From Deltaproteobacteria bacterium (GTDB lineage: Bacteria; Myxococcota; JADLHZ01), in the NCBI GenBank assembly GCA_020848545.1, contig JADLHZ010000032.1, positions 1 to 64,000 on the forward strand: a DNA stretch of 64,000 nt, written 5' to 3'. Made by a program: the position numbers and the translations under genes. Of this stretch, positions 1 through 64,000 are shown in pieces (positions within the stretch are counted from its first letter, which is position 1; each line of letters starts with the position of its first letter). The notes below the pieces were generated by a model. That model did not search any database and had not been told where the DNA came from. It worked only from the letters and a program-made list of their open reading frames with translations.

Positions 1-423
1 GCCGATGTGGCCGAGGGCAAGCGCTTGGGGGTGGAAGGCGTGCCGACGTTCTTCATCAACGGGCGCAAGGTGACCGGCGCGCGAACGAAGGAAGAATTCA
101 AGGCGATCATCGACGAGGAGCTCGCGCGGGTCAGGGACGCCGAGGATCTCTATCGCGCCGGGTACCATTTGTTCATCCGCGGCAACTACGAGGAGGCGTT
201 CACCGACTGGGCGCTCGCCGTCGAGCGGAGCCCGAACCATGAGGACAGCTTGCAGGGACTGATGCGGCTCGAGAACATCGCCGAACGCTTGCTGCGCGAG
301 GTCGAGCGCGACGCCGACACGACGAGCGCGTGTCGGCGCCTGGAGGAGGTCACTCGGCTGACCCGCGCGAAGTCGCCGCTGCATGAGCGCGCACAAGGGG
401 GGCTACGGGCGCGCTGCCGCTAA
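1..423 (+). CDS. DsbA-like thioredoxin-fold protein with TPR-like tail (C-terminal part)
   Basis: The gene runs in from before base 1 and only its last 140 codons are visible. The stretch GVPTFFINGRKVTGA contains the cis-proline loop (V-P-T) and the final strand-turn typical of DsbA/2-hydroxychromene-type thioredoxin folds, so the upstream part should carry the CxxC active site. After a short helix (KEEFKAIIDEEL) the protein continues with a helical tail resembling one TPR unit (IRGNYEEAFTDWALAVERSP), which is unusual for plain DsbA. It probably acts in the periplasm on thiol-disulfide exchange, but without the N-terminus the signal peptide and catalytic cysteines cannot be checked. A lipoprotein gene starts 68 bases downstream on the same strand. 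Confidence 0.6.
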   Translation, partial: ADVAEGKRLGVEGVPTFFINGRKVTGARTKEEFKAIIDEELARVRDAEDLYRAGYHLFIRGNYEEAFTDWALAVERSPNHEDSLQGLMRLENIAERLLREVERDADTTSACRRLEEVTRLTRAKSPLHERAQGGLRARCR

Positions 424-491
424 CGCACGACCCATCTTTGGCGCGCTCGCGTATGGCGTCGGCGTGCGGCGGCGAGTAGACGCGACGCCCG

Positions 492-1526
492 ATGAAACGC
501 GCGTGGCTGCTCTTGCTCCTCGTCGCCTGCCGCACCGAGCCGGTGACGCCGAAGCTGACCGCGCCCGGCCCGGAGGGCGTCGGCGTGCGCACGCTCGAGC
601 TCACGCGGGACGGCGGGCGGCTCGTCGTCGAGCTCTGGTATCCGGCGGCCGCAGCGAACGAGGACGAAACCCGCGACGCGCCGATGAACGCCGGGCGCTT
701 CCCGCTCGTCGTCCACAGCCACGGCTTCCAAGACAACCGCCGCGGCGAAGCGTATCTCGCGCGGCACTTGGCGAGCCATGGCTTCCTCGTGGCGGCGCCG
801 GACTATCCGTTTTCGAATAGCGGCGCGCCTGGCGGTGCGACGGTGGCCGGCCTGCCCGAGCAGCCAAGGGATCTCTCCTTCGTCATCGACGCGTTGCTCG
901 CCGACCCCGAGCTCGGCCAAGCGATCGACGCCCAGCACATCGGTGCGTCGGGCCTGTCGCTCGGCGGCATCACGACGCTGCTCGCCGCGTTTCACCCGAC
1001 GCTGAACGATGATCGCATCGGCGCAGCGCTGCCGATCGCGGCGCCGTCGTGCATGCTGACGCCGGCGTTCTTCTCGCGCGCGATCCCGCTGCTCCTCCTG
1101 CACGGCGACGCCGATACCATCATCCCGATCGCCACGAACGCCGCCGCTGCGTTCCTTGCCGCGAAGAAGCCGCGCACGCTCGTCACGCTGAAGAACGCGT
1201 CGCATACGGGCTTCGTCGGCATCGCTGAAGCCTTCGACACGCGCTCGCACTACGATCGCATCGGCTGTTCGGCGCTCTCGGGCGGCAAGCTGGACTTGTC
1301 GACGGGGCTCGGCGGTGAGGACGCGGGGATCCTCCCGGCGTCGGACGCCTGCGTGGCGGTGTGCCGCGACGAGCCGAAGGATCCGGCCCTCGCGGCGCGC
1401 AGGCAGCAGACGTTGACGAAGGCGGTCGCGCTCGCGTTCTTCTCGACGTGGGCGAAGGGTCGCCCCGACGCGATCAACGCACTGGCAGCCGAGAATGAAG
1501 AGATCGACGTGAAGAGCGAGCGCTAG
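492..1526 (+). CDS. Lipoprotein alpha/beta hydrolase (PAF-acetylhydrolase/chlorophyllase-like)
   Basis: This 344-residue protein begins with a short lipoprotein signal (hydrophobic stretch ending LLVAC, acylated Cys13). The remainder is an alpha/beta hydrolase: HSHGF (residues 75-79) as the oxyanion-side strand, the nucleophile elbow GLSLGG with Ser156, an acidic residue in HGDAD (Asp206 or Asp208) and a likely catalytic His238 in NASHTG. The layout resembles bacterial dienelactone hydrolase, PAF-acetylhydrolase and chlorophyllase-like esterases that act on small lipids or esters; the substrate cannot be told. It is presumably anchored in the outer membrane or periplasm. Its stop codon overlaps, tail to tail, the stop of the minus-strand MYXO-CTERM gene. 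Confidence 0.75.
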   Translation: MKRAWLLLLLVACRTEPVTPKLTAPGPEGVGVRTLELTRDGGRLVVELWYPAAAANEDETRDAPMNAGRFPLVVHSHGFQDNRRGEAYLARHLASHGFLVAAPDYPFSNSGAPGGATVAGLPEQPRDLSFVIDALLADPELGQAIDAQHIGASGLSLGGITTLLAAFHPTLNDDRIGAALPIAAPSCMLTPAFFSRAIPLLLLHGDADTIIPIATNAAAAFLAAKKPRTLVTLKNASHTGFVGIAEAFDTRSHYDRIGCSALSGGKLDLSTGLGGEDAGILPASDACVAVCRDEPKDPALAARRQQTLTKAVALAFFSTWAKGRPDAINALAAENEEIDVKSER

Positions 1527-4237
1527 CGGCGGCGGCTGCGCCGAGAGATCAAGTAGGCGCCCAAGAGCACAGTGAACACCGCGGCAACGCTGCCGCCAGA
1601 GCTCGATGAGCATCCGCGCGAGGCCGCGGGCGCTTCCGGCGCAGCGACGTTCTGCACGAGCGCCCGCGGATCGATCGACGTGTTGCCCGCTTCGTCCATC
1701 GCGATGACGTCGGCGTCGTCGCCGGCCGCCGCCAAAGCCGCTTCAGCATCGGCCACGCTCATCCACGCGCTCTCGACGCCGTCGCTGACGATCTGCACGC
1801 GCATGCGATCGCGCGGCGTGACCAAGTCTTCGACCTTGATGTGGCCGGACACGACGCTCACGCGCGGGCGCTCGGAGTCGACGAGCACCGGCACGTAGAC
1901 GTCGCCGGCGTGGTCTGGATCGAAGGGCCGCGCGAACGGCTTCGAGCGAATGTGCAGCACGTGGTGGCCGAGCATGCGCAGCGTGGCGTTCTCGACGTAC
2001 AGGTAACCTTCGTCCGATGGATAAACGAAGGGACCGTAGCTGTTGCCGTCGACCGCGACTTGATATTCGAGCTTGCGATCGGCCTGCATCAAGAGCTTGA
2101 CGGCGCCGGCCGGAGCGCGATCGGCCCGCAGCGCCGCGAGCATTGGCGCCGCTTCGTAGACCACCTCGCTCACGTACGCGTCGAAGCGGCCGAGCGGCGC
2201 TTCGTCGCGCGCCGGGCCCGGCAAGATGAAGCAGCCGAGGTTCGCTGGGTTCGTCTCGTCGTCGGCGGTGCACAGCTTGATGAAGCCGCTCAAGTAGTCG
2301 TTGTTGGCGCCGTCTCTGCGAATGTCGAGCAGGTGCACGCCCATGTCGCCCGAGCCGAGCGCGTCTTTGATCGCTTGGGTGACGGGCACCTCGAAGGCGA
2401 GGCTCTTCTGGTTGAGCTGCGACGAGAGGATCGAGAAGAGCACCTCGGTGATCTTCGAAAAGTCGTAGTTCGGCATCAGCTCGTTGAACACCTCGACGAT
2501 GTTGTCGGCCTTGATGCTGTCGATGCTGAGCATGAGCTTGCCGTCGCGCGACGGAAACGCGCTCAAGCCGACGACGATGTCGACGTTCAACGCGAAGGTG
2601 CGGATGTAGCGATCCCACGCGAAGAGGTGAAACTCGATGCCAGTGTCGAGCAAGGTGAGCGTGATCAACGAGTCGCGCAGGGCCTTTCCGTCCTTGTCGA
2701 CGCCGACCTGCTTGCCGCTGCCGAACTTCACCGTCGGCGAGCTGCCGGGCTGGATGCGGAAGGTGATCGGCGCGCTCGGCGGCGCCATGTCCGAGAGCGG
2801 CGGCGCCAGCAAGTAGAGCAAGCCGGCGTTCGGCACGAAGGCGCCCTTGGCGAGCAAGCCGCCGGGATCGCTGCCGAGCTGCACGCACAGTAAGCCGCTG
2901 TTGCGCAGCGCGAAGGCGAGCTGATTGAAGAACGACTCCGAGATCGAGAAGCCGAGGTGATAGGTCTCGTCGAAGGTGATGCCGGGCGCCAGCTGCGGAT
3001 CTTGCACGGCGACCATGCCGTCGAGCGTGGGCGGAAGTTGGCCTGGGTAGGGGCTCGGCGCCGGCACTTCGTTCACGCAGGGCGACAGCTCTGCGTAGGC
3101 GCCGAGCGCGAGCGGCAGGCCCATGCCCTTCGTGATGTCGTTCGGATCGGTCGTGCGCTGCGTGACGGTGAAGGCGCCGGGCTGCGCGCTCGCGAGGATC
3201 GACACGTCGCGGCCGGAGGTCTTGGCGATGAACGTTTGATCCTTCACCGGGATCGTCGCGTTGAACTCGGCGGCGCTGCCCCAAAGGAGCGCGAGCGCGG
3301 CGTTGGCGAGCGGCGTGACGATGTACGGCAGCGCCGGCTTCAAAAGGTCGTTGATGAAGTTGAAGCCTTCGGACGTCGGCCCGAGCAAGGAGCCGATCAG
3401 CGCGCAGGCGGCCTCGCACGGGATCTCGTTCTGCTGCGAGATGATGCACGCCGGATCCGCGACCGCCTCGGCCATGAGCGCGAGCTGGCCGACTTGCAGA
3501 TCGCGCGTCAGCGTCGTGACGAAGAAGCTCGGCTTGCCGTCCACTTCGTCGACGCGCGGTTGGATCGAGATGTCGATCTTCTCGAGGACGAGCGCTTGTT
3601 TTGCGGCAGGCGGCGCGAAGTAGCGGCAGACGAAGTTGCCGAGCTGCTGGCCGTTCACCGCCGGAAGCTTGGCGTAAATCCCGAGGCTCGCGTCGACCGG
3701 CAGGTTCGTGATCTGCAAACGGAAGCCGCCGGTGACCAAGAAGCCCGGCGACTCCATCTCGAAGCTCATGTGGTTCGCGAGATCGGCGATGCGGATGCGG
3801 ATCCAGCTCCTCATCGTCTCACGCGGCTTGCTCAAGTCGGGCTGGCACTTGCCGCTCGAGTCTTTTTCGCCGGGGCCGACGCAGCCGTCACGCAGGCGCA
3901 CGTTGTAGGTGCAGGGCGCGATCGTGCCAGGGTAGAGGTTCGACTCGTCGCAGAACTGGTTAGCGGAGGAGTCGCTCGCTTCGGGCAGGTAGATGGTGAC
4001 GAACTCACCGGTCGCGTCGACCTCGAAGTTCTTTCTCAAGATCGCTTCGAGGTTGTTGCGCATGAAGCGGAGCGTGTCGGCCGCGATGCGGAGGTTCATC
4101 GCGTTCTGCTGCAGCCCGGCGCCGGCCGAGCCGCGCGGATAGCTGCCGCCGCAGGTACAGCGTGGGAGTGCCAAGACGGCGATCACCGTCGAGAGGAGGA
4201 GCGAAATCGTGCGAAAACGAAGGTTCAAGTTGCCCAC
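1523..4237 (-). CDS. Secreted protein with MYXO-CTERM-like sorting tail
   Basis: The 904-residue protein has an N-terminal hydrophobic export signal (residues 8-25, followed by Cys27 and Cys29) and no recognisable enzyme domain in the middle. The last 31 residues form a tripartite C-terminal signal: GCSSSSGG (Cys876), a hydrophobic helix of about 15 residues, and an Arg-rich end (SRRSRRR). That layout matches the MYXO-CTERM signal known in Myxococcota and processed by a myxosortase. The body is rich in beta-strand-like sequence and may be lipid-binding or structural on the cell surface; this is inference. The gene follows the PHP lipoprotein gene by 109 bases on the same strand and may be co-transcribed. 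The PRC context of Cys27 is a poor lipobox. Confidence 0.7.
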   Translation of the reverse strand: MGNLNLRFRTISLLLSTVIAVLALPRCTCGGSYPRGSAGAGLQQNAMNLRIAADTLRFMRNNLEAILRKNFEVDATGEFVTIYLPEASDSSANQFCDESNLYPGTIAPCTYNVRLRDGCVGPGEKDSSGKCQPDLSKPRETMRSWIRIRIADLANHMSFEMESPGFLVTGGFRLQITNLPVDASLGIYAKLPAVNGQQLGNFVCRYFAPPAAKQALVLEKIDISIQPRVDEVDGKPSFFVTTLTRDLQVGQLALMAEAVADPACIISQQNEIPCEAACALIGSLLGPTSEGFNFINDLLKPALPYIVTPLANAALALLWGSAAEFNATIPVKDQTFIAKTSGRDVSILASAQPGAFTVTQRTTDPNDITKGMGLPLALGAYAELSPCVNEVPAPSPYPGQLPPTLDGMVAVQDPQLAPGITFDETYHLGFSISESFFNQLAFALRNSGLLCVQLGSDPGGLLAKGAFVPNAGLLYLLAPPLSDMAPPSAPITFRIQPGSSPTVKFGSGKQVGVDKDGKALRDSLITLTLLDTGIEFHLFAWDRYIRTFALNVDIVVGLSAFPSRDGKLMLSIDSIKADNIVEVFNELMPNYDFSKITEVLFSILSSQLNQKSLAFEVPVTQAIKDALGSGDMGVHLLDIRRDGANNDYLSGFIKLCTADDETNPANLGCFILPGPARDEAPLGRFDAYVSEVVYEAAPMLAALRADRAPAGAVKLLMQADRKLEYQVAVDGNSYGPFVYPSDEGYLYVENATLRMLGHHVLHIRSKPFARPFDPDHAGDVYVPVLVDSERPRVSVVSGHIKVEDLVTPRDRMRVQIVSDGVESAWMSVADAEAALAAAGDDADVIAMDEAGNTSIDPRALVQNVAAPEAPAASRGCSSSSGGSVAAVFTVLLGAYLISRRSRRR

Positions 4238-4346
4238 CGCGCGCGAGGATACCCGTCACAATATCGGCTGAGAGTCGATGGGTGGTGTTCGAGAATCCGC
4301 TCGCGTTGGCGGCGAATTGTCAGTCGGTGCTGAATATTGCAGCGCG

Positions 4347-7175
4347 TTAGAGCGCGGGGGGGTCGTAGGCGCCGTTGCCGTTGCGGTCCAAGTACACGGG
4401 GTTCGCGACCGCGAGCCCCGGCGGCCCAGTGCGGGTCGCGAAGAAGTCCGCGGCCGACGTCGACCCGAGGTTCGGCGTGCCGCCGCCGGCCTCGATGATG
4501 AACGGAAACATCGGTTCTTTGCCGCTCGCGCGCACGACGACGAAGGCGTCGCGCTCGACGGTGATCGGCAGTGACGCGGTCGCGACGTAGACGACGCCTC
4601 CGTTCGGCCGCGTCACGGGCTGCGCCACGACGTCGACGATCGCGGTCGGCGGCAGCGGCACCTTGGTCCAGGAGCCATCGGCCGCGACGCCCGGCGTCTT
4701 CACCCACGTATTCACGAAGACTTCGAAGCGATCGATCTGCGACGGCTGCTGCATCTCGGCGCGGATCTCGATCGTCGCTGTGCCCTCGAGCGTCGTGCGA
4801 ACGAGCGCGCCGAGGCCGCCGCTCGTGCCGTCTTTGCCGAGAGCACGTACGTCGAGCAGCGGCGTGTTCGACGCGACGGCGCGCCCTTGCTTCAACGCCT
4901 GCGCGACCGACTCACCGTCGAACGCGCCCCCGTCGGTCTGCACGTAGGTGCGCGGATAACCGGGCAAGGCGCGCCACGCCGTGTGGCTGTCCGAGACGCC
5001 GACGATCGCCGGGTGAAAGCCTTGCGCGAGGAAGCCCACGAAGTCGCGCAGCGTGAGGTTCGCCCGGTACTCGTCGAGGCGGCCGTCGCCGTCTTCGTCG
5101 GTGAAGTTGAAGCCGTTCAAGAGCTCGACGGCGTCGAAGTTCTTGTCGAAGAGCGGCTCGCCCTCCGGCAGGCGCAGTGTGCTGCTCGGCACCGGTTGCA
5201 GCAGCGGATCCGAACCCAAGACGCGCTTGTCGGGATCGACCGTGAGCCCCGCGCGATCGAAGAAGCTCTGAAAGTCGTCGCCTCCGTTGTTGCGCGGGTG
5301 GTTCACCTGCACGATCGCGGCGCCACGCCCGCGCATCGCCGCGAAGATGTCGCGCGGGAGCAGGGTGTCCGTCTCGCGGCCCCAGTCGATCGTACCGCCC
5401 GACGTAAGCGCAGGATTCGGCGGCAGCGGCCACGCGTTGAAGTGCCCGAACGAAAAGGTCGTGCACTCGACGCCGGGCGATGCCTGCAGGATCGTGTCGA
5501 TGCCGAGCGCCGCGAGCACCGGCGTGTAGTCGGTGATGCGATCGTGGTCCGAGGACGCGAAGAAATCGATGCCCTCGGCGGCGTAGCCGAGCGCGCGAAC
5601 ATCGAGCGGCGTGTTGCTGTCGGGCGAGTTCACGCTGTGCTGGTGGAAGTCGGCGGCGATGACCGGCGAAAAGATGCGATGCAGCCTCGGTGCGAGCGTC
5701 ACCGGCGCATCGGCACGCACGACGACGCGCTCGGCGAAGACGTCGTACGCCGGCCCGAGGCTCGCTTGGATCAAGTAGACGCCCTCAGGCAAGGTCAGCC
5801 CGCCGGCGCACTCCGGCAAGAAGCGCGTCTCGTAGGCAGGCCGCGCCAATTCCCGCGCCGTGCTGACGCGAAAGGTGGGCAGCGCGGTCTGGCTCAGCAC
5901 CGTGATGCGGCACGGGCGCGGCGCCGAGCTTTGGCTGTCGAGGTCGGCGAACACTTCACCCGCGATCGTCACCTGGCCGTGCTTGCCGGCGTCTATAGTG
6001 ACGTCGGTGTCGCTCGACAGATCGATGACCGGCGACGTCAACGGCACCAAGCTCGGCGCGTCGATCGCCACTTCGTAGCGCGCAGGCGGCAGCGTCGCGC
6101 TGAAGCCGCCGTCCTGGTCGAGCGGCACCACCGCCTCCACCTTGTCGCCGTCGCGCAGGAAGAACGCGAAGTCCGCGCTCGGGAGACGACTCGTCAGGTT
6201 CGCGACGCGGCCGCTCAAGACGAAGCCCGGCTCGTCCTCACGCTCGAGCAAGCGGCCGCGCACGCCTGCCACCGAGCGGGCGAGCTGGATTTCGTACGCG
6301 TAAGTGCGGCTGCCATGCGGCGCCAGCACGAGCGTGGGTGCATTCAAGACGTCGAAGAGATTTCCTTCGGTGGCGATGAGGACCGCGACGCCCGCGATCG
6401 ACAGGCCAACGCTGCGCAAGCCGCGGCCGCTCTTCTCGCCGATCGCGCGGATGCCATAGGCCACGTCGTCGCCCATGATCGCCGAGAACTGGTTCGACGC
6501 GGCGCCGGCCTGGAACGCCTGCAGCGAGAAGCCCGATATGCCGCTGAAGCCGCGCTCGTGGCTGAAGAACTTCACGGCGCCGCCGGCGTCGAGGCTCACG
6601 CCGGCTTGGAGCTCCAGCGTCTCGTCGCCATGGTTCGTCACGGTGTAATGCACACGGAGGAAGTCGTCGTCCTCGCCGAGCGTGTAGCGCGCGCGGAAAG
6701 TGATCGGCACCGGGGCGTTCGGATCCCAGCGGAGCAGACCGTTGCCGCCGTTGTAGCTGAGGAGGTCCGGCCGCACCGCCGGCACGTTGATGAAGTCGAT
6801 GAGCGCATCGCGGCCGCGCGCCTCGACGATCGCCGGGCCGCCGTCGCTGCCGTCGCTGATGATCTCGAGCGCGTCGAACGCGGCGGTGCGTCCGAGGTTC
6901 AAGAACGGCTGCATCTCGCCGAGCCGATCGATGCGATCGTCCGTGAGCGCAAAGTCGATCAAGTTGCCGCCGTACGGCGTCGGCCCCATGTCGCGCTGCG
7001 GCTTTTGAATGACGGCGATCGCTTTGTGCGAGCGCATGACGATGTCGCCATGGCGCGCGTCGATGGCGTCGCCGCGCAGGCCGAGCGCGGCGACGTCCGG
7101 CGCCTGCAAACGCTGCGCACGGCGAACGGTCGAGTTGCACCCGGCGAGCAAGGCAAATGCGAGGAACCACCGCAT
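4347..7175 (-). CDS. CehA/McbA-family PHP metallohydrolase lipoprotein
   Basis: An upstream in-frame ATG at 7304 would overlap the preceding gene and lacks a signal sequence. The ATG at 7175 gives a typical lipoprotein signal (MRWFLAFALLAGC, Cys13), so this start is chosen (942 residues). The first 500 residues look like beta-sandwich/carbohydrate-binding material. The PHP-type domain starts at DFHQHS with metal ligands His511 and His513 and continues with SSDHD (His544), VQVNHPR and SDSHT, the usual order for CehA/McbA metallohydrolases, which use a multi-metal site to hydrolyse phosphoesters or carbamates. The substrate is unknown. The C-terminus contains a calcium-site-like DRNGNGAYD segment. 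It sits between a membrane-protein gene and the MYXO-CTERM gene, suggesting an envelope role. Confidence 0.75.
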   Translation of the reverse strand: MRWFLAFALLAGCNSTVRRAQRLQAPDVAALGLRGDAIDARHGDIVMRSHKAIAVIQKPQRDMGPTPYGGNLIDFALTDDRIDRLGEMQPFLNLGRTAAFDALEIISDGSDGGPAIVEARGRDALIDFINVPAVRPDLLSYNGGNGLLRWDPNAPVPITFRARYTLGEDDDFLRVHYTVTNHGDETLELQAGVSLDAGGAVKFFSHERGFSGISGFSLQAFQAGAASNQFSAIMGDDVAYGIRAIGEKSGRGLRSVGLSIAGVAVLIATEGNLFDVLNAPTLVLAPHGSRTYAYEIQLARSVAGVRGRLLEREDEPGFVLSGRVANLTSRLPSADFAFFLRDGDKVEAVVPLDQDGGFSATLPPARYEVAIDAPSLVPLTSPVIDLSSDTDVTIDAGKHGQVTIAGEVFADLDSQSSAPRPCRITVLSQTALPTFRVSTARELARPAYETRFLPECAGGLTLPEGVYLIQASLGPAYDVFAERVVVRADAPVTLAPRLHRIFSPVIAADFHQHSVNSPDSNTPLDVRALGYAAEGIDFFASSDHDRITDYTPVLAALGIDTILQASPGVECTTFSFGHFNAWPLPPNPALTSGGTIDWGRETDTLLPRDIFAAMRGRGAAIVQVNHPRNNGGDDFQSFFDRAGLTVDPDKRVLGSDPLLQPVPSSTLRLPEGEPLFDKNFDAVELLNGFNFTDEDGDGRLDEYRANLTLRDFVGFLAQGFHPAIVGVSDSHTAWRALPGYPRTYVQTDGGAFDGESVAQALKQGRAVASNTPLLDVRALGKDGTSGGLGALVRTTLEGTATIEIRAEMQQPSQIDRFEVFVNTWVKTPGVAADGSWTKVPLPPTAIVDVVAQPVTRPNGGVVYVATASLPITVERDAFVVVRASGKEPMFPFIIEAGGGTPNLGSTSAADFFATRTGPPGLAVANPVYLDRNGNGAYDPPAL

Positions 7176-7227
7176 CCGCGATGGGCTAACGGAGTTTGAC
7201 CAAAGAATCAAAACCGTTGTGGCGATG

Positions 7228-7800
7228 TCATAACAGGTTCGACGAGTCGCGCGGGATGCGATCGAGCAGGCGCGGCGCAAAAAACAGGAAGGCGGCGCAC
7301 GCAACGAGCTGCACGACCCCGAGGATTCCGGTCGGCGTCAGCAAGAGGAAGCGCGTCTCGCCGCCGTAATATTCGCCGTATTCGCCGATGAAGAAGAGCT
7401 CGTGGCGCATGATTGCGACGAGCAGAACCGTGACGACCGCTGCGGCGCCGAGCGCGATCTTGCGCGCGTTGCTCTTCGGCTTCTCGAAGGGGATGCGGGC
7501 GACGAGGTAGCCCGTGAGCGCGGCGCCGAGCAGCAAGATCGCTGCGAGCAGCGACCAGAAGGTGAGGTAAGTGTCGACCGCCGGATGCAGATCAGGATCG
7601 ACGAGGTAGCCAAGGCTCCAGTCGTGGTGGAAGCGGAAATGGAAGCTCTGGATCGGCGTCAGCACCATCGCTTGAAAGCCGATCGAGGTGATCAGCGGCC
7701 ACGACAGGAAGTGCTCGAAGAGCCACGGGCGATCGCGCAGCCGTTCACCCCATAGAATCGGCATGACGAACGACAAGATGAGGTTCAGGTAGAACGGCAC
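7228..7800 (-). CDS. Polytopic membrane protein of unknown function
   Basis: This 190-residue protein is strongly hydrophobic with about five membrane segments (near residues 3-18, 33-50, 79-102, 113-131 and 155-176). Between segments two and three is a His-rich loop (SFHFRFHHDW) that could bind metal or heme, although no family was recognised. The C-terminal tail is short and basic. It is the first of three minus-strand envelope genes, ending 52 bases before the lipoprotein start at 7175. Function unknown; a role tied to the PHP lipoprotein is only suggested by position. Confidence 0.55.
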   Translation of the reverse strand: MPFYLNLILSFVMPILWGERLRDRPWLFEHFLSWPLITSIGFQAMVLTPIQSFHFRFHHDWSLGYLVDPDLHPAVDTYLTFWSLLAAILLLGAALTGYLVARIPFEKPKSNARKIALGAAAVVTVLLVAIMRHELFFIGEYGEYYGGETRFLLLTPTGILGVVQLVACAAFLFFAPRLLDRIPRDSSNLL

Positions 7801-7847
7801 GACGCACAGTTGTAGCGTGCGCGCGCTGGGGCGGCAAATTTCGGGGC

Positions 7848-8025
7848 GTGCCGCTGCGGGGCGAACCGTTCACTCTCGCTGGCCGAGCTCGTGCGCTCCG
7901 TCGATGCGGCCTTCCTCGCCGTGAACAAGGCTGGCCTGGCGCGCGAGAATCCTTTGCTCGACGTGAAAGCCGGCGCCGGGCTCGCGTTCGTGAAGGCGTT
8001 GGCCGAGCTCGAAAAGGCGATCTAA
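7848..8025 (+). pseudogene. Possible frameshifted remnant of a small gene
   Basis: The 325-base gap between 7800 and 8126 holds no intact long gene. A frame ending with a stop at 8023-8025 reads LAELVRSVDAAFLAVNKAG and goes on to AELEKAI, with strongly G/C-biased third positions, as in real genes here. It lacks a good start: the first in-frame GTG is at 7891 and the frame is open only from 7816. A GTG at 7848 in another frame starts MPLRGEPFTLA, which joins naturally if one base is removed near 7878. This could be a small gene broken by a one-base insertion, or a 44-residue protein from 7891. No function can be assigned. Confidence 0.3.
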
Positions 8026-8125
8026 TTTAGCACGCGCCAGGCGTCGCTAGAGCTCGCCGCGGCGCCCCGAGTTGTAGAACAGTAATTGCGCCCGCGGTTG
8101 CCGGACGGCGCCTCGGTCGCGCGAT

Positions 8126-10555
<2,430 letters not shown>

Positions 10556-10863
10556 GAGGCTTCCTTTCGAAGATCAGGTTGCGAGCCGTCGTCTCGTCCA
10601 GTGCGTGTGCTGCAAAAACTTAAGCAGATAGATTTCGCACTGCACGCTTATTTTCTCTTCTAGATCGTTCCCAGCCGCATAGATAGCGCTCGGGAGCCGC
10701 GTTGTGCCGGGGCGTTCGACCCTTATTTAGCAACTAAGTAAGGCCGCCTACCGAAACATTCTAAGTGGGTGCTGTGCGGGTTCGAAGTACACGCATGGCC
10801 TAAGAAAATTGATTCGCCCGAACGGGTGACATGCCGCCGTGTGCGGCGAAAGCGGAGGATGTG
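10556..10863. promoter_or_regulatory. Divergent intergenic region of lon and the 10864 gene
   Basis: These 308 bases contain no plausible gene. They are more A/T-rich than the surroundings in patches (around 10608-10660, 10715-10745 and 10800-10812) and should hold the start signals for both neighbours. No CIRCE element (TTAGCACTC half-sites) was found, so HrcA control of lon is not supported. The clearest structured element is the inverted repeat at 10722-10744, listed separately. Confidence 0.5.
10722..10744. promoter_or_regulatory. 10-bp inverted repeat, possible operator
   Basis: CCTTATTTAG (10722-10731) and CTAAGTAAGG (10735-10744) are complementary at 9 of 10 positions with a CAA centre. 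The element lies 178 bases upstream of the lon start and 120 bases upstream of the plus-strand gene. The short loop allows either a dimeric-regulator site or an RNA hairpin; there is no T-run, so termination is less likely. Confidence 0.35.
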
Positions 10864-12312
10864 ATGGCAGGCGAAACTGGTGCAGCGCGTAGGATGGGTG
10901 GAACGGTTGGAGCCGTGGGTGTGGGTGCCGAGATTGCAGCGCCGCCGCCGGCAGTCGACGTGCCGCCGCCGCCCGCGATCGATGAAATCGTCGCTATTCC
11001 CGCCGGCTACCGCGCGGTCGGCCGCGGTGGCGAGCGTCCCGAAGACGTTCTCTACATCGGCCAAATGCTGATGGTGATGTACCCGGACAACCAAGCGCTG
11101 CGCACGGCGCTGACCGCCTTCGCGGAAAACCGCACGATGACGCCCGCGCTCCGTACGGCGATGCGCGACGCGATTGTTCAGTTCCAGACCGACAATAGCA
11201 TTCGCAACCGCGCGGGTCGCTTCGACGGCGTCGTCGATGCGGGCACCGACGGCACGCACGCTCCGACCCTGACCGCGCTCCGCGCCCAGTCGCGCTCGCG
11301 CCTGACGGAAGCGGCGGCGGCGCGCGAGTCTGCGGCCCGTGAAGTCGCGGCGCACGAAGAAGTCCACGCGGCGCCTGGCGCCGCCAACCCGAACGCTCCG
11401 GCGGGCGGCGCGGCGGAAGCTCCGCACTCGCTCCCGCGGCGCATCCTGCTCGACTTCCCCGCGGCCACGCGCATGATGAACGTCATCGACGAGGAGTTCG
11501 CCGGCGGTCTCGAAGACATCAGGATGGGCTGGGAAGAAAACAACGCCGGCATGATGATCCAAGGCATCGGTGAATGGCTCGGCGGCGGTGTGCGCATGGT
11601 CGGCACCGTCGCGTCGTATCCCATCGGCCTCGTCGGCAACCTCGCCGATATGGGCGCGGATGCCATGTGGGACGTGATGAAGCAGCAATGGAACAACGGC
11701 GGGTGGGGCATCGTCGCGGCGATCGCGCTCGCGATCCCGACCTTTATCCTGAAAGTCATCGCCATTGCGGCCAACATCGCCGCCGCGATCATCGACGCCA
11801 TCTTCAAGTTCTTCGGCGAGACTGTCATCGAAGGCCTCGTCTCCTGGATCGGCGGCGCCATCGGCGGCCGCTCGGACAACGAGTCGGACTTGCGCACGGA
11901 CGTGCGTGAAGACCGCGAGCGCACCGCCCGCATTGCCCGCGAAGAAGCGCGCCGCGGCTCGAGCAGGGTCACCGACGCGAACGCGGCCGCGCGTGCGGCG
12001 CGCAACGCGGAGCTCGAAGCTCTCCGCGCTGAGATCCGCAGCGCCGAGACCCGCGTCAACAACACGCGCCAAGCGATCACCCGCCTCGACGCGATGCCGA
12101 AAGTGAACGGCCTCCCGCGTGGCTCGACCGCCCTCGGCGCGCAGCTCTCCGACTTCCGCGCGGACTTGCCGGAGCTCGAAGCGAACCTCGGCGCTCTGCG
12201 CGCTGAGCTCGCCGCGCTCGAAGCCGCGCCCTTGCCGACCGCTCCTGTCGCCGCTCCCGGAGAAGGAAGAGGCTCACCCTCCGCCACCCACGCCGTTCCG
12301 AATCCAGCCTGA
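10864..12312 (+). CDS. Unknown membrane-associated protein with C-terminal coiled coil
   Basis: The start at 10864 is chosen because GGAGG lies at 10854-10858, five bases upstream; an ATG at 10831 has no such signal. The 482-residue product begins with an Ala/Gly/Pro-rich segment (PPPAVDVPPPPAIDE) and has no secretion signal. Residues about 40-125 look like a small helical domain. Residues about 246-325 hold two amphipathic or hydrophobic stretches including IVAAIALAIPTFILKVIAI, and residues about 340-460 form a charged Ala/Arg/Glu-rich coiled coil. No family was recognised. A soluble N-terminus plus an internal hydrophobic hairpin is seen in some secreted toxins and effectors, but no immunity or secretion gene is adjacent, so that remains speculation. 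A strong terminator follows directly. Confidence 0.6.
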   Translation: MAGETGAARRMGGTVGAVGVGAEIAAPPPAVDVPPPPAIDEIVAIPAGYRAVGRGGERPEDVLYIGQMLMVMYPDNQALRTALTAFAENRTMTPALRTAMRDAIVQFQTDNSIRNRAGRFDGVVDAGTDGTHAPTLTALRAQSRSRLTEAAAARESAAREVAAHEEVHAAPGAANPNAPAGGAAEAPHSLPRRILLDFPAATRMMNVIDEEFAGGLEDIRMGWEENNAGMMIQGIGEWLGGGVRMVGTVASYPIGLVGNLADMGADAMWDVMKQQWNNGGWGIVAAIALAIPTFILKVIAIAANIAAAIIDAIFKFFGETVIEGLVSWIGGAIGGRSDNESDLRTDVREDRERTARIAREEARRGSSRVTDANAAARAARNAELEALRAEIRSAETRVNNTRQAITRLDAMPKVNGLPRGSTALGAQLSDFRADLPELEANLGALRAELAALEAAPLPTAPVAAPGEGRGSPSATHAVPNPA

Positions 12313-12334
12313 TTCTCTCTCTGAGTAGGAAAGG

Positions 12335-12365
12335 CCCGGGTCAGAGCGCGAAGCTTTGACCCGGG
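12335..12365 (+). terminator. Strong Rho-independent terminator
   Basis: CCCGGGTCA (12335-12343) pairs perfectly with TGACCCGGG (12357-12365); the stem extends inward by GAGC/GCTT (one G-T pair) to 13 bp, closing a GCGAA loop. TTTTTCTGTTT follows. It lies 22 bases after the stop of the 10864 gene and before the convergent adenosine-deaminase-like gene. Confidence 0.92.
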
Positions 12366-12410
12366 TTTTTCTGTTTCCCTCCAGGGCGGCGGATGAGATC
12401 GTCAGCGCGC

Positions 12411-13442
12411 TCAAACGGAACGTGAGAACATCGCGGCGCGCGCAGTCTCGAGGCAGCGCGTCACCTCATCGCTCGTGAACACGCCGTGCTCCAAGCACAG
12501 CTCGACCTCGTTGCGCATGTTGGTCTTCAGCGCGTAGGGGCCGTCGGTGTTGATCGTCATCGCGATCTTGTTGTCGTGGAGCGTGCGGACGATCTGGCGG
12601 AAGTCTTCCCAGCCGGCGACCGCGTGGGTGTTGACGTTCGAGGTCGGGCAGAGCTCGAGCACGATGCGCTGATCGCGCAAGAGCTGCATCGCTTCCTCCG
12701 ACTTGGCGGCCCAGATGCCGTGGCCGATGCGGTGTGGCTTGAAGTGCCGAATCGCGTTGATCAAGCCTTGCACGCCGGTGTCCTTGGTTTCGCCAGTGTG
12801 CAGGGTGACGCCGAGGCCCGCGTCGCGCGCTTTGGCGAAGAGGCGCGCGTAGTGCGGCAGCTCGTGGTCGCGCAGCTCGATGGCGAGCCGCTCGGGTCCG
12901 GCGATGTCGACGCCGACGACGCCGCGCGACTTGTACTTGATCGCCTTGTCGACGATCACTTCGTTCATCTCGACCGAGAACTCGCGCGCCAGGCAGAAGA
13001 TGAGGCCGGCGCTCACGCCGTACTCGAGCGTCGCGCGATCCATGCCGTGCAGCGCCGCGTGGATGATGTGGTCGAGGTCCCGCTCGCCGCCGAGATTGCG
13101 CTTCATCGGGTTGAAGCGAAGCTCGATCTGCTTGACGTGGCTCGAGCGGAACTCCTTGCCGATGATCTCGTACACGCTGCGTTCGATGGCCGCCGGCGAG
13201 CTTTGGATCTTCTCGGTGTACTCGTGGAGGATCTTCAAATAGTCGTCGAGGCCCTTCATCTTCTTCGGGTCGGCGGTGACGAGGGCGACGAACTCCCAGT
13301 AGTCCTTCACCGGCAGCTTGAAGCCTTGGCTGTGGGCGATGCTGAAGAGGATGTGCGGGGCGACGGCGCCGCCGACGTGGATGTGCAGATCGACGAGCGG
13401 TTGGCCTGGCTCTTTCCAGGACTCGCTTTCGAGTTCTTTCAT
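12411..13442 (-). CDS. Adenosine deaminase-like amidohydrolase
   Basis: The real gene starts at the ATG at 13442 (343 residues); the open frame extends much further upstream only because it lies antisense to the next gene. It shows the adenosine/AMP deaminase metal-site order: His20-x-His22 in DLHIHVGG, His215 with Glu218 in HTGE, His241 in HRIGHG, CPTSNV, and Asp300 in NTDGP. These place a zinc ion and a catalytic Glu for hydrolytic deamination of adenosine or a related purine in the cytosol. The usual NTDDP is NTDGP here, so the second Asp that contacts the purine in classical adenosine deaminases is missing; substrate preference may differ. The neighbour on the other side is a divergent cyclic-nucleotide-binding protein. 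Confidence 0.8.
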   Translation of the reverse strand: MKELESESWKEPGQPLVDLHIHVGGAVAPHILFSIAHSQGFKLPVKDYWEFVALVTADPKKMKGLDDYLKILHEYTEKIQSSPAAIERSVYEIIGKEFRSSHVKQIELRFNPMKRNLGGERDLDHIIHAALHGMDRATLEYGVSAGLIFCLAREFSVEMNEVIVDKAIKYKSRGVVGVDIAGPERLAIELRDHELPHYARLFAKARDAGLGVTLHTGETKDTGVQGLINAIRHFKPHRIGHGIWAAKSEEAMQLLRDQRIVLELCPTSNVNTHAVAGWEDFRQIVRTLHDNKIAMTINTDGPYALKTNMRNEVELCLEHGVFTSDEVTRCLETARAAMFSRSV

Positions 13443-13550
13443 GAGTCCGTGTAACGCAAACGCGTCTGGTTTTCTAGGACGCTGGGACGCTAGAACAAAA
13501 CTAAGCGCGGGGCGGCGGGCGTGGCATACTGCCGCTCGGGAGAAACCCGC

Positions 13551-14852
13551 ATGAACGACGACGTCCGCCGCCAGGTGAATCTCGCGCTCGCTGCCAAGAA
13601 ACCCGAAGATGCCGTGGCGCATGTCGCCGAGTGGGTGTCGGCGCATCCGGACGATCGCGACGCGCGCATGACGCTCGCGATCTTGCTCGGCGACGCCGGC
13701 CATCCTGCCGGTGCGCTCGACGTCCTGCGGGCGTTGTCGAGCCGGCTCGCGCACCAAGGCTTCTTGCTCGCGGCGATCGTCGTCATCAAGAAGGGCCTCG
13801 ACCACGCGCCAAACGACGCGAACCTGCTCGACATGTTGAAGCGCCTCCACGTCCGCGGCCAGCGCGCCAAAGCCGGTGATCTGCCAATCCCGCCGCCGCT
13901 CGGCGAGTCGAAGGCGGCGGCGAAGAACACGGTGAAGGCGACGGAGCTCCTCGCGCTGTCCGGCAAGGCGCGCTTGGAGCGCGTGGCGCAGATCGGCGTC
14001 GACCTCGGCCCGGCGGGCGACGCCGCGATTCCGTTGCCGATGCCGCTGTTCTGCGAGCTCGATCACGACGCGTTCGTCGAGATCGTGCGGCGCATGCACT
14101 ACGGCCGCGTCGTCAAAGGCACGGTGCTCTTGAAGGAAGGCGCGCCTGGTGAGTCGCTGCTCATCGTCGCGAGCGGCCACGTGCGCGTGAGCAAGGACAA
14201 CCACGACTTGGCGAAGCTCGGTCCCGGCATGGTCATCGGCGAGATCGCGTTGATCACCGGCGCGCCGCGCTCGGCCACGGTCGAGGCGCACGAAGACGTG
14301 GAGTACTTGGAGCTCGATCGCAAGGACATCGAGGTGATGGCGAAGCAGAAGCCGCAGATCGCCGAGGAGCTCCTCGAGTTCTGCAGGAAGCGCCTCATCG
14401 GCAACCTCCTGAACACGTCACCCCTGTTCAAGCACTTCGACGACGCCACACGCTACACCTTGCTCGATCTCTTCGCGCGGAAGAGCTATCAGCCGGGCCA
14501 CAAGATCATCAAAGAGGGCGAGGTGGCCGAAGGGCTCTTCGTCATCGCTGCGGGTGACGTGCAAGTGGTGGCCGGGCAGGGCGATGGCGCCGTCAAGGTC
14601 GCGACCTTGAAGCCGGGGGACGTCTTTGGCGAAGCGTCGTGTCTGACGGGCGGGCCAGCCGGCGCCACGGTCAGCGCCACGAGCCGGGTTGGCGCGCTGG
14701 TCTTGGATCGCAATGAATTCCAGCGCGTCGTCGCCGCGAACCCGAAGGTGAAAGAGTACTTGAACACGCTCGCCAGCGGCCGCATCCAAGCGACGAACGC
14801 TGCGATGACCGCGACCGACGTCGTCAACGCGGACGATCTCGTGGTCAGCTGA
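13551..14852 (+). CDS. Protein with two cyclic-nucleotide-binding domains
   Basis: The ATG at 13551 has a GGGAGA ribosome site 8 bases upstream and gives 433 residues. The N-terminal 100 residues are helical and TPR-like (DDVRRQVNLALAAKKPEDAV). Two tandem Crp-type cyclic-nucleotide-binding folds follow, at about residues 170-285 (ESLLIVASGHVRVSKDN, then GEIALITGAPRSATVEA) and about 290-410 (EGLFVIAAGDVQVVAGQ, then GDVFGEASCLTGGPAGA). There is no helix-turn-helix, kinase or channel, so it probably senses or sequesters a nucleotide and acts through protein contacts. The classical cAMP arginine/serine motif (RSSA-like) appears as PRSATV in the first domain and PAGATV in the second, so only the first is a good ligand site. 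Confidence 0.8.
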   Translation: MNDDVRRQVNLALAAKKPEDAVAHVAEWVSAHPDDRDARMTLAILLGDAGHPAGALDVLRALSSRLAHQGFLLAAIVVIKKGLDHAPNDANLLDMLKRLHVRGQRAKAGDLPIPPPLGESKAAAKNTVKATELLALSGKARLERVAQIGVDLGPAGDAAIPLPMPLFCELDHDAFVEIVRRMHYGRVVKGTVLLKEGAPGESLLIVASGHVRVSKDNHDLAKLGPGMVIGEIALITGAPRSATVEAHEDVEYLELDRKDIEVMAKQKPQIAEELLEFCRKRLIGNLLNTSPLFKHFDDATRYTLLDLFARKSYQPGHKIIKEGEVAEGLFVIAAGDVQVVAGQGDGAVKVATLKPGDVFGEASCLTGGPAGATVSATSRVGALVLDRNEFQRVVAANPKVKEYLNTLASGRIQATNAAMTATDVVNADDLVVS

Positions 14853-14903
14853 CCCACTCCGCCTGCTCGCTCATCTGAGCCAAGAAGCCGACAGTGCTCG
14901 CCT

Positions 14904-16139
14904 TTACGGCACCCGATCGAGCAGCGGCAAGAACGCGTCCGGCGGAAGAAAGCCCGTGACGCGCGGCTCGACGAGCGCCTGGCCGTCGCTCCTCAGAAAC
15001 GCAACGGTCGGCAGGCCCTTGACGCCATAACGTTCGTAGAGCGCGGTGATGACGTCGTTCTCTTCGGTGCCGTCGACCTTCACCGTCACGAAGCGATCGA
15101 GCGCCCGTGCGACGCCCGGTTGCGAAAAGGTCTTCTCGTCGAGCTCGACGCACGCGGCGCACCAGGTGGCGAAGAAGTCGATCATCACCGGCTTGTTCTC
15201 CGCCTTCGCGCGCGCGAGCCCGGCGATGAGATCCTTCTCCCACTGCACGGCCTGCGACGGCGGTGGCGCGGCGAGGAACGCGAGGAACACGCCGGCGCCG
15301 ACGACGATGGCGCCCACGACCTTGCGCGTCTGCACGTGCCACGGCGTCCCATGCACGCTCAGGTGAATGGCGCCAAGAGCGAGGCCGGCGCCGATGAGCG
15401 CCCACGGCAGCCACACCGCTGCGAAGGACGGCAGCGGTAGCGCGAACTGCAGATAGTAGAGCGCGAGCGCGATCATCGCGATGCCCAAGAGCGCCTTGAC
15501 CGAGTCCATCCACGCGCCCGACTTCGGCAGCCGCTTGATCGCCGACGAGAAGGTCGCAAGGACGAGGAAGGGCAGGCCGAGGCCGACACCGAAGCCGAGC
15601 ATCAACAAGAAGCCGAGGCTCACGTCTTTGGTCGACGCGATGAAGGTGAGCAGCACGCTCAGCACCGGCCCGGTGCACGGCGCTGCGATGAGGCCCGAGA
15701 CGAGGCCCATGACGAACGCCCCGCGATAGCCTTTGCCGCCGACGAGCGAGAGCTTCGTCTGCAGCGCGCTCGGCACGCGGATCTCGAACGCGCCGAGCAT
15801 CGACGCCGCCATCACCGCGCAGAACGCCGCGAAGCCGAGCACGACGAAGCGGTTCGCGAGCAGCGTGCCGAAGACCTTGCCGAGCGACGCGAACGCGGTG
15901 CCGAGCACGGCGTAGAGCAGCACCATGCCCGCCGTGTACATGAGCGCGAGCAGGAAGCTCTCGACCTTCGACTTCGCGTCGCGCGCGCCGAACACGCTGA
16001 TCGTGATCGGGATCAGCGGATAGACGCAGGGCGAGAGCGCCGTCAGCAGACCGCCGCCGAGCGCGAGCAGAAGCGCGTACCCGACTTGGCCCTGCGCCAA
16101 CGCCGACTGAGCACTCTGGGCGAGCGAGACGTCTTGCAC
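14904..16139 (-). CDS. dsbD: Thiol:disulfide interchange protein DsbD (without N-terminal alpha domain)
   Basis: This 411-residue protein (GTG start) carries electrons from cytoplasmic thioredoxin across the inner membrane to periplasmic partners. It has eight or so membrane segments with the paired redox cysteines Cys38 (LSPCVYP) and Cys155 (APCTGP), then a C-terminal periplasmic thioredoxin domain with WCAAC (Cys327, Cys330). The N-terminal immunoglobulin-like alpha domain of E. coli DsbD is absent, as in many shorter DsbD forms. It starts 2 bases after the stop of the unknown 16142 gene and is surely co-transcribed with it. The thioredoxin gene, its likely electron donor, lies divergently 0.65 kb away. 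Confidence 0.93.
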   Translation of the reverse strand: MQDVSLAQSAQSALAQGQVGYALLLALGGGLLTALSPCVYPLIPITISVFGARDAKSKVESFLLALMYTAGMVLLYAVLGTAFASLGKVFGTLLANRFVVLGFAAFCAVMAASMLGAFEIRVPSALQTKLSLVGGKGYRGAFVMGLVSGLIAAPCTGPVLSVLLTFIASTKDVSLGFLLMLGFGVGLGLPFLVLATFSSAIKRLPKSGAWMDSVKALLGIAMIALALYYLQFALPLPSFAAVWLPWALIGAGLALGAIHLSVHGTPWHVQTRKVVGAIVVGAGVFLAFLAAPPPSQAVQWEKDLIAGLARAKAENKPVMIDFFATWCAACVELDEKTFSQPGVARALDRFVTVKVDGTEENDVITALYERYGVKGLPTVAFLRSDGQALVEPRVTGFLPPDAFLPLLDRVP

Positions 16140-16141
16140 GG

Positions 16142-16687
16142 CTAGAAGTTCAAGTTGTTGAGGAGGAATTTGGTGAGCAGCTCGGCGTCGGCCGATTCGG
16201 TCGCCGGCGTGGCGGTCATCTCAACCGGCTTCTCGGCCGGCGGCGCTTGCTTCGTGGACGCGGCGGCGGCCTGGCTCGCGGTGACCGGCGGCGTTGCGGC
16301 GCGCGCCGCCACCGGCGCAGCGCTCGCGGCGACCGGGGCCGGTGCGACCGCCGGCGCGACGACCGCAGCGGTCGCCACTTCGGTGTCCGCGAGCACGACG
16401 GCGATGAAGCCCTCTTGGACTTGGTACGCGGTCTCGCCGAGGATCACCGAGTCGCTCATGTGCTCGGCGCCGAGCTCGGTCAGCTTGTCGAGCGTCCGTA
16501 AGCGGCCGAGCAGCTTCTGCGTGTCTTGGCCATCGAGCAGGCTCATGAAGCGCACGGCCGACGTCAGCGTGTAGGTCTTCTTTTCGCTGACCAGCGTGAG
16601 GTGGTTGTCGTTGAAAACGACCTTCCCAGACTCGACCCATTTGTCGAGCACGTCCTGGGGGATGAAGAGCTTGTCATTCACACTCAC
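16142..16687 (-). CDS. Conserved-looking hypothetical protein upstream of dsbD
   Basis: The 181-residue protein has no signal peptide. Residues 1-100 form a compact alpha/beta-looking domain (KLFIPQDVLDKWVESGKV, then LTLVSEKKTYTLTSAVRFM). Residues 105-160 are a low-complexity Ala/Pro/Val linker, and the end is a short hydrophobic helix (LLTKFLLNNLNF), a layout suggesting a tethered interaction tail. No family was recognised. Being first in a two-gene unit with dsbD hints at a link with redox or envelope control but does not prove it. An A/T-rich TATATT element (16691-16696, minus strand) just upstream could be its -10 box. Confidence 0.6.
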   Translation of the reverse strand: MSVNDKLFIPQDVLDKWVESGKVVFNDNHLTLVSEKKTYTLTSAVRFMSLLDGQDTQKLLGRLRTLDKLTELGAEHMSDSVILGETAYQVQEGFIAVVLADTEVATAAVVAPAVAPAPVAASAAPVAARAATPPVTASQAAAASTKQAPPAEKPVEMTATPATESADAELLTKFLLNNLNF

Positions 16688-16717
16688 ATGAATATACTGC
16701 CGACAGGTTTTTTCAAT

Positions 16718-16753
16718 GCCCAGTTCTTCGCCCAGTTTTTCGCCTAGTTGGTC
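16718..16753. repeat. Three tandem 12-bp repeats before trxA
   Basis: Units GCCCAGTTCTTC (16718-16729), GCCCAGTTTTTC (16730-16741) and GCCTAGTTGGTC (16742-16753) follow each other exactly, and a partial CTAGTTT continues. They fill the space between the divergent starts of the 16142 gene and trxA, so they may be repeated binding sites for a regulator of these redox genes. Confidence 0.5.
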
Positions 16754-16786
16754 CTAGTTTGCCGGCTTTTGAGGAGGATTCCCCAC

Positions 16787-17113
16787 ATGTCCGAACAAGT
16801 CGCCGCCGTCACCGATCAAAACTTCGAGACCGAGGTCGTCAAAAACTCGAAGCCGACGCTGGTCGACTTCTGGGCGCCATGGTGTGGTCCGTGCCGCGCG
16901 ATCGCGCCGATGGTCGAAGAGCTCGCCGGCACCTACGCGGGCAAAGTCAACGTTCGCAAGATGAACGTCGACGATCACCCGCAGACCGCATCAAAGTTCG
17001 GCATCCGCGCGATCCCCACGCTGCTCTTGTTCAAGAATGGCCAGGTCGTCGATCAGCTCGTCGGCGCCGTGCCGCGCCAGAAGCTCGAAGATATCTTCCA
17101 AAAGCACCAGTAG
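16787..17113 (+). CDS. trxA: Thioredoxin
   Basis: AGGAGG at 16772-16777, nine bases before the ATG at 16787, fixes the start and gives a standard 108-residue thioredoxin. It has the DFWAPWCGPCR active site (reducing and nucleophilic cysteines of WCGPC), the cis-proline loop RAIPTLLLF and the usual terminal helix. It reduces cytoplasmic protein disulfides and supplies electrons to DsbD, whose gene is encoded nearby on the other strand. It ends convergently to rodA, leaving 38 bases. Confidence 0.97.
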   Translation: MSEQVAAVTDQNFETEVVKNSKPTLVDFWAPWCGPCRAIAPMVEELAGTYAGKVNVRKMNVDDHPQTASKFGIRAIPTLLLFKNGQVVDQLVGAVPRQKLEDIFQKHQ

Positions 17114-17151
17114 TCCGGCCTTGACCGACACGCGCTCTCGCGGACGGTGCG

Positions 17152-18783
17152 CTAGCTAAAAGTGGATCGCCGATAGGCGACGTTCAGCGTGATGCCGAGG
17201 CCGACCATGACGGTCAGCAGCGAAGATCCTCCGTAGCTGAAGAGTGGCAGCGGCACGCCGACGACCGGCAACAAGCCGATGACCATGCCCATGTTGACGA
17301 ACGCCTGCCAGAAGACGAGCGCGGTGAAGCCGGTGACGAGCAGCGCGCCGAAGCGATCGCGCGAGCGCGCCGCGATCCCGACGGCGATGACGATCAGCGT
17401 GAAGTAGAGCGTGACGAGCACGATGCCGCCGATGAAGCCGTGCTCTTCGCCCCACACGCTGAAGGCAAAGTCCGTGTGCTGCTCGGGGAGGAACGAAAGC
17501 TGTGACTGCGTGCCGGACGTGAAGCCCTTGCCCCAAAAACGCCCGGAGCCGACGGCGATCATCGATTGGTTCGCGTGATAGCCGGCGCCACGCGCGTCGG
17601 ACTCGGGATCGATGAAGGTGAGCACGCGGCGTTTTTGGTAGTCCTTGAGCAGGGCGAACCAGGCAAAGACCGAGAGCACGACGCCGCTCACCGCGAGCAA
17701 CGCGACGCTCGTCCAGCGCATGCCGACGAAGAGGATGATCGAGAACGCGATCGCGCCGACGAGCAACGCCGTGCCGAGATCCGGCTGCGCCATGATCAGG
17801 CCCATGGGCACGAGCACGAGATCGATCGGCGCGACGATTTGCCGCAGGTCCGGCCGGCCGTCTTTGACCAGCAGCCAGACCGCGTAGGCGAGGTAGACGA
17901 CGAAGAGCGCGAGCAAGAGCACGCGGAACCACAGGACGGGCAGGAAGGCCTCATGTGTGCCACCGGCCGCGCCGGCCTCTACGAGCCAAGTGAGGATCAC
18001 GCTCTTCGGATCGCCGAAGATCTCGGACTGCCAATAGACATAGGTGAGGATCGCAACGACCGCGACCGGCCCGAAGGTGAGCGCTGTCCGCAAGCGCTGC
18101 TTCCATGCGGACGGCACGTCGAAGCCCGACGCCTTCGCCGGCGGTCGCAGCTCCAGGCTGAGCGCGATCGCGGCGGCGGCGATCAAGAGCGTCACGAGCA
18201 GCACCCGAAAGCCGTAGGTGCCGTCCCATTCGGGCGGCACCCCGTTGTGCGAGAGGGCGACCTTGCGCGCGAGCTCACCGATCGGATCTTGCAGCCACGG
18301 ATTCTTGCCCCAGAGGACGATCAGCGCGGCGATGGCGGCGAGCGGTCGCGTGACGTTCAGCGGGCGCAAGAGATCGCGGATCGTGTAGCTCCGCTCGCGC
18401 GTCTCCTCGGCGAAGTAGCGCGCGAGGACGAAGATGATGGCGACCTTCATCAGCTCGGACGGCTGCAGCGTGAAGCCGGCGAGCCGGAGCCAGCGCCGCG
18501 CGCCGTAGACTTTGGTGCCGACGAGCGGCACGAGCATGAGCAAGAAGACGACGAACGCGTAGAAGGGGTACGCGATCCGCTCGAACACCCGGTAGTCGAA
18601 CGCGAGGTGCACGAGCGCCACGCCAAAGCCGAAGATGACCCAGAAGATTTGCCGGATCCAAAACGACTGGCCGAGCGAGGCGGAGTAGATGTTGGCGATG
18701 CCGATGCCGCAGATGACGAAGGTGACGAGGAGCAAGCGATAGGAGATCGCGCTCCGGGTGCCGAGGTTGCTCCACTCGGTCAT
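17152..18783 (-). CDS. rodA: Rod-shape peptidoglycan polymerase RodA with large membrane insertion
   Basis: RodA is the SEDS-family glycosyltransferase of the elongasome. The ATG at 18783 (MTEWSNLGTR) is chosen because upstream codons are antisense or Arg/Ser junk overlapping mrdA. Conserved SEDS features are present: GARRWLRLAGFTLQPSE (94-110), AQPDLGTALLVG (332-343), and the TDFAFSVWGEEHGFIGG and GVPLPLFSYGGSSL regions. At 543 residues it is about 170 longer than usual (350-400): residues about 141-318 are extra, holding around four further hydrophobic segments between the DLLRP motif and the QPDLGTAL motif. It follows mrdA by 40 bases, forming the normal mrdA-rodA pair; mreBCD are not in the window. 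Confidence 0.93.
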   Translation of the reverse strand: MTEWSNLGTRSAISYRLLLVTFVICGIGIANIYSASLGQSFWIRQIFWVIFGFGVALVHLAFDYRVFERIAYPFYAFVVFLLMLVPLVGTKVYGARRWLRLAGFTLQPSELMKVAIIFVLARYFAEETRERSYTIRDLLRPLNVTRPLAAIAALIVLWGKNPWLQDPIGELARKVALSHNGVPPEWDGTYGFRVLLVTLLIAAAAIALSLELRPPAKASGFDVPSAWKQRLRTALTFGPVAVVAILTYVYWQSEIFGDPKSVILTWLVEAGAAGGTHEAFLPVLWFRVLLLALFVVYLAYAVWLLVKDGRPDLRQIVAPIDLVLVPMGLIMAQPDLGTALLVGAIAFSIILFVGMRWTSVALLAVSGVVLSVFAWFALLKDYQKRRVLTFIDPESDARGAGYHANQSMIAVGSGRFWGKGFTSGTQSQLSFLPEQHTDFAFSVWGEEHGFIGGIVLVTLYFTLIVIAVGIAARSRDRFGALLVTGFTALVFWQAFVNMGMVIGLLPVVGVPLPLFSYGGSSLLTVMVGLGITLNVAYRRSTFS

Positions 18784-18823
18784 GTCGGCCACCTGCCACG
18801 GCCAAGCGCCACGGCCACGATCG

Positions 18824-20728
18824 TCATCGCAGCTCCGCCTTCGTCGTGTCCTTCGTGATGAATTCGCCCTTGATCGCTGCCCGCAGCACCGCGACGACCG
18901 TTGGCGCCGACGCGCCGCCGCCGAAGCCGCCGTGCTCGGTGAGCGTGACGACCGCATATTTTGGCGCGTCACCCGGCGCGTAGCCGACGAACCACGCGTT
19001 GTCGCGATCGAGGTAGTCGAGCACCTTCTGATCCTTCACGCGCGCCTTCAGCTTCTTCACCTGCGCGGTGCCGGTCTTGCCGCAGATGATCAAGTCCGGC
19101 TGGCGCTTGCCGTAGGCCGTGCCGCCGGCTTCGTTGACCACGCCGCAGAGCCCCGAGCGCACGGCGTCCCAATGCTCTTGCTTGTACTCGAGCTTGTTAG
19201 CGACCTTCGGCTCGTAGGTCTTGACGACGCGGCCATCGACGTCTTCGATGCGGCGGACGAGCTGCGGCTCGTAGAGCGTGCCGCCGTTGGCGATCGCTGC
19301 GTAGGCCATCACGAGCTGCAGCGGCGTGAACGCGTTGGCGCCTTGGCCGACGGAGGTATTGATCGCCATGCTCACGCGATAACCGCCGTCCTTGGCGTTG
19401 ATCTCGTCGTGCAGCGCCGCCGTCGGCACGATGCCCGGGATCTCTTGGTCGAGCGAGACGTTCGTGCGCCGGCCGAAGCCAAAGCTCTTCGCCGTCTCGG
19501 CGAGCGCGTCGACGCCCAGCTTGGCGCCGAGCGAGTAGTAGTAGGTGTCGCAGCTGACGACGAGCGACTTGTGCAGCTGAATGCCGCCGTGGCCTGAGTC
19601 CTTGAAGCAGCGCCACTTGTTGCCGCCGTACTTGTAGTAGCCGGGGCACGGGATCCAGCTCTCCGGCGTGATCAGCCCGTGCGCGAGCGCCGTCAACGCC
19701 GTGAACGCTTTGTAGGTGGAGCCGGGCGCGTAGTGCTCTTGAATCGCGCGGTTGATGTTCGGCTTCAATGGGTTCGCGTCGAGGCGTTCCTTCTCTTTGC
19801 CAGCGAGGCGCCCAGTGACCCGGTTCGGATCGTAGGCCGGCGTGGAATAGAGCGCGACGATGAAGCCGGTGTCGACTTCGACGGCGATGACGACGCCCGC
19901 TTGGCCTGTGAACGCCGCCTCGGCCGCGCGCTGGATGTCGAGATCGATCGAGAGGACGAGGTTCTTGCCGGGCAACGGCTCGTGGCGGCGATCGTCTCCG
20001 AGCAGCTCACGCGTCAGCGCTTCGGACTGGCGCGTGCCGGTGTTGTCGACGACGACGCGCTCGTAGCCGTCCTTGCCGCGCAGATCGAGCTCGTTGGCGC
20101 GCTCGAGTCCGCGGCGGCCGAGCAAGTCGCCGAGCTTGTAGGAGCTGTCGCCGGTCTTCAATCGGCGCTCGAGCTCGTCGGCGCCGATCTCGTTCTGATA
20201 GCCCGTCACGTGCGCGAGCAGCTCGCCGAAGCGATAGTCGCGGACGCCGGAGTCGGAGATATAGAAGCCGGCGAGCTCGCCCATCATGCGCTGGCTTTCG
20301 ATGAGCTCGAGCTGATCGCGGCTGAGATCCCGGCGGATGAGGGCGCCTTGAAAGCGATCGAGCCCGCGCGCGCCCTTGATGCGCTTCAATACCGCAGCTT
20401 CTTCCTCGGACGTCAGCTGCATCGCCGGGCCGATCGCGGCGAGCGAGCCGGCGGCGTTTCGCACGAACGCGGGTGTGGCATAGAGATCGAGCGCCGGCCG
20501 ATTGTCGACGATGAGCCGCCCTTTGCCGTCGAAGATGAGCCCGCGATCGGCGATGAGTCGCTTCTCTTGCACGAAGTTCTGCTCGCTCTTTTGCGTGAAC
20601 TCTTCGCCGCGTTGGATCTGCAGCGCCCACAAGCGAATGACGATCGCGCTGAAGGCGAGGAAGGCGAAGAACGCGAGCGCATAGAAGCGCGCGCGGAACT
20701 TGTTCACTTCGTCGGTTCTGAGCGCCAT
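18824..20728 (-). CDS. mrdA: Penicillin-binding protein 2 (elongasome transpeptidase)
   Basis: This 634-residue protein crosslinks peptidoglycan during lateral growth together with RodA. It has an N-terminal membrane anchor (residues 15-36), the PBP dimerisation/pedestal region (about 55-240) and the transpeptidase with Ser337-T-Y-Lys340, Ser392-C-D394 (the SCD variant is also that of E. coli PBP2) and Lys551-T-G553. Length is normal for PBP2. The gene is first in the mrdA-rodA unit; its promoter must lie in the 20729-20932 gap, next to a long inverted repeat. Confidence 0.95.
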   Translation of the reverse strand: MALRTDEVNKFRARFYALAFFAFLAFSAIVIRLWALQIQRGEEFTQKSEQNFVQEKRLIADRGLIFDGKGRLIVDNRPALDLYATPAFVRNAAGSLAAIGPAMQLTSEEEAAVLKRIKGARGLDRFQGALIRRDLSRDQLELIESQRMMGELAGFYISDSGVRDYRFGELLAHVTGYQNEIGADELERRLKTGDSSYKLGDLLGRRGLERANELDLRGKDGYERVVVDNTGTRQSEALTRELLGDDRRHEPLPGKNLVLSIDLDIQRAAEAAFTGQAGVVIAVEVDTGFIVALYSTPAYDPNRVTGRLAGKEKERLDANPLKPNINRAIQEHYAPGSTYKAFTALTALAHGLITPESWIPCPGYYKYGGNKWRCFKDSGHGGIQLHKSLVVSCDTYYYSLGAKLGVDALAETAKSFGFGRRTNVSLDQEIPGIVPTAALHDEINAKDGGYRVSMAINTSVGQGANAFTPLQLVMAYAAIANGGTLYEPQLVRRIEDVDGRVVKTYEPKVANKLEYKQEHWDAVRSGLCGVVNEAGGTAYGKRQPDLIICGKTGTAQVKKLKARVKDQKVLDYLDRDNAWFVGYAPGDAPKYAVVTLTEHGGFGGGASAPTVVAVLRAAIKGEFITKDTTKAELR

Positions 20729-20762
20729 GTTCGAGGTGGCATCCTAACTGCAAAACCAAGAT

Positions 20763-20853
20763 TGATCACAGGAGAATGGGAGAAAGAGAGCTGAAAAACA
20801 AAAAAAATATTTTCCGATCCTTCGCCTCCCTTTCTCCCTTTCTCCTGTGGTCA
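20763..20853. repeat. Long imperfect inverted repeat (28-bp arms)
   Basis: The left arm 20763-20790 and the right arm 20826-20853 are complementary at 25 of 28 positions. The left arm is purine-rich (CACAGGAGAATGGGAGAAAG) and the right arm pyrimidine-rich. The 35-base loop is A-rich with a run of eight A and TATTTT. It lies 34 bases upstream of the mrdA start and 79 bases before the desaturase ATG. It could be a miniature mobile element, an RNA hairpin that ends or shields transcription, or a regulatory site. Confidence 0.7.
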
Positions 20854-20932
20854 TTCCGCTCTTGTCGCCGTCACAGAACAACATGGCGCCGTGACGGAAG
20901 CGCACGATCACGCCGCCGCGTATGTATGCTCC

Positions 20933-21799
20933 ATGACCACCCGCCGAAAAGCGCCCACCTTCGACCTGCCGAACCTCGCCGTCCACGCCCTCTGGGCCGT
21001 CTGGATCGCGACGCTCATCGCGACGTGGTCATCCCTTGGCTGGCCGGCGCGCCTCGGCATGCTTGCGCTCGGCTTGTGGATCAACTTTTGGAACTACGCT
21101 GTCCTCCACAACCACATGCACTTGTCGATCGCTCGGCCGAAGCTCGCGCACTGGCTCGTCTCGCGCACGCTCGGCATCGCCGTCGGCTTCGCGTACCGCG
21201 GCTTTTACCTGCATCACTTCAACCACCATAAGTACTCGAACGCGCCGGGCGATTGGGGCCGCTTCGAAGAAGGCGACAGCGTGCTCTGGTACTCGGTGCG
21301 CTCGACGCTCCTTGCCTGGACGCCCGGCAGCGCGCTCATGCGCCATTTGTTCAAAGCAACGAAGACGAAGAAGGAGGTCATCGAGTTCCTCTTCGACCTC
21401 GTGCTGATCGACGGCGGCATCGTGCTGCTCATCGCCCTGCAGCCGTCGCTCGGCCTGTCGTACTGGGCGGTGTTGCTGCTCGGGCAGACCGGGATCTTCT
21501 ACATCAACTACGCGGCCCACGACGGCGCCGACGGCACACAGAAGGCCCGCCTCGCGATCACCTCGACCTCGCGCTTCTACAACACCGTCTTCTTCAACGC
21601 GGGCTACCACCAAGCGCACCACGTGCGGCCGCAGGCGCCGTGGCGTGAGCTGCCGGCGTTGACCGCGGCGCTCGCCAAGGACGGCCTCGTCGCCCAAGAT
21701 CTCGTGACGGACATCTCGCCGACCTCGCCAAGGTGGGTGCGCTTGCTCGGCAAACCTCGGGCGGCTAGCCTCGCCGAGTGCGCCCCGCAGCAGACCTAG
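20933..21799 (+). CDS. Membrane fatty acid desaturase-family protein
   Basis: The ATG at 20933 gives 288 residues; a GTG at 20891 in the same frame adds 14 residues, and neither has a clear ribosome site. Four to five membrane segments surround three histidine clusters: HNHMH, HHFNHH and HQAHH. These supply the di-iron ligands of membrane desaturases and hydroxylases. Such enzymes insert double bonds or hydroxyls into acyl chains of membrane lipids using oxygen. The end overlaps by 22 bases the start of a STAS/AraC-like regulator, which in turn overlaps an Hsp70-like gene, so the three are likely one unit. In Myxococcus a desaturase is linked to the HEAT-repeat-containing Che7 chemosensory system; here the desaturase lies about 6 kb from such a system. 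Confidence 0.8.
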   Translation: MTTRRKAPTFDLPNLAVHALWAVWIATLIATWSSLGWPARLGMLALGLWINFWNYAVLHNHMHLSIARPKLAHWLVSRTLGIAVGFAYRGFYLHHFNHHKYSNAPGDWGRFEEGDSVLWYSVRSTLLAWTPGSALMRHLFKATKTKKEVIEFLFDLVLIDGGIVLLIALQPSLGLSYWAVLLLGQTGIFYINYAAHDGADGTQKARLAITSTSRFYNTVFFNAGYHQAHHVRPQAPWRELPALTAALAKDGLVAQDLVTDISPTSPRWVRLLGKPRAASLAECAPQQT

Positions 21800-22602
21800 A
21801 CGCGTTCTTCGCCGAGCCGATCGGCCGCTACGCGAGCTGCGGGAGCTGCTTCTACTTCTGGGCGGATCCGAAGAACGGCGTGCACCTTTCCGGCACGGTC
21901 GCGTGGGGCCGTCCGAGCGAGGCCGACGTCAAGAAGCTCGTGCACCTCTACGAAGTGGAGCTCACGAGCGTGGCGCCCGTGCACTTGTCGTACGTCGATT
22001 TGTCGCGCGTGGAAGCCATCGCGCCGGCGGCGTTCGCCGTCATGAGCGCCTACTTCGCGAAGTACACGCCGAAGCTCAAAGGCCTCATCTCGAAGCAAGC
22101 GTTGATTCGCCCGCCCGGGATCGCCGGCGCCGTCGTCGCCGGCTTCTACGAGCTCGTCGCGGCGGCGTATCCCGTGAAGATCTTCGCCGATCGCAAAGAC
22201 GCGTTCGACTGGCTCGGCTACGCCGACGGTGACGCGCTCCGCGGCGAGCTCGAGCGCTTGCACGGCGCCGGGCTCGGGCTCGGCGCGACGACGCGTCTCT
22301 TGCGCGATCATCTCGACGCGAACGTGCGCGACGCGTCGATCGCGACGGCGGCCAAAGCGCTGTCGGTGTCCGAGCGCACGTTGCAGCGGCGGCTGCGAGA
22401 CGAGGGCACGGCGTTTCAGGCCGAGCTCAACGCGGCGCAAGTGCGGGCGGCCAAGCGCCTCCTCGTCGAGACCGATCTGAAAGTGACCGCGATCGCGCTC
22501 GAGATCGGCTGCGCGTCGCTGCAGCATTTTTCCGATCTCTTTCGCAAGCTGGAAGGCCTACCGCCGAGTACATATCGTGAGAGGGGAAGACATCATGGCT
22601 AA
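21778..22602 (+). CDS. STAS-like domain fused to AraC-type DNA-binding domain
   Basis: A GTG at 21778 starts a 274-residue protein. Residues about 30-150 resemble a STAS/anti-sigma-antagonist-like fold (VHLSGTVAWGRPSEADV, YVDLSRVEAIAPAAFAVMSA, KIFADRKDAFDWLG). The C-terminal 100 residues are a two-helix-turn-helix AraC/XylS domain (DASIATAAKALSVSERTLQR and VTAIALEIGCASLQHFSDLFRK). It should be a transcription regulator whose N-terminus takes a protein or small ligand signal rather than the cupin arabinose-type sensor. It overlaps the desaturase gene by 22 bases and the Hsp70-like gene by 8 bases, so it probably controls this unit. Confidence 0.75.
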   Translation: MRPAADLDAFFAEPIGRYASCGSCFYFWADPKNGVHLSGTVAWGRPSEADVKKLVHLYEVELTSVAPVHLSYVDLSRVEAIAPAAFAVMSAYFAKYTPKLKGLISKQALIRPPGIAGAVVAGFYELVAAAYPVKIFADRKDAFDWLGYADGDALRGELERLHGAGLGLGATTRLLRDHLDANVRDASIATAAKALSVSERTLQRRLRDEGTAFQAELNAAQVRAAKRLLVETDLKVTAIALEIGCASLQHFSDLFRKLEGLPPSTYRERGRHHG

Positions 22603-23731
22603 GGTGGCGCTTGGCATCGATCTCGGTACGACGAACACCGTCGTCGCCAAGGACGGCGCGGTCATGCCGATCCACCACGACAAGCTCGTGAGCAAGCTGC
22701 TTCCGTCATGCGTCAGCTACATGGTGAACGGCGCGATACTCGTCGGCGCGGCGGCCAAGCGGCGCGCGACCATCGATCCTGAGAACGCGATCTGCGCGGC
22801 GAAGCGGGTCATTGGCCGCACGCGCGCCGCCGATCTGTCGGAGTACCTGAAGCGCTACCCGAGCAAGCTCGAGACCGACAAGACGCACGGCTGCGTGTTC
22901 AAGACGCGCGCGGGTGCGATCTCGCCCGTCGATGTCGCGGTCGAGATCCTGCGGACAGCCGTGCAAGGCGCGGGCTTGCGGCCCGAGGACGTCTGCGCCG
23001 TCATCACGGTGCCGGCCGCGTTCGAGGAGCATCAGCGCCAAGCGACGAAGACCGCCGGCGTGCGCGCAGGCTTCGACGCCGTCGAGATCTTGGAAGAGCC
23101 GGTGGCGACGGCGATCGGCCACGGGGCCAACAAGGATCAAGGCATCGCCGTCGTCTACGACATCGGCGGCGGCACCTTCGACCTCGCGGTGATGGACTGC
23201 AAGCTGTGGCCGATCGGCATCATCGACCACGGCGGCGATCTGTTCCTGGGCGGCGACGACTTCGACGAGGCGATCGCCGCGCACTGCGCCGCGACCTTGC
23301 TGATGCAGCACCATTGGGATCTGCGCGCCGACAAGGCGGCGTTCTTCCGCCTGGTGCAAGAGGCCGAGAAGGCGAAGGTGCGCTTCTCGCACGACAGTGA
23401 GGCGACGATTGCGCTCGATCAAGTGGCGCCCGGAAATCCGACGGGCATGACGAGCCTGCACCTTGATCGTGCGGACCTCGCGCGCTGCCTCTACAACCTC
23501 GTGCGGCGCACGTTTCGCACCTGCGACGAAGTCTTCGAGCGCATCGACATGACGCCGCTGCAAGTCGACACCGTGTTCCTCGCCGGCGGCGCCACGCAGC
23601 TGCCGATCTTGCGCGAGTGGGTGGTGACCTACTTTGGGGTCGAGCCGTCGCTCGAGGTGTCGCCTTTCGAAGCGGTCGCGCGTGGGGCGAGCCTCGTGGC
23701 GAAGGAAGTGTTCAACAAGCGGCTCGGCTGA
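22595..23731 (+). CDS. Hsp70-like protein, ATPase domain only
   Basis: The ATG at 22595 has GAGGGGAA a few bases upstream and is preferred over a GTG at 22577. The 378-residue product is one actin-like ATPase domain: phosphate-1 loop GIDLGTTNTVVA, connect-1 ITVPAAF, phosphate-2 VYDIGGGTFDLAV, adenosine loop FLAGGATQLP. The peptide-binding domain and lid of DnaK (about 250 residues) are absent, because the stop follows directly after VAKEVFNKRLG. It is therefore not a classic chaperone; related short Hsp70s may act as regulators or polymer-like ATPases. It overlaps the AraC-type regulator gene, which may be its partner or controller. Confidence 0.85.
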   Translation: MAKVALGIDLGTTNTVVAKDGAVMPIHHDKLVSKLLPSCVSYMVNGAILVGAAAKRRATIDPENAICAAKRVIGRTRAADLSEYLKRYPSKLETDKTHGCVFKTRAGAISPVDVAVEILRTAVQGAGLRPEDVCAVITVPAAFEEHQRQATKTAGVRAGFDAVEILEEPVATAIGHGANKDQGIAVVYDIGGGTFDLAVMDCKLWPIGIIDHGGDLFLGGDDFDEAIAAHCAATLLMQHHWDLRADKAAFFRLVQEAEKAKVRFSHDSEATIALDQVAPGNPTGMTSLHLDRADLARCLYNLVRRTFRTCDEVFERIDMTPLQVDTVFLAGGATQLPILREWVVTYFGVEPSLEVSPFEAVARGASLVAKEVFNKRLG

Positions 23732-23732
23732 G

Positions 23733-23882
23733 CTAGCGTTCGCCGCTTGTCGCCGACATAGCGCCGAAGACGCCGCCTAGGACCACGCCCGCGATGACTG
23801 CGCCGATGGGGCCGCCGATCGCGAAGCCCGCGCTCGCGCCGGTGACGAGGCCGCCTGCCATGCCGATGAAGACGTCTTTCAT
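23733..23882 (-). CDS. Glycine-zipper microprotein
   Basis: A 49-residue reading frame on the minus strand starts at the ATG at 23882 and ends with TAG 2 bases after the Hsp70-like gene stops. Residues 7-42 are almost all Gly, Ala, Val, Ile and Phe with repeated GxxxG-type spacing (GGLVTGASAGFAIGGPIGA), the pattern of glycine-zipper membrane proteins that pack helices closely or form oligomers. No Shine-Dalgarno sequence is visible. The absence of stops and a plausible protein support it, but such small frames can occur by chance in high-GC DNA. Role unknown. Confidence 0.6.
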   Translation of the reverse strand: MKDVFIGMAGGLVTGASAGFAIGGPIGAVIAGVVLGGVFGAMSATSGER

Positions 23883-23946
23883 GAGGGCGTTATCGGAATT
23901 TTGCCTTGTCGGGTGTGTCGAAGATTGCTAACGCGCCCGCCGCACG

Positions 23947-24546
23947 ATGTTCACCGGCTTGATCGAAACCCTCGGCACGATTGCCGCGCTGCAGCAGGGC
24001 CGCGGAAAGCTTCGTGTTTCCGTGCGAACCGGCCTCGCAGGTCAGGGCGTCAAGGTCGGCGACTCGGTCGCGATCGACGGCTGCTGTTTGACCGCTGTCG
24101 AGGTCACGAAGGACGCGCTCGTGTTCGAGGCCGCCGACGAGACGCTGCGCCTGACGACGCTCGGCCAGCGCAAGCAGGGCGATCCGGTGCACCTCGAGCG
24201 CGCGATGCGTGCGGACGGTCGCTTCGATGGACACATCGTGCAAGGGCACGTCGACGGCGTCGGCACCTTGAGCGCGCGGCGTGCAGACGGCGACGCGCTG
24301 TGGCTCACGTTCTCGGTGCCGCAGGCGTTGTCGCGCTACATGGTGAAGAAAGGCGGCATCGCGATCGACGGCGTCAGCCTCACGCTCACTGAAGTCGGCG
24401 ACGCGTCGTGCGCGATCATGTTGATCCCGCATTCGCAGACGCACACGCACCTCGCGCAAAAAGCGATCGGCGACGCCGTCAACCTCGAGGTCGACGTGCT
24501 CGCGAAGTACGTCGAGCGCCTCGTCGCCACGCGGAGCGCCGCATGA
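23947..24546 (+). CDS. ribE: Riboflavin synthase, alpha chain
   Basis: The 199-residue protein contains two tandem beta-barrel repeats, each opening with the family signature: [10 protein letters not shown] at residue 1 and [14 protein letters not shown] at about residue 97. It joins two molecules of 6,7-dimethyl-8-ribityllumazine to give riboflavin and 5-amino-6-ribitylaminouracil, as a cytosolic trimer. Length is normal. It opens the riboflavin block and overlaps ribBA by ATGA. Only 64 bases separate it from the divergent microprotein, too short for an FMN riboswitch. Confidence 0.95.
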
Positions 24547-25742
24547 GCGCCCTTGTCGGTGGACATACGAACCACACCCAAGCGGCGATCGACGCGATCG
24601 CGCACGGCAAGATGGTGATCTTGGTCGACGACGAGGATCGCGAGAACGAAGGCGACCTCGTCATGGCCGCCGAGCTCGTCACGCCCGAAGCGATCAACTT
24701 CATGGCCAAGTTCGGCCGCGGGCTCATCTGTCTCACCCTGACCGAGGAGCGGCTGCGCGCGCTCGACATCCCGATGATGGTGCAAGAGAACACGAGCTCG
24801 TTCGGCACGGCGTTCACCGTGTCGATCGAAGCGCGGCACGGCGTCTCGACCGGCATCTCGGCGAAGGATCGCGCGCACACCATCAAGGTCGCGATCGATG
24901 AGGCGTCGAAGCCGAATGATCTGACGCGTCCGGGCCACGTGTTTCCGCTGCGCGCCAAGAAGGGCGGCGTGCTCGTGCGGACGGGGCAAACCGAAGGCTC
25001 GGTCGACCTCGCGCGCCTCGCCGGCTGCAAGCCCGCGGGCGTCATCTGCGAGATCATGAACGACGATGGCACGATGGCGCGGCGCGGGGACCTCGAGAAA
25101 TTCGCGGCCGAGCACGACATCATCATCCTCACCATCGCCGAGCTCATCGAGCACCGCCTGCGGCACGACAAGCTGGTCAAGCGCGAGCGCCGCTTCCACC
25201 TGGATCACGCGAGCTACGGCAAGCTCGCCGCGCAGTTGTACACGACCGAGATCGACGACGACGAGCACTTGGCGCTCATCGTCGGCGACGTCGCCACCGA
25301 TCAGCCGACGCTCGTGCGCGTACAGACCGAGTGCCAGTGCGGCGCCTGGTTCGGCAACGTGCTCTGCGACTGCGGCGCGACCATGGGCGCGGCGATCGAC
25401 GCGATCCGGAAGGCCGGCCGCGGCGTCTTCGTCGGCATCGTGCAAGGCGGCCACAGCCGGCAGACGCTCGGCGCGCACTTTAGCGCGCTCGCGTCGCCGC
25501 AAGAGGCGAGCGGCGCTGCGCGAAGACAGGGACCGACCTTGCGTGAGTTCGGCATCGGCGCGCAGATCCTCCGCGATCTCGGCCTGACGCACATCAAGCT
25601 CCTGACCAACACCCCGAAGCGTTTGCCCGGCCTCGAAGGCTATGGTCTGGTGCTCGCCGGCAACGTGCCGTTCGGCCCTGCGAGCGGCGAGAATCCCGCG
25701 TTGAAGTCGGTCATCGTCGAGGAAGAGAAGGAGCGCTCGTGA
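24543..25742 (+). CDS. ribBA: 3,4-dihydroxy-2-butanone-4-phosphate synthase with altered GTP cyclohydrolase II half
   Basis: The ATG at 24543 overlaps the ribE stop; upstream codons in frame are antisense-like. Residues 1-205 are RibB, with the acidic loop [11 protein letters not shown] and [12 protein letters not shown], and should make dihydroxybutanone phosphate from ribulose 5-phosphate. Residues 215-399 match RibA: zinc cysteines Cys264, Cys275 and Cys277 keep the C-x10-C-x-C spacing, and [12 protein letters not shown] and [15 protein letters not shown] are kept. The usual catalytic EGRGIGL segment is replaced by [14 protein letters not shown], so this half may not open GTP. Such RibBX-type proteins are known in Proteobacteria. 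If so, GTP cyclohydrolase II must be encoded elsewhere. Confidence 0.88.
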
Positions 25743-26227
25743 ACGAGGCAGGCAAAGTTTTCGAAGGGACGCTGTCCGCGGCCGGGCTGAGCTTCGGCAT
25801 CGTCGTCAGCCGCTTCAACGACTTCTTCGGCGACAAGCTGCTCGACGGCGCGCTCGACACGCTCCGCCGCGCCGGCGCCGACACGAAGAAGGTCCACGTC
25901 GCGCGCGTGCCTGGCGCGTGGGAGCTGCCGATCGCTTTGAAGCGCATGGCGCAGACGAAGCGCTACGACGCGTTGATCGCGCTCGGCGTCGTCATCCGCG
26001 GAAATACGCCGCACTTCGAGTACGTCGCCGGTGAGTCGGCCAAGGGCGCGGCGGCGGTGATGCATGCGCACGACGTGCCGGTCGCGTTCGGGGTGCTGAC
26101 GGTCGAAAACATCGAGCAAGCGATCGAGCGCTCGGGCAGCAAGGCTGGCAACAAGGGCAGCGAAGCGGCCGCCGTGGCGATCGAGATGGCCACGCTGCTC
26201 GGGCAGATCAAGAGCTCGAAGGAATGA
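25739..26227 (+). CDS. ribH: 6,7-dimethyl-8-ribityllumazine synthase
   Basis: The GTG start at 25739 overlaps the ribBA stop (GTGA). The 162-residue protein shows the family sequence [47 protein letters not shown] and [16 protein letters not shown], with the His of the HFEYV region next to the active site. It condenses the ribitylaminouracil with dihydroxybutanone phosphate, the product of RibB encoded upstream, and forms pentamers or capsids in the cytosol. The C-terminus is Ala-rich, [16 protein letters not shown], as usual. Confidence 0.96.
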
Positions 26228-26664
26228 GCACGACCCGGCGAAGCGCGCGCATCTGCGCCGTGCAGATTTTGTACCCGCTCTCGCTCGGCGATTCGGGCGT
26301 CAACACGCACTTCGATCCCGAGCAGTCGATCGGCCTCTTCTGGAAGCACTTCGAAGCGCCCGAAGACGCGAAGACCTACGCCGACCGTTTGGTGCGCGGC
26401 GTCAGCGGCACGCGCGACGAGATCGATCGCGCGCTCGCGGCGGCGTCGAAGCACTGGCGCTTGGATCGCATGGCGAAGGTGGATCTCACGATCTTGCGCC
26501 TCGCGACCTACGAGATGCTCTTCGAGCTCGACGTGCCGCACGAGGTCGTCATCGACGAGGCGGTCGAGCTGACCAAGCAGTTCTCGACGGCGGAGGCGGC
26601 GGCGTTCGTCAACGGTGTGCTCGCGCCGCTCGTCGAAGAGCGCTCGCTGAGACGCAAGGGATGA
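26224..26664 (+). CDS. nusB: Transcription antitermination factor NusB
   Basis: This 146-residue protein is all-helical with the NusB pattern: [13 protein letters not shown] at the start, [19 protein letters not shown] in the middle, and [29 protein letters not shown] at the end. It binds boxA RNA with NusE/S10 to keep RNA polymerase processive on rRNA. ribH-nusB adjacency is common across bacteria. It overlaps both neighbours by ATGA. The N-terminal half has an insertion ([20 protein letters not shown]) compared with the shortest family members. Confidence 0.92.
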
Positions 26665-27146
26665 ACGGCATGCAGGCGAAGAAGCTGCAGCTCTCGCCGT
26701 CCTTGAGCCTGCAGACCCTCGATCATTTGGACCACGACGATCTCGTGCTGTGGATCGCCAGCGACGAGCGCCCACTCAAGGCCGCCGCCGGCTACGTCGA
26801 CTGGCGCTGCAACGGCTGGCTCTCGCGCTTGGTGACGAGCGGGCAGTTTCGCTGCGAGCGCGGCGAGCAGCTGTTGACGCTGAGCCAGGGTCGCCTGCGG
26901 GCCAAGCGGGTGTTTCTCGTCGGCCTCGGCGAGCAAAAGTCGTTTCACTCGCGCGGCGCTGAAGAGATCGGCGCGCTCTCGGCGAAGATGCTCGTGTCGG
27001 CCGCCGCCAGCGATATCGCGCTCGGGTTGCCCGGCACTGGCGACGCCGATGCCCACGCCGAGCTGCTCCAGACGGTGCTGCGAACGCTCCAACAAGAGCC
27101 GCGATCAGCAAAAATGACGGCGTGGGGACCCTGGCGTAAGATGTAG
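26661..27146 (+). CDS. Stand-alone M17 aminopeptidase N-terminal-like domain
   Basis: The 161-residue protein resembles the N-terminal macro-like domain of leucyl aminopeptidases (family M17): DDLVLWIASDERPLKAAAGY, WLSRLVTSGQF, and RVFLVGLGEQ followed by a helix. The catalytic C-terminal metal-binding domain (NTDAEGRL motif) is absent, so it cannot be a peptidase. Such lone domains may bind ADP-ribose-like or nucleotide ligands, but this is inference. It overlaps nusB by ATGA, and the chemosensory PATAN gene begins 21 bases later. Confidence 0.6.
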   Translation: MNGMQAKKLQLSPSLSLQTLDHLDHDDLVLWIASDERPLKAAAGYVDWRCNGWLSRLVTSGQFRCERGEQLLTLSQGRLRAKRVFLVGLGEQKSFHSRGAEEIGALSAKMLVSAAASDIALGLPGTGDADAHAELLQTVLRTLQQEPRSAKMTAWGPWRKM

Positions 27147-27167
27147 TCGGCGCAGTGTGCGCTGACT

Positions 27168-29525
27168 ATGAGTCTCGTCGGAAACCTGGCCGATCTCGGC
27201 CTTGGTGAAATTCTGCAGATCATCTCCCTGTCGCAGAAGTCGGGGACGCTGCAGCTCGCGACCGCCGCGGACACCGGCGCCATCGGCTTCGTGCAGGGCA
27301 AGGTCGTCTTCGCGCTGCGCGATCAGAACACCATGACGATCTCGGACCTCTTGCTCGAGAAGAAGCTCGCGAGCGCCTCGCAAGTGCAAGAGATGATGAA
27401 CTTGCAGACGCAGAAGCCGCACGCCGCGCAGAGCCAGCCGCCGGTCTTGTGGGAGAGCTTCTCCTTGTCGATCGACGCCATCGAGGGCGCGCTGCGGGCG
27501 CAGATCGAGAAGCTCGTCTACGAGATGTTCGGATGGGAGGAGGGCAACTTCAGCTTTGTCGTCGCCGACGATCCGAAGTCGCTCTCGCGCGTGACGGTGG
27601 CGGCGAACGTGTTCACGGTGATGCGCGGCTTGAACCCGCAGTTTCTCGCCATCGAAGGATCGCGGCTGCGCGACGAGCACAAGCGCAACGATCCCTTCGA
27701 GACCTTCATGGCGCGGGACAAGAAAGCAGAAGCAGCGGCGCCGGCGCCCGCGGTCGTGCCACCGGTCGCGCTGCCTGTCGCGCACGCCGAGTCGCCCGTG
27801 CAAGCGAAGGCCGAGCCCGCGGCGATCGTCACCGTTGCCGAGCCGCCGCCGGCCCGCGTCACTCCGGCGCAGCCCCCGCCGGCCGGGGCCGCGAGCTTCG
27901 AGCTCGTGTTGATCGACGACGATCCGAACCTGCTCCGCATCTTGCGCGAGAAGCTCGTCGCGGTCTTTCCGACGGTCAACGTCTTCACCAAGGTCGAGGC
28001 CGGCTTGAAGCGCACGCGCGAGCTCCTGTGGGCGAACAAGCGCGTCGTCGTCGTGAGCGATCTGATCTTGCCGCGCTCGGACGGCGCCGGCATCCTCGGC
28101 GGCCTCGAGGTGCTCGAGAAGATCCGCCCCGACTATCCGCAGGTGCCGGTGTACTTGCTCACCGACTTTCCAAACGAGGAGGCGAACCAGAAGGCGCGCG
28201 GGCTCAACGTCAACGCGCTCGTCTCGAAGCCACGCCGCGCCGAGCTCGAGAAGGACAAGTCGAAGTCCGTCCTCGATGCGACCGCCAATGAGCTGATCCG
28301 CGAGCTCTCGAAGTATTTGTCGGAGGACCACGCAGACGTCGACACGAGCGTGCCGCGGCCGGCGCCGGACGAAGAGGTCGCGGCTCGCACCGAGCGCATC
28401 GCGCCGATCGAGCGCAGCGTGCCCGTCGAGCTGCCCCCAACGCCAGAGCCTGAGGCCGGCGTCGAGGCCGTGCCGGAAGAGCGCACGGCGCGCATCGAGC
28501 CGATTCAGCGCAGCGTCCCGTTGGAGCAGCCGGAGCCGGTGCCGTATCCCTTGGCGCAGGAGCCGCTCGCCGCGCTCGAGACGGTGCCGGCCGAGCTCGC
28601 GTCGGTCGTGACGCCGCCGCCCGGTCTCGCGGCGGTGCCCGATCTCGCGGCGGTGCCAGATCTCGCGGCGGAGCTCGAGCCGGAGCCGGAGCCCACGCCT
28701 GCTCGCGCAAAGCCGGCAGTGAACGACGTCGAGGAGAACTTCGACATTTCGTTCGACGATGATCCGCCAAGTCCGGCGACGGCGACGTCAACGGCTACGG
28801 CGACGTCGGGGAGCGAACCCGTATTGTTCGCGTCGACGCCGCCCGTCGAAGAGAAGCGGCAAGATCCGGCGATCGCGCAGGCGATCACCTTGAACGCCGA
28901 TCCGATGGGGCTCGTCGATCTCAGCCGCGAGATCGGCCTCGAGCTCTCCCAGCCCAGCCCAGACGAAGCCGGCACCGATCAGGATCGCGCGCTCGTCGTC
29001 TTGAAGTCTTTGCTCTTCGAGCTGATGAGCCCGGCGAGCCGCGACACGATCATGCTCCTCGTCTTGCGCTATGCCGCCGAGCTCTTCTCGCGCTCGGTGC
29101 TTCTGCTGGTCGCGCGCGACGAGCTGTGGGGCCTCGGCGGCTATTCGCACCAGGTGAAGAACGTCGACTTCATCTCGCTCGTGCGGCGCTTGCGCGTGCG
29201 GCTCGACGCGGAGGGCGCGATCGCCGAGGTCGTCAAGACCAAGGCCAGCCAGCGTGCACTCCTCGCGTCGCCGAGCGAGAAAGAGCTTGCGGACAAGCTT
29301 GAAATCGACCTCGAGCGGCCGATCTTCATCGCCCCGTTGGTCAGCGCCGACCGTGTCGCCGCGATTTTATTGGGCGACAATCAGCAAATGGGTAAAGATT
29401 TGGGCGACACGCACGGTTTGGAGATATTTTTGCTCCAGGCCGGAATGGCGATGGAACGCGCGTTGCTCGAGAGAAGGCTGAAAGAGCTCGCGCGCAGCAA
29501 GGCAGGTCCAGTGGAGGGCTCGTGA
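27168..29525 (+). CDS. PATAN (DUF4388)-receiver-GAF signalling protein
   Basis: The 785-residue protein opens the chemosensory block. Residues 1-170 are a PATAN/DUF4388 region (GNLADLGLGEILQIISLSQ, SGTLQLA), common in Myxococcota and cyanobacterial signalling. A Pro/Ala linker leads to a receiver domain at about 244-365 with the acidic pair in LIDDDP, phospho-acceptor Asp298 in VVSDLILP and Lys354 in SKP, so it can probably be phosphorylated. A 240-residue Pro/Glu-rich disordered linker follows with two similar TERIAPIERSVP-type units. The last 150 residues look like a GAF domain (LLLVARDELWGLGGYSHQV). It may be a CheA output or an input adaptor. It overlaps cheY by GTGA. Confidence 0.78.
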   Translation: MSLVGNLADLGLGEILQIISLSQKSGTLQLATAADTGAIGFVQGKVVFALRDQNTMTISDLLLEKKLASASQVQEMMNLQTQKPHAAQSQPPVLWESFSLSIDAIEGALRAQIEKLVYEMFGWEEGNFSFVVADDPKSLSRVTVAANVFTVMRGLNPQFLAIEGSRLRDEHKRNDPFETFMARDKKAEAAAPAPAVVPPVALPVAHAESPVQAKAEPAAIVTVAEPPPARVTPAQPPPAGAASFELVLIDDDPNLLRILREKLVAVFPTVNVFTKVEAGLKRTRELLWANKRVVVVSDLILPRSDGAGILGGLEVLEKIRPDYPQVPVYLLTDFPNEEANQKARGLNVNALVSKPRRAELEKDKSKSVLDATANELIRELSKYLSEDHADVDTSVPRPAPDEEVAARTERIAPIERSVPVELPPTPEPEAGVEAVPEERTARIEPIQRSVPLEQPEPVPYPLAQEPLAALETVPAELASVVTPPPGLAAVPDLAAVPDLAAELEPEPEPTPARAKPAVNDVEENFDISFDDDPPSPATATSTATATSGSEPVLFASTPPVEEKRQDPAIAQAITLNADPMGLVDLSREIGLELSQPSPDEAGTDQDRALVVLKSLLFELMSPASRDTIMLLVLRYAAELFSRSVLLLVARDELWGLGGYSHQVKNVDFISLVRRLRVRLDAEGAIAEVVKTKASQRALLASPSEKELADKLEIDLERPIFIAPLVSADRVAAILLGDNQQMGKDLGDTHGLEIFLLQAGMAMERALLERRLKELARSKAGPVEGS

Positions 29526-29893
29526 CGAAGCGTGTGCTACTGGTCGAGGACTCCCAGACGATGCGCGGGCTCATCGTCTCGACCCTCGAGCAGCTCGACG
29601 GGATCGAAGTGATGGAGGCGCCGAGCGGATTTTTTGCGCTCAAGGTGCTCCCGCGCGAGAAGTTCGATCTGATCCTGACCGACATCAACATGCCCGACAT
29701 CAACGGCCTCGAGCTCGTCAACTTCGTGAAGCGGACGCCTCAATACAAAGACACGCCGATCTTCATCATCTCGACCGAAGGCAGCGAGCGCGATCGCGAC
29801 AAGGGCATGCAGCTCGGCGCGAACGAGTACCTGGTCAAGCCCTTCGATCCGGAGAAGCTGCTCGTCCTGGTCAAAAAATATCTGGCGGTTTGA
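29522..29893 (+). CDS. CheY-like single-domain response regulator
   Basis: The 123-residue receiver has all active residues: Asp10 in VEDSQTM, phospho-acceptor Asp54 in LTDINMP, Ser84/Thr85 in ISTEGS and Lys106 in VKPFD. It has no output domain and should signal by binding a partner after phosphorylation by the adjacent CheA. GTG start overlaps the upstream gene; cheA begins on the next base after its stop. Confidence 0.9.
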   Translation: MTKRVLLVEDSQTMRGLIVSTLEQLDGIEVMEAPSGFFALKVLPREKFDLILTDINMPDINGLELVNFVKRTPQYKDTPIFIISTEGSERDRDKGMQLGANEYLVKPFDPEKLLVLVKKYLAV

Positions 29894-31960
29894 ATGAGCG
29901 AGTCTGAGACGCCGAAAGCGCTGCGCGAGTTCCTGGCTGAAGCGCAGGAGATCGTCGAGCAGCTCGGCCGCGATCTCGGGCGCCTCGACGAGCAGATCAA
30001 GCGCGGCAAGCAGGACCCCGGCCTCGTCAACGTCATCTTTCGCGGCGCCCACTCGTTGAAGGGCATCAGCGGCATGTTCGGCGTGCAGCAGATGGCGTCG
30101 CTCGCGCACACGGTCGAGAACCTGCTCGACGGCCTGCGCCTCGGCAAGGTGCCGCAGACGCGCGAGGTGCTCGACGTGCTCTTCGAGAGCGTCGAGGTCT
30201 TCTCGTTGATCATCTCGGACACCTCGAAGGGCGAGCAGACCGCTGGCACCCGCGTCGAGGAGGCCGTGCGCCACATCGACCGCTTGATGATGCAGAAGCC
30301 GGGCGGCAAGGAAGCGAGCCCGCTCGACGCGCTCGACATCGATCCGCAAGTCTTGAGCGTCCTCACCGAGTACGAGGAGTACCGGCTCAGCGAGAACGTC
30401 AAGTCCGGCGCCGGCCTCTACCGCGTGCGCGCCGTCTTCGACCTCAGCGACTTCGACAAGGGGCTCGCCGAGCTGCAGGCGAAGTTGAAGGGCCTGGGCG
30501 AGGTCATCTCGATCTTGCCGTCGTCCGAGGGCAACGTCGAGGCCGGCATCGCCTTCGACATCTTGATCGGCTGCGAGAAGTCGCTCGCCGACGTCACCGC
30601 CGAGGTGGTCGACGCCGCCAAGAACAACATCAGCGTCAAAGCCATCGGCAAGAAGACCGACAAGGCGGCCGCGAGCGAGCCGAAGAAGCCCGAGTCGATG
30701 ATGCTCGACGACGGCGAGGCGCCGGGCGACGAGAGCAGCTTGCGCAGCGTAGCGCAGACCGTGCGCGTCGACATCAAGAAGCTCGACAACTTGATGAACC
30801 TGGTCGCCGAGCTCTTGCTCACGCAGAACGCCATCTTGTCGATCAGCGAAGAGCTGAAGCGCGAAAAGGGCTTTCGCGGCACCGCGATCAAGCTCTACAA
30901 AGAGGCGCGGCACTTCGAACGGCGCCTCGACGAGCTGCAGCAAGGGATCATGGAAGTGCGCATGGTCCCGCTCGGGCAGGTGTTCGACAAGCTGTCGCGC
31001 GTCGTGCGCAAGATCTCGCGCGAAGAGAACAAAGAGATCGACTTCATCTCGAGCGGCGAAGACACCGAGCTCGACAAGCTGATCATCGAGGACCTCTCGG
31101 ATCCGTTGATGCACCTCGTGCGCAACTGCATCGATCACGGCGTCGAGCCGCCCGAGGAGCGCGCACGGCTCGGCAAGTCCATTCGCGGCATCATTCGCAT
31201 GAACGCGTTCCAGCAGGGCAACCACGTCACCATCGAGGTCGAAGACGACGGGCGCGGCATGGATCCCATCCGCCTCATCGAAACGGCGAAGAAGAAGGGT
31301 CTCATCGACCAAGCGCGCGGCGAAGAGATGTCGCAGAAGGAGGCGCTCGGCCTCATCTTCCTGCCGGGCTTCTCGACCAAAGAACAGGTCAGCGATCTGT
31401 CGGGCCGCGGCGTCGGCATGGACGTCGTCAAGACCAACATCGCGAACCTCTCCGGCATGATCGACCTGCACAGCGAGGTCGGCCTCGGCTCGCGCTTCAC
31501 CATCACCTTGCCGATCACGCTCGCGATCATCCAGGCGCTGATCGTCAAGGTCGAGCGCGAGACCTTTGCGATCCCGCTGAACTCGGTCACCGAGACGCTG
31601 GTCCTGCGCCACGATCAGGTGCGTACCATCGAGCGCCGCGAGGTGATCGAGCTGCGCGGCGCCACTTTGCCGCTGCTCCGCTTGAGCGAAGCGTTCGCGC
31701 TGCCACCGGCGGACGCCGTGCCGTTGCGTCAGTTCTGCGTCATCGCCGAGATCGCGCAGCATCGGATCTGCCTCGTCGTCGACGAGATGTTCGGCCAGCA
31801 AGACATCGTCATCAAGCCGCTCGGCAAGCTGCTCGGCACGGTCGAGGGCGTCGCCGGCGCGACCGATCTCGGCGCTGGTAAGACGGTGCTCGTCGTCGAC
31901 GTCGGCGCCCTGGTCAGCGAGGCGGTCAGCGGCGATCCGACCATGGTGCATAGCGCATGA
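29894..31960 (+). CDS. cheA: Chemosensory histidine kinase CheA
   Basis: The 688-residue protein has the CheA order. The Hpt domain carries His53 in FRGAHSLKGISG. A ferredoxin-like P2-type domain lies at about 155-250 (YRVRAVFDLSDFDKGLAELQ). The dimerisation helices (VDIKKLDNLMNLVAELLLTQ) come next, then the ATPase with N box LVRNCIDHGVEPP, G1 VEDDGRGMD and G2 SGRGVGMDVVKTNI, and finally a CheW-like regulatory domain (VKVERETFAIPLNSVTETL). It has no fused receiver, unlike FrzE or many alternative CheA proteins. It phosphorylates CheY and CheB. No methyl-accepting receptor gene is in the operon, so its input is unclear. Confidence 0.95.
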   Translation: MSESETPKALREFLAEAQEIVEQLGRDLGRLDEQIKRGKQDPGLVNVIFRGAHSLKGISGMFGVQQMASLAHTVENLLDGLRLGKVPQTREVLDVLFESVEVFSLIISDTSKGEQTAGTRVEEAVRHIDRLMMQKPGGKEASPLDALDIDPQVLSVLTEYEEYRLSENVKSGAGLYRVRAVFDLSDFDKGLAELQAKLKGLGEVISILPSSEGNVEAGIAFDILIGCEKSLADVTAEVVDAAKNNISVKAIGKKTDKAAASEPKKPESMMLDDGEAPGDESSLRSVAQTVRVDIKKLDNLMNLVAELLLTQNAILSISEELKREKGFRGTAIKLYKEARHFERRLDELQQGIMEVRMVPLGQVFDKLSRVVRKISREENKEIDFISSGEDTELDKLIIEDLSDPLMHLVRNCIDHGVEPPEERARLGKSIRGIIRMNAFQQGNHVTIEVEDDGRGMDPIRLIETAKKKGLIDQARGEEMSQKEALGLIFLPGFSTKEQVSDLSGRGVGMDVVKTNIANLSGMIDLHSEVGLGSRFTITLPITLAIIQALIVKVERETFAIPLNSVTETLVLRHDQVRTIERREVIELRGATLPLLRLSEAFALPPADAVPLRQFCVIAEIAQHRICLVVDEMFGQQDIVIKPLGKLLGTVEGVAGATDLGAGKTVLVVDVGALVSEAVSGDPTMVHSA

Positions 31961-32730
31961 GGAAGAAGAAGGACAAAGGCGGCGAAGGCGCCGGCAGCGC
32001 ACCGCCGCCGCAGGAGCGGGCGCCGGAGAAGACGCCTGAGAAGACGCCTCCGAAAAAGGCAGACCAGGCGCCTCAGGATGACGCCGCGGTCTTCGCGAGC
32101 GCGCTCGAGGACGCGACCAGCGCGAAGAAGAAGAGCGTGCTGCCGAGCGAGGCTCCGAAGGCGAAGCCGGCGCCGCTCTCGCCGACGTCGCTCTTGCGCG
32201 ACTTCTTCGCCGAGTTCGACGACAAGCAGAACGAGTTCTTGGCGCTCGCCGAGTCCGAGCTGAAGAAGCAGGGCCGCGCCGAGCGCTTCGCCCAGCGCAA
32301 GATCGAAGACTATTTGACCTTCTCGTTGCAGAAGGAGATCTACGGCGTGCCGATCTCGAAGGTGCGCGAGATCATCAAGCCGATGACCTTGACGCCGGTG
32401 CCGCGGCAGCCGCCCTACGTCGCCGGGATCCTGTCGCTGCGTGGCGCGATCGTGCCGGTGTTCTCGTTGTCTTTGCGGCTCGGGCTGAGCCAGGGCGAGA
32501 TCCAACGCGCGACGCGCATCGTCGTCTTCGAGGACGGCGAGGAGCTGCTCGGCTTCTACGTCGACGAAGTGCGCGAAGTCGTGCGCATGCCCGTCCACGC
32601 CGTCGAGCCGCCGCCGCAGTGGCGCGGCGCCGAGCACCAAGACGTCATCCGCGGCGTCGGTCGCGTCGATTCGCAGATGATCATCTTGCTCGAGTTCGAC
32701 ACGCTCGTGTCGCACCTGAAGGCGGCGTGA
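31957..32730 (+). CDS. cheW: CheW-like coupling protein with charged N-terminal extension
   Basis: The 257-residue protein has a CheW SH3-like double barrel from about residue 105 onward (DYLTFSLQKEIYGVPISKVR, GILSLRGAIVPVFSLSLRLG, GFYVDEVREVVRMP). The preceding 100 residues are low-complexity Lys/Pro/Glu/Ala (KKKDKGGEGAG, EKTPEKTPPKK), likely disordered. CheW links CheA to receptors; the extension might bind another scaffold in place of a receptor. It overlaps cheA by ATGA. Confidence 0.88.
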   Translation: MRKKKDKGGEGAGSAPPPQERAPEKTPEKTPPKKADQAPQDDAAVFASALEDATSAKKKSVLPSEAPKAKPAPLSPTSLLRDFFAEFDDKQNEFLALAESELKKQGRAERFAQRKIEDYLTFSLQKEIYGVPISKVREIIKPMTLTPVPRQPPYVAGILSLRGAIVPVFSLSLRLGLSQGEIQRATRIVVFEDGEELLGFYVDEVREVVRMPVHAVEPPPQWRGAEHQDVIRGVGRVDSQMIILLEFDTLVSHLKAA

Positions 32731-32732
32731 CG

Positions 32733-33296
32733 ATGGCGAGCGATCTGCAAGCGCTGGGCACACTGCACTCCACGAACGCCGCCGGTGACGAGGGGCGCAA
32801 GCAGGAGGGCAAGGACCTCGTGCAGATGCTGGTCTTTCGCCTTGCCAGCGAAGAGTACGTCATCGACATCATGCGCGTGAACGAGATCATCCGCCCCGAG
32901 AAGGTGACCGCCGTGCGTCGCGCGCCGGACTACGTGAAGGGGGTCATCGAGCTGCGCGGCACGATCGTGCCGATCGTCGATTTGAGAAAGCGCCTGGAGC
33001 TCGAGCCGCGGGCCGCGCAGGGCGAGTCGTACATCGTGATCGTCACGGTGGAGGGCGTGGTCGTCGGTGTGGAAGTCGACGTCGTCGTCGAGGTGGTGCG
33101 CGTCGATCGCTCGCAGATCAAGGCGTCGCCGGATCTGACGCGCCAAGAGGGCGAAGCGCCGTTCTTCCTCGGCATCTGCAAGCAGGACGATCGTCTGTTG
33201 ATGCTGCTCAACATCAAACGCCTCGTGCTCACGCGCGACGCCGTCACCGTCGAGCCCTGGCTCGAGCGGGCCAGGATCGAGAAGGGCGAGCCGTGA
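32733..33296 (+). CDS. cheW: CheW-like coupling protein
   Basis: The ATG at 32733, two bases after the previous stop, gives 187 residues. The CheW fold is complete: VQMLVFRLASEEYVIDIMRV, YVKGVIELRGTIVPIVDLRK, VVVGVEVDVVVEVVRV, and FFLGICKQDDRLLMLLNI. A second CheW in one operon suggests two coupling routes or ring positions in the CheA array. It ends with a GTGA overlap onto the zinc-ribbon gene. Confidence 0.92.
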   Translation: MASDLQALGTLHSTNAAGDEGRKQEGKDLVQMLVFRLASEEYVIDIMRVNEIIRPEKVTAVRRAPDYVKGVIELRGTIVPIVDLRKRLELEPRAAQGESYIVIVTVEGVVVGVEVDVVVEVVRVDRSQIKASPDLTRQEGEAPFFLGICKQDDRLLMLLNIKRLVLTRDAVTVEPWLERARIEKGEP

Positions 33297-34165
33297 TCGC
33301 CTGCCCGAAGTGCCAGAAGACCTTCGACGTGGAGCCGCACCAGATCGCCGAAGCGCGCGTGCGCCTGTTCTGCGATCGTTGCAAGACGATCTTCGGGCTC
33401 TCGGACCTCGGCGGGAGCAAGCGCGTGCTCGTCGTGCATGGATCCGACGCGATGAGCGACATCGTCAGCCAAATCGTCAAGGACTCTGGCTGGATCGCGA
33501 CCCGCGCGAAGAACGGTCACGAAGCCCTGTCTGCGCTCGAGAGCGAGCGCTTTCGTCTCGTCGTCGTCGACGTGGCGACCGAGGCGCCGTACGCGTTCGA
33601 GCTGGTGCCGACCTTGAAGCAGCGGCCGGGCTTGCACGTGCTGCTGCTCGCGAGCGTCTACGACAAGACCGCGTACAAGCGCCGGCCGAACACGCTCTAC
33701 GGCGCCGACGCCTACCTCGAGCAACACCACTTGCCGGACAAGCTGCCGATCGTGCTCTCCGGGCTCGGTGGCGACGCCCTCGGCGGTGAAGAAGACGCCG
33801 CGCTCATCGAGCAAAAACGCGACGCGCTCCGTCGCGCGGCCGACGAGCAGCTCGGCAACGGCGGCCGCGTCGTCACCCCGGGCGACGTGCCGGACCAGGA
33901 TCAAGTGAGCGACGTCGGCGGTCGCGCCCGCACCTTGGCGAAGAAGCTCGTGCTCGACATCTCGCTCTACCATGAAGAGGCGTTCCTGCGCGGCCTCGCC
34001 GCTGGCGACATGCGCGTCGCGCTCGGCGCGCAGATCGTCGAGGCGAAGCGCTTCCTCGGCGAGCGCATGCCGCCGCCCCTCGGACAAAAGGACGCCGACG
34101 CGTTCATCGAGCGGGCGCTCGATGAGCTCGCGCGCGCGCGTAGACCGCAGGATCCTGGGAGATGA
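33293..34165 (+). CDS. Zinc-ribbon protein with degenerate receiver domain
   Basis: The first 40 residues are a MJ0042-type zinc ribbon with Cys4-x2-Cys7 and Cys27-x2-Cys30 (MIACPKCQ, LFCDRCK). Residues about 43-160 are receiver-like (KRVLVVHGSDAMSDIVSQIV) with an Asp in VVVDVATEAP at the phospho-site. The acidic pair is lost (VHGSD) and the conserved Lys is replaced in ADAYLEQHH, so it is probably a pseudo-receiver. The C-terminal 130 residues are helical (TLAKKLVLDISLYHEEAFLR). It could act as an unphosphorylated scaffold or regulator inside the CheA complex. It overlaps both neighbours by 4 bases. Confidence 0.75.
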   Translation: MIACPKCQKTFDVEPHQIAEARVRLFCDRCKTIFGLSDLGGSKRVLVVHGSDAMSDIVSQIVKDSGWIATRAKNGHEALSALESERFRLVVVDVATEAPYAFELVPTLKQRPGLHVLLLASVYDKTAYKRRPNTLYGADAYLEQHHLPDKLPIVLSGLGGDALGGEEDAALIEQKRDALRRAADEQLGNGGRVVTPGDVPDQDQVSDVGGRARTLAKKLVLDISLYHEEAFLRGLAAGDMRVALGAQIVEAKRFLGERMPPPLGQKDADAFIERALDELARARRPQDPGR

Positions 34166-36222
34166 CGATGAGCGACAAGAGACCGCTCGAGCCGCCCCCA
34201 CCGCTCGAGGCCGGCGGGGCAGGGGACACCGAGGAGGAGACGCGGCGGCGCTCCGTGCTGAAGCTCGGCGAAGAGATGACGGCCAGCCTCGACGATCTCG
34301 TCAGCGCGCTCGGTGATCGCAGCTGGCGCGTGCGCAAGGCGGCGCTCGACGTGATCCTGCGCCGACATCCAATGAAGGGGCTCGTCCCCCGCTTGATCCG
34401 CGCGCTCGCGTCCGAGGACAACGCCGGCCTGCGCAACGCGAGCGCCGAGGCGCTGACGCGGATTGGCCACGACGCCGTCAGCGACCTCATCTTGGCGATC
34501 GACAACAAAGACGTCGACCTTCAGAAGTTCGCGATCGACGTGCTCGGCGAGATCGGCGATCGCGTCGCCGTGCCGGCGCTCGTGCGGGTGCTCGAGGACA
34601 GCGACGAAAACGTGCGTGCCGCGGCCGCTGAAGCGCTCGGCAAGATCGGCTCGCTCGACGCGATCGACGCGCTATGGAAAAAGGCGCTCGGCACGGCCGA
34701 TCTCTTGAGCAAGCTCTCGGCTTTGGAAGCGCTCGTACGCCTGGAAGCACCGGGGCCCTTCGAGCAGCTCAGCGAGCTGACGAAGAACCGCTTCTGCGCC
34801 AAGGCCGCGTACGGGCTGCTCGCCGTCTGCCCGGATCCGCGCGCCATCGAGACGCTCGTCCGCGCGATCACCGACAACCCGCGCTCGCAGAAGACCGCGG
34901 CCGTGCTCGCGCTGCACAAGCGCATTCAAGCGGCCGGCGCCGGCGAGCAGGATCTCGTCTTCGACGCGTTGAACGCCGTGAAGTCGAGCGCGATCGTCGC
35001 GCTCGGTGAGCTGCTGCACGCGAGCGAGGTGGAGGTGGTCGGCGCGGCGATGCGCGTGCTCGGAGCGACGCGGGAGCCGCAGGTCGTGCGGCCGATCCTC
35101 GACGCGGTCACCGACGACGCGCTCTGGCCGATCGCGACCGAGGCGCTCGCGAGCCTGGGCCCCGAGGCGATGCCGCACGTCGCCGAGGCATTCTTGCACG
35201 TGTCGAACGAGGCGCGCGAGCTCGTCGCGTCGATGCTGGCCGAGCGCGGCGACGCGCGCGCGATCCGCATGCTCGTCGCCGGCATGCTCGACGGGGAGAG
35301 GAAGACGCGTGACATGGCGGCCCGAGCGCTAGCGCGGGTGCCGAACCAAGTCGTCATCGCCGAGGTGCTAGAAGCGCTCGAACGCGCCGACGAAGAAGCC
35401 CTCGGCCTCTTCGAAGAAGTGTTGATCGAGTGCGTCGTCACGAAGCGCGCGGAGGCGAAAGACCTCTTGATGCGGCGCATTGGGGCGGCGGATCTCGGCG
35501 CGCGGCAAGTCGCCGTCGTGTGGCGCGCGCTCTCGACGCTCGTCGGCGAAGACGATCTCGCGCTGCTTCTCTCTGCGATGAAGGACGAGCGCGACGCCGT
35601 GCGCGCCGCCGCTGCCGAAGGCCTGAGCGTGCTACAGTCGGCGGAGGCGCGGCGCGCGCTGCTACTCTGCTTGAGCGACGAGTCGCCGCTCGTGAGGAAG
35701 GCCGTCGCCGCACACTTGCAACGCTTCTCGGGCGATGCGGTGCGCGATGCCTTGATCGTGGCGACGCGTGACGAAGACGGTGAGGTCGCCGCCGCCGCCA
35801 CCCAAGGCCTCAGCCGCTTCGGCGACGACAAGACCAAGGAGGCGCTGTCGGCGCTCGTGCAAGGCGATCGCGCGCCGGTCGTCATCGCCGCGATCTCGGC
35901 GCTGCATGCGGTGGCGCCGGAGGATCTCTCGGGCTGGCTCGGCTTTCTGCTCTCGCACAAGGACGTCGAGGTCATCAAAGAAGCCGTGCGCGTGATCCTG
36001 GCAAAGAACGAGGCGCTGGCGGCGCAGTTCGCCGAGCGCTTGCTCAGCCATCCGCAGTGGGACGTGCGCTACGTTGCGGTGACGACGCTCGGCAACTTTC
36101 GCTCGATGCTCGCCATGCTGCAGGCGCGCCAGAGCACTGAGACAGACGCGCTCGTCAAGCAGGCGCTCGACGAAGCGCTCAGCGACGGTGCGCCGATCGG
36201 CGAGAAGGGGACCGCCAGGTGA
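34162..36222 (+). CDS. HEAT-repeat scaffold protein
   Basis: Apart from a Pro-rich start, this 686-residue protein is a long array of HEAT/armadillo-type helix pairs (for example RKAALDVILRRHPMKGLVPR, AVPALVRVLEDSDENVRAAA, LGKIGSLDAIDALWK). There is no signal peptide and no catalytic motif. HEAT solenoids bind other proteins. A HEAT protein of the PBS-lyase type (Cpc7) is a known component of the Myxococcus Che7 system, so a role in the CheA complex is likely. It overlaps its neighbours by ATGA and GTGA. Confidence 0.85.
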   Translation: MTMSDKRPLEPPPPLEAGGAGDTEEETRRRSVLKLGEEMTASLDDLVSALGDRSWRVRKAALDVILRRHPMKGLVPRLIRALASEDNAGLRNASAEALTRIGHDAVSDLILAIDNKDVDLQKFAIDVLGEIGDRVAVPALVRVLEDSDENVRAAAAEALGKIGSLDAIDALWKKALGTADLLSKLSALEALVRLEAPGPFEQLSELTKNRFCAKAAYGLLAVCPDPRAIETLVRAITDNPRSQKTAAVLALHKRIQAAGAGEQDLVFDALNAVKSSAIVALGELLHASEVEVVGAAMRVLGATREPQVVRPILDAVTDDALWPIATEALASLGPEAMPHVAEAFLHVSNEARELVASMLAERGDARAIRMLVAGMLDGERKTRDMAARALARVPNQVVIAEVLEALERADEEALGLFEEVLIECVVTKRAEAKDLLMRRIGAADLGARQVAVVWRALSTLVGEDDLALLLSAMKDERDAVRAAAAEGLSVLQSAEARRALLLCLSDESPLVRKAVAAHLQRFSGDAVRDALIVATRDEDGEVAAAATQGLSRFGDDKTKEALSALVQGDRAPVVIAAISALHAVAPEDLSGWLGFLLSHKDVEVIKEAVRVILAKNEALAAQFAERLLSHPQWDVRYVAVTTLGNFRSMLAMLQARQSTETDALVKQALDEALSDGAPIGEKGTAR

Positions 36223-37067
36223 TCCCCGACGATCTCGAGCAAATGCTGTCGCCGCTCGAGTATCGCCTCTTGTGCGAGCTCATCTACGAGTATTGCGGCA
36301 TTCGCTTCGAGGAGTCGGCGCGCTACATGATCACGCGCCGTCTCTGGCCGCGGGTGCGCGCGCTGGGGTTGACGACCTTCACCGAGTACTACCGCTATCT
36401 GAAGTACAGCCCGAAAGCGCGGGGCGAGCTCGACGAATTGGTCGAGCGGGTGACGACGAACGAGACGTATTTTTTTCGCGAGGACTACCAGCTCCGTGCC
36501 TTCACCGAAGAGATCTTGCCCGAGATCGCGCCGAAGGATCATCCGCACAAGCGCCTGCGGATCTGGTCGGCAGGCTGCTCGAGCGGCGAGGAGGCCTACA
36601 CCATCGGCATGCTGTGCACCGAGAGCCGCCACCTCGCCGGCTGGGACATCGAGATCTTCGGCAACGACATCTCGAAGAAGGTGCTCGGCATGGCCCGCGC
36701 CGCGCGCTATCCCCAGAGCGCGTTCCGCTCGACCGACAAGCGCTACATCGATCGCTACTTCAAGGCGGTCGACGGCGGCCGCTACGAGGTCGTCGACGAG
36801 ATCAAGAAGCTCGTCACCTTCGGCCACCTGAACCTGCTCGACTCCGTCGCGCTGTCCTTGGTCGGCCAAAACGACGTGATCTTCTGCAGAAACGTGATGA
36901 TCTACTTCGACGAGGCGGCGCGCAAGATCGTGCTGAAGAACTTGTTCAAGCGCCTGCGGCCGGGCGGCTACTTGCTGCTCGGGCACTCGGAGTCGCTGCT
37001 CAACGTTTCGACCGAGTTCGAGATCGTTTCTTTGAAGAACGACCTGGTCTATCGGCGTCCAGGATGA
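36219..37067 (+). CDS. cheR: Chemosensory protein methyltransferase CheR
   Basis: The 282-residue protein (GTG start, GTGA overlap with the HEAT gene) has the helical N-terminal domain (ITRRLWPRVRALGL, VERVTTNETYFFRE) and the S-adenosylmethionine-binding domain with RIWSAGCSSGEEAYTIG, GNDISKKVLGMAR and NDVIFCRNVMIYFDE. It methylates glutamates on receptors. As no receptor is in the operon, it must act on a receptor encoded elsewhere or on an unusual target. Confidence 0.95.
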   Translation: MIPDDLEQMLSPLEYRLLCELIYEYCGIRFEESARYMITRRLWPRVRALGLTTFTEYYRYLKYSPKARGELDELVERVTTNETYFFREDYQLRAFTEEILPEIAPKDHPHKRLRIWSAGCSSGEEAYTIGMLCTESRHLAGWDIEIFGNDISKKVLGMARAARYPQSAFRSTDKRYIDRYFKAVDGGRYEVVDEIKKLVTFGHLNLLDSVALSLVGQNDVIFCRNVMIYFDEAARKIVLKNLFKRLRPGGYLLLGHSESLLNVSTEFEIVSLKNDLVYRRPG

Positions 37068-37079
37068 GGAGTCGCTGCA

Positions 37080-38180
37080 ATGACTGAGAAGAAAGTGCGC
37101 GTGCTCGTGATCGACGACTCCGCGTACAACCGCCAGACGATCGCCGAGATCTTGGCATCGCATCCGGACATCGACGTCGTCGGCAAGGCGTCGGACGGCG
37201 AGGAGGGTTTGAAGGCGGCGGCGCAGCTCAAGCCGGACCTCATCACCCTGGATCTCGAGATGCCGCGCATGGACGGCTTCACCTTCTTGCGCATCCTGAT
37301 GAGCAAGCTGCCGACGCCGGTCATCGTGATCAGCTCGCACTCGAAGAAGCAGTCGGTGTTCCAGGCGCTCGAGCTCGGCGCGCTCGATTTCATCGCCAAG
37401 CCGACGCGGCACATCTCGCCGGACCTCTTGGTCATCCGCGAGGAGCTGATCGCCAAGGTGCTGCTCTTTCGCCACCTGCGCATGGACAACCTCGGCGGGC
37501 CGCGCGCGCAGATGCCGATCCCCGAGCGCAAAGCCGAGAGCGAGCCGAAGGAGCGCTCGCCGCAGCCGATCGCCAGCGAGCTGCGCATCGTCTGCATCGG
37601 CGCCTCGACCGGCGGTCCGCCGGCGATCCAGCTCCTGCTCGCGCAGCTCCCAGAGCACATTCCGACGTGCATCGTCGTCTGCCAGCACATGCCGGCGAAG
37701 TTCACGCGCGCGTTCGCCGAGCGCTTGGACAAGACGGCGAAGATCAAGATCAAAGAGGCCGAGGACAACGATCCCTTGCTCGCCGGCTCGGCGTACATCA
37801 CGCCAGGTGGCGGCAACATGGTGATCGCCCGCGTGGACGGCAAGCGCGTCTTGAAGGTGGTGCCGGGCGAGGTCGAAGATCGCTACGTGCCGTCGATCGA
37901 CAAGCTCTTCGTCTCGGTCGCCGAGACCTTCGGCAACCGCGCGCTCGGCATCGTCCTCACCGGCATGGGCACCGACGGCAAGGTCGGCGCGGCGAAGGTG
38001 CGCGAGCGCGGCGGGATGATCATCGCCGAGGCCAAAGAGAGCGCCGTCATCTACGGCATGCCGAAAGAGGTCATCGAGTGCGGCGCCGCCGACCTGGTGA
38101 TGCCGCTGCCGAAGATCGGCGACGCGCTCATCGACTACTGCACGGGAAAAAAACTTGATGGTGCGCAGGTCGCCCGATAA
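37080..38180 (+). CDS. cheB: Chemosensory methylesterase CheB
   Basis: A GAGGAG site at 37066-37071 precedes the ATG. The 366-residue protein has a receiver domain with phospho-acceptor Asp58 (LITLDLEMPRMDG), a linker, and the methylesterase/deamidase domain with Ser176 (GASTGGP), His203 (CQHMPAKFT) and Asp299 (GMGTDGKVG). It removes methyl groups placed by CheR and is activated by CheA. The gap before it is only 12 bases. Confidence 0.96.
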   Translation: MTEKKVRVLVIDDSAYNRQTIAEILASHPDIDVVGKASDGEEGLKAAAQLKPDLITLDLEMPRMDGFTFLRILMSKLPTPVIVISSHSKKQSVFQALELGALDFIAKPTRHISPDLLVIREELIAKVLLFRHLRMDNLGGPRAQMPIPERKAESEPKERSPQPIASELRIVCIGASTGGPPAIQLLLAQLPEHIPTCIVVCQHMPAKFTRAFAERLDKTAKIKIKEAEDNDPLLAGSAYITPGGGNMVIARVDGKRVLKVVPGEVEDRYVPSIDKLFVSVAETFGNRALGIVLTGMGTDGKVGAAKVRERGGMIIAEAKESAVIYGMPKEVIECGAADLVMPLPKIGDALIDYCTGKKLDGAQVAR

Positions 38181-38240
38181 ACCAAAGAGCGGTCGTTATT
38201 GGGTTTTTGTAGCGTTGCACGGCGTCCGAGGGCCCTCTTT

Positions 38241-38990
38241 TTGAGTAGCGGAATCACCGATCAAGACTTGGCGCAGACCCTCCGGCAGTCGGCGGAGACG
38301 ACCGAGCGCTTGCTCAAAGAGAACGCCGAGCTCAGGGCGCAGCTCCAGGCACAGGGCCAAGTCGCGGGCAACGTCGGCAGCGCCTACGGCGATCTCGAGG
38401 CGAAGTTCAAAGCGCTCGAACAAGAGAACAGAGACTTTGCCAACCGCTACGTCGAGATCGAAGAAGAGAACAACAACCTCGCGAACCTCTACGTCGCCTC
38501 GTACCAGCTGCACTCGACGCTCGACTTTCGCGAGGTGCTGCAAATCATCACCGAGATCGCGATCAATCTCATTGGCGCAGAGCAATTCGCCATTTACTTG
38601 GTGGACGACAAGACGCAAACGCTGACGGCGGTGGCGTCGGAGGGGCTCGAGCGCGACAAATTGCCGAAGGTGCCGCTCTCGCAGGGCGTCATCGGTAAGG
38701 TAGCGTCGACCGGCGACAACCATTTCGGTCCAGAGGATCAAATGGGTGCGCCGATCGACGTCGCCAGCCCCTTCATCTGCATTCCGCTCAAGATCAAAGA
38801 GCGGGTCATCGGCGTCATCGCGTTGTACTCGTTCTTGAAGCAGAAGACGCGGCTCGTGTCGGTCGACTACGAGCTCTTCACGCTGCTCGCGGGGCATGCG
38901 GCGACAGCGCTGTTTTCTTCGAAGCTGTATTCAGAATCGGAGCGCAAACTGAGCACGATCCAAGGTTTCCTGGAGCTGATGACATCGTGA
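38241..38990 (+). CDS. Coiled-coil GAF-domain protein
   Basis: The start is uncertain: a TTG at 38241 has AGGG at 38228-38231 nine bases upstream and gives 249 residues, while another TTG at 38199 adds 14 residues. Residues about 15-85 form a coiled coil (EENNNLANLYVASYQLHS) and residues about 95-230 a GAF domain (EIAINLIGAEQFAIYLVDDK, PFICIPLKIKERVIGVIALY). No kinase, cyclase or DNA-binding domain follows. It may be the sensory input that replaces a receptor in this system, since GAF domains bind small ligands or nucleotides. It overlaps the second cheY by GTGA. Confidence 0.8.
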   Translation: MSSGITDQDLAQTLRQSAETTERLLKENAELRAQLQAQGQVAGNVGSAYGDLEAKFKALEQENRDFANRYVEIEEENNNLANLYVASYQLHSTLDFREVLQIITEIAINLIGAEQFAIYLVDDKTQTLTAVASEGLERDKLPKVPLSQGVIGKVASTGDNHFGPEDQMGAPIDVASPFICIPLKIKERVIGVIALYSFLKQKTRLVSVDYELFTLLAGHAATALFSSKLYSESERKLSTIQGFLELMTS

Positions 38991-39364
38991 GCCAACTGAC
39001 AGCACTCGTCGTCGAGGACAGTCCCACGATGCGGCAGCTCATCGTGTTTGCGCTCTCACGCATCAAGAACCTGAAGGTCATCGAGGCCGACGACGGCGTC
39101 GACGGGTTGAAGAAGCTGTCGAGCGCGAAGTTCGACATCCTCATCACCGACATCAACATGCCGATCATGGATGGGCTGAAGCTCGTGTCCATGGTCAGAA
39201 ACGGCGACACCCACAAGACGATCCCGATCGTGATCATCACGACCGAGGGCGCTCAAGAAGATCGGCAGCGGGCGCTCGCGCTCGGGGCGAACGCCTACAT
39301 CACGAAGCCGATCCAAGCGCCGCAGGTCATCTCGAAGGTGAAAGAGCTGTTGAAGATCGCATGA
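38987..39364 (+). CDS. CheY-like single-domain response regulator
   Basis: The 125-residue receiver keeps the active residues: Glu10/Asp11 in VVEDSPTM, phospho-acceptor Asp55 in ITDINMP, Thr86 in IITTEG and Lys107 in ITKPI. It is similar to the first CheY of the operon (same DINMP and TEG blocks), so the two may be paralogues competing for CheA phosphate. GTG start, overlapping the GAF gene; its own stop overlaps the next ATG. Confidence 0.92.
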   Translation: MSQLTALVVEDSPTMRQLIVFALSRIKNLKVIEADDGVDGLKKLSSAKFDILITDINMPIMDGLKLVSMVRNGDTHKTIPIVIITTEGAQEDRQRALALGANAYITKPIQAPQVISKVKELLKIA

Positions 39365-40119
39365 GCGGAAAAACAACCATCGATCGCCGAGCGGCGGCCA
39401 AGAAAGGGTCCGCTTTCTCGTGGCTCGTGCGTCTCAGTCTCATGGGCGTGGGCTCGTTCTTCGCTGTCTTGCTCCTGACGCGCGCCGCCGTCGCGGCGCC
39501 GGACACGACCGCGCCGCGCGTGCTGCACGCCGTCGTCGCCAAGGGCGTCATCGGGCAGAACCTCGACGTCAAGGTCGAGTTCCAAGATCAATCGGACATC
39601 TTCGAGCCGAAGCTGTACTTCCGCCGCGTCGGCGAGCTCGAGTACAACGCGATCGACCTCGTGCAAGGCGCCAAGGGCATGTGGATCGGCACCATCCCGG
39701 CCACCTTCGTCACCCGCGACATCGAGTACTTCTTGGAAGCGTTCGACATCATGGGCAACGGTCCCGGACGAAACGGCTCGCCCGAGAAGCCACACATCGT
39801 GAAGATCGTGACGCGCGTCGATCCGGTGGAGCAGCCGCGCGACATCCAAAAGCCGCCGAACGACGGCACGGTCAACAACAACGGCGGCCCGATCAAGATC
39901 ATCAAAGACGGCCCGCCGCCGGTGGCGCAAGTGACGCCCGTGCATCAACGCGGCTGGTTCGTCGCCGTGATGGTGATCGGAGCTCTCGCGGTTGCAGGCG
40001 GCGTCACGGTCGGCGTGCTCGCCGCGACGGGTGTCATCGGGGGTCCCTCGGGTCCAGCCAGCACGCCGAACGAAGTCACGGTGCGGATTACGGCGCCCGA
40101 CCCGAGGACGGGGCTCTGA
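39361..40119 (+). CDS. Envelope protein with two membrane segments
   Basis: The 252-residue protein has a basic start, a membrane segment or uncleaved signal at about residues 20-43 (LSLMGVGSFFAVLLLTRAAV), a periplasmic beta-rich region about 45-160 (LDVKVEFQDQSDIFEPKLYF, EYFLEAFDIMGNG), a Pro/Asn linker, and a second hydrophobic helix at about 200-225. The periplasmic part resembles an immunoglobulin-like domain found in myxobacterial surface proteins. Function unknown. Coupling to cheY (ATGA) suggests it senses at, or reports from, the envelope for the chemosensory system. Confidence 0.65.
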   Translation: MSGKTTIDRRAAAKKGSAFSWLVRLSLMGVGSFFAVLLLTRAAVAAPDTTAPRVLHAVVAKGVIGQNLDVKVEFQDQSDIFEPKLYFRRVGELEYNAIDLVQGAKGMWIGTIPATFVTRDIEYFLEAFDIMGNGPGRNGSPEKPHIVKIVTRVDPVEQPRDIQKPPNDGTVNNNGGPIKIIKDGPPPVAQVTPVHQRGWFVAVMVIGALAVAGGVTVGVLAATGVIGGPSGPASTPNEVTVRITAPDPRTGL

Positions 40120-40120
40120 C

Positions 40121-40744
40121 GTGCGGGCCGCCTCTTGGTGCATGGGTGCGTGCTTCGTCTTCGTTGGCGCGATGGCCGGCTGCGGCCCTGCGCCGCCGAG
40201 CGCCACCGCGAACATCAGCATTCCGTTTCCGCTGACCAAAGCGCAGTGTCCAGCGCTGCCGGCGACGCCGGCCGTGCAAGCACGCCTGATCATCGAAGGC
40301 ATGGACAAAGCCTGTTCGCTGTCGCTGCAAGCGCAGGCCAACGGCGACTTCGCGACGCGCGGCGAATGCCAGCATGTGCCGACTGGCGCCTCGCGCACGC
40401 TCACCTTGCAATGGTTCGTGACGGCGCCGAACGCGACGCCCGCAAAGGACATCATCCTCGCCGAGTCCGTCGGCCGCGCCGACATCATCAAGCCCGATTC
40501 GCAGATCGTCGAGGTCGTGTTCGACGCCAGCGTGCCGTCGCTGCGCCCGAAGACGAAGGCGCTGCCGACCGAGACGTCCGCCGAGAAGGATCGCTTCAAC
40601 TGCGATCGCACCGGCACCAATGTGTGCGACGTCAACATGCAGCCGACCGCGGGCAGCGGCGCCGACGCCGACAGCTGCTCGAACTTGGAAGAGCTGTGTA
40701 GGAACACGCTGTTCCTCTCCCAAAACGACAACTGCACGAACTGA
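40121..40744 (+). CDS. Cysteine-rich lipoprotein of unknown function
   Basis: A GTG at 40121 (one base after the previous stop) or an ATG at 40142 starts a lipoprotein signal ending GAMAGC. The mature part of about 185 residues contains eight cysteines (for example in DRFNCDRTGTNVCDVNM and SCSNLEELC), suggesting disulfide-bonded folding in the periplasm. No domain was recognised. It is the last gene of the chemosensory operon and, with the preceding envelope protein, may form its periplasmic arm; this is inference from position. Confidence 0.62.
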   Translation: MRAASWCMGACFVFVGAMAGCGPAPPSATANISIPFPLTKAQCPALPATPAVQARLIIEGMDKACSLSLQAQANGDFATRGECQHVPTGASRTLTLQWFVTAPNATPAKDIILAESVGRADIIKPDSQIVEVVFDASVPSLRPKTKALPTETSAEKDRFNCDRTGTNVCDVNMQPTAGSGADADSCSNLEELCRNTLFLSQNDNCTN

Positions 40745-40809
40745 CTTCGCTCCCTCGCGCTCGCGTCGTCATCTTGTCAGGCCACCCCCACCGGCGCTGG
40801 CGCGCCGGA

Positions 40810-40826
40810 GCCCCCTTTGAGGGGGC
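40810..40826. terminator. Hairpin at the end of the chemosensory operon
   Basis: GCCCCCT and AGGGGGC form a perfect 7-bp stem with a TTG loop, 66 bases after the last stop and 76 bases past the end of the convergent 40902 gene. There is no T-run, so it would be an atypical terminator for one or both strands. Confidence 0.4.
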
Positions 40827-40901
40827 GAGCTCAGCGCCGCATGGCTGATGCGGATCTGCGAACGGCGGCGCAAGCGCCTCTCGCTCGCTTCGCTCGCGAC
40901 C

Positions 40902-42209
40902 TCAGGCGGCGTTCGATTTTGGCGGGAGCTTGCGCGAGAAGAGGTGGCGCATGACGTCGAGGGTGGGCGAAGTGGCGGAGGAGGGGATGCGCTCCATGTA
41001 GCTCGTGAGGGTGGCGCGGGCGAGCTGTTGGACGGAGCCCGGTGAGGCGCGGAGGTGGAGCATGAGCTGCGTCTTGAGCGCGGCTAGGCGATCTTCTTGC
41101 TCTCCGTCGAGCACGATGCGGTGCGATGGGCGCTTCAGGAGCGGGAGGCTGGCGCTGCGATCGGCGGAGGTTTTGTCGGCATCGTCGCGATCGGCGAGCT
41201 CGAGGGCGTCTTTGGTTTCTTCGGCGATGTCGGCGAGCACGAAGTCGAGCGCTGCGACGTCGGCGAGGAGGCGCGCGCACGTTTCTTCGCTGGCTTTTTC
41301 GGCGGCGCTCGCTGGCGGTGTCGCTTCGAGCTCGGCGAGGAGCTTCGCGAAGTCGCCGTCCGGATCGTCGATCACTCTGCTGAGCGGTGAGGTGTTCGCG
41401 TCGCGCGCCGTGGTGAGATCACGGAGGATCGTCGCGAGCATGCGGCGGTCGCCTGCCGGCAGCGCGAGGGCCTCCTTTCGCATCGCCGCGATCTCGGGGC
41501 CAGTGATGATGCCGCGCTGCAAGCGTTCGCCAGCGCTCGCGAGGCCCTTTCTGTCGCAGACGCCGAACAGGCAGCCGAGGAGGCGCACGCCGCCGCTGTC
41601 GAGCGCTTTCTCGTCGAGCCGAGTGGCCTTCTCGAGGATCTCGCCGAAGCGGCGGAAGCTCTGGCCTTGCGTGATCGACACTTGGTCCGGCGAGGGCGTG
41701 GTCGCCTCGAGCTCGCGCGTCAGCCGATCGAAGCCTTCGCCTGCATGCGGCACAGGCGCTTGCGGAGAGAGCGCGCTCTCGATGCCCGCGGTGATGTGAG
41801 CCGCGGCGAGGGCGAGCTCCTTCTTGTCGGTCTTCGCCATCGCCGGGTTCTTTCGCACGAGCGCAGTATGGACGAGCTTCTGCAGCTCTTCGGATGCGCG
41901 AAAGTCGTCGTAGCGGCGGCGGAGCTTCTTGTAGGTCGCGAGCAGCACCGGCCGCGCCTTCGGGTCGTTGGCGATGTCGCGCCCGGCTTGGCGCAGGGCG
42001 TCCTGGTCCTTGTCGGTGAAATTGCCGAACACGAGTCGCGAGGTGTCAAACCAGACCCAGAAGAGCCCGAGCGTGCAGACTGAGGCGAAGAACAGGCCGA
42101 TGACCTGCAACACGTCGTCGCCGACCGACGACTGCTCGATCGCAACGTCGACGTCAGCGAGGGCCTCGGTCACAACGTCTTGCCGCACCTCGACCTTGGC
42201 GACTCCCAT
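40902..42209 (-). CDS. Single-pass membrane protein of unknown function
   Basis: GGAGG lies six bases before the ATG at 42209, fixing the start; longer frames upstream are antisense to the next gene. The 435-residue protein has one membrane helix near residues 27-50 (VIGLFFASVCTLGLFWVWF) followed by a mostly helical, charged cytosolic or periplasmic part of about 380 residues (DKDQDALRQAGRDIANDPK, EETCARLLADVAALDFVLAD). No family was recognised. Its promoter region contains the first array of the 20-bp repeat. Confidence 0.65.
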   Translation of the reverse strand: MGVAKVEVRQDVVTEALADVDVAIEQSSVGDDVLQVIGLFFASVCTLGLFWVWFDTSRLVFGNFTDKDQDALRQAGRDIANDPKARPVLLATYKKLRRRYDDFRASEELQKLVHTALVRKNPAMAKTDKKELALAAAHITAGIESALSPQAPVPHAGEGFDRLTRELEATTPSPDQVSITQGQSFRRFGEILEKATRLDEKALDSGGVRLLGCLFGVCDRKGLASAGERLQRGIITGPEIAAMRKEALALPAGDRRMLATILRDLTTARDANTSPLSRVIDDPDGDFAKLLAELEATPPASAAEKASEETCARLLADVAALDFVLADIAEETKDALELADRDDADKTSADRSASLPLLKRPSHRIVLDGEQEDRLAALKTQLMLHLRASPGSVQQLARATLTSYMERIPSSATSPTLDVMRHLFSRKLPPKSNAA

Positions 42210-42283
42210 GCGTCCTCCAAGATCGTTATCGCGCTTAAGTCTTGGCTCGTTGTTTGTTTTACGTGGTAAGCGTATAACAAACA

Positions 42284-42370
42284 AGAAGGGACCGGGGAGC
42301 GAGTCGAAAAGGGACCGGGGAGTGCGCCGAAAAGGGACCAGGGAGCGAGTCGAAAAGGGACCGGGGAGCG
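42284..42370 (+). repeat. Array 1 of the 20-bp intergenic repeat (4 units)
   Basis: Units end at 42301, 42324, 42347 and 42370, a strict 23-bp period: a 20-bp core CGAAAAGGGACCGGGGAGCG plus 3 bases (AGT or CGC). The first unit is shortened at its left end, and units two and three each have one changed base. The array fills the space between the divergent starts at 42209 and 42418. Confidence 0.93.
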
Positions 42371-42417
42371 CTCGCGGAGAATTGGCGTTCGCTCGGGCTG
42401 GGCGCGACAATCGCCCC

Positions 42418-43710
42418 GTGAACGTCATCTGGCTCGCGATGATCGTGGCGGCGGTGTTCGCGGCGCTGCTCGGGAGCGGGGCCGGCGGCAGCATGAATGC
42501 CCTGAGCGCGGCGATGTTGGCGAGCGCCAAGGCGGCGGTCGAGCTGGCGCTCTCGCTCGTCGGTCCGCTGTGCCTATGGCTCGGCCTCATGCGCATCGTC
42601 GAGCGCGCCGGGCTGCTCGCTGCCATCGCGCGCGTGGCGCAGCCGCTCCTGCGCCGCTTGTTCCCGAGCGTGCCGCCGGAGCACCCCGCGTTGGGTGCCA
42701 TCGTGATGAACTTCGCCGCGAACTTCCTCAACATGGACAACGCTGCGACCGCGTTCGGCCTGCGTGCCATGCGCGCGCTGAAGTCGCTGAGCCGTACGCC
42801 GGGCGTCGCGACGAACGCGATGGTGCTCTTCTTGGCGATCAACGCCGCCGGCATCAGCGCGTTCCCGGTGAACGTCATCGCGGCGCGCGCGGCGCTGAAG
42901 CCGGACACGGCGGGAGACATCATGCTGCCGACGTTGATCGTCTCGTTCCTCTCGCTGCTCACCGCGATCGGCTGGGCCAAGCTCTTCGAGCGTTTTTCGA
43001 AGCCACCACCGGAGACGATCGCGCCAGAAGCGACCGCGCCGATCCAAGAGGAACCCTCCGTGATCGAAGCGCCGCCGCTGCCGCCCGCGCGCGATCGCTG
43101 GATCGCCGCTGCGCTCGGCGTCGCCCTCGTCGCGCTGCTCGTGTTTCGCGTCGTCGCCGACGTGAGGGGAGGCCTCGCGATCTTCTCGGCGCTGCGTGTG
43201 GCCGCCGGCTGGGTGCTCCCGCTGCTCGCCTGCGCGATGGTGATCTACGGCTATTCGCGGGGCGTCAAAGTCTACGAGGCCGCGGTCGAAGGCGCGCGCC
43301 AGGGCTTCGAGGTGTTCGTCAGCATCGTGCCGTTCCTCGTGATCATTCTGGTCGCCATCGGCATGATGCGCGCGTCGGGCGTGATGGACGCGCTGACGAC
43401 GCTGCTGACGCCGGTGACCGAGCCGCTCGGCATGCCGGCCGCGGTGCTGCCGCAGGCGTTGATCCGGCCGCTCAGCGGGTCCGCGGCCATGGGCGTGCTC
43501 GTCGACACGCTAAAGGTCTACGGGCCGGACTCGCCGGACGGGTTCATCTCCAGCATCATCTACGGCAGCTCCGAGACCACGTTCTACGTGCTCGGCGTGT
43601 ACTTTGGCGCGGTCGGCGTGCGTTCCTTGCGGCATGCCCTGGCGGCGTGCTTGCTCGCCGATCTGTCCGGCATGCTCATCGCCGTGTGGGTGGCGAGACT
43701 CTTTCTCTAG
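42418..43710 (+). CDS. Spore-maturation-like (SpmA-SpmB fusion) nucleoside-recognition membrane protein
   Basis: The GTG at 42418 starts a 430-residue polytopic protein; the frame continues upstream through the repeat array only by chance. The N-terminal half resembles SpmA (MNFAANFLNMDNAATAFGLR, LAINAAGISAFPVN) and the C-terminal half SpmB (FVSIVPFLVIILVAIGMMRA, PLSGSAAMGVLVDTLK, GSSETTFYVLGVYFGAVG), each with the Gate/nucleoside-recognition pattern. In Bacillus the two separate proteins affect spore-core dehydration; fused forms occur in many non-spore formers and may transport a small solute. Substrate unknown. BtpA follows 4 bases later. Confidence 0.85.
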   Translation: MNVIWLAMIVAAVFAALLGSGAGGSMNALSAAMLASAKAAVELALSLVGPLCLWLGLMRIVERAGLLAAIARVAQPLLRRLFPSVPPEHPALGAIVMNFAANFLNMDNAATAFGLRAMRALKSLSRTPGVATNAMVLFLAINAAGISAFPVNVIAARAALKPDTAGDIMLPTLIVSFLSLLTAIGWAKLFERFSKPPPETIAPEATAPIQEEPSVIEAPPLPPARDRWIAAALGVALVALLVFRVVADVRGGLAIFSALRVAAGWVLPLLACAMVIYGYSRGVKVYEAAVEGARQGFEVFVSIVPFLVIILVAIGMMRASGVMDALTTLLTPVTEPLGMPAAVLPQALIRPLSGSAAMGVLVDTLKVYGPDSPDGFISSIIYGSSETTFYVLGVYFGAVGVRSLRHALAACLLADLSGMLIAVWVARLFL

Positions 43711-43714
43711 GGCT

Positions 43715-44506
43715 ATGGACGTCCGCATGAAGAAGACCGAGCTCCCACGCTTGATCGGGATGGTGCACCTGCTCCCGCTTCCCGGTGCCCCGCGCGCAGT
43801 GGCAATCGGCGAAGTGCTCCGCCGCGCCGAACGCGACGCCAGCGTGCTCGAGGCCGCCGGCTTCGACGCGCTGATGATCGAAAACTTCGGCGATGCGCCG
43901 TTCTTCCCCGGCCGCGTACCGCACGAGACCGTGGCGGCGATGAGCGCCATCATCGCCGGGATCGCCGCAAAGAGCCCGCTGCCCATCGGCGTCAACGTTC
44001 TTCGCAACGACGGCGAAAGCGCGCTCGGCATCGCCGCCGCGACCGGCGCGGCGTTCGTGCGCATCAACGTGCTCACGGGCGCGATGGTCACCGATCAAGG
44101 CATCATCGAAGGCACGGCCCACGCCGTCGCCCGCACCCGCGCGCGGCTCTGCCCAACGGTCCGGATCTTCGCCGACGTGCTCGTCAAGCACGCGCAGCCG
44201 CTCGCTCCGGCGCCGCTCGAGCAATTGGTACACGACACGGTCGCCCGCGGCGGCGCCGACGCGCTCGTCGTCAGCGGCGACGGCACCGGCAAGCCGGTCT
44301 CTGCCGAGCGCCTCGCCGCGGTCGCTGCAGCCGCACACGCGCCGGTCTACATCGGCTCCGGCTTGTCGCTGAAGAACGCCGCGGCGCTGCTCGCGGTCGC
44401 TCAGGGCGCGATTGTCGGCAGCTCGATCAAGACGACGGGCGATCCGGCGTCGCCGGTCGATCCGAAGAAGGCGCGCGCGCTGGTGCAGGCGCTGCGCCGC
44501 AGCTGA
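43715..44506 (+). CDS. BtpA/SgcQ-family TIM-barrel protein
   Basis: The ATG at 43715, following TAGGG, gives 263 residues; an ATG at 43727 is an alternative. The sequence matches the BtpA family: LIGMVHLLPLPGAPRA, DALMIENFGDAPFF, SPLPIGVNVLRNDGESAL, FADVLVKHAQPL, ALVVSGDGTGKPV and IVGSSIKTTGD, arranged along a beta/alpha barrel. BtpA supports photosystem I stability in cyanobacteria; in other bacteria the family has been linked to sugar or nucleoside metabolism but is poorly defined. Here it follows the SpmAB-like gene closely, so they may share a pathway. Confidence 0.85.
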   Translation: MDVRMKKTELPRLIGMVHLLPLPGAPRAVAIGEVLRRAERDASVLEAAGFDALMIENFGDAPFFPGRVPHETVAAMSAIIAGIAAKSPLPIGVNVLRNDGESALGIAAATGAAFVRINVLTGAMVTDQGIIEGTAHAVARTRARLCPTVRIFADVLVKHAQPLAPAPLEQLVHDTVARGGADALVVSGDGTGKPVSAERLAAVAAAAHAPVYIGSGLSLKNAAALLAVAQGAIVGSSIKTTGDPASPVDPKKARALVQALRRS

Positions 44507-44512
44507 CGCGGC

Positions 44513-45052
44513 TCAGCGAACCGCGAAGCTGCCGGTCCCGTCGCGACAATCGAAGAGCACGCTCGCCCGGTGCGGCGCCTCGGGGTCATCCGGCTCCGGC
44601 ATGTCGACCGCCATCGAGCAGTTGAGCGAGAAGGCGTGGCCGAGCAGCGCGCGCGCCGTCTCTCTCGCGGCGTCCGACGAGCGCATCTCGAGCACCGCCA
44701 GGCATGACGCCGTCCGGCAGTCGAGCGCGGTCACGCGGGCGCCGCCAAAGCGTGCGAAGTCGGCCCCGAGCGTGCTGGTCGCGGCGTCGGCCCACAGAGC
44801 GTTCACGGGCTCGGCGAGATGGCGCTGCAAGCTTTCGCCCGAGCGGTCCGGCGGGGTCTCAGCAGCGGCAGGGCGCTCGAGCTCTGCGACGCGCGCGGTC
44901 AGCTTGACGACGCTCGCTTCGAGCGCACGTAGCCGCCCAGGGTCGCTCGCCGGCGGCGGCGGCCTCACCGAGACGACCGAGCCGAGGCCGAGGCCCACGC
45001 AAATCCCGGCGCAAATTGGGCCGAGCAATGTCGCTTTGGTTCCTGCGCGCAT
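44513..45052 (-). CDS. Secreted or membrane-anchored hypothetical protein
   Basis: This 179-residue protein has a hydrophobic N-terminus (LLGPICAGICVGLGLGSVVS) acting as signal or anchor, a short coiled coil (RLRALEASVVKLTARVAELE), a Pro-rich linker and a C-terminal domain with ALDCRTASCLAVLEMRSSDA and NCSMAV. The DCRTxxC segment recalls a small periplasmic domain frequent in myxobacteria, probably with one or two disulfides. Function unknown. It ends 6 bases after the convergent btpA-like gene. Confidence 0.6.
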   Translation of the reverse strand: MRAGTKATLLGPICAGICVGLGLGSVVSVRPPPPASDPGRLRALEASVVKLTARVAELERPAAAETPPDRSGESLQRHLAEPVNALWADAATSTLGADFARFGGARVTALDCRTASCLAVLEMRSSDAARETARALLGHAFSLNCSMAVDMPEPDDPEAPHRASVLFDCRDGTGSFAVR

Positions 45053-45311
45053 GTGCCGACCCTCCGTCTCATCCGTACAGCGTCACCTGATTCCGACGGG
45101 GTTGCACAGCCTGTGCCCGTAGCTCCGCACGAAAACCCGCACGAAATCCCCACGTTCATGGCGCGGCCACCGGCGGCGATGCGGGACACCGCCACGAGAC
45201 AAGCGGTACCCCACGCTCGTTATCGACCGGGCGTCGCCTGCGGGAGCCGGAATCGACGCGCAAGAGCGAGCCCGATCGACAACGATCTCAGAAAGGGACG
45301 CCCCCCCCTCT

Positions 45312-46331
<1,020 letters not shown>

Positions 46332-46340
46332 GCGTCTCCC

Positions 46341-47867
46341 CTATGCTTGTAACGTTCGTCCTCGCCCGTCGCGGGATGCGGCGGGCGTCATGACTTCTCC
46401 CAGGCGCAGCACGAGCGCTTCGCTCACGTGCGCGTCTTCGGTGCGCTCCGACGCGGCGAGGTCAGCGATGCTGCGTGCGACGCGAAGCACCCGATCGAGC
46501 GCGCGCTGTGACAGCTCGAGGCGCGCGACCTCCGCTTCGAGCAGGGCCCACGCCGCGGCCGTTGCGCGCACCTCCGAAAAGAGCTCCGTGCCCTGCAGCG
46601 ATCGATTGAGCCCGCTTCGCCCCGAAGCCCGCGCGAAGGCACGGGCCGCGGCGACTTGCCCGCGCAGCGTCGCCGTCGTCTCTGCCATGCCGCCGCTGGT
46701 GACCGCGCCGCTCACGTCGATGCGCATGTCGAAGCGATCGGTGATCGGGCCGTTCAGCCGCGCCCGGTAGCGCTCGATGTCCTTCGCCGAGCACGCGCAC
46801 GCCTTCGTCTCGTGCGTCAGAAATCCGCACGGGCACGGGTTCGTCGCAGCGATGAGCTGAAAGCGCGCATCGAAGCTGACGTGGCGCAGCGCGCGCGCGA
46901 TGACCGCGACGCCGGACTCCAGCGGCTGGCGCAGCGCGTTCAGCGCCTCGGTGCGAAACTCCGCGAGCTCGTCCAAGAACAGAACGCCGTGGTGGGCCAA
47001 CGAGATCTCGCCTGGCCGCGGCTTCGATCCGCCGCCGACCAGCGCGGCGACCGACAAAGAATGATGCGGCGCACGCAGCGGCGGCCGGCGGCTCGGGCGT
47101 GGCGTGCCGTTCAACGAATGCAGCGCCAGGACCTCGGTGCGCTGAGGCTCGGACAGATCCGGCAAGAGGCCAACGAAGCGCTCGCAGAGCATCGTCTTGC
47201 CGACGCCCGGCGGCCCGCTGAGCAACACATGATGGCCGCCGACCGCCGCGATGACGAGCGCGCGCTTGGCGGTCAGCTGCCCGCGCACGTGCGAGAAGCA
47301 GGCGACAGGATCGAGGCGTTCGTTCTCGATCAAGGGCTTCGGTCGCGAGAACGGTTCTTCGCCGCGAAACGCCGCGACGACGTGGGTGAGCGAACGCGCC
47401 GAGAGCACTTCGATGCCGTCGATCAACGCGGCCTCCGGCCCGTTCTCCTCGGCGACGACGATCCCGCGCATTCCGGCGTCGCGGCAGCCGCGCGCCAAGA
47501 TCACCGCGCCGGGGACGCCCCGCAGCGCGCCGTCGAGGCCGAGCTCGGCGGCGAACATGTAGCCGTCGAGCGCCGCTTCGCTGACGAAGCCGAGGCCACA
47601 GAGCTTCGCGAGCGCGATCGGCAAGTCGAGCGCGCTGCCCTCTTTGCGAATGTCGGCCGGCGCCAGGTTGATGACCGTGCGCCGCGACGGTTCGTCGAAG
47701 CCTGACGACTTCAACGCCGCCTCGATGCGGGAGCGACTCTCTTTGATCGCCGAGTCTGGGAGGCCGACGATGATGCACATCGGCAGCCCGAGGCCGACGT
47801 ACGCCTCGACCGAGATGCGAATCGCTGTCGCGCCGATCAGAGTCGCGCCGATGGTTCGTCCAAGCAC
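46341..47867 (-). CDS. comM: YifB/ComM-family AAA+ protein (Mg-chelatase-like)
   Basis: The GTG at 47867 gives 508 residues, close to the family length, and begins with the typical TIGATLIGATAIRISVEAYV; an ATG at 47918 would add 17 residues. Features: N-terminal Lon-protease-like S5 fold (GLPDSAIKESRSRIEAALK, LDLPIALAKL), Walker [10 protein letters not shown], Walker B GVLFLDELAEF, Cys-rich insertion (NPCPCGFLTHETKACAC), and a helical C-terminus (LSQRALDRVLRVARSIADL). ComM is a hexameric helicase that aids branch migration during integration of incoming DNA in natural transformation. It leads a two-gene unit with recA, fitting a recombination role. It is divergent from the acyl-CoA dehydrogenase gene. 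Confidence 0.92.
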   Translation of the reverse strand: MLGRTIGATLIGATAIRISVEAYVGLGLPMCIIVGLPDSAIKESRSRIEAALKSSGFDEPSRRTVINLAPADIRKEGSALDLPIALAKLCGLGFVSEAALDGYMFAAELGLDGALRGVPGAVILARGCRDAGMRGIVVAEENGPEAALIDGIEVLSARSLTHVVAAFRGEEPFSRPKPLIENERLDPVACFSHVRGQLTAKRALVIAAVGGHHVLLSGPPGVGKTMLCERFVGLLPDLSEPQRTEVLALHSLNGTPRPSRRPPLRAPHHSLSVAALVGGGSKPRPGEISLAHHGVLFLDELAEFRTEALNALRQPLESGVAVIARALRHVSFDARFQLIAATNPCPCGFLTHETKACACSAKDIERYRARLNGPITDRFDMRIDVSGAVTSGGMAETTATLRGQVAAARAFARASGRSGLNRSLQGTELFSEVRATAAAWALLEAEVARLELSQRALDRVLRVARSIADLAASERTEDAHVSEALVLRLGEVMTPAASRDGRGRTLQA

Positions 47868-48022
47868 GGGCCCGCGCTGAGCAGGCGGCGTGCCACGAAC
47901 CCAAAAGCGCGCAAACACTTGTCGTCCCGAGAACCGCGCAAAAACCGCGCTGTCCGAAAACGAGACAGAGTGTCCGCCGAGCGCTCCACTCCGTCCGAAA
48001 CCCGTGCTAGCGGCCGCGGGCG

Positions 48023-49162
48023 ATGCAACTCGAGCTCACCGAGCACCAACGCCTGACCAAAGACGCCGCGCGCAAGTTCGCCGCACAGCACCTCGCCCCG
48101 TTCGCCGCCGGCTGGGACAAGAAGGAAGAGTTCCCGGCGCAAGCGCTGCAAAAGCTAGGCGAAGCCGGCTTCCTCGCCATGCTCGTACCCGAAGACGAGG
48201 GCGGCACCGGCGCCGGCGCGGTCGCCTACGCGCTCGCGATCATGGAGCTCGCCGAAGGGTGTCCAGCCACCACCGTCACGATGAGCGTGACGAACATGGT
48301 GGCCGACGTCATCTCCCGCTTCGGCACGCCGGAGCAGAAGCAGCGCTACCTGCCGAAGTTCGCCGACGGATCCTTCCTCTGCGCGTCCTTCTCCCTCAGT
48401 GAACCTGGCGCCGGCTCCGACGCCGCCGGCTTGAAAGCGCGCGCGGACCAAGACGGCGATGACTACGTGCTGAACGGCGAAAAAGCCTGGGTCAGCCACG
48501 GCGAGGAAGCGTCGCTGTACCTCATCATGGCGCAGGTCGACCAAGGCGGCGGCAAGCTGAAGCCCACCGCGTTCCTCGTCGAACGAGGCGCCAAAGGCCT
48601 CAGCGTCGGACGGCGCGAAGAAAAGATGGGGCTCAGAGCGTCACACACGTGCGGGCTCGTGCTCGACGGCCTCAGAGTGCCAAAGACGGCGATCCTCGGC
48701 GGCGAAGGCAACGGCTTGAAGGTGGCGCTCACCGCGCTCGACGGCGGCCGCATCGGCGTCGGCGCGCAAGCCATCGGCATCGCCCGCGCCGCGCTCCAAG
48801 CGAGCCTGAAGTACGCCAAAGATCGACAAACGTTCGGCAAAGCGATCGGCGAGTTCCAGGCGATCCAGTGGAAGCTCGCGAACATGGCGACCGAGCTCGA
48901 CGCTGCCACGCTCCTCGTGCTGCGCGCGGCCGAGATGCGCGAGAAGAAGCAGCCGTGCACCAAGGAAGCCGCGATGGCGAAGCTCTTCGCCACCGACGCG
49001 GCTTACCGAGTCTGCAACGAAGCCGTGCAGATCCATGGCGGCTACGGCTACATCGGCGAGTTCCCGGTCGAGCGGCACTTTCGCGACGTGCGGGTCACGC
49101 AGATCTACGAAGGCGCCAACGAGATCCAGCGCATCGTCATCGCGCGTGCCGTCCTGTCTTAG
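48023..49162 (+). CDS. Acyl-CoA dehydrogenase
   Basis: The 379-residue flavoprotein has the family blocks: helical N-terminus, FSLSEPGAGSDAAGLKA, YVLNGEKAWVSHGEEASLYL, the C-terminal helical domain (DRQTFGKAIGEFQAIQWKLA, QIHGGYGYIGEFPVERHFRD) and the region with the likely catalytic base Glu in QIYEGANEIQRI. It introduces a trans-2 double bond into acyl-CoA and passes electrons to ETF. The position of the Glu matches short- or branched-chain types. Downstream genes for a B12-binding domain and HMG-CoA lyase suggest branched-chain amino-acid breakdown, but the chain specificity cannot be read with certainty. Confidence 0.92.
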   Translation: MQLELTEHQRLTKDAARKFAAQHLAPFAAGWDKKEEFPAQALQKLGEAGFLAMLVPEDEGGTGAGAVAYALAIMELAEGCPATTVTMSVTNMVADVISRFGTPEQKQRYLPKFADGSFLCASFSLSEPGAGSDAAGLKARADQDGDDYVLNGEKAWVSHGEEASLYLIMAQVDQGGGKLKPTAFLVERGAKGLSVGRREEKMGLRASHTCGLVLDGLRVPKTAILGGEGNGLKVALTALDGGRIGVGAQAIGIARAALQASLKYAKDRQTFGKAIGEFQAIQWKLANMATELDAATLLVLRAAEMREKKQPCTKEAAMAKLFATDAAYRVCNEAVQIHGGYGYIGEFPVERHFRDVRVTQIYEGANEIQRIVIARAVLS

Positions 49163-49236
49163 TGCTTGTCGAGCCGCACGCGGCGCGGTCGCCTTGCCTT
49201 GTCGCCACCGTCAACTTTGTGTAGCGAGAGTCCCCG

Positions 49237-49665
49237 ATGAGCCAAGCTGTCCGGAAGGTTCGCATCCTCGTCGCCAAGCCGGGTCTCGACGGCCATGATC
49301 GCGGCGCCAAAGTGGTCGCTCGGGCGCTGCGCGACGCCGGCCACGAGGTCATCTACACCGGCCTACATCAGACGCCGGAGATGATCGTGGCGGCGGCCGT
49401 CCAAGAAGACGTCGACTTCGTGGGGCTCTCGATCATGAGCGGCGCCCACATGACCTTGATGCCGAAGATCGCCGAGCTCCTGAAGGCGAAGAACGCCGGC
49501 GACATCCGGATCTTCGGCGGTGGCATCATCCCGAACGAGGACATCGCCATCTTGAAGCAGAAGGGCATCGACGCCATCTTCACTCCCGGGACGCCGCTGA
49601 CCGAGATCCTCGAGTATATCGCGACAAATATCGACAAAAACGCCACGAAATCGCAGACTAAATAA
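49237..49665 (+). CDS. Cobalamin-binding subunit of methylmalonyl/isobutyryl-CoA mutase type
   Basis: This 142-residue protein is a stand-alone B12-binding domain: [20 protein letters not shown] carries the D-x-H-x-x-G motif whose His ligates cobalt, followed by [16 protein letters not shown] and [20 protein letters not shown]. The large catalytic (TIM barrel) subunit is not in the window. Such small subunits pair with a separate catalytic chain of methylmalonyl-CoA, isobutyryl-CoA or ethylmalonyl-CoA mutases. It sits between acyl-CoA dehydrogenase and HMG-CoA lyase genes, with 2 bases to the latter. Confidence 0.92.
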
Positions 49666-49667
49666 AG

Positions 49668-50720
49668 ATGTTCGAATCGCTGCCAGAAGAAGTCACCGTC
49701 TACGAAGTGGGCCCGCGCGACGGCCTGCAGAACGAGACCGTGCCGCTCGGGGCGACGGACAAGATCGCGTTCATCCAGGCCTTGGTCGAAGCCGGCGTGA
49801 AGCGCATCGAGGCGACGAGCTTCGTGCACCCGAAGTGGATCCCGCAGCTCGCCGACGCCGAGAAAGTCTGCGCCGGTTTGCCCGAAGCGCCGGGCGTGCG
49901 GTTTTCGGCGCTGGTGCCGAACGTCAAAGGGCTCGAGCGCGCGCTGAAGACGCGGATTCACGAAGTCGCGATCTTCCTCTCGGCGTCGGAGTCGCACAAC
50001 AAGCGCAATATTCACCGCACGGTCGCCGAGAGCTTGGCCGACTACCGCGACGTCGTCACGCAAGCGCGGGCGGCAGGGCGCGGAGTGCGCGGCTACGTCT
50101 CGACGGTGTTCGGGTGTCCCTATGAAGGCGCCGTCGATCCGCGCGCGGTCGTGCGCTTGGTCGGTGAGCTGAAGGCGCTCGGCGTCGACGAAGTGTCGCT
50201 CGGCGATACGATCGGCGTCGCCACGCCGGCCGAGGTCTACACGCTGTCGAAGCAGCTCGTGCGTGACTTTGGCGCGAAGAGCCTGGCGCTGCACCTGCAC
50301 AACACGCGCGGGACGGCGTTGGCCAACGTGGTCGCCGGGCTCGAAGCCGGCATTCGCGTGTTCGATTCGACGGCCGGCGGCCTCGGCGGCTGTCCGTATG
50401 CGCCGGGCGCCAGCGGTAACCTGGCGTCGGAAGATCTCGTCTACATGCTGCACGGCATGGGCATCCGTACCGGCATCGATCTCGTGAAGCTCACTCGGGC
50501 GTCGAAGGCGCTCGAGCCGCTCCTCGGCCACGCCTTGGAGTCGAACGTGGTGCGCAGCTTGAGCATGCACGTCTCGCGGCCGGCCGAAGACGGCCAAGAT
50601 CCGGCGCAAGGCTCGTTCATTCCGGATCCCGACTCACGCCGGCAGAAAAGCGGCGCCGACGTCATCGCTTTGGAAAAACCACAAGCCTCGAAAAATATTG
50701 TAACAACGTTTAACCAATAG
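49668..50720 (+). CDS. Hydroxymethylglutaryl-CoA lyase
   Basis: The 350-residue TIM-barrel enzyme has VYEVGPRDGLQNE at the start with the catalytic Arg and metal Asp, EATSFVHPKW, YVSTVFGCPYEG, the metal pair in LHLHNTRG, and the signature FDSTAGGLGGCPYAPGASGN with the active-site Cys. It splits HMG-CoA into acetyl-CoA and acetoacetate, the last step of leucine breakdown. The C-terminal 50 residues (after about 300) are an extra polar tail (PDPDSRRQKSGADV). In myxobacteria leucine-derived intermediates also feed iso-branched lipid synthesis. Confidence 0.93.
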   Translation: MFESLPEEVTVYEVGPRDGLQNETVPLGATDKIAFIQALVEAGVKRIEATSFVHPKWIPQLADAEKVCAGLPEAPGVRFSALVPNVKGLERALKTRIHEVAIFLSASESHNKRNIHRTVAESLADYRDVVTQARAAGRGVRGYVSTVFGCPYEGAVDPRAVVRLVGELKALGVDEVSLGDTIGVATPAEVYTLSKQLVRDFGAKSLALHLHNTRGTALANVVAGLEAGIRVFDSTAGGLGGCPYAPGASGNLASEDLVYMLHGMGIRTGIDLVKLTRASKALEPLLGHALESNVVRSLSMHVSRPAEDGQDPAQGSFIPDPDSRRQKSGADVIALEKPQASKNIVTTFNQ

Positions 50721-50722
50721 AA

Positions 50723-50743
50723 GCGCGGCACGGGATGCCGCGC
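50723..50743 (+). terminator. GC-rich hairpin after the HMG-CoA lyase gene
   Basis: GCGCGGCA (50723-50730) and TGCCGCGC (50736-50743) pair perfectly over 8 bp with a CGGGA loop, beginning 2 bases after the stop codon. Only CTTGCT follows, so termination would depend on the strong stem. Confidence 0.5.
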
Positions 50744-50826
50744 CTTGCTACAGAAGCCGAACACGCTGACGGAATAACGGACACCCCCCTTGCGCTGCCG
50801 CGAAGGCGCGATACTTTCGGCCGCGG

Positions 50827-52521
50827 ATGATCCTCTTCAAGCTCGTCGTCAATCTCTTGCTCGTGTTGCGCGCGCCGCTCGTCCTCCTGCGCCGGCGCCG
50901 CGCGTTGCCAAAGAGCGGCCTCGTGCGCCTGCAGATCGACGGGCGCTTGGTCGAAGCGGCGCTGAAGCGGCCACGCTTCGTGTTGCCGTGGATGGCGCGG
51001 CGCCCCGTCACCTCGCTCGAGCGCGTGCGGGAGCTGTGCCGATTGATCGCTGCGGATTCCCGCGCCACCGGCCTCGTCGTCGATCTTGCGCGGGTGCAAG
51101 CGGGCTTCGCCGGGGCGCTCGAGCTCCGCGACGCCTTCGCCCTCGTGACGGCGGCTGGGAAACGGGTTCACGTGCACCTGCCGAAGGGCGGCGGGCTCAA
51201 AGAATACTTCGTGGCGAGCGTTGCGCAGTCGATGTCGATGCCGCCGCACGCCACGTTGTTCTTGGTCGGGATGGGCGGCAAGGGCTTCTATTTGAAGGAC
51301 GCCCTCGAAAAAGCCGGCGTCGAGCCCGAGGTGGAGCAGCGCTACGAGTACAAGAGCGCGGGCGAGATGTTCGGGCGCAGCGAGATGAGCGGGCCTGCGC
51401 GCGAGCAGGCCACCATCGTTCTCGGCGCGCTGGCCGATCGCGTGCTGGAGAGCGCCGCGAAGGGCAGGGCGGAGAAGCACGCTGACGGCGCTGCGCTCTT
51501 GCACCGTGGTCCGTACCGCGCCGAGGACGCGCAGAAGCTCGGGCTCATCGACTTTGTGGCGCATGACGACGAGCTCGCCGAGGCGTTGGGCAAGGCAGGC
51601 ATCGCCCACACGAAGCGGCCGGATGACACGCTCGCCGCAGCGCGGGCGCCGCTGTACTTGGCCCGCAAGACCGCGCGGGTGTTCCTGCCGTTCAGGCGAA
51701 AGCGGCGCGTCGCGGTGTTGGTGCTGAAGGGCACGATCGTCGACGAAGGCGCGCAGCCCGGGCAGATCGTCACGAAGCCTGTCGTGCAAGCGTGCGAGGC
51801 GCTGGCTAAAGATCCCTCGATCGGCGCCGTGGTGCTCGCGATCGACTCGCGCGGCGGCAGCGCCTCGGCCTCGGCCGACATGCACCACGCGATCCGGACG
51901 CTCGCGGCGAAGAAGCCGGTCGTTGCGTACCTCTCGGACTATGCGGCGAGCGGCGGTTATTACATCGCGTGCGGGGCCGACCACATCGTGGCGAACCCGC
52001 TGTCGGTCACCGGGTCCATCGGCGTCATCGCCATGCGGCCGATCTTGGAGCGTTTGCTCGGCAAGCTCGGGGTGCACCGAGACGGCGTGAAGATCGGCGA
52101 CCATGCGGGGATCCTGGACGGCATCGCGCGCTTCACGGAGGCCGAGAAGCACGCGATGGAGCGGCTCATCGACGCGACCTACGCGGAGTTTGCCGGCGTC
52201 GTGATGCAGAGCCGGAAGCTCGCGCCGGAGGTCCTCGATCGCCTGGCCCGCGGGCGGGTGTGGCTCGGCGAGAACGCGGCGTTCGCTCCACTGCGAGACG
52301 CGCTTGGAGGGCTCGAAGCGGCGATCGCAGAGGCGAAGAAGCGCGCGCCGGTGAAGCTCGCCGACGAGCCGCTCGTGTTCGAGCCGCACCGGCCGCGGCC
52401 AAGCTTGCAGATGTTGCCTTTCTCCGGTGCTTTTTCCGGCTCTCCTTGGCGTGACCTCGGCTTTCCGCTACTCGGCTCACCCGGCGGCGCCTGGTTCTAC
52501 GAAGCGTTCGCCATAGAATAG
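50827..52521 (+). CDS. sppA: Signal peptide peptidase SppA, 67-kDa type
   Basis: The 564-residue protein has an N-terminal membrane helix (residues 6-21), a first S49-like half with the catalytic Lys176 in YEYKSAGEMFG, and a second half with the nucleophile Ser375 in YAASGGYYIACG. This Lys-in-first, Ser-in-second arrangement is the one of E. coli SppA, which degrades leftover signal peptides at the inner membrane. The conserved AIDSRGGSASASADM and NPLSVTGSIGVIA segments support it. The C-terminal 60 residues are variable. It is followed by orn after 10 bases. Confidence 0.9.
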   Translation: MILFKLVVNLLLVLRAPLVLLRRRRALPKSGLVRLQIDGRLVEAALKRPRFVLPWMARRPVTSLERVRELCRLIAADSRATGLVVDLARVQAGFAGALELRDAFALVTAAGKRVHVHLPKGGGLKEYFVASVAQSMSMPPHATLFLVGMGGKGFYLKDALEKAGVEPEVEQRYEYKSAGEMFGRSEMSGPAREQATIVLGALADRVLESAAKGRAEKHADGAALLHRGPYRAEDAQKLGLIDFVAHDDELAEALGKAGIAHTKRPDDTLAAARAPLYLARKTARVFLPFRRKRRVAVLVLKGTIVDEGAQPGQIVTKPVVQACEALAKDPSIGAVVLAIDSRGGSASASADMHHAIRTLAAKKPVVAYLSDYAASGGYYIACGADHIVANPLSVTGSIGVIAMRPILERLLGKLGVHRDGVKIGDHAGILDGIARFTEAEKHAMERLIDATYAEFAGVVMQSRKLAPEVLDRLARGRVWLGENAAFAPLRDALGGLEAAIAEAKKRAPVKLADEPLVFEPHRPRPSLQMLPFSGAFSGSPWRDLGFPLLGSPGGAWFYEAFAIE

Positions 52522-52531
52522 GAAGCCGAAA

Positions 52532-53089
52532 ATGCCGCAGCAGAAGGACGGGATGCTCTGGGTCGACCTCGAGATGACGGGGCTCGATCCGGATTCCTGT
52601 ACGATCATCGAGATCGCCTCGCTCGTGACCGACAACGAGCTGAACGTCCTCGCCGAGGGGCCGGCGATCGTCATTCACCAGCCTGCCGCGTTGCTCGAGA
52701 AGATGGACGCCTGGAACCAAGAGCACCACAAGAAGTCCGGGCTCTACGACGCGGTGCTCGCCTCGCAGCTGAGCCTCGAGAAGGCCGAGGAAGAGACGCT
52801 CGCGTTCTGCAAGGAGTGGTTGCCGCAGAAGAAGGCGCCGCTCTGCGGCAACTCGATCTGGCAGGACCGCCGCTTCTTGTGCCGCTACATGCCGAAGCTC
52901 GAAGGCTACCTGCACTACCGCAACATCGACGTGTCGAGCTTCAAGGAAGTCATCCGCCGCTGGTACACGGGCGGGCCGGAGCTGCAGCGGAAGAAAGAGG
53001 CGCACCGGGCGCTCGACGACATCAAGGAGAGCATCAACGAGCTGCGGTTCTACCGCGAGAACTTCTTGGTGAAGCCGGTCGCGCGATAA
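52532..53089 (+). CDS. orn: Oligoribonuclease
   Basis: The 185-residue DEDDh exonuclease has the four metal/catalytic motifs: WVDLEMTGLDPD (Asp and Glu), CGNSIWQDRRFL (Asp), and HRALDDIKESI (catalytic His and Asp). It degrades 2- to 5-base RNA ends, including pGpG from cyclic-di-GMP breakdown, and is usually essential where present. Length is normal. It converges with pepP, leaving 65 bases that contain an inverted repeat. Confidence 0.95.
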   Translation: MPQQKDGMLWVDLEMTGLDPDSCTIIEIASLVTDNELNVLAEGPAIVIHQPAALLEKMDAWNQEHHKKSGLYDAVLASQLSLEKAEEETLAFCKEWLPQKKAPLCGNSIWQDRRFLCRYMPKLEGYLHYRNIDVSSFKEVIRRWYTGGPELQRKKEAHRALDDIKESINELRFYRENFLVKPVAR

Positions 53090-53111
53090 GGGCCCGTCTG
53101 CTTCGTTGCTC

Positions 53112-53147
53112 GGTCGCGCCTCGCATACGAACCCTTCTCGCGCGACC
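53112..53147. terminator. Inverted repeat between convergent orn and pepP
   Basis: GGTCGCGC (53112-53119) and GCGCGACC (53140-53147) are perfect 8-bp complements separated by 20 bases, in the gap between two convergent genes. It may act as a weak bidirectional terminator; there is no T-run. Confidence 0.3.
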
Positions 53148-53154
53148 TAGAATC

Positions 53155-54912
53155 TTACTTCGGCGCGCGGCCGCGGAGATACTGCGCCAGCCACGCGCGT
53201 TCCTCTTCATTGAGAAGCTTGCGCTCGATGAGCCGCTGGTCGAGCGGCGAGAACGTCAGCGGCCGCACCTGCAGATAGCCCGGCACGCCGGTGATGCGCT
53301 CGAGCGTGCACAGGTTCTCGATGCGGATGCCGCCGAAGCGTTCGAGGTAGACGCCGGGCTCAATCGAAAACACCATGCCCTCTTCGAGCGCGGCGGTGCC
53401 GGTCGTGCCGATGCGCGGCGGAAACTCGTGCACGTTGATGCCGACGCCGTGGCCGGTGCCGTGGTTGTAGTTCAGCCCTTGCGCCCAAAGCGGTGCGCGC
53501 ACGATGGCATCCAGCTGATCGCCGCGGGTGCCGACGGGGATGCGCGCGCGCATGCCGGCGATCGCCGCCTTCAAGGTGAGCGTGTAGTAGCGCTTCTGCT
53601 CGGCGCTCGCCTTCTGTGACTTCGGGCCGACCAAGAACGTGCGCGTGAGGTCGGTGGCGTAGCCTTCGTCGTAGTAGGCGCCGGTGTCGAGCAAGACGAG
53701 CTCGCCCTGCTTGATGATGCGCTTCGGGTTCGGCTTCGAGTAGTGGACGATGGCGCCGTTTCTGCCGGCCGCCGAGATGATGTCGAACGACAGGCCCGTC
53801 GCGCCCGAGGCAAAGAAGCGCTCGCGGACTTCTGCGGCGAAGTCGGCCTCGCTGACGACCTTGCGCTTGCTGACTTCCTCGCAGAGCCACGCGATCGCGC
53901 CTTCGATCACCTTGTCGGCGCGCGCGAAGGCGGCGGTCATGGCCTTCAGCTCTTTCTTGCCCTTCTTCGCCTTCAGCGGCCCGACTGGGCTCGGCAGCGC
54001 GACGACTTCAGCGCCCGAGTCCTTCAGCCGCTGCACCCAGCGCGCGCTCGTCAGCTTCGGGTCATAGCCGACGCGCGCCTTCTTCACGCGCAGGGCGAGC
54101 GCTTTGTCGAAGGCGGCGAGGTCAACGAAGTCGATCGCGGGGCGGGCGGCTTTGACGGCATCGCTCAGCGCCTCTTGCGCGACGCCGACGAGCAAGCGGC
54201 CGCCGCTCAGGTACGCCACCGAGCGAAACGTCACCTGGAATGGCAAGTCGCTGCCGCGCAGGTTCGTCAGATACGCGACCTCGTCGAGCGTTTGCACGAA
54301 GAGGCCGGCGAGGCTCTCCTTGGCGAGCGCTTCGCCCACGACCGTGAGCTTCTGTTGACTGCCGAGGTCGAGCTCGCCTTCGTCGAGGGCGCGCAGGGGC
54401 TTTGACTCACGGGCGATCGGGCCGCGCGCGCGCTCGACGAGCGAGGGATCGGTCGCGATCCAGACGGCGCCGGCGGTCGCTTTTTGCACGCGCTCGAGCT
54501 CGAACTGGCTGAAGCGATCGGGCTCATAGCCGACGCGCAGCTTCGGGCGCTTCGTGAGGACGGATTGCAGCTGTTCGAGCGCCGCTTGCTCTGGTGCGGT
54601 GCCGAGCGGAACTTTCACGACGTTGAACGCTTGCACTTCGCTGTCGGCTTGCAACCAGTAGCGGCCGTCGACGAAGACCCAGGCGCCATCGTGGGTGACG
54701 AGCGCTTCGCCGACCGAGCCGGTGAAGCCGGTGAGCCACGCGCGCGTCGACTCTTCGAGCGGCACGTACTCATTCAAGTGCGCGTCCGTCGAGCGCACCC
54801 ACAGCGCGTCGAGCTGGGCGCCGCGCATGAGGGCGCGGACAGCGTCGAGGCGTGCCGCGAGGCTGTGGTCGCTCGGAGAGGTGAGGGCGGTGGCAGCGGT
54901 CATGGCATGCAT
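53155..54912 (-). CDS. Xaa-Pro aminopeptidase (M24 family, three-domain type)
   Basis: The 585-residue protein has two N-terminal creatinase-like domains and a C-terminal pita-bread peptidase. Metal ligands appear in VLLDTGAYYDEGYATDLTRT (two Asp), NHGTGHGVGINVHE (His), EEGMVFSIEPGVYL (Glu) and GGIRIENLC (Glu). The three-domain length matches aminopeptidase P1 rather than the shorter PepP. It removes N-terminal residues followed by proline. An alternative start is the ATG at 54903. It is divergent from the bpt gene by 56 bases. Confidence 0.92.
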   Translation of the reverse strand: MHAMTAATALTSPSDHSLAARLDAVRALMRGAQLDALWVRSTDAHLNEYVPLEESTRAWLTGFTGSVGEALVTHDGAWVFVDGRYWLQADSEVQAFNVVKVPLGTAPEQAALEQLQSVLTKRPKLRVGYEPDRFSQFELERVQKATAGAVWIATDPSLVERARGPIARESKPLRALDEGELDLGSQQKLTVVGEALAKESLAGLFVQTLDEVAYLTNLRGSDLPFQVTFRSVAYLSGGRLLVGVAQEALSDAVKAARPAIDFVDLAAFDKALALRVKKARVGYDPKLTSARWVQRLKDSGAEVVALPSPVGPLKAKKGKKELKAMTAAFARADKVIEGAIAWLCEEVSKRKVVSEADFAAEVRERFFASGATGLSFDIISAAGRNGAIVHYSKPNPKRIIKQGELVLLDTGAYYDEGYATDLTRTFLVGPKSQKASAEQKRYYTLTLKAAIAGMRARIPVGTRGDQLDAIVRAPLWAQGLNYNHGTGHGVGINVHEFPPRIGTTGTAALEEGMVFSIEPGVYLERFGGIRIENLCTLERITGVPGYLQVRPLTFSPLDQRLIERKLLNEEERAWLAQYLRGRAPK

Positions 54913-54968
54913 GCGCGTAGCAAAACGCGGTGGTGGAAAGAAAGGGCCGGCGCCCTTACAATACGAGA

Positions 54969-55742
54969 GTGGCGAAGCTCGATGACCACCATGACGCCGG
55001 GCGTGCAGAGCTCGACGCGCAACTCGCGACTTTGCCGCTCAGCGTCGAATACCCTTGCAGCTACTTGCCAGATCGCCTGGCGCGGCAGCAGCAGTTCTTT
55101 TGGCCGAAGCAGGCCGGTCACATGCCGGGCGCTTTCTACCAGCAGATGATGGACCGGCATTTTCGCCGCTCCGGGCGCTTGTTCTATCGGCCGCGGTGCA
55201 TCGGGTGTCAGGCGTGCGTGCCGATCCGCCTCGATGTGCGGACGTTCGCCGCGAGCCGGTCGCAGGAGCGCTCGGCGAAGAAGAACACGGACGTCGTCGT
55301 GCGCTGGCAGAAGCCGGTGCTCGATGCCGAGCGGGTGGCGCTCTACGGGCGCTATACGCAAGCGCGCCATGATCGCGACGAGCTCGAGGATCCGGCGAGC
55401 GCGCTCGAGGAGTTTCTCTACGACAGCCCGACGGATACCTTGGAAGGCAGCTATTGGGTGGGCGATCGCTTGATCGGCTGCGGCATTTGCGATCTGACGC
55501 CGGTGGCGCTCTCGACCGTGTACTTCTACTTCGATCCGGCTGAGTCGAAGCGCAGCCTCGGCGTGTACTCGGCGTTACAGGAGATCGCGTACGCGCGCGG
55601 GGCGGGGCTGACGCACTATTATCTCGGCTATTACATCTCGGACTGCCGCAAGATGGAGTACAAGGCCGGGCTCGGAGACCACGAGCTGCTCGAGCCGGTC
55701 GGCTGGCAGAAAAAGACCCGGCGTTTGAACGTCACCCCTTGA
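54969..55742 (+). CDS. bpt: Aspartate/glutamate leucyltransferase (N-end rule, Bpt/Ate family)
   Basis: A GTG at 54969 preceded by GAGA is preferred (257 residues); the frame is open from a GTG at 54930. Family blocks are clear: YPCSYLPDRLARQQQFFW near the N-terminus, RLFYRPRCIGCQACVPIRLD with paired Cys, YFYFDPAESKRSLGVYS and YYLGYYISDCRKMEYKAG. The enzyme transfers leucine (Bpt) or arginine (Ate) from tRNA to N-terminal Asp/Glu to mark proteins for degradation by ClpAP or other proteases. The bacterial form with this length is usually Bpt. The aminopeptidase neighbour fits a protein-turnover theme. Confidence 0.9.
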   Translation: MAKLDDHHDAGRAELDAQLATLPLSVEYPCSYLPDRLARQQQFFWPKQAGHMPGAFYQQMMDRHFRRSGRLFYRPRCIGCQACVPIRLDVRTFAASRSQERSAKKNTDVVVRWQKPVLDAERVALYGRYTQARHDRDELEDPASALEEFLYDSPTDTLEGSYWVGDRLIGCGICDLTPVALSTVYFYFDPAESKRSLGVYSALQEIAYARGAGLTHYYLGYYISDCRKMEYKAGLGDHELLEPVGWQKKTRRLNVTP

Positions 55743-55782
55743 CCGCGTGCCTCTGACTGTATACTGAACAAATCATCAGTAT
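55739..55782 (+). promoter_or_regulatory. Promoter with overlapping inverted-repeat operator
   Basis: A sigma70-like pair TTGACC (55739-55744) and TATACT (55760-55765), 15 bases apart, begins in the last codons of bpt. A perfect inverted repeat ATACTGA (55761-55767) and TCAGTAT (55776-55782), 8-bp spacer, overlaps the -10 box. A repressor bound there would block the downstream HRDC gene, whose ribosome site GGGGGG lies at 55788-55793. The sequence does not match the E. coli or Bacillus LexA boxes. Confidence 0.55.
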
Positions 55783-55802
55783 GCTTTCGGGGGGAAGCAC
55801 AC

Positions 55803-56675
55803 ATGGAGCACGCTCAATCAAACTCGGTGTTCGGGGCCGTCTTCGATCATTTGCGGGCACACGACGACGTCTTTTGGTGGGGCGCGGCGTCGGTTGAGGC
55901 TGAAGCCGCGTTGATCGTCGCTTTGACGGGGCTCGGCGCCGGCGTCGTCGTCTCCGCCAGCGGGCGGCGGCTGAGCGCGATTGGGCAGGGTTTGCTCGGG
56001 CGGAAGCTTCGGGTGGCGCAGCAGTCCCGTTCCATGCGACAGGCGTCGGAGGTGCCGAGGATGCGCTCGGCCGATGTGCACTTGCTCGCGCTGCAACAAC
56101 TCGAGCACTTCGCACGGCCGTGCCAATGGGCGCTGCTGTGTGACGACGTGCTCGCACGGGCGATCGACTCCGGGGCGGCGCGCGCCGCCGTGCGAGGGCT
56201 CGTCGCCGAAGTCGATGCGGTGGTCGTGAGCGTGAGTCCGCGCGCGCTTGTCGACCGATTTTCTACCTTGCTCGGGCTTGGTGTCGATGCGGCGTTCGTC
56301 GCTCCGCAAAGCGCGGTCGAGCCGGTGCGCGCGGGCGCTTCGACGAAAGTACCGGTCCGATCTCTGAAGGAGGCGACGCCTGCGGCCTCGAGCGGTGTGG
56401 CGAGCACCTTGGCGCCCAAAGATGCTGCACTCTTCGAGGCCTTGCGGGTGTGGAGGCGGTCGGAGGCGCAACGGCGTGGGGTGCCAGCGTACCGGGTGCT
56501 TCCGGATCGTGTCCTGCGCGTGGTGGCGACCGAAAGGCCGCGCGAAGCAGCGGAATTGCTCGTCATTTCGGGCATCGGAGAAAAGACCGTGGCCGAGAGT
56601 GGGCGCTCTTTGCTCGACGCGGTGGCGGCGCATCAGGGAGGCGGGCCTTTGACAGAGCGCCCGGGCGGTGTCTAA
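55803..56675 (+). CDS. HRDC-domain protein with unknown N-terminal half
   Basis: The 290-residue protein ends with an HRDC domain at about 205-280 (LFEALRVWRRSEAQRRGVPA, followed by LLVISGIGEKTVAESGRSLL), the nucleic-acid-binding helical bundle found at the C-terminus of RecQ and RNase D. Helicase or nuclease motifs are absent. Residues 1-180 are Ala/Val-rich alpha/beta with no recognised family. It probably binds DNA or RNA. Its own regulated promoter (55739-55782) and the adjacent recJ (13 bases after it) suggest a DNA repair role, possibly supplying the HRDC function to a separate RecQ-type helicase. Confidence 0.72.
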   Translation: MEHAQSNSVFGAVFDHLRAHDDVFWWGAASVEAEAALIVALTGLGAGVVVSASGRRLSAIGQGLLGRKLRVAQQSRSMRQASEVPRMRSADVHLLALQQLEHFARPCQWALLCDDVLARAIDSGAARAAVRGLVAEVDAVVVSVSPRALVDRFSTLLGLGVDAAFVAPQSAVEPVRAGASTKVPVRSLKEATPAASSGVASTLAPKDAALFEALRVWRRSEAQRRGVPAYRVLPDRVLRVVATERPREAAELLVISGIGEKTVAESGRSLLDAVAAHQGGGPLTERPGGV

Positions 56676-56688
56676 GCGGAGCTCGCCG

Positions 56689-58386
56689 ATGAGCGAGCCG
56701 GTCTGGACGATTGAGCCTGCGCACCCCGAGCTGAACCAGGTCGCAGAACGGCTCGGACTTCATCCCGGGGCGACACAGGTCCTCTTGAACCGCGGCGGGC
56801 TCGCTGCGGCGACGACGGATCACTTGGCGCCGCGCCTCGCGCAGCTCGCCGATCCGTCGGCGCTGCGCGATGTCGACGTGGCGGTCGAGCTCTTGGTGCA
56901 GGCGATCTTGGCTCAGACGCCCATCTGCATCTACGGCGACTACGACGTCGACGGCACCTCGGCGAGCGCTGTGCTGGTCGAGAACCTGAAGGCCCTGTCG
57001 GCGGTCGTTGGCTACTACACGCCGCATCGCTTGCTGCAGGGCTACGGCTTGCACAAAGAGGCCGTCGACGAGGTGCATGCGCGAGGCTTTCGCGTGCTCG
57101 TGACCGCCGATCTCGGGATCTCGAACGCGGAGGAAGTGGCCTACGCGAAGGGTCTCGGGCTGCAGGTGATCGTGGTCGATCACCATCAGGTCCCCGAGCG
57201 GCTCCCGATCGCGGATGCGGTGATCAATCCGCACCGACCCGACGACGGCTTTCCGTACAAGCCCTTGTGCGCTGCTGGCGTCGCGTTTCACCTGTTGATC
57301 GCGCTGCGGCGGCGTCTGCGGGCGCCGGATCTCGCGGGGCGTTTTCCGGAGCTCGATCTTCGTCGCTCGCTCGACCTCGTCGCCTTGGCCACGGTGGCGG
57401 ACATGGTGCCGCTCACCGGCGTGAACCGCATCCTCGTGGCGCGTGGTCTCGACGTGATTCGGACCGGGTCGCGGCCGGGCTTGCTCGCGTTGATGCGCGC
57501 CGCGGGTCTCGAGCCGGGGCAGGCCGACGCGCAGGCGCTCGGGTTTCGGCTCGGTCCGCGCGTCAATGCTGCGGGTCGCATGGGCTCGGCGATGCGCTGT
57601 GTCGAGCTGTTCTTGAGCGACGGCCTCGTCGCCACCGACTTGGCGGCACGGCTCGACCAAGAGAACGCGTCGCGCCGGAGCGTCGAGGACTTTGTCTTGC
57701 GCGGGGCGACGGCACAGGCCGAAGGGCAAGCGGCTGCGGGGAGTGCAGGCATTTGCGTCGCCCATGACGATTGGCATCCCGGTGTCGTCGGCATCGTGGC
57801 GAGCCGACTCGTCGAGCGCTTTCATCGGCCGGTGTTGGTCATCGGGCAGGGCGGCAAGGGCTCGGGGCGCAGCGTGCCCAGCGTGAACTTGCTCAACGTG
57901 CTTCGGGTGTGTGCTGACGCGTTCTTGAAGTTCGGGGGCCATCCCTATGCGTGCGGCGTGACGCTGAAGCCGGGCGCGGACGCGGCGCTGCGGTCGGCGT
58001 TTGCGAAAGCGGTCACCGAGGCGTCAGCGGACGGGCCCTATCGGCCGACGCTCGCCATCGATCACACACTGGCGGCGCACGAGATCGACGACGCGCTCGT
58101 GCGCGATCTCGATCGGGTGGGGCCCTATGGGGTCGGTCACCCGGAGCCGATGTTTCATCTGAAGGGCGCGCTCATCACCGGGCGCCGCCAGGTCGGCGAC
58201 GGACATTTGAAGCTCGTGATCGACGCGGGAGCCGGTCGCGCTCCGCTGTCAGCCATCGCTTTTCGTCAAGCGGCGCATCCGGCCGCGAGCGCGGACTTTC
58301 TGGATCTGGCATTCACGCCCTTCGTCAGTCATTTTTCCGGGACGCCGAAGGTCGAGCTCCGCGTGAAGGCGCTGCGCCCGGCCTAA
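56689..58386 (+). CDS. recJ: Single-strand DNA exonuclease RecJ
   Basis: The ATG at 56689 with GGAG at 56678-56681 is chosen over a GTG at 56668 that overlaps the HRDC gene. The 565-residue protein has the DHH phosphoesterase motifs: IYGDYDVDGTSASAVL, VTADLGISN, VVDHHQVPE, ALATVADMVPL, and the DHHA1 motif FGGHPYACGVTL, then the OB-fold C-terminus. It degrades single-stranded DNA 5' to 3' in mismatch and RecF repair. Length is normal for RecJ. It ends 53 bases before the convergent bioY. Confidence 0.95.
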   Translation: MSEPVWTIEPAHPELNQVAERLGLHPGATQVLLNRGGLAAATTDHLAPRLAQLADPSALRDVDVAVELLVQAILAQTPICIYGDYDVDGTSASAVLVENLKALSAVVGYYTPHRLLQGYGLHKEAVDEVHARGFRVLVTADLGISNAEEVAYAKGLGLQVIVVDHHQVPERLPIADAVINPHRPDDGFPYKPLCAAGVAFHLLIALRRRLRAPDLAGRFPELDLRRSLDLVALATVADMVPLTGVNRILVARGLDVIRTGSRPGLLALMRAAGLEPGQADAQALGFRLGPRVNAAGRMGSAMRCVELFLSDGLVATDLAARLDQENASRRSVEDFVLRGATAQAEGQAAAGSAGICVAHDDWHPGVVGIVASRLVERFHRPVLVIGQGGKGSGRSVPSVNLLNVLRVCADAFLKFGGHPYACGVTLKPGADAALRSAFAKAVTEASADGPYRPTLAIDHTLAAHEIDDALVRDLDRVGPYGVGHPEPMFHLKGALITGRRQVGDGHLKLVIDAGAGRAPLSAIAFRQAAHPAASADFLDLAFTPFVSHFSGTPKVELRVKALRPA

Positions 58387-58439
58387 CCCGACGAGGATCC
58401 ATCAGAGTGCTGCCGCTGACCTTTCTGATCAGCGCATCG

Positions 58440-58946
58440 TCAACGCCGGCGTGCGCGGAGGATGAGCGTCGCCAGCAGCACCTTCACCGCGCCGCCTGAG
58501 AGGAAAGGGGTGAATCCGCGCTCGATCGCCTTGGCGAGCGGCCAGCCGGTCCCCAACGCGAGCCACACGCTCCCCGCCGCGAGGATCGCGAGCGTGGCCG
58601 TTGTGAGTAGGAGCGCGATCTCGGGAAGACGTCGCCAACGTCGCACGCCGAGGCCGACGATCGCCGCGGCGCCAGGGAACGCGAGCAGATAGCCGACGCT
58701 CGCCCCGGAGCTCATCGCGAAGACCGGCAACCCGAGCGCACCGAGGGCGACGTAGAGCGTTTGGCTGAGGGCGCCGGTCGTCGGCCCGAGAAATGCGCCC
58801 GCGAGCAACACCGCCAAGGTCTGCATGGTCATCGGCACCGGCGTCCCGGGAAGCGGCACGGTGATTTGCGCGCCGATGGCGGTCGCCGCCGCCCCCGCAG
58901 CCACGAGCACCACCGTCACCGGAAACGACGTCGTCCTCGCGTCCAC
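58440..58946 (-). CDS. bioY: Biotin transporter S component BioY
   Basis: A GTG at 58946 gives 168 residues; a GTG at 58979 adds 11 but runs up to the repeat array at 58982. The much longer open frame upstream is antisense to the DUF418 gene. BioY is a six-helix membrane protein that binds biotin for ECF transporters; the family segments are seen (VTVPLPGTPVPMTMQTLAVL, LGPTTGALSQTLYVALGALG, GYLLAFPGAAAIVG). The last helix is short. No bioM/bioN genes are adjacent, so it may work alone or with a shared ECF module. Confidence 0.88.
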   Translation of the reverse strand: MDARTTSFPVTVVLVAAGAAATAIGAQITVPLPGTPVPMTMQTLAVLLAGAFLGPTTGALSQTLYVALGALGLPVFAMSSGASVGYLLAFPGAAAIVGLGVRRWRRLPEIALLLTTATLAILAAGSVWLALGTGWPLAKAIERGFTPFLSGGAVKVLLATLILRARRR

Positions 58947-58981
58947 GGCCCCGTCTACGCGATCGCCGCCCCGCGCCACAA

Positions 58982-59073
58982 CGAAAAGGGACCGGGGAAC
59001 GTCGGCGAAAAGGGACCGGGGAGCGTCGGCGAAAAGGGACCGGGGAGCGTCGGCGAAAAGGGACCGGGGAGCG
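58982..59073 (+). repeat. Array 2 of the 20-bp intergenic repeat (4 units)
   Basis: Units at 58982-59001, 59006-59025, 59030-59049 and 59054-59073, a strict 24-bp period: the same 20-bp core with TCGG spacers; the first unit has AACG instead of AGCG at its end. It lies between the divergent starts of bioY and the DUF418 gene. Because the period is a multiple of three, the array stays open in several frames and creates false protein extensions on both strands. Confidence 0.95.
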
Positions 59074-59096
59074 TCGGGCGTGGTACGCGGGGGCGA

Positions 59097-60275
59097 GTGA
59101 GCGCGAAGGAACGGATCGGTGTGGTCGACGTGCTGCGTGGCGTGGCGCTGCTCGGGATCGCCGTCATCAACGTGCGCGGCTTCGTGCGCCCGGTCGAGGA
59201 GCTCGTGCGCGGGGGGATCGTGGCTGAGACGCCAAGCGATCGCCTCGTGCTGGCCGCGATCGACGCGCTCGCGCTCGGGAAGCTCTATCTGCTCTTCTCG
59301 CTGCTCTTCGGCTTCGGCTTCGCCGTGCAAGCGGAAGAGGTGCCCACCGCGCCGCTCGTTCGCCGGCATGTCGCGCTGATCGCGATCGGGCTTCTCCACG
59401 CGACGCTCGTATGGCCGGGTGACATCCTCGCCGTCTACGGAACGCTCGGGCTGTTGCTCCTTCCGTTGCGGCGGACGTCGACGAAGCGCCTGGTCCTGCT
59501 CGCCACGCTGCTGCTCAGCTTGCCCGTCCTTTGCTGGGGGCTCATCGGAGGCGTGGCGCTCTTCCTCTCCGAGCGCGTGCCGGAAGCCCAGCGCGCGCTT
59601 GCCGGCGACGCGACGCTTGCGGCCGAGCTGTCGCGGCTCTACGGCGCTGGCGGCGACTACCCGAGCTTCGTCCGCGCACAGCTGGCCACGTTGACCGAAA
59701 CCTACTTCACGGGCGTCGTGACGGCGCCGGCGGTCTTCGCCGCGTTCCTGTTCGGGGTGACCCTCGCGCGCGCGCGCTGGTTGCACGTGGCGCCCGCGCA
59801 CGAGAAGCGTTGGCGGCGCGTCCGCGCGGCGTGCTTGTTTCCGGCGCTCGCCGCAAACGGAGCGCTCGCCGCGTTCCACTTTTTAGCGCCGCCGGAGTCG
59901 GCCTTCGACGGCTGGACCATCGCACACTTCGTCGCCGTCGCGATCGGCGGCCCGAGCCTCTGCGCGATTTACGTGGCAAGCGCTGCGCTCACGATGGGCA
60001 GCGGCGAGCCCAGATCGGCGACGACTCGGTTGCTCGCGAAGGCCGGGCGGCTCTCGCTCTCGTTCTATCTGATGCAGTCGGTGATCTTTGCGGCGCTCTT
60101 TTATCCGTGGGGCTTCGGCCTCGCTTCAGGCGTCTCGGTCGCCGAGGCTGAAGTGATCGCGGTGGGCGTCTACGCGCTCCAGCTCGCGATCGCGGCGTTT
60201 TGGTTCGACCGCTTTCGCCGGGGACCCTTCGAGCAAATCGTGCGTGCGGTGAGCCGCTGGCGCGTCAGTCTTTGA
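59097..60275 (+). CDS. DUF418-family membrane protein
   Basis: The GTG at 59097, 24 bases after the repeat array, is taken as start (392 residues). The protein begins with RIGVVDVLRGVALLGIAVIN, typical of the DUF418/heparan-acetyltransferase-like family, and has about ten membrane segments including LYLLFSLLFGFGFAVQAEE and AGRLSLSFYLMQSVIFAALF. Members are thought to be acyl or other group transferases or transporters, mostly uncharacterised. Its last 11 bases overlap, tail to tail, the Big2 lipoprotein gene. Confidence 0.85.
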   Translation: MSAKERIGVVDVLRGVALLGIAVINVRGFVRPVEELVRGGIVAETPSDRLVLAAIDALALGKLYLLFSLLFGFGFAVQAEEVPTAPLVRRHVALIAIGLLHATLVWPGDILAVYGTLGLLLLPLRRTSTKRLVLLATLLLSLPVLCWGLIGGVALFLSERVPEAQRALAGDATLAAELSRLYGAGGDYPSFVRAQLATLTETYFTGVVTAPAVFAAFLFGVTLARARWLHVAPAHEKRWRRVRAACLFPALAANGALAAFHFLAPPESAFDGWTIAHFVAVAIGGPSLCAIYVASAALTMGSGEPRSATTRLLAKAGRLSLSFYLMQSVIFAALFYPWGFGLASGVSVAEAEVIAVGVYALQLAIAAFWFDRFRRGPFEQIVRAVSRWRVSL

Positions 60276-60837
60276 CTGTGACGCGCACGGCCGCGACCTT
60301 CTCGTTCACCGTCGCGAACACTTGCGTGCTGCCGAGCGCCTGGCCCGTGATCATCCCCTCGGGCGTGATGTCGACGGCGTGCGACGCGGCCGACCAGCGC
60401 ACTTTAGCCTGCGGCATCGGCTGGCCCTTATCGTCTTTCACCACGACCTTGAGCTGCATCGTCTTGTTGAACTTCAGCGTCTGATCGAGCGCCGGTTCTA
60501 TCGCCACGCTGCCGACGATCGCCGCGCGCGTCGTGAAGTCAGCGCTCTGGCCTTTGACGCTGGCGCTGATCTTCGCCGTGCCGGAGCTCTGCGCGGTGAC
60601 GAGGCCAGTGTTGCTCACCGTGACGACACTCGGATCCGAGCTCGTCCAAACGATCGGCTCCGGCGCGTCCATGATGACGCCGTCCTTGTCGTAGACGACG
60701 CCGCGCAGCTGCACCTCTTGGCCCTTCTTGCTCAAGATGTCGGTCGGTTGATCTTTGATCACGATCTTCGCGGGCTCGCGAAGGCAGGCGACGAAGGCGA
60801 GGGCGAAGGCGGCGGAGACGACGGTGCGGAGGTTCAT
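60265..60837 (-). CDS. Lipoprotein with two Big2-type immunoglobulin-like domains
   Basis: The 190-residue protein starts with a lipoprotein signal (SAAFALAFVAC, Cys18) and holds two bacterial Ig-like (Big2) repeats: residues about 24-108 (ILSKKGQEVQLRGVVYDKDG, WTSSDPSVVTVSNTGLVTAQ) and about 109-190 (MQLKVVVKDDKGQPMP, VDITPEGMITGQALGSTQV). Such domains are rigid spacers or adhesion modules on the surface. There is no additional functional domain. A tRNA-His gene lies just upstream on the same strand. Confidence 0.88.
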   Translation of the reverse strand: MNLRTVVSAAFALAFVACLREPAKIVIKDQPTDILSKKGQEVQLRGVVYDKDGVIMDAPEPIVWTSSDPSVVTVSNTGLVTAQSSGTAKISASVKGQSADFTTRAAIVGSVAIEPALDQTLKFNKTMQLKVVVKDDKGQPMPQAKVRWSAASHAVDITPEGMITGQALGSTQVFATVNEKVAAVRVTVKD

Positions 60838-60858
60838 TCAGCGCTCAGGATGAAGAAG

Positions 60859-60935
60859 TGGGGTGAGTGACGGGGATTGAACCCGCGACAGTCGGAGTCA
60901 CAATCCGACGCTCTACCAACTGAGCTACACCCACC
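60859..60935 (-). tRNA. tRNA-His (anticodon GTG)
   Basis: The minus strand folds as a full cloverleaf: acceptor GTGGGTG pairs with CACTCAC, D-arm TAGCTCAGTTGGTAGAGC, anticodon GTG (60899-60901) in loop TTGTGAC, and T-arm GCGGGTTCAATCCCCGT. The extra G at position -1 (60935) opposite C73 is the histidine identity element, and CCA is encoded (60859-60861). It lies 55 bases after the Crp-family gene, with TAAAAT (60963-60968, minus strand) as a possible -10 box. Confidence 0.97.
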
Positions 60936-60990
60936 ACCGGGTTGCGCGCGCTCGGCTACAGAATTTTACACGAGATCGCAAGCGCTAGGG

Positions 60991-61695
60991 TTAGTCGTCG
61001 CGGTTGGCGACGTCGGCGAGCGAGAACGAAGGCTGCAGGATGAGGCTGCGGCCGCGCATCTCGACCCAACCGCGGCGCCCAAATTCGCTGAGCGCGCGTG
61101 ACACGGTTTCGCGGGTGGTGCCGACCATGTTCGCCAGATCCTGCTGCGTCGGCCGTTCTTTGATCGTGATGGTGCCCGCGGTCTGCGCGCCTTCACGTTT
61201 GCCGAGATCAATCAGGACATGCGCGAGGCGGCCGTAGACGTCGAGCAAGGCGAGCGAACCGATGGCCGCGTCCGCGCTGCGTAGGCGGCGACACAGATCG
61301 GTCATGACGGCCATCGCCAAGCGCGGGCTCTCTTCGAGCTGCTTCAAGAACGCCTGCCGCGACAGCATGAGCAGCTCGCTCTCGTCGATCGCGATGACGT
61401 TCGCCGAGCGCGGCTGGTGATCGATGAGAGACATCTCGCCGAAGTAGTCGCCCGGCTTGAAGATCGACAGGATCACTTCACGCCCGGAGTCGCCGTAGAG
61501 GGTGACCTTCACCTTGCCGGTCTTGATGATGAAGAGCGAGTCGCCTTCTTCTTCCTGGCTGACGATGATCGCGTCTTTGACGTAGGTGCGCGGAACCAAG
61601 CGCTGGCTCAGGTTCTCGAGGTCCTTGTCCGAGAGCTCCTGAAAGATCGTGACACGTCTCAGGAGCGATCGGCTGTCGGCGAGGGTCGCGCTCAT
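60991..61695 (-). CDS. Crp/Fnr-family transcription regulator
   Basis: The 234-residue protein has an N-terminal cyclic-nucleotide-binding fold (residues about 15-130: DSLFIIKTGKVKVTLYGDSG, GDYFGEMSLIDHQPRSANV) and a C-terminal Crp-type winged helix-turn-helix (about 150-225: QQDLANMVGTTRETVSRALS). The PRSANV stretch is near the cAMP-contacting PRSA motif. No Fnr-type cysteine cluster is present. It is probably a cAMP- or other-ligand-responsive regulator of unknown targets. It has its own transcription unit next to a minus-strand membrane-protein gene. Confidence 0.93.
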   Translation of the reverse strand: MSATLADSRSLLRRVTIFQELSDKDLENLSQRLVPRTYVKDAIIVSQEEEGDSLFIIKTGKVKVTLYGDSGREVILSIFKPGDYFGEMSLIDHQPRSANVIAIDESELLMLSRQAFLKQLEESPRLAMAVMTDLCRRLRSADAAIGSLALLDVYGRLAHVLIDLGKREGAQTAGTITIKERPTQQDLANMVGTTRETVSRALSEFGRRGWVEMRGRSLILQPSFSLADVANRDD

Positions 61696-61753
61696 CGGGT
61701 GTCAGTGAGCTTCCTGCCGACGGGGCGGTGTGTCAAGAAAAGGTCGGGGCGGC

Positions 61754-62176
61754 TCACTTGGCGCTCAGCCGCAGCGGCGGCCGGTGGAAGCGCGATCGCA
61801 CTCCGTTGATGAAGCTCTGCAGGTGACGGTTCTCGAGCAAGCGTCGCTCGATGCTGCGCTTCTTCGGAAGATCCAAGAGCAAAATGCCGATCGCGATGGT
61901 CATGAGCCCCTGACCTGGCACACCGGGGATACTGAGCAGCGCCCCGACCGCGATGAACAGAACGCCGAGCAGATTCTTGCCGATGCGCAGGAGCACGGCC
62001 AGCACGGGATGGCGCGGCGTCGGCGGAGCGTCGCTCGCGAAGTAGTCTTCTGGGAAAGCGATGATCGCGACGACCAAGATGGCGCAGCTGAGCACCATGG
62101 CCACGAGCGAGATGCCAAGGACGGTCCACGGGCTGGCTCCGACGAGCGCGTTACGGAGGGACTCGAGCACGTGCAC
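61754..62176 (-). CDS. Small PGPGW-like membrane protein
   Basis: The 140-residue protein has an N-terminal helix (VLGISLVAMVLSCAILVVAI), a loop, and two further segments containing the motif SIPGVPGQGLMTIAIGILLL, comparable to the PGPGW family of small membrane proteins (usual motif LPGPGW). The C-terminus is basic (LPKKRSIERRLLENRHLQSF). Function unknown in the family. Its start faces the third repeat array and the divergent lipoprotein hydrolase gene. Confidence 0.65.
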   Translation of the reverse strand: MHVLESLRNALVGASPWTVLGISLVAMVLSCAILVVAIIAFPEDYFASDAPPTPRHPVLAVLLRIGKNLLGVLFIAVGALLSIPGVPGQGLMTIAIGILLLDLPKKRSIERRLLENRHLQSFINGVRSRFHRPPLRLSAK

Positions 62177-62216
62177 ACCCCAATCCTAAACACTGCCGGC
62201 GGTTCGCGCCAGCCGC

Positions 62217-62290
62217 CGAAAAGGGACCGGGGAGCGTTTTCGCCGAAAAGGGACCGGGGAGCGTTCTCGCCGAAAAGGGACCGGGGAGCG
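62217..62290 (+). repeat. Array 3 of the 20-bp intergenic repeat (3 units)
   Basis: Units at 62217-62236, 62244-62263 and 62271-62290, a strict 27-bp period: the identical 20-bp core CGAAAAGGGACCGGGGAGCG with 7-bp spacers TTTTCGC and TTCTCGC. It lies between the divergent starts at 62176 and 62326. Confidence 0.95.
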
Positions 62291-62325
62291 GCGATTGACG
62301 ATCGGACGCGGGCGTGATCTGACCG

Positions 62326-63432
62326 ATGCTCATGTCCCGGCCCCGACAGCGTCTGACCCTACTCATCGGGCTCGCCCTCGCGGCGTGCGGCGCGCGGTCC
62401 GAGGGGCGGGAGCGCTCGACGACGAAGATCGACGCCTTCGGAAAGGGCGCGGACGACGATCCATCCAAGGCGGGCGACCCAAGTGGCGCGCCCTCAGCGG
62501 AGCCCACGTCGACTCCGCCAGACGGCACAACCGCCACGCCCCAACCGCGGCCCGATACCGTGGTCTGGGGCGACATCGGCGAGCGTCGCTACCGGCTGTT
62601 CATCCCCGGTACCGCGGCGAACGCCGACCAGAAAGCGCTCGTCGTCATGCTGCACGGCTGCGATCAGAGCGCGTCCGATTTTGCCACGGTGACTGGCATG
62701 GACGCGATCGCGCGCCGTGAGAAATTCGCCGTCGTCTATCCGGAGCAAGCGGCGAGCAAGAACGCGCTCGGCTGCTGGAACTGGTTCTCGGTCGCCGAGC
62801 AAGCGCGCGCCGGCGACGAAGCGCTCTTCGTGCTCAACGTCATCGATGAAGCGGCGCAGCTGACGGCGATCGACGAAGCGCGCGTCTTCGCGGCGGGTCT
62901 CAGCGCGGGCGCCGCGCTCGCCGTGATCCTCGGCAGCTGCTATCCCGAGCGCTTCAAGGCGATCGGCGCGCATTCGGGCTTGGCGTTCAAAGCGGCGAGC
63001 ACCGCAGCAACGGCGGCGTGGATCATGGCCGCGGGGCCGGCGTACAGCGGTGATGCCAGCGCCGAAGGAGCAAAGATCTGCGCGGGCAAGATGCTCGCGA
63101 GCTCGGCGATCATCATCCACGGCGACGCCGACGCCACGGTGCGTCCGGCGCACGGCTCGCGCATTTATGATCAATTCCGTGCGCTCGCCGACTGGGCCGA
63201 CGACGCCGCCAGAAACAACAGCGTCTCGCCGAACGAGAGCTCCGTTGGCAGCGACGGCAAGAGCTACGAGCGGGTCGTCACGAAGAAGGGCGACGGCGCC
63301 GTCGTCGAGCACATCTCGGTGCAGGGGCTCGCGCACGCGTGGAGCGGCGGCAAGAGCGGCTTCGCCTATTCGGATCCAGAGGGGCCGAACGCGAGCGAGA
63401 TGCTGTGGGCGTTCTTCGCTGCCTTGCCCTGA
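62326..63432 (+). CDS. PHB-depolymerase-like lipoprotein esterase (LpqC type)
   Basis: The 368-residue protein has a lipoprotein signal (TLLIGLALAAC, Cys21), a disordered Ser/Pro/Asp linker to about residue 78, and an alpha/beta hydrolase of the PHB-depolymerase/feruloyl-esterase type. The oxyanion-side motif is HGC (110-112), the nucleophile Ser193 is in AGLSAGAALA, the acid is Asp267 or Asp269 in IHGDADATV, and the base is His337 in GLAHAWSGG. It is presumably an outer-membrane-anchored esterase acting on polyesters or plant-type esters; the substrate is unknown. A second ATG at 62332 is an alternative start. Confidence 0.87.
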   Translation: MLMSRPRQRLTLLIGLALAACGARSEGRERSTTKIDAFGKGADDDPSKAGDPSGAPSAEPTSTPPDGTTATPQPRPDTVVWGDIGERRYRLFIPGTAANADQKALVVMLHGCDQSASDFATVTGMDAIARREKFAVVYPEQAASKNALGCWNWFSVAEQARAGDEALFVLNVIDEAAQLTAIDEARVFAAGLSAGAALAVILGSCYPERFKAIGAHSGLAFKAASTAATAAWIMAAGPAYSGDASAEGAKICAGKMLASSAIIIHGDADATVRPAHGSRIYDQFRALADWADDAARNNSVSPNESSVGSDGKSYERVVTKKGDGAVVEHISVQGLAHAWSGGKSGFAYSDPEGPNASEMLWAFFAALP

Positions 63433-63485
63433 GCGCCACTGCTCGCCGCAAGTGGTCGAGGTGCTCATGCGCCGTCGTGCGCGTG

Positions 63486-63515
63486 TTGACAGCGCGCGGG
63501 CGACGCATGTATGCC
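63486..63515 (+). promoter_or_regulatory. Probable promoter of tRNA-Val (and thrS)
   Basis: TTGACA at 63486-63491 matches the -35 consensus perfectly; TATGCC at 63510-63515 is a weak -10 box 18 bases later, followed by a GC-rich discriminator as in stable-RNA promoters. It is about 25 bases upstream of the tRNA. Confidence 0.5.
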
Positions 63516-63539
63516 GCCGGACCTCGAAACGAGAGCCCT

Positions 63540-63614
63540 AGGCACGTAGCTCAGTGGGAGAGCATCACCTTGACACGGTGGGGGTCGGCGGTTCAATCCC
63601 GCCCGTGCCTACCA
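63540..63614 (+). tRNA. tRNA-Val (anticodon GAC)
   Basis: The sequence folds as a cloverleaf: acceptor AGGCACG (63540-63546) pairs with CGTGCCT (63604-63610), D-arm TAGCTCAGTGGGAGAGC, anticodon GAC in loop TTGACAC between CACC and GGTG, and T-arm GGCGGTTCAATCCCGCC. Discriminator A and an encoded CCA (63612-63614) follow. It lies 17 bases before thrS. Confidence 0.97.
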
Positions 63615-63631
63615 TTCGTTCGGCCTAGGAA

Positions 63632-64000
63632 ATGCCCGTGATCGAAGTCAGCCCAAGCGAAATCCCCGTCGGAAAAGCCCTGTGGGAGTACATCAAGGCG
63701 AAGGATCTCAAGCAGATCGTCGCCGCGAGGGTCGACGATCAGATCGTCGACGTGCATACGCCCATCAAGGCGACGCCGAAGTCCGTGCAGCTCCTGCAGC
63801 CCGACGACAAGGACGCGTTGATGGTGCTGCGCCACTCGACCGCGCACGTCATGGCCGAGGCGGTGAAGAAGCTGTTCCCGAAGGCGCAGGTCACGATCGG
63901 CCCGGCGACCGACAGCGGCTTCTATTACGACTACGATTACGAGCCTGGCTTCTCGCCCGAAGATCTCGAGAAGATCGAAGCGATGATGCGCACGATCGCG
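63632..64000 (+). CDS. thrS: Threonyl-tRNA synthetase (N-terminal part)
   Basis: The gene runs off the window; 123 codons are visible. Residues 1-60 are the TGS domain (VIEVSPSEIPVGKALWEYIK), followed by the editing-domain start with His68 and His72 in LRHSTAHVMAEAVKK, then VTIGPATDSGFYYDYDY, the standard ThrRS signature. The enzyme charges tRNA-Thr. The start is uncertain: AGGA at 63627-63630 is only one base from the ATG at 63632 but seven from an in-frame GTG at 63638, which may be the real start. The tRNA-Val directly upstream may share its transcript. Confidence 0.95.
   Translation, partial: MPVIEVSPSEIPVGKALWEYIKAKDLKQIVAARVDDQIVDVHTPIKATPKSVQLLQPDDKDALMVLRHSTAHVMAEAVKKLFPKAQVTIGPATDSGFYYDYDYEPGFSPEDLEKIEAMMRTIA

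Follow-up and report, generated by a model that had tools for sequence, protein, structure and literature searches.

The DNA analysed here (the window) is a stretch of 64,000 nucleotides from a contig of a Deltaproteobacteria bacterium placed in the Myxococcota. On its minus strand it carries a rodA gene with pbp2 directly upstream, so that the partner PBP2 is encoded alongside the polymerase. These two genes and the catalytic codon are placed as follows.

17152..18783, minus strand: rodA, 543 aa, ATG at 18781-18783, above the cut-off of TIGR02210
18824..20728, minus strand: pbp2 (mrdA), partner transpeptidase, TIGR03423 at 596.5 bits against a cut-off of 455, with PF00905 and PF03717
17470..17472, minus strand: Asp438 within HTDF, corresponding to catalytic Asp262 in E. 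coli RodA

The ATG at 18783 was taken as the start of rodA because it coincides with the beginning of the relatives' alignment; a longer GTG frame (606 codons) would overlap PBP2. Against the RodA equivalog model TIGR02210 the protein scores 414.5 bits in two stretches (cut-off 336.7), whereas against the FtsW model TIGR02614 it reaches 299.0 bits, below the cut-off of 337.5. The sequence-only reading had stated that the conserved SEDS motifs are all present, and each was located: GARRW at residue 94, QPSELMK at 107, PDLGT at 334, HTDF at 436 and SYGGSS at 516. The SEDS core and the catalytic Asp motif are as in the E. coli and Thermus thermophilus RodA structures (PDB 8tj3, 6bar and 6pl5), and both core parts of the protein align to PDB chains. 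In E. coli, mutation of Asp262 is reported to abolish RodA activity (excerpt of PMC10449877). SEDS matches in the genome, which comprises 7,985,837 bases in 163 contigs and is listed as 100% complete, amount to two genes, the second being on contig C98 and scoring 389.5 bits, above the FtsW cut-off (NCBIfam); the window gene is the sole RodA found in its genome. Judged by sequence, its product is a genuine inherited RodA with a predicted role as peptidoglycan polymerase. A small protein encoded nearby (16142-16687 of the window, minus strand) has no Pfam match; among the loci compared, its homologues lie close to rodA in 17 further genomes of the phylum, whether the insert described below is present or absent.

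What sets this RodA apart is an inserted block in intracellular loop 2, between TM4 and TM5, with the following parts.

17833..18366, minus strand: inserted block as a whole, residues 140-317, within the TM4-TM5 loop
18343..18366, minus strand: RPLNVTRP motif at the block start, residues 140-147, from a motif pattern scan
18154..18345, minus strand: repeat 1, predicted transmembrane hairpin, residues ~147-210, from half-against-half comparison and charge profile
17872..18069, minus strand: repeat 2, predicted transmembrane hairpin, residues ~239-304, from the same two analyses

The earlier description of an extra block of about 178 residues with around four hydrophobic segments holds: the block has 178 residues, from RPLN at 140 to its end at 317. 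In alignment with E. coli MrdB, residue 126 corresponds to 130 and residue 311 to 135, which makes the window protein about 180 residues longer here; likewise 8tj3 and 6bar, the two structures aligned at this point, have few residues between TM4 and TM5, and the window protein has about 180 more. Best 19-residue Kyte-Doolittle means of the four segments are 1.43, 2.53, 1.63 and 2.75, so that two are strong, one is moderate and the first falls under the 1.6 cut-off, as does TM4 of the core (1.09). The opening motif, searched as RP[LFM]Nx[ST]R[PV], occurs in 22 of 36 insert-bearing RodA proteins and in 0 of 45 insert-free ones. As a four-helix membrane unit of some 180 residues, the block might contribute a separate activity, such as handling or flipping lipids. 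This idea is very improbable, given that no known domain was found in the block (no Pfam match above cut-off and no NCBIfam match), that invariant polar residues are few, and that the best match of a PDB profile search with the block was a claudin at E 0.0056. Other claudin matches were worse, and the likeness was set aside as that of generic membrane helices.

The distribution of the block was determined with a profile (A1) of seven insert sequences, searched against 195 genomes of the phylum. Ten genomes matched, nine of them over all or nearly all of the block (1-177 in seven, 2-177 in G033 and 1-170 in G040); the tenth, G009, matched over the flank only (1-21) and was left out of the count. 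Seven of the nine had supplied the A1 rows, and G033 and G040 are independent of the profile. The G033 sequence (L007) has a run of unknown residues in its second half and is absent from A1; it was included in the hhalign, charge, identity and shuffle comparisons, which thus comprise eight sequences. In eight sequences the block length stays within 177-180 residues. In a wider sample of 384 genomes, whose share outside the phylum is not given, 11 matched, the same ten together with G284, from another phylum, which matches over 1-170. The G284 RodA (L138, L139) shares 45% identity with the closest insert RodA, and its gene lies on a 19 kb contig on which, by eye, mreB, mreC, mreD, pbp2 and rodA are consecutive; the insert there may reflect transfer, shared descent or contamination of that assembly. 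On contigs of named genomes, 14 stretches fit the pattern and six were confirmed, of which, by loop length, three have a window-type insert, two are of an FHA type and one has a single hairpin; the named records with matches are metagenome assemblies of Myxococcota or Deltaproteobacteria.

These results bear on the earlier reading. The block is confined to some lineages and is not unique to the window copy, with nine of 195 genomes in seven families carrying it. It had been said in that reading that the observation would fall if the block were a sequencing or assembly error, or if RodA throughout the phylum lacked it and this copy were inactive. Neither applies: the block recurs in separately assembled genomes and the phylum is mixed for the insert. 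The block also lies in frame, with no internal stop in the 543-residue ORF and a GC content within the range of the remaining gene, in the only RodA found in its genome. Nothing was found in favour of either an assembly error or an inactive second copy, and both are regarded as refuted, with a residual likelihood next to nil.

What relatives hold at the same site was established from 81 RodA proteins, one per genome, drawn from the 195 genomes and used for both loop classes and tree; omitted were truncated L015 (from G040, which is still counted among the nine insert genomes), truncated L086 (G068), the duplicate L127 and the named duplicates L128-L133. Loop lengths fall into discrete classes of 9-13 residues (n=45), 59-84 (n=19), 108 (n=3), 150 (n=2), 174-183 (n=4) and 185-189 (n=8). 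The insert is thus absent in 45 of 81. Loops of the 59-84 class that were inspected contain one hydrophobic hairpin, whereas the window type, at 185-189 residues, has two. These single-hairpin proteins, from other families of the phylum, share the insertion point of the window RodA, their hairpin is homologous to its first, and eight of the 19 have a strict RPLNxSRP-type motif. Both 150-residue loops belong to family f4 (L121 of G003 and L119 of G030) and have a second tandem hairpin of their own. In family f21 (L014, L021, L023) the 108-residue loop has one hairpin, its helices being joined by a longer soluble stretch. Mapped on the core tree, the loop classes cluster: 7 changes are needed, compared with an average of 32.9 for shuffled classes; the tree comes from a quick search and has a midpoint root, which does not give the direction of change. 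Intracellular loop 2 varies like a module slot.

How the window-type loop arose is suggested by its internal repeat. The two halves of the block match one another by hhalign with E 1.2e-11 using seven rows and 2.9e-11 using eight, whereas each half compared as a control with seven core helix pairs (14 comparisons) gave E 0.024-0.49. The first half also matches the single hairpin of eight relatives (E 7.7e-17, boosted by the shared flanking motif), family f4 (E 3e-10, likewise helped by that motif) and family f21 (E 5.9e-12, with the flank alone covered), and the second half matches the relatives' hairpins weakly (E 6.3e-4, 0.012 and 0.0035). A shuffle test was run on every sequence separately, with each position keeping its hydrophobicity class. 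Of 2000 shuffles, 31, 19, 9, 22, 7, 2, 0 and 3 reached the observed half-half score in the eight insert RodA proteins; in family f4 the numbers were 0 for L121 and 1 for L119. Most likely, then, the two halves are a tandem duplication of one type of hairpin that is common among relatives.

The number of such events was considered from the core tree. In the free quick tree the window core stands beside FHA family f3 (support 82), apart from the other insert RodA proteins, which form one group of seven (support 100), and family f4 forms a separate group (support 100). With f4 and these seven in separate groups, the simplest reading is that hairpin doubling occurred at least twice, the second hairpin of f4 apparently having been duplicated apart from the window's lineage. 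When the eight insert RodA proteins were held together, the tree was 5.03 log units better and p-AU was 0.638, with which a single origin of the eight inserts is compatible, though not proven. One origin for the two f4 double hairpins was not rejected (p-AU 0.431).

The sequence-only reading had proposed that so large an insertion could change the topology of the enzyme, and this is not what the charge profile suggests. Mean net charge over five successive segments in the eight sequences is +2.9, -0.9, +4.0, -1.9 and +1.0, an alternation of positive inner and acidic to neutral outer loops that is expected of an in-out-in-out-in path through two hairpins. Since four added crossings are an even number, the core helices should keep their sides; we infer that both hairpins cross the membrane and that core topology is unchanged. 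AlphaFold2 models from seven-row alignments have a mean pLDDT of 43.6 for the window RodA, with helices at 145-160, 190-211, 226-252 and 282-307 at this low confidence, and of 51.8 for the FHA-type RodA, with strands between two helices. The predicted secondary structure agrees with the reading from sequence, as weak evidence, and a mean pLDDT of 43.6 supports no packing model for the window protein.

The FHA-type RodA proteins, family f3, were found at these loci.

L131 3977-5584: FHA-type rodA
L132 3956-5542: FHA-type rodA
L013, L017, L019 and L020: FHA-type rodA

In L131 and L132 the insertion point, motif and flanking hydrophobic segments are as in the window RodA; unlike in the window protein, an FHA-like domain (PF00498, E 1.1e-17 to 7.9e-6) lies between the two segments. 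PF00498 scored above 20.7 bits on all four f3 inserts (44.1, 47.3, 64.7 and 26.7), and a full-length FHA-in-RodA match was obtained in four of the 195 phylum genomes, all four f3, and in the same four of the 384 genomes of the wider sample. The residues taken here to bind phosphothreonine are a Ser three positions upstream of the HA histidine and an Asn that precedes the glycine in front of the [VLI]N strand. Read by eye, each is present in 0 of 4 of these domains. Among 26 loci scanned for ordinary FHA domains in the phylum, 23 fitted a general pattern, and both residues occur in 23 of 23. The FHA-like domain would be periplasmic with both flanking segments spanning the membrane, and cytoplasmic with neither spanning it. 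In a periplasmic domain the loss of phosphothreonine binding would make sense; family f3 would then display, near the polymerase, an FHA-like domain devoid of the phosphothreonine Ser and Asn. This type is the most surprising lead of the analysis, although it lies outside the window. A tentative broader proposal, which we consider unlikely but worth stating, is that intracellular loop 2 serves as an evolutionary socket in which one or more hairpins, or an FHA-like domain, could give new membrane or periplasmic control.

In E. coli, MreC and MreD are described as tuning the contact of PBP2 with RodA (excerpt of PMC7793260), and the insert might substitute for MreD: no MreD was recognised in the window genome, and by eye no mreD-like ORF follows mreC on its contig C85. 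On that contig (L134 2216-4253) mreB and mreC lie apart from pbp2-rodA. The Pfam MreD model is insensitive in the phylum, with matches in 67 of 195 genomes at E 0.1 and 14 above cut-off; a profile was therefore built from four local MreD sequences, which misses some genomes too. With matches accepted at E up to 1, it recognised MreD in 12 of 15 genomes, among them all eight other insert genomes; three of the eight had supplied profile rows and five had not. The weakest match among the eight was G001 at E 3.0e-10, and that of G052 was weak at E 0.013. No match to the local profile was obtained in the window genome, G002 or G035. PF04093 gave weak matches in both G002 and G035, next to mreC in the former and distant from it in the latter; such matches where the local profile fails mean that the apparent absence of MreD from the window genome may be divergence. 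Against substitution, 8 of 8 further genomes of the phylum with the insert thus have MreD, and in G010, G037 and G024 mreD lies between mreC and pbp2-rodA. As a general explanation, replacement of MreD is refuted, and the version left, peculiar to the window genome, is highly improbable. An MreC was recovered from 21 of the 22 genomes in which it was sought, the exception being G025, which is 75% complete, and PF13413 (HTH_25, which occurs in RodZ and is not RodZ-specific) from 16 of 17, with the window genome included and G001 excepted.

Given these findings, the reading that we consider probable is that RodA loop 2 has become a duplicated-hairpin membrane module that docks a partner or damps cavity opening. 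The loop between TM4 and TM5 would be filled by a conserved juxtamembrane motif on the cytoplasmic side and, after it, two transmembrane hairpins in tandem, a module presumably derived by duplication of a single hairpin such as many relatives have. The available text on E. coli RodA (excerpt of PMC10449877) places the helix of PBP2 on TM8 and TM9, lipid II cavity A between TM6, 7 and 9, framed by TM5 and 6, and cavity B between TM2, 3, 4 and 10, and what appears to be the flexible bundle is TM3-7. Being tethered between TM4 and TM5, the module would sit on this mobile TM3-7 half, packing against it on the face that points away from the PBP2 helix; there it might dock an elongasome partner or damp the opening between the two lipid II cavities. 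Either function is reasonable as an inference; the recruitment of a lineage-specific partner, which the sequence-only reading had suggested, is possible.

Work on related enzymes points in both directions. Mutating intracellular loops 2 and 4 of FtsW lowers its interaction with FtsA (excerpt of PMC13327600); loop 2 of this paralogue is the corresponding loop, on the cytoskeletal side, as deduced from the ten-helix topology. Whereas FtsW loops 2 and 4 are implicated in FtsA binding, the window RodA insert is a predicted membrane module with no known partner. The same excerpt reports that E. coli RodA with Y77A or K130A, substitutions at predicted MreB contacts, still complements, its authors concluding that the C-terminal tail of RodA, and not its loops, binds MreB. 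E. coli residue 130 falls in the TM4-TM5 turn in our alignment, and is R in the PDB chain and K in that excerpt. In Corynebacterium glutamicum the DivIVA contact of RodA is also C-terminal (excerpt of PMC4285798), and in Bacillus subtilis RodA has its own stimulator, RagB (excerpt of PMC12457691). The MreB binding by the tail and the complementation by loop mutants count against loop docking in the reading preferred here, as do, for that reading as a whole, the placement of the window core next to family f3 in the unconstrained quick tree and the poor conservation of the second half, with its weak match to the relatives' hairpin. Mean identity is 28.8% for the second half, 40.7% for the first half, 50.6% for TM1-4 and 63.4% for TM5-10. 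Among the few genes examined, no partner gene was found that tracks the insert.

The main rival is near-neutral expansion, whereby hairpins insert harmlessly in pairs and duplication ratchets, with no role beyond packing. The low identity of the second half makes it a serious one, as does the finding that the site in related families ranges from empty, through one or two hairpins, to an FHA-like domain and that the 45 insert-free RodA proteins manage without any. Yet the block is retained in frame in nine genomes of seven families, its length is steady in eight sequences, and W, DP and R positions are invariant in both halves of seven aligned sequences. On balance, near-neutral expansion is held to be the lesser possibility, distinctly below that of a membrane module with a docking or damping role.

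In summary, the RodA of the window is likely an unreported loop variant of a known enzyme, its insert being a likely tandem duplication, by sequence, with a proposed role; in the open-access titles and abstracts covered (subscription papers and preprints being outside that scope), no description of such RodA inserts was found. RodA is a core cell-wall enzyme whose TM4-TM5 turn is short in the two solved structures aligned, and the variety of loop 2 in this phylum offers a set of natural experiments on how the polymerase is steered.
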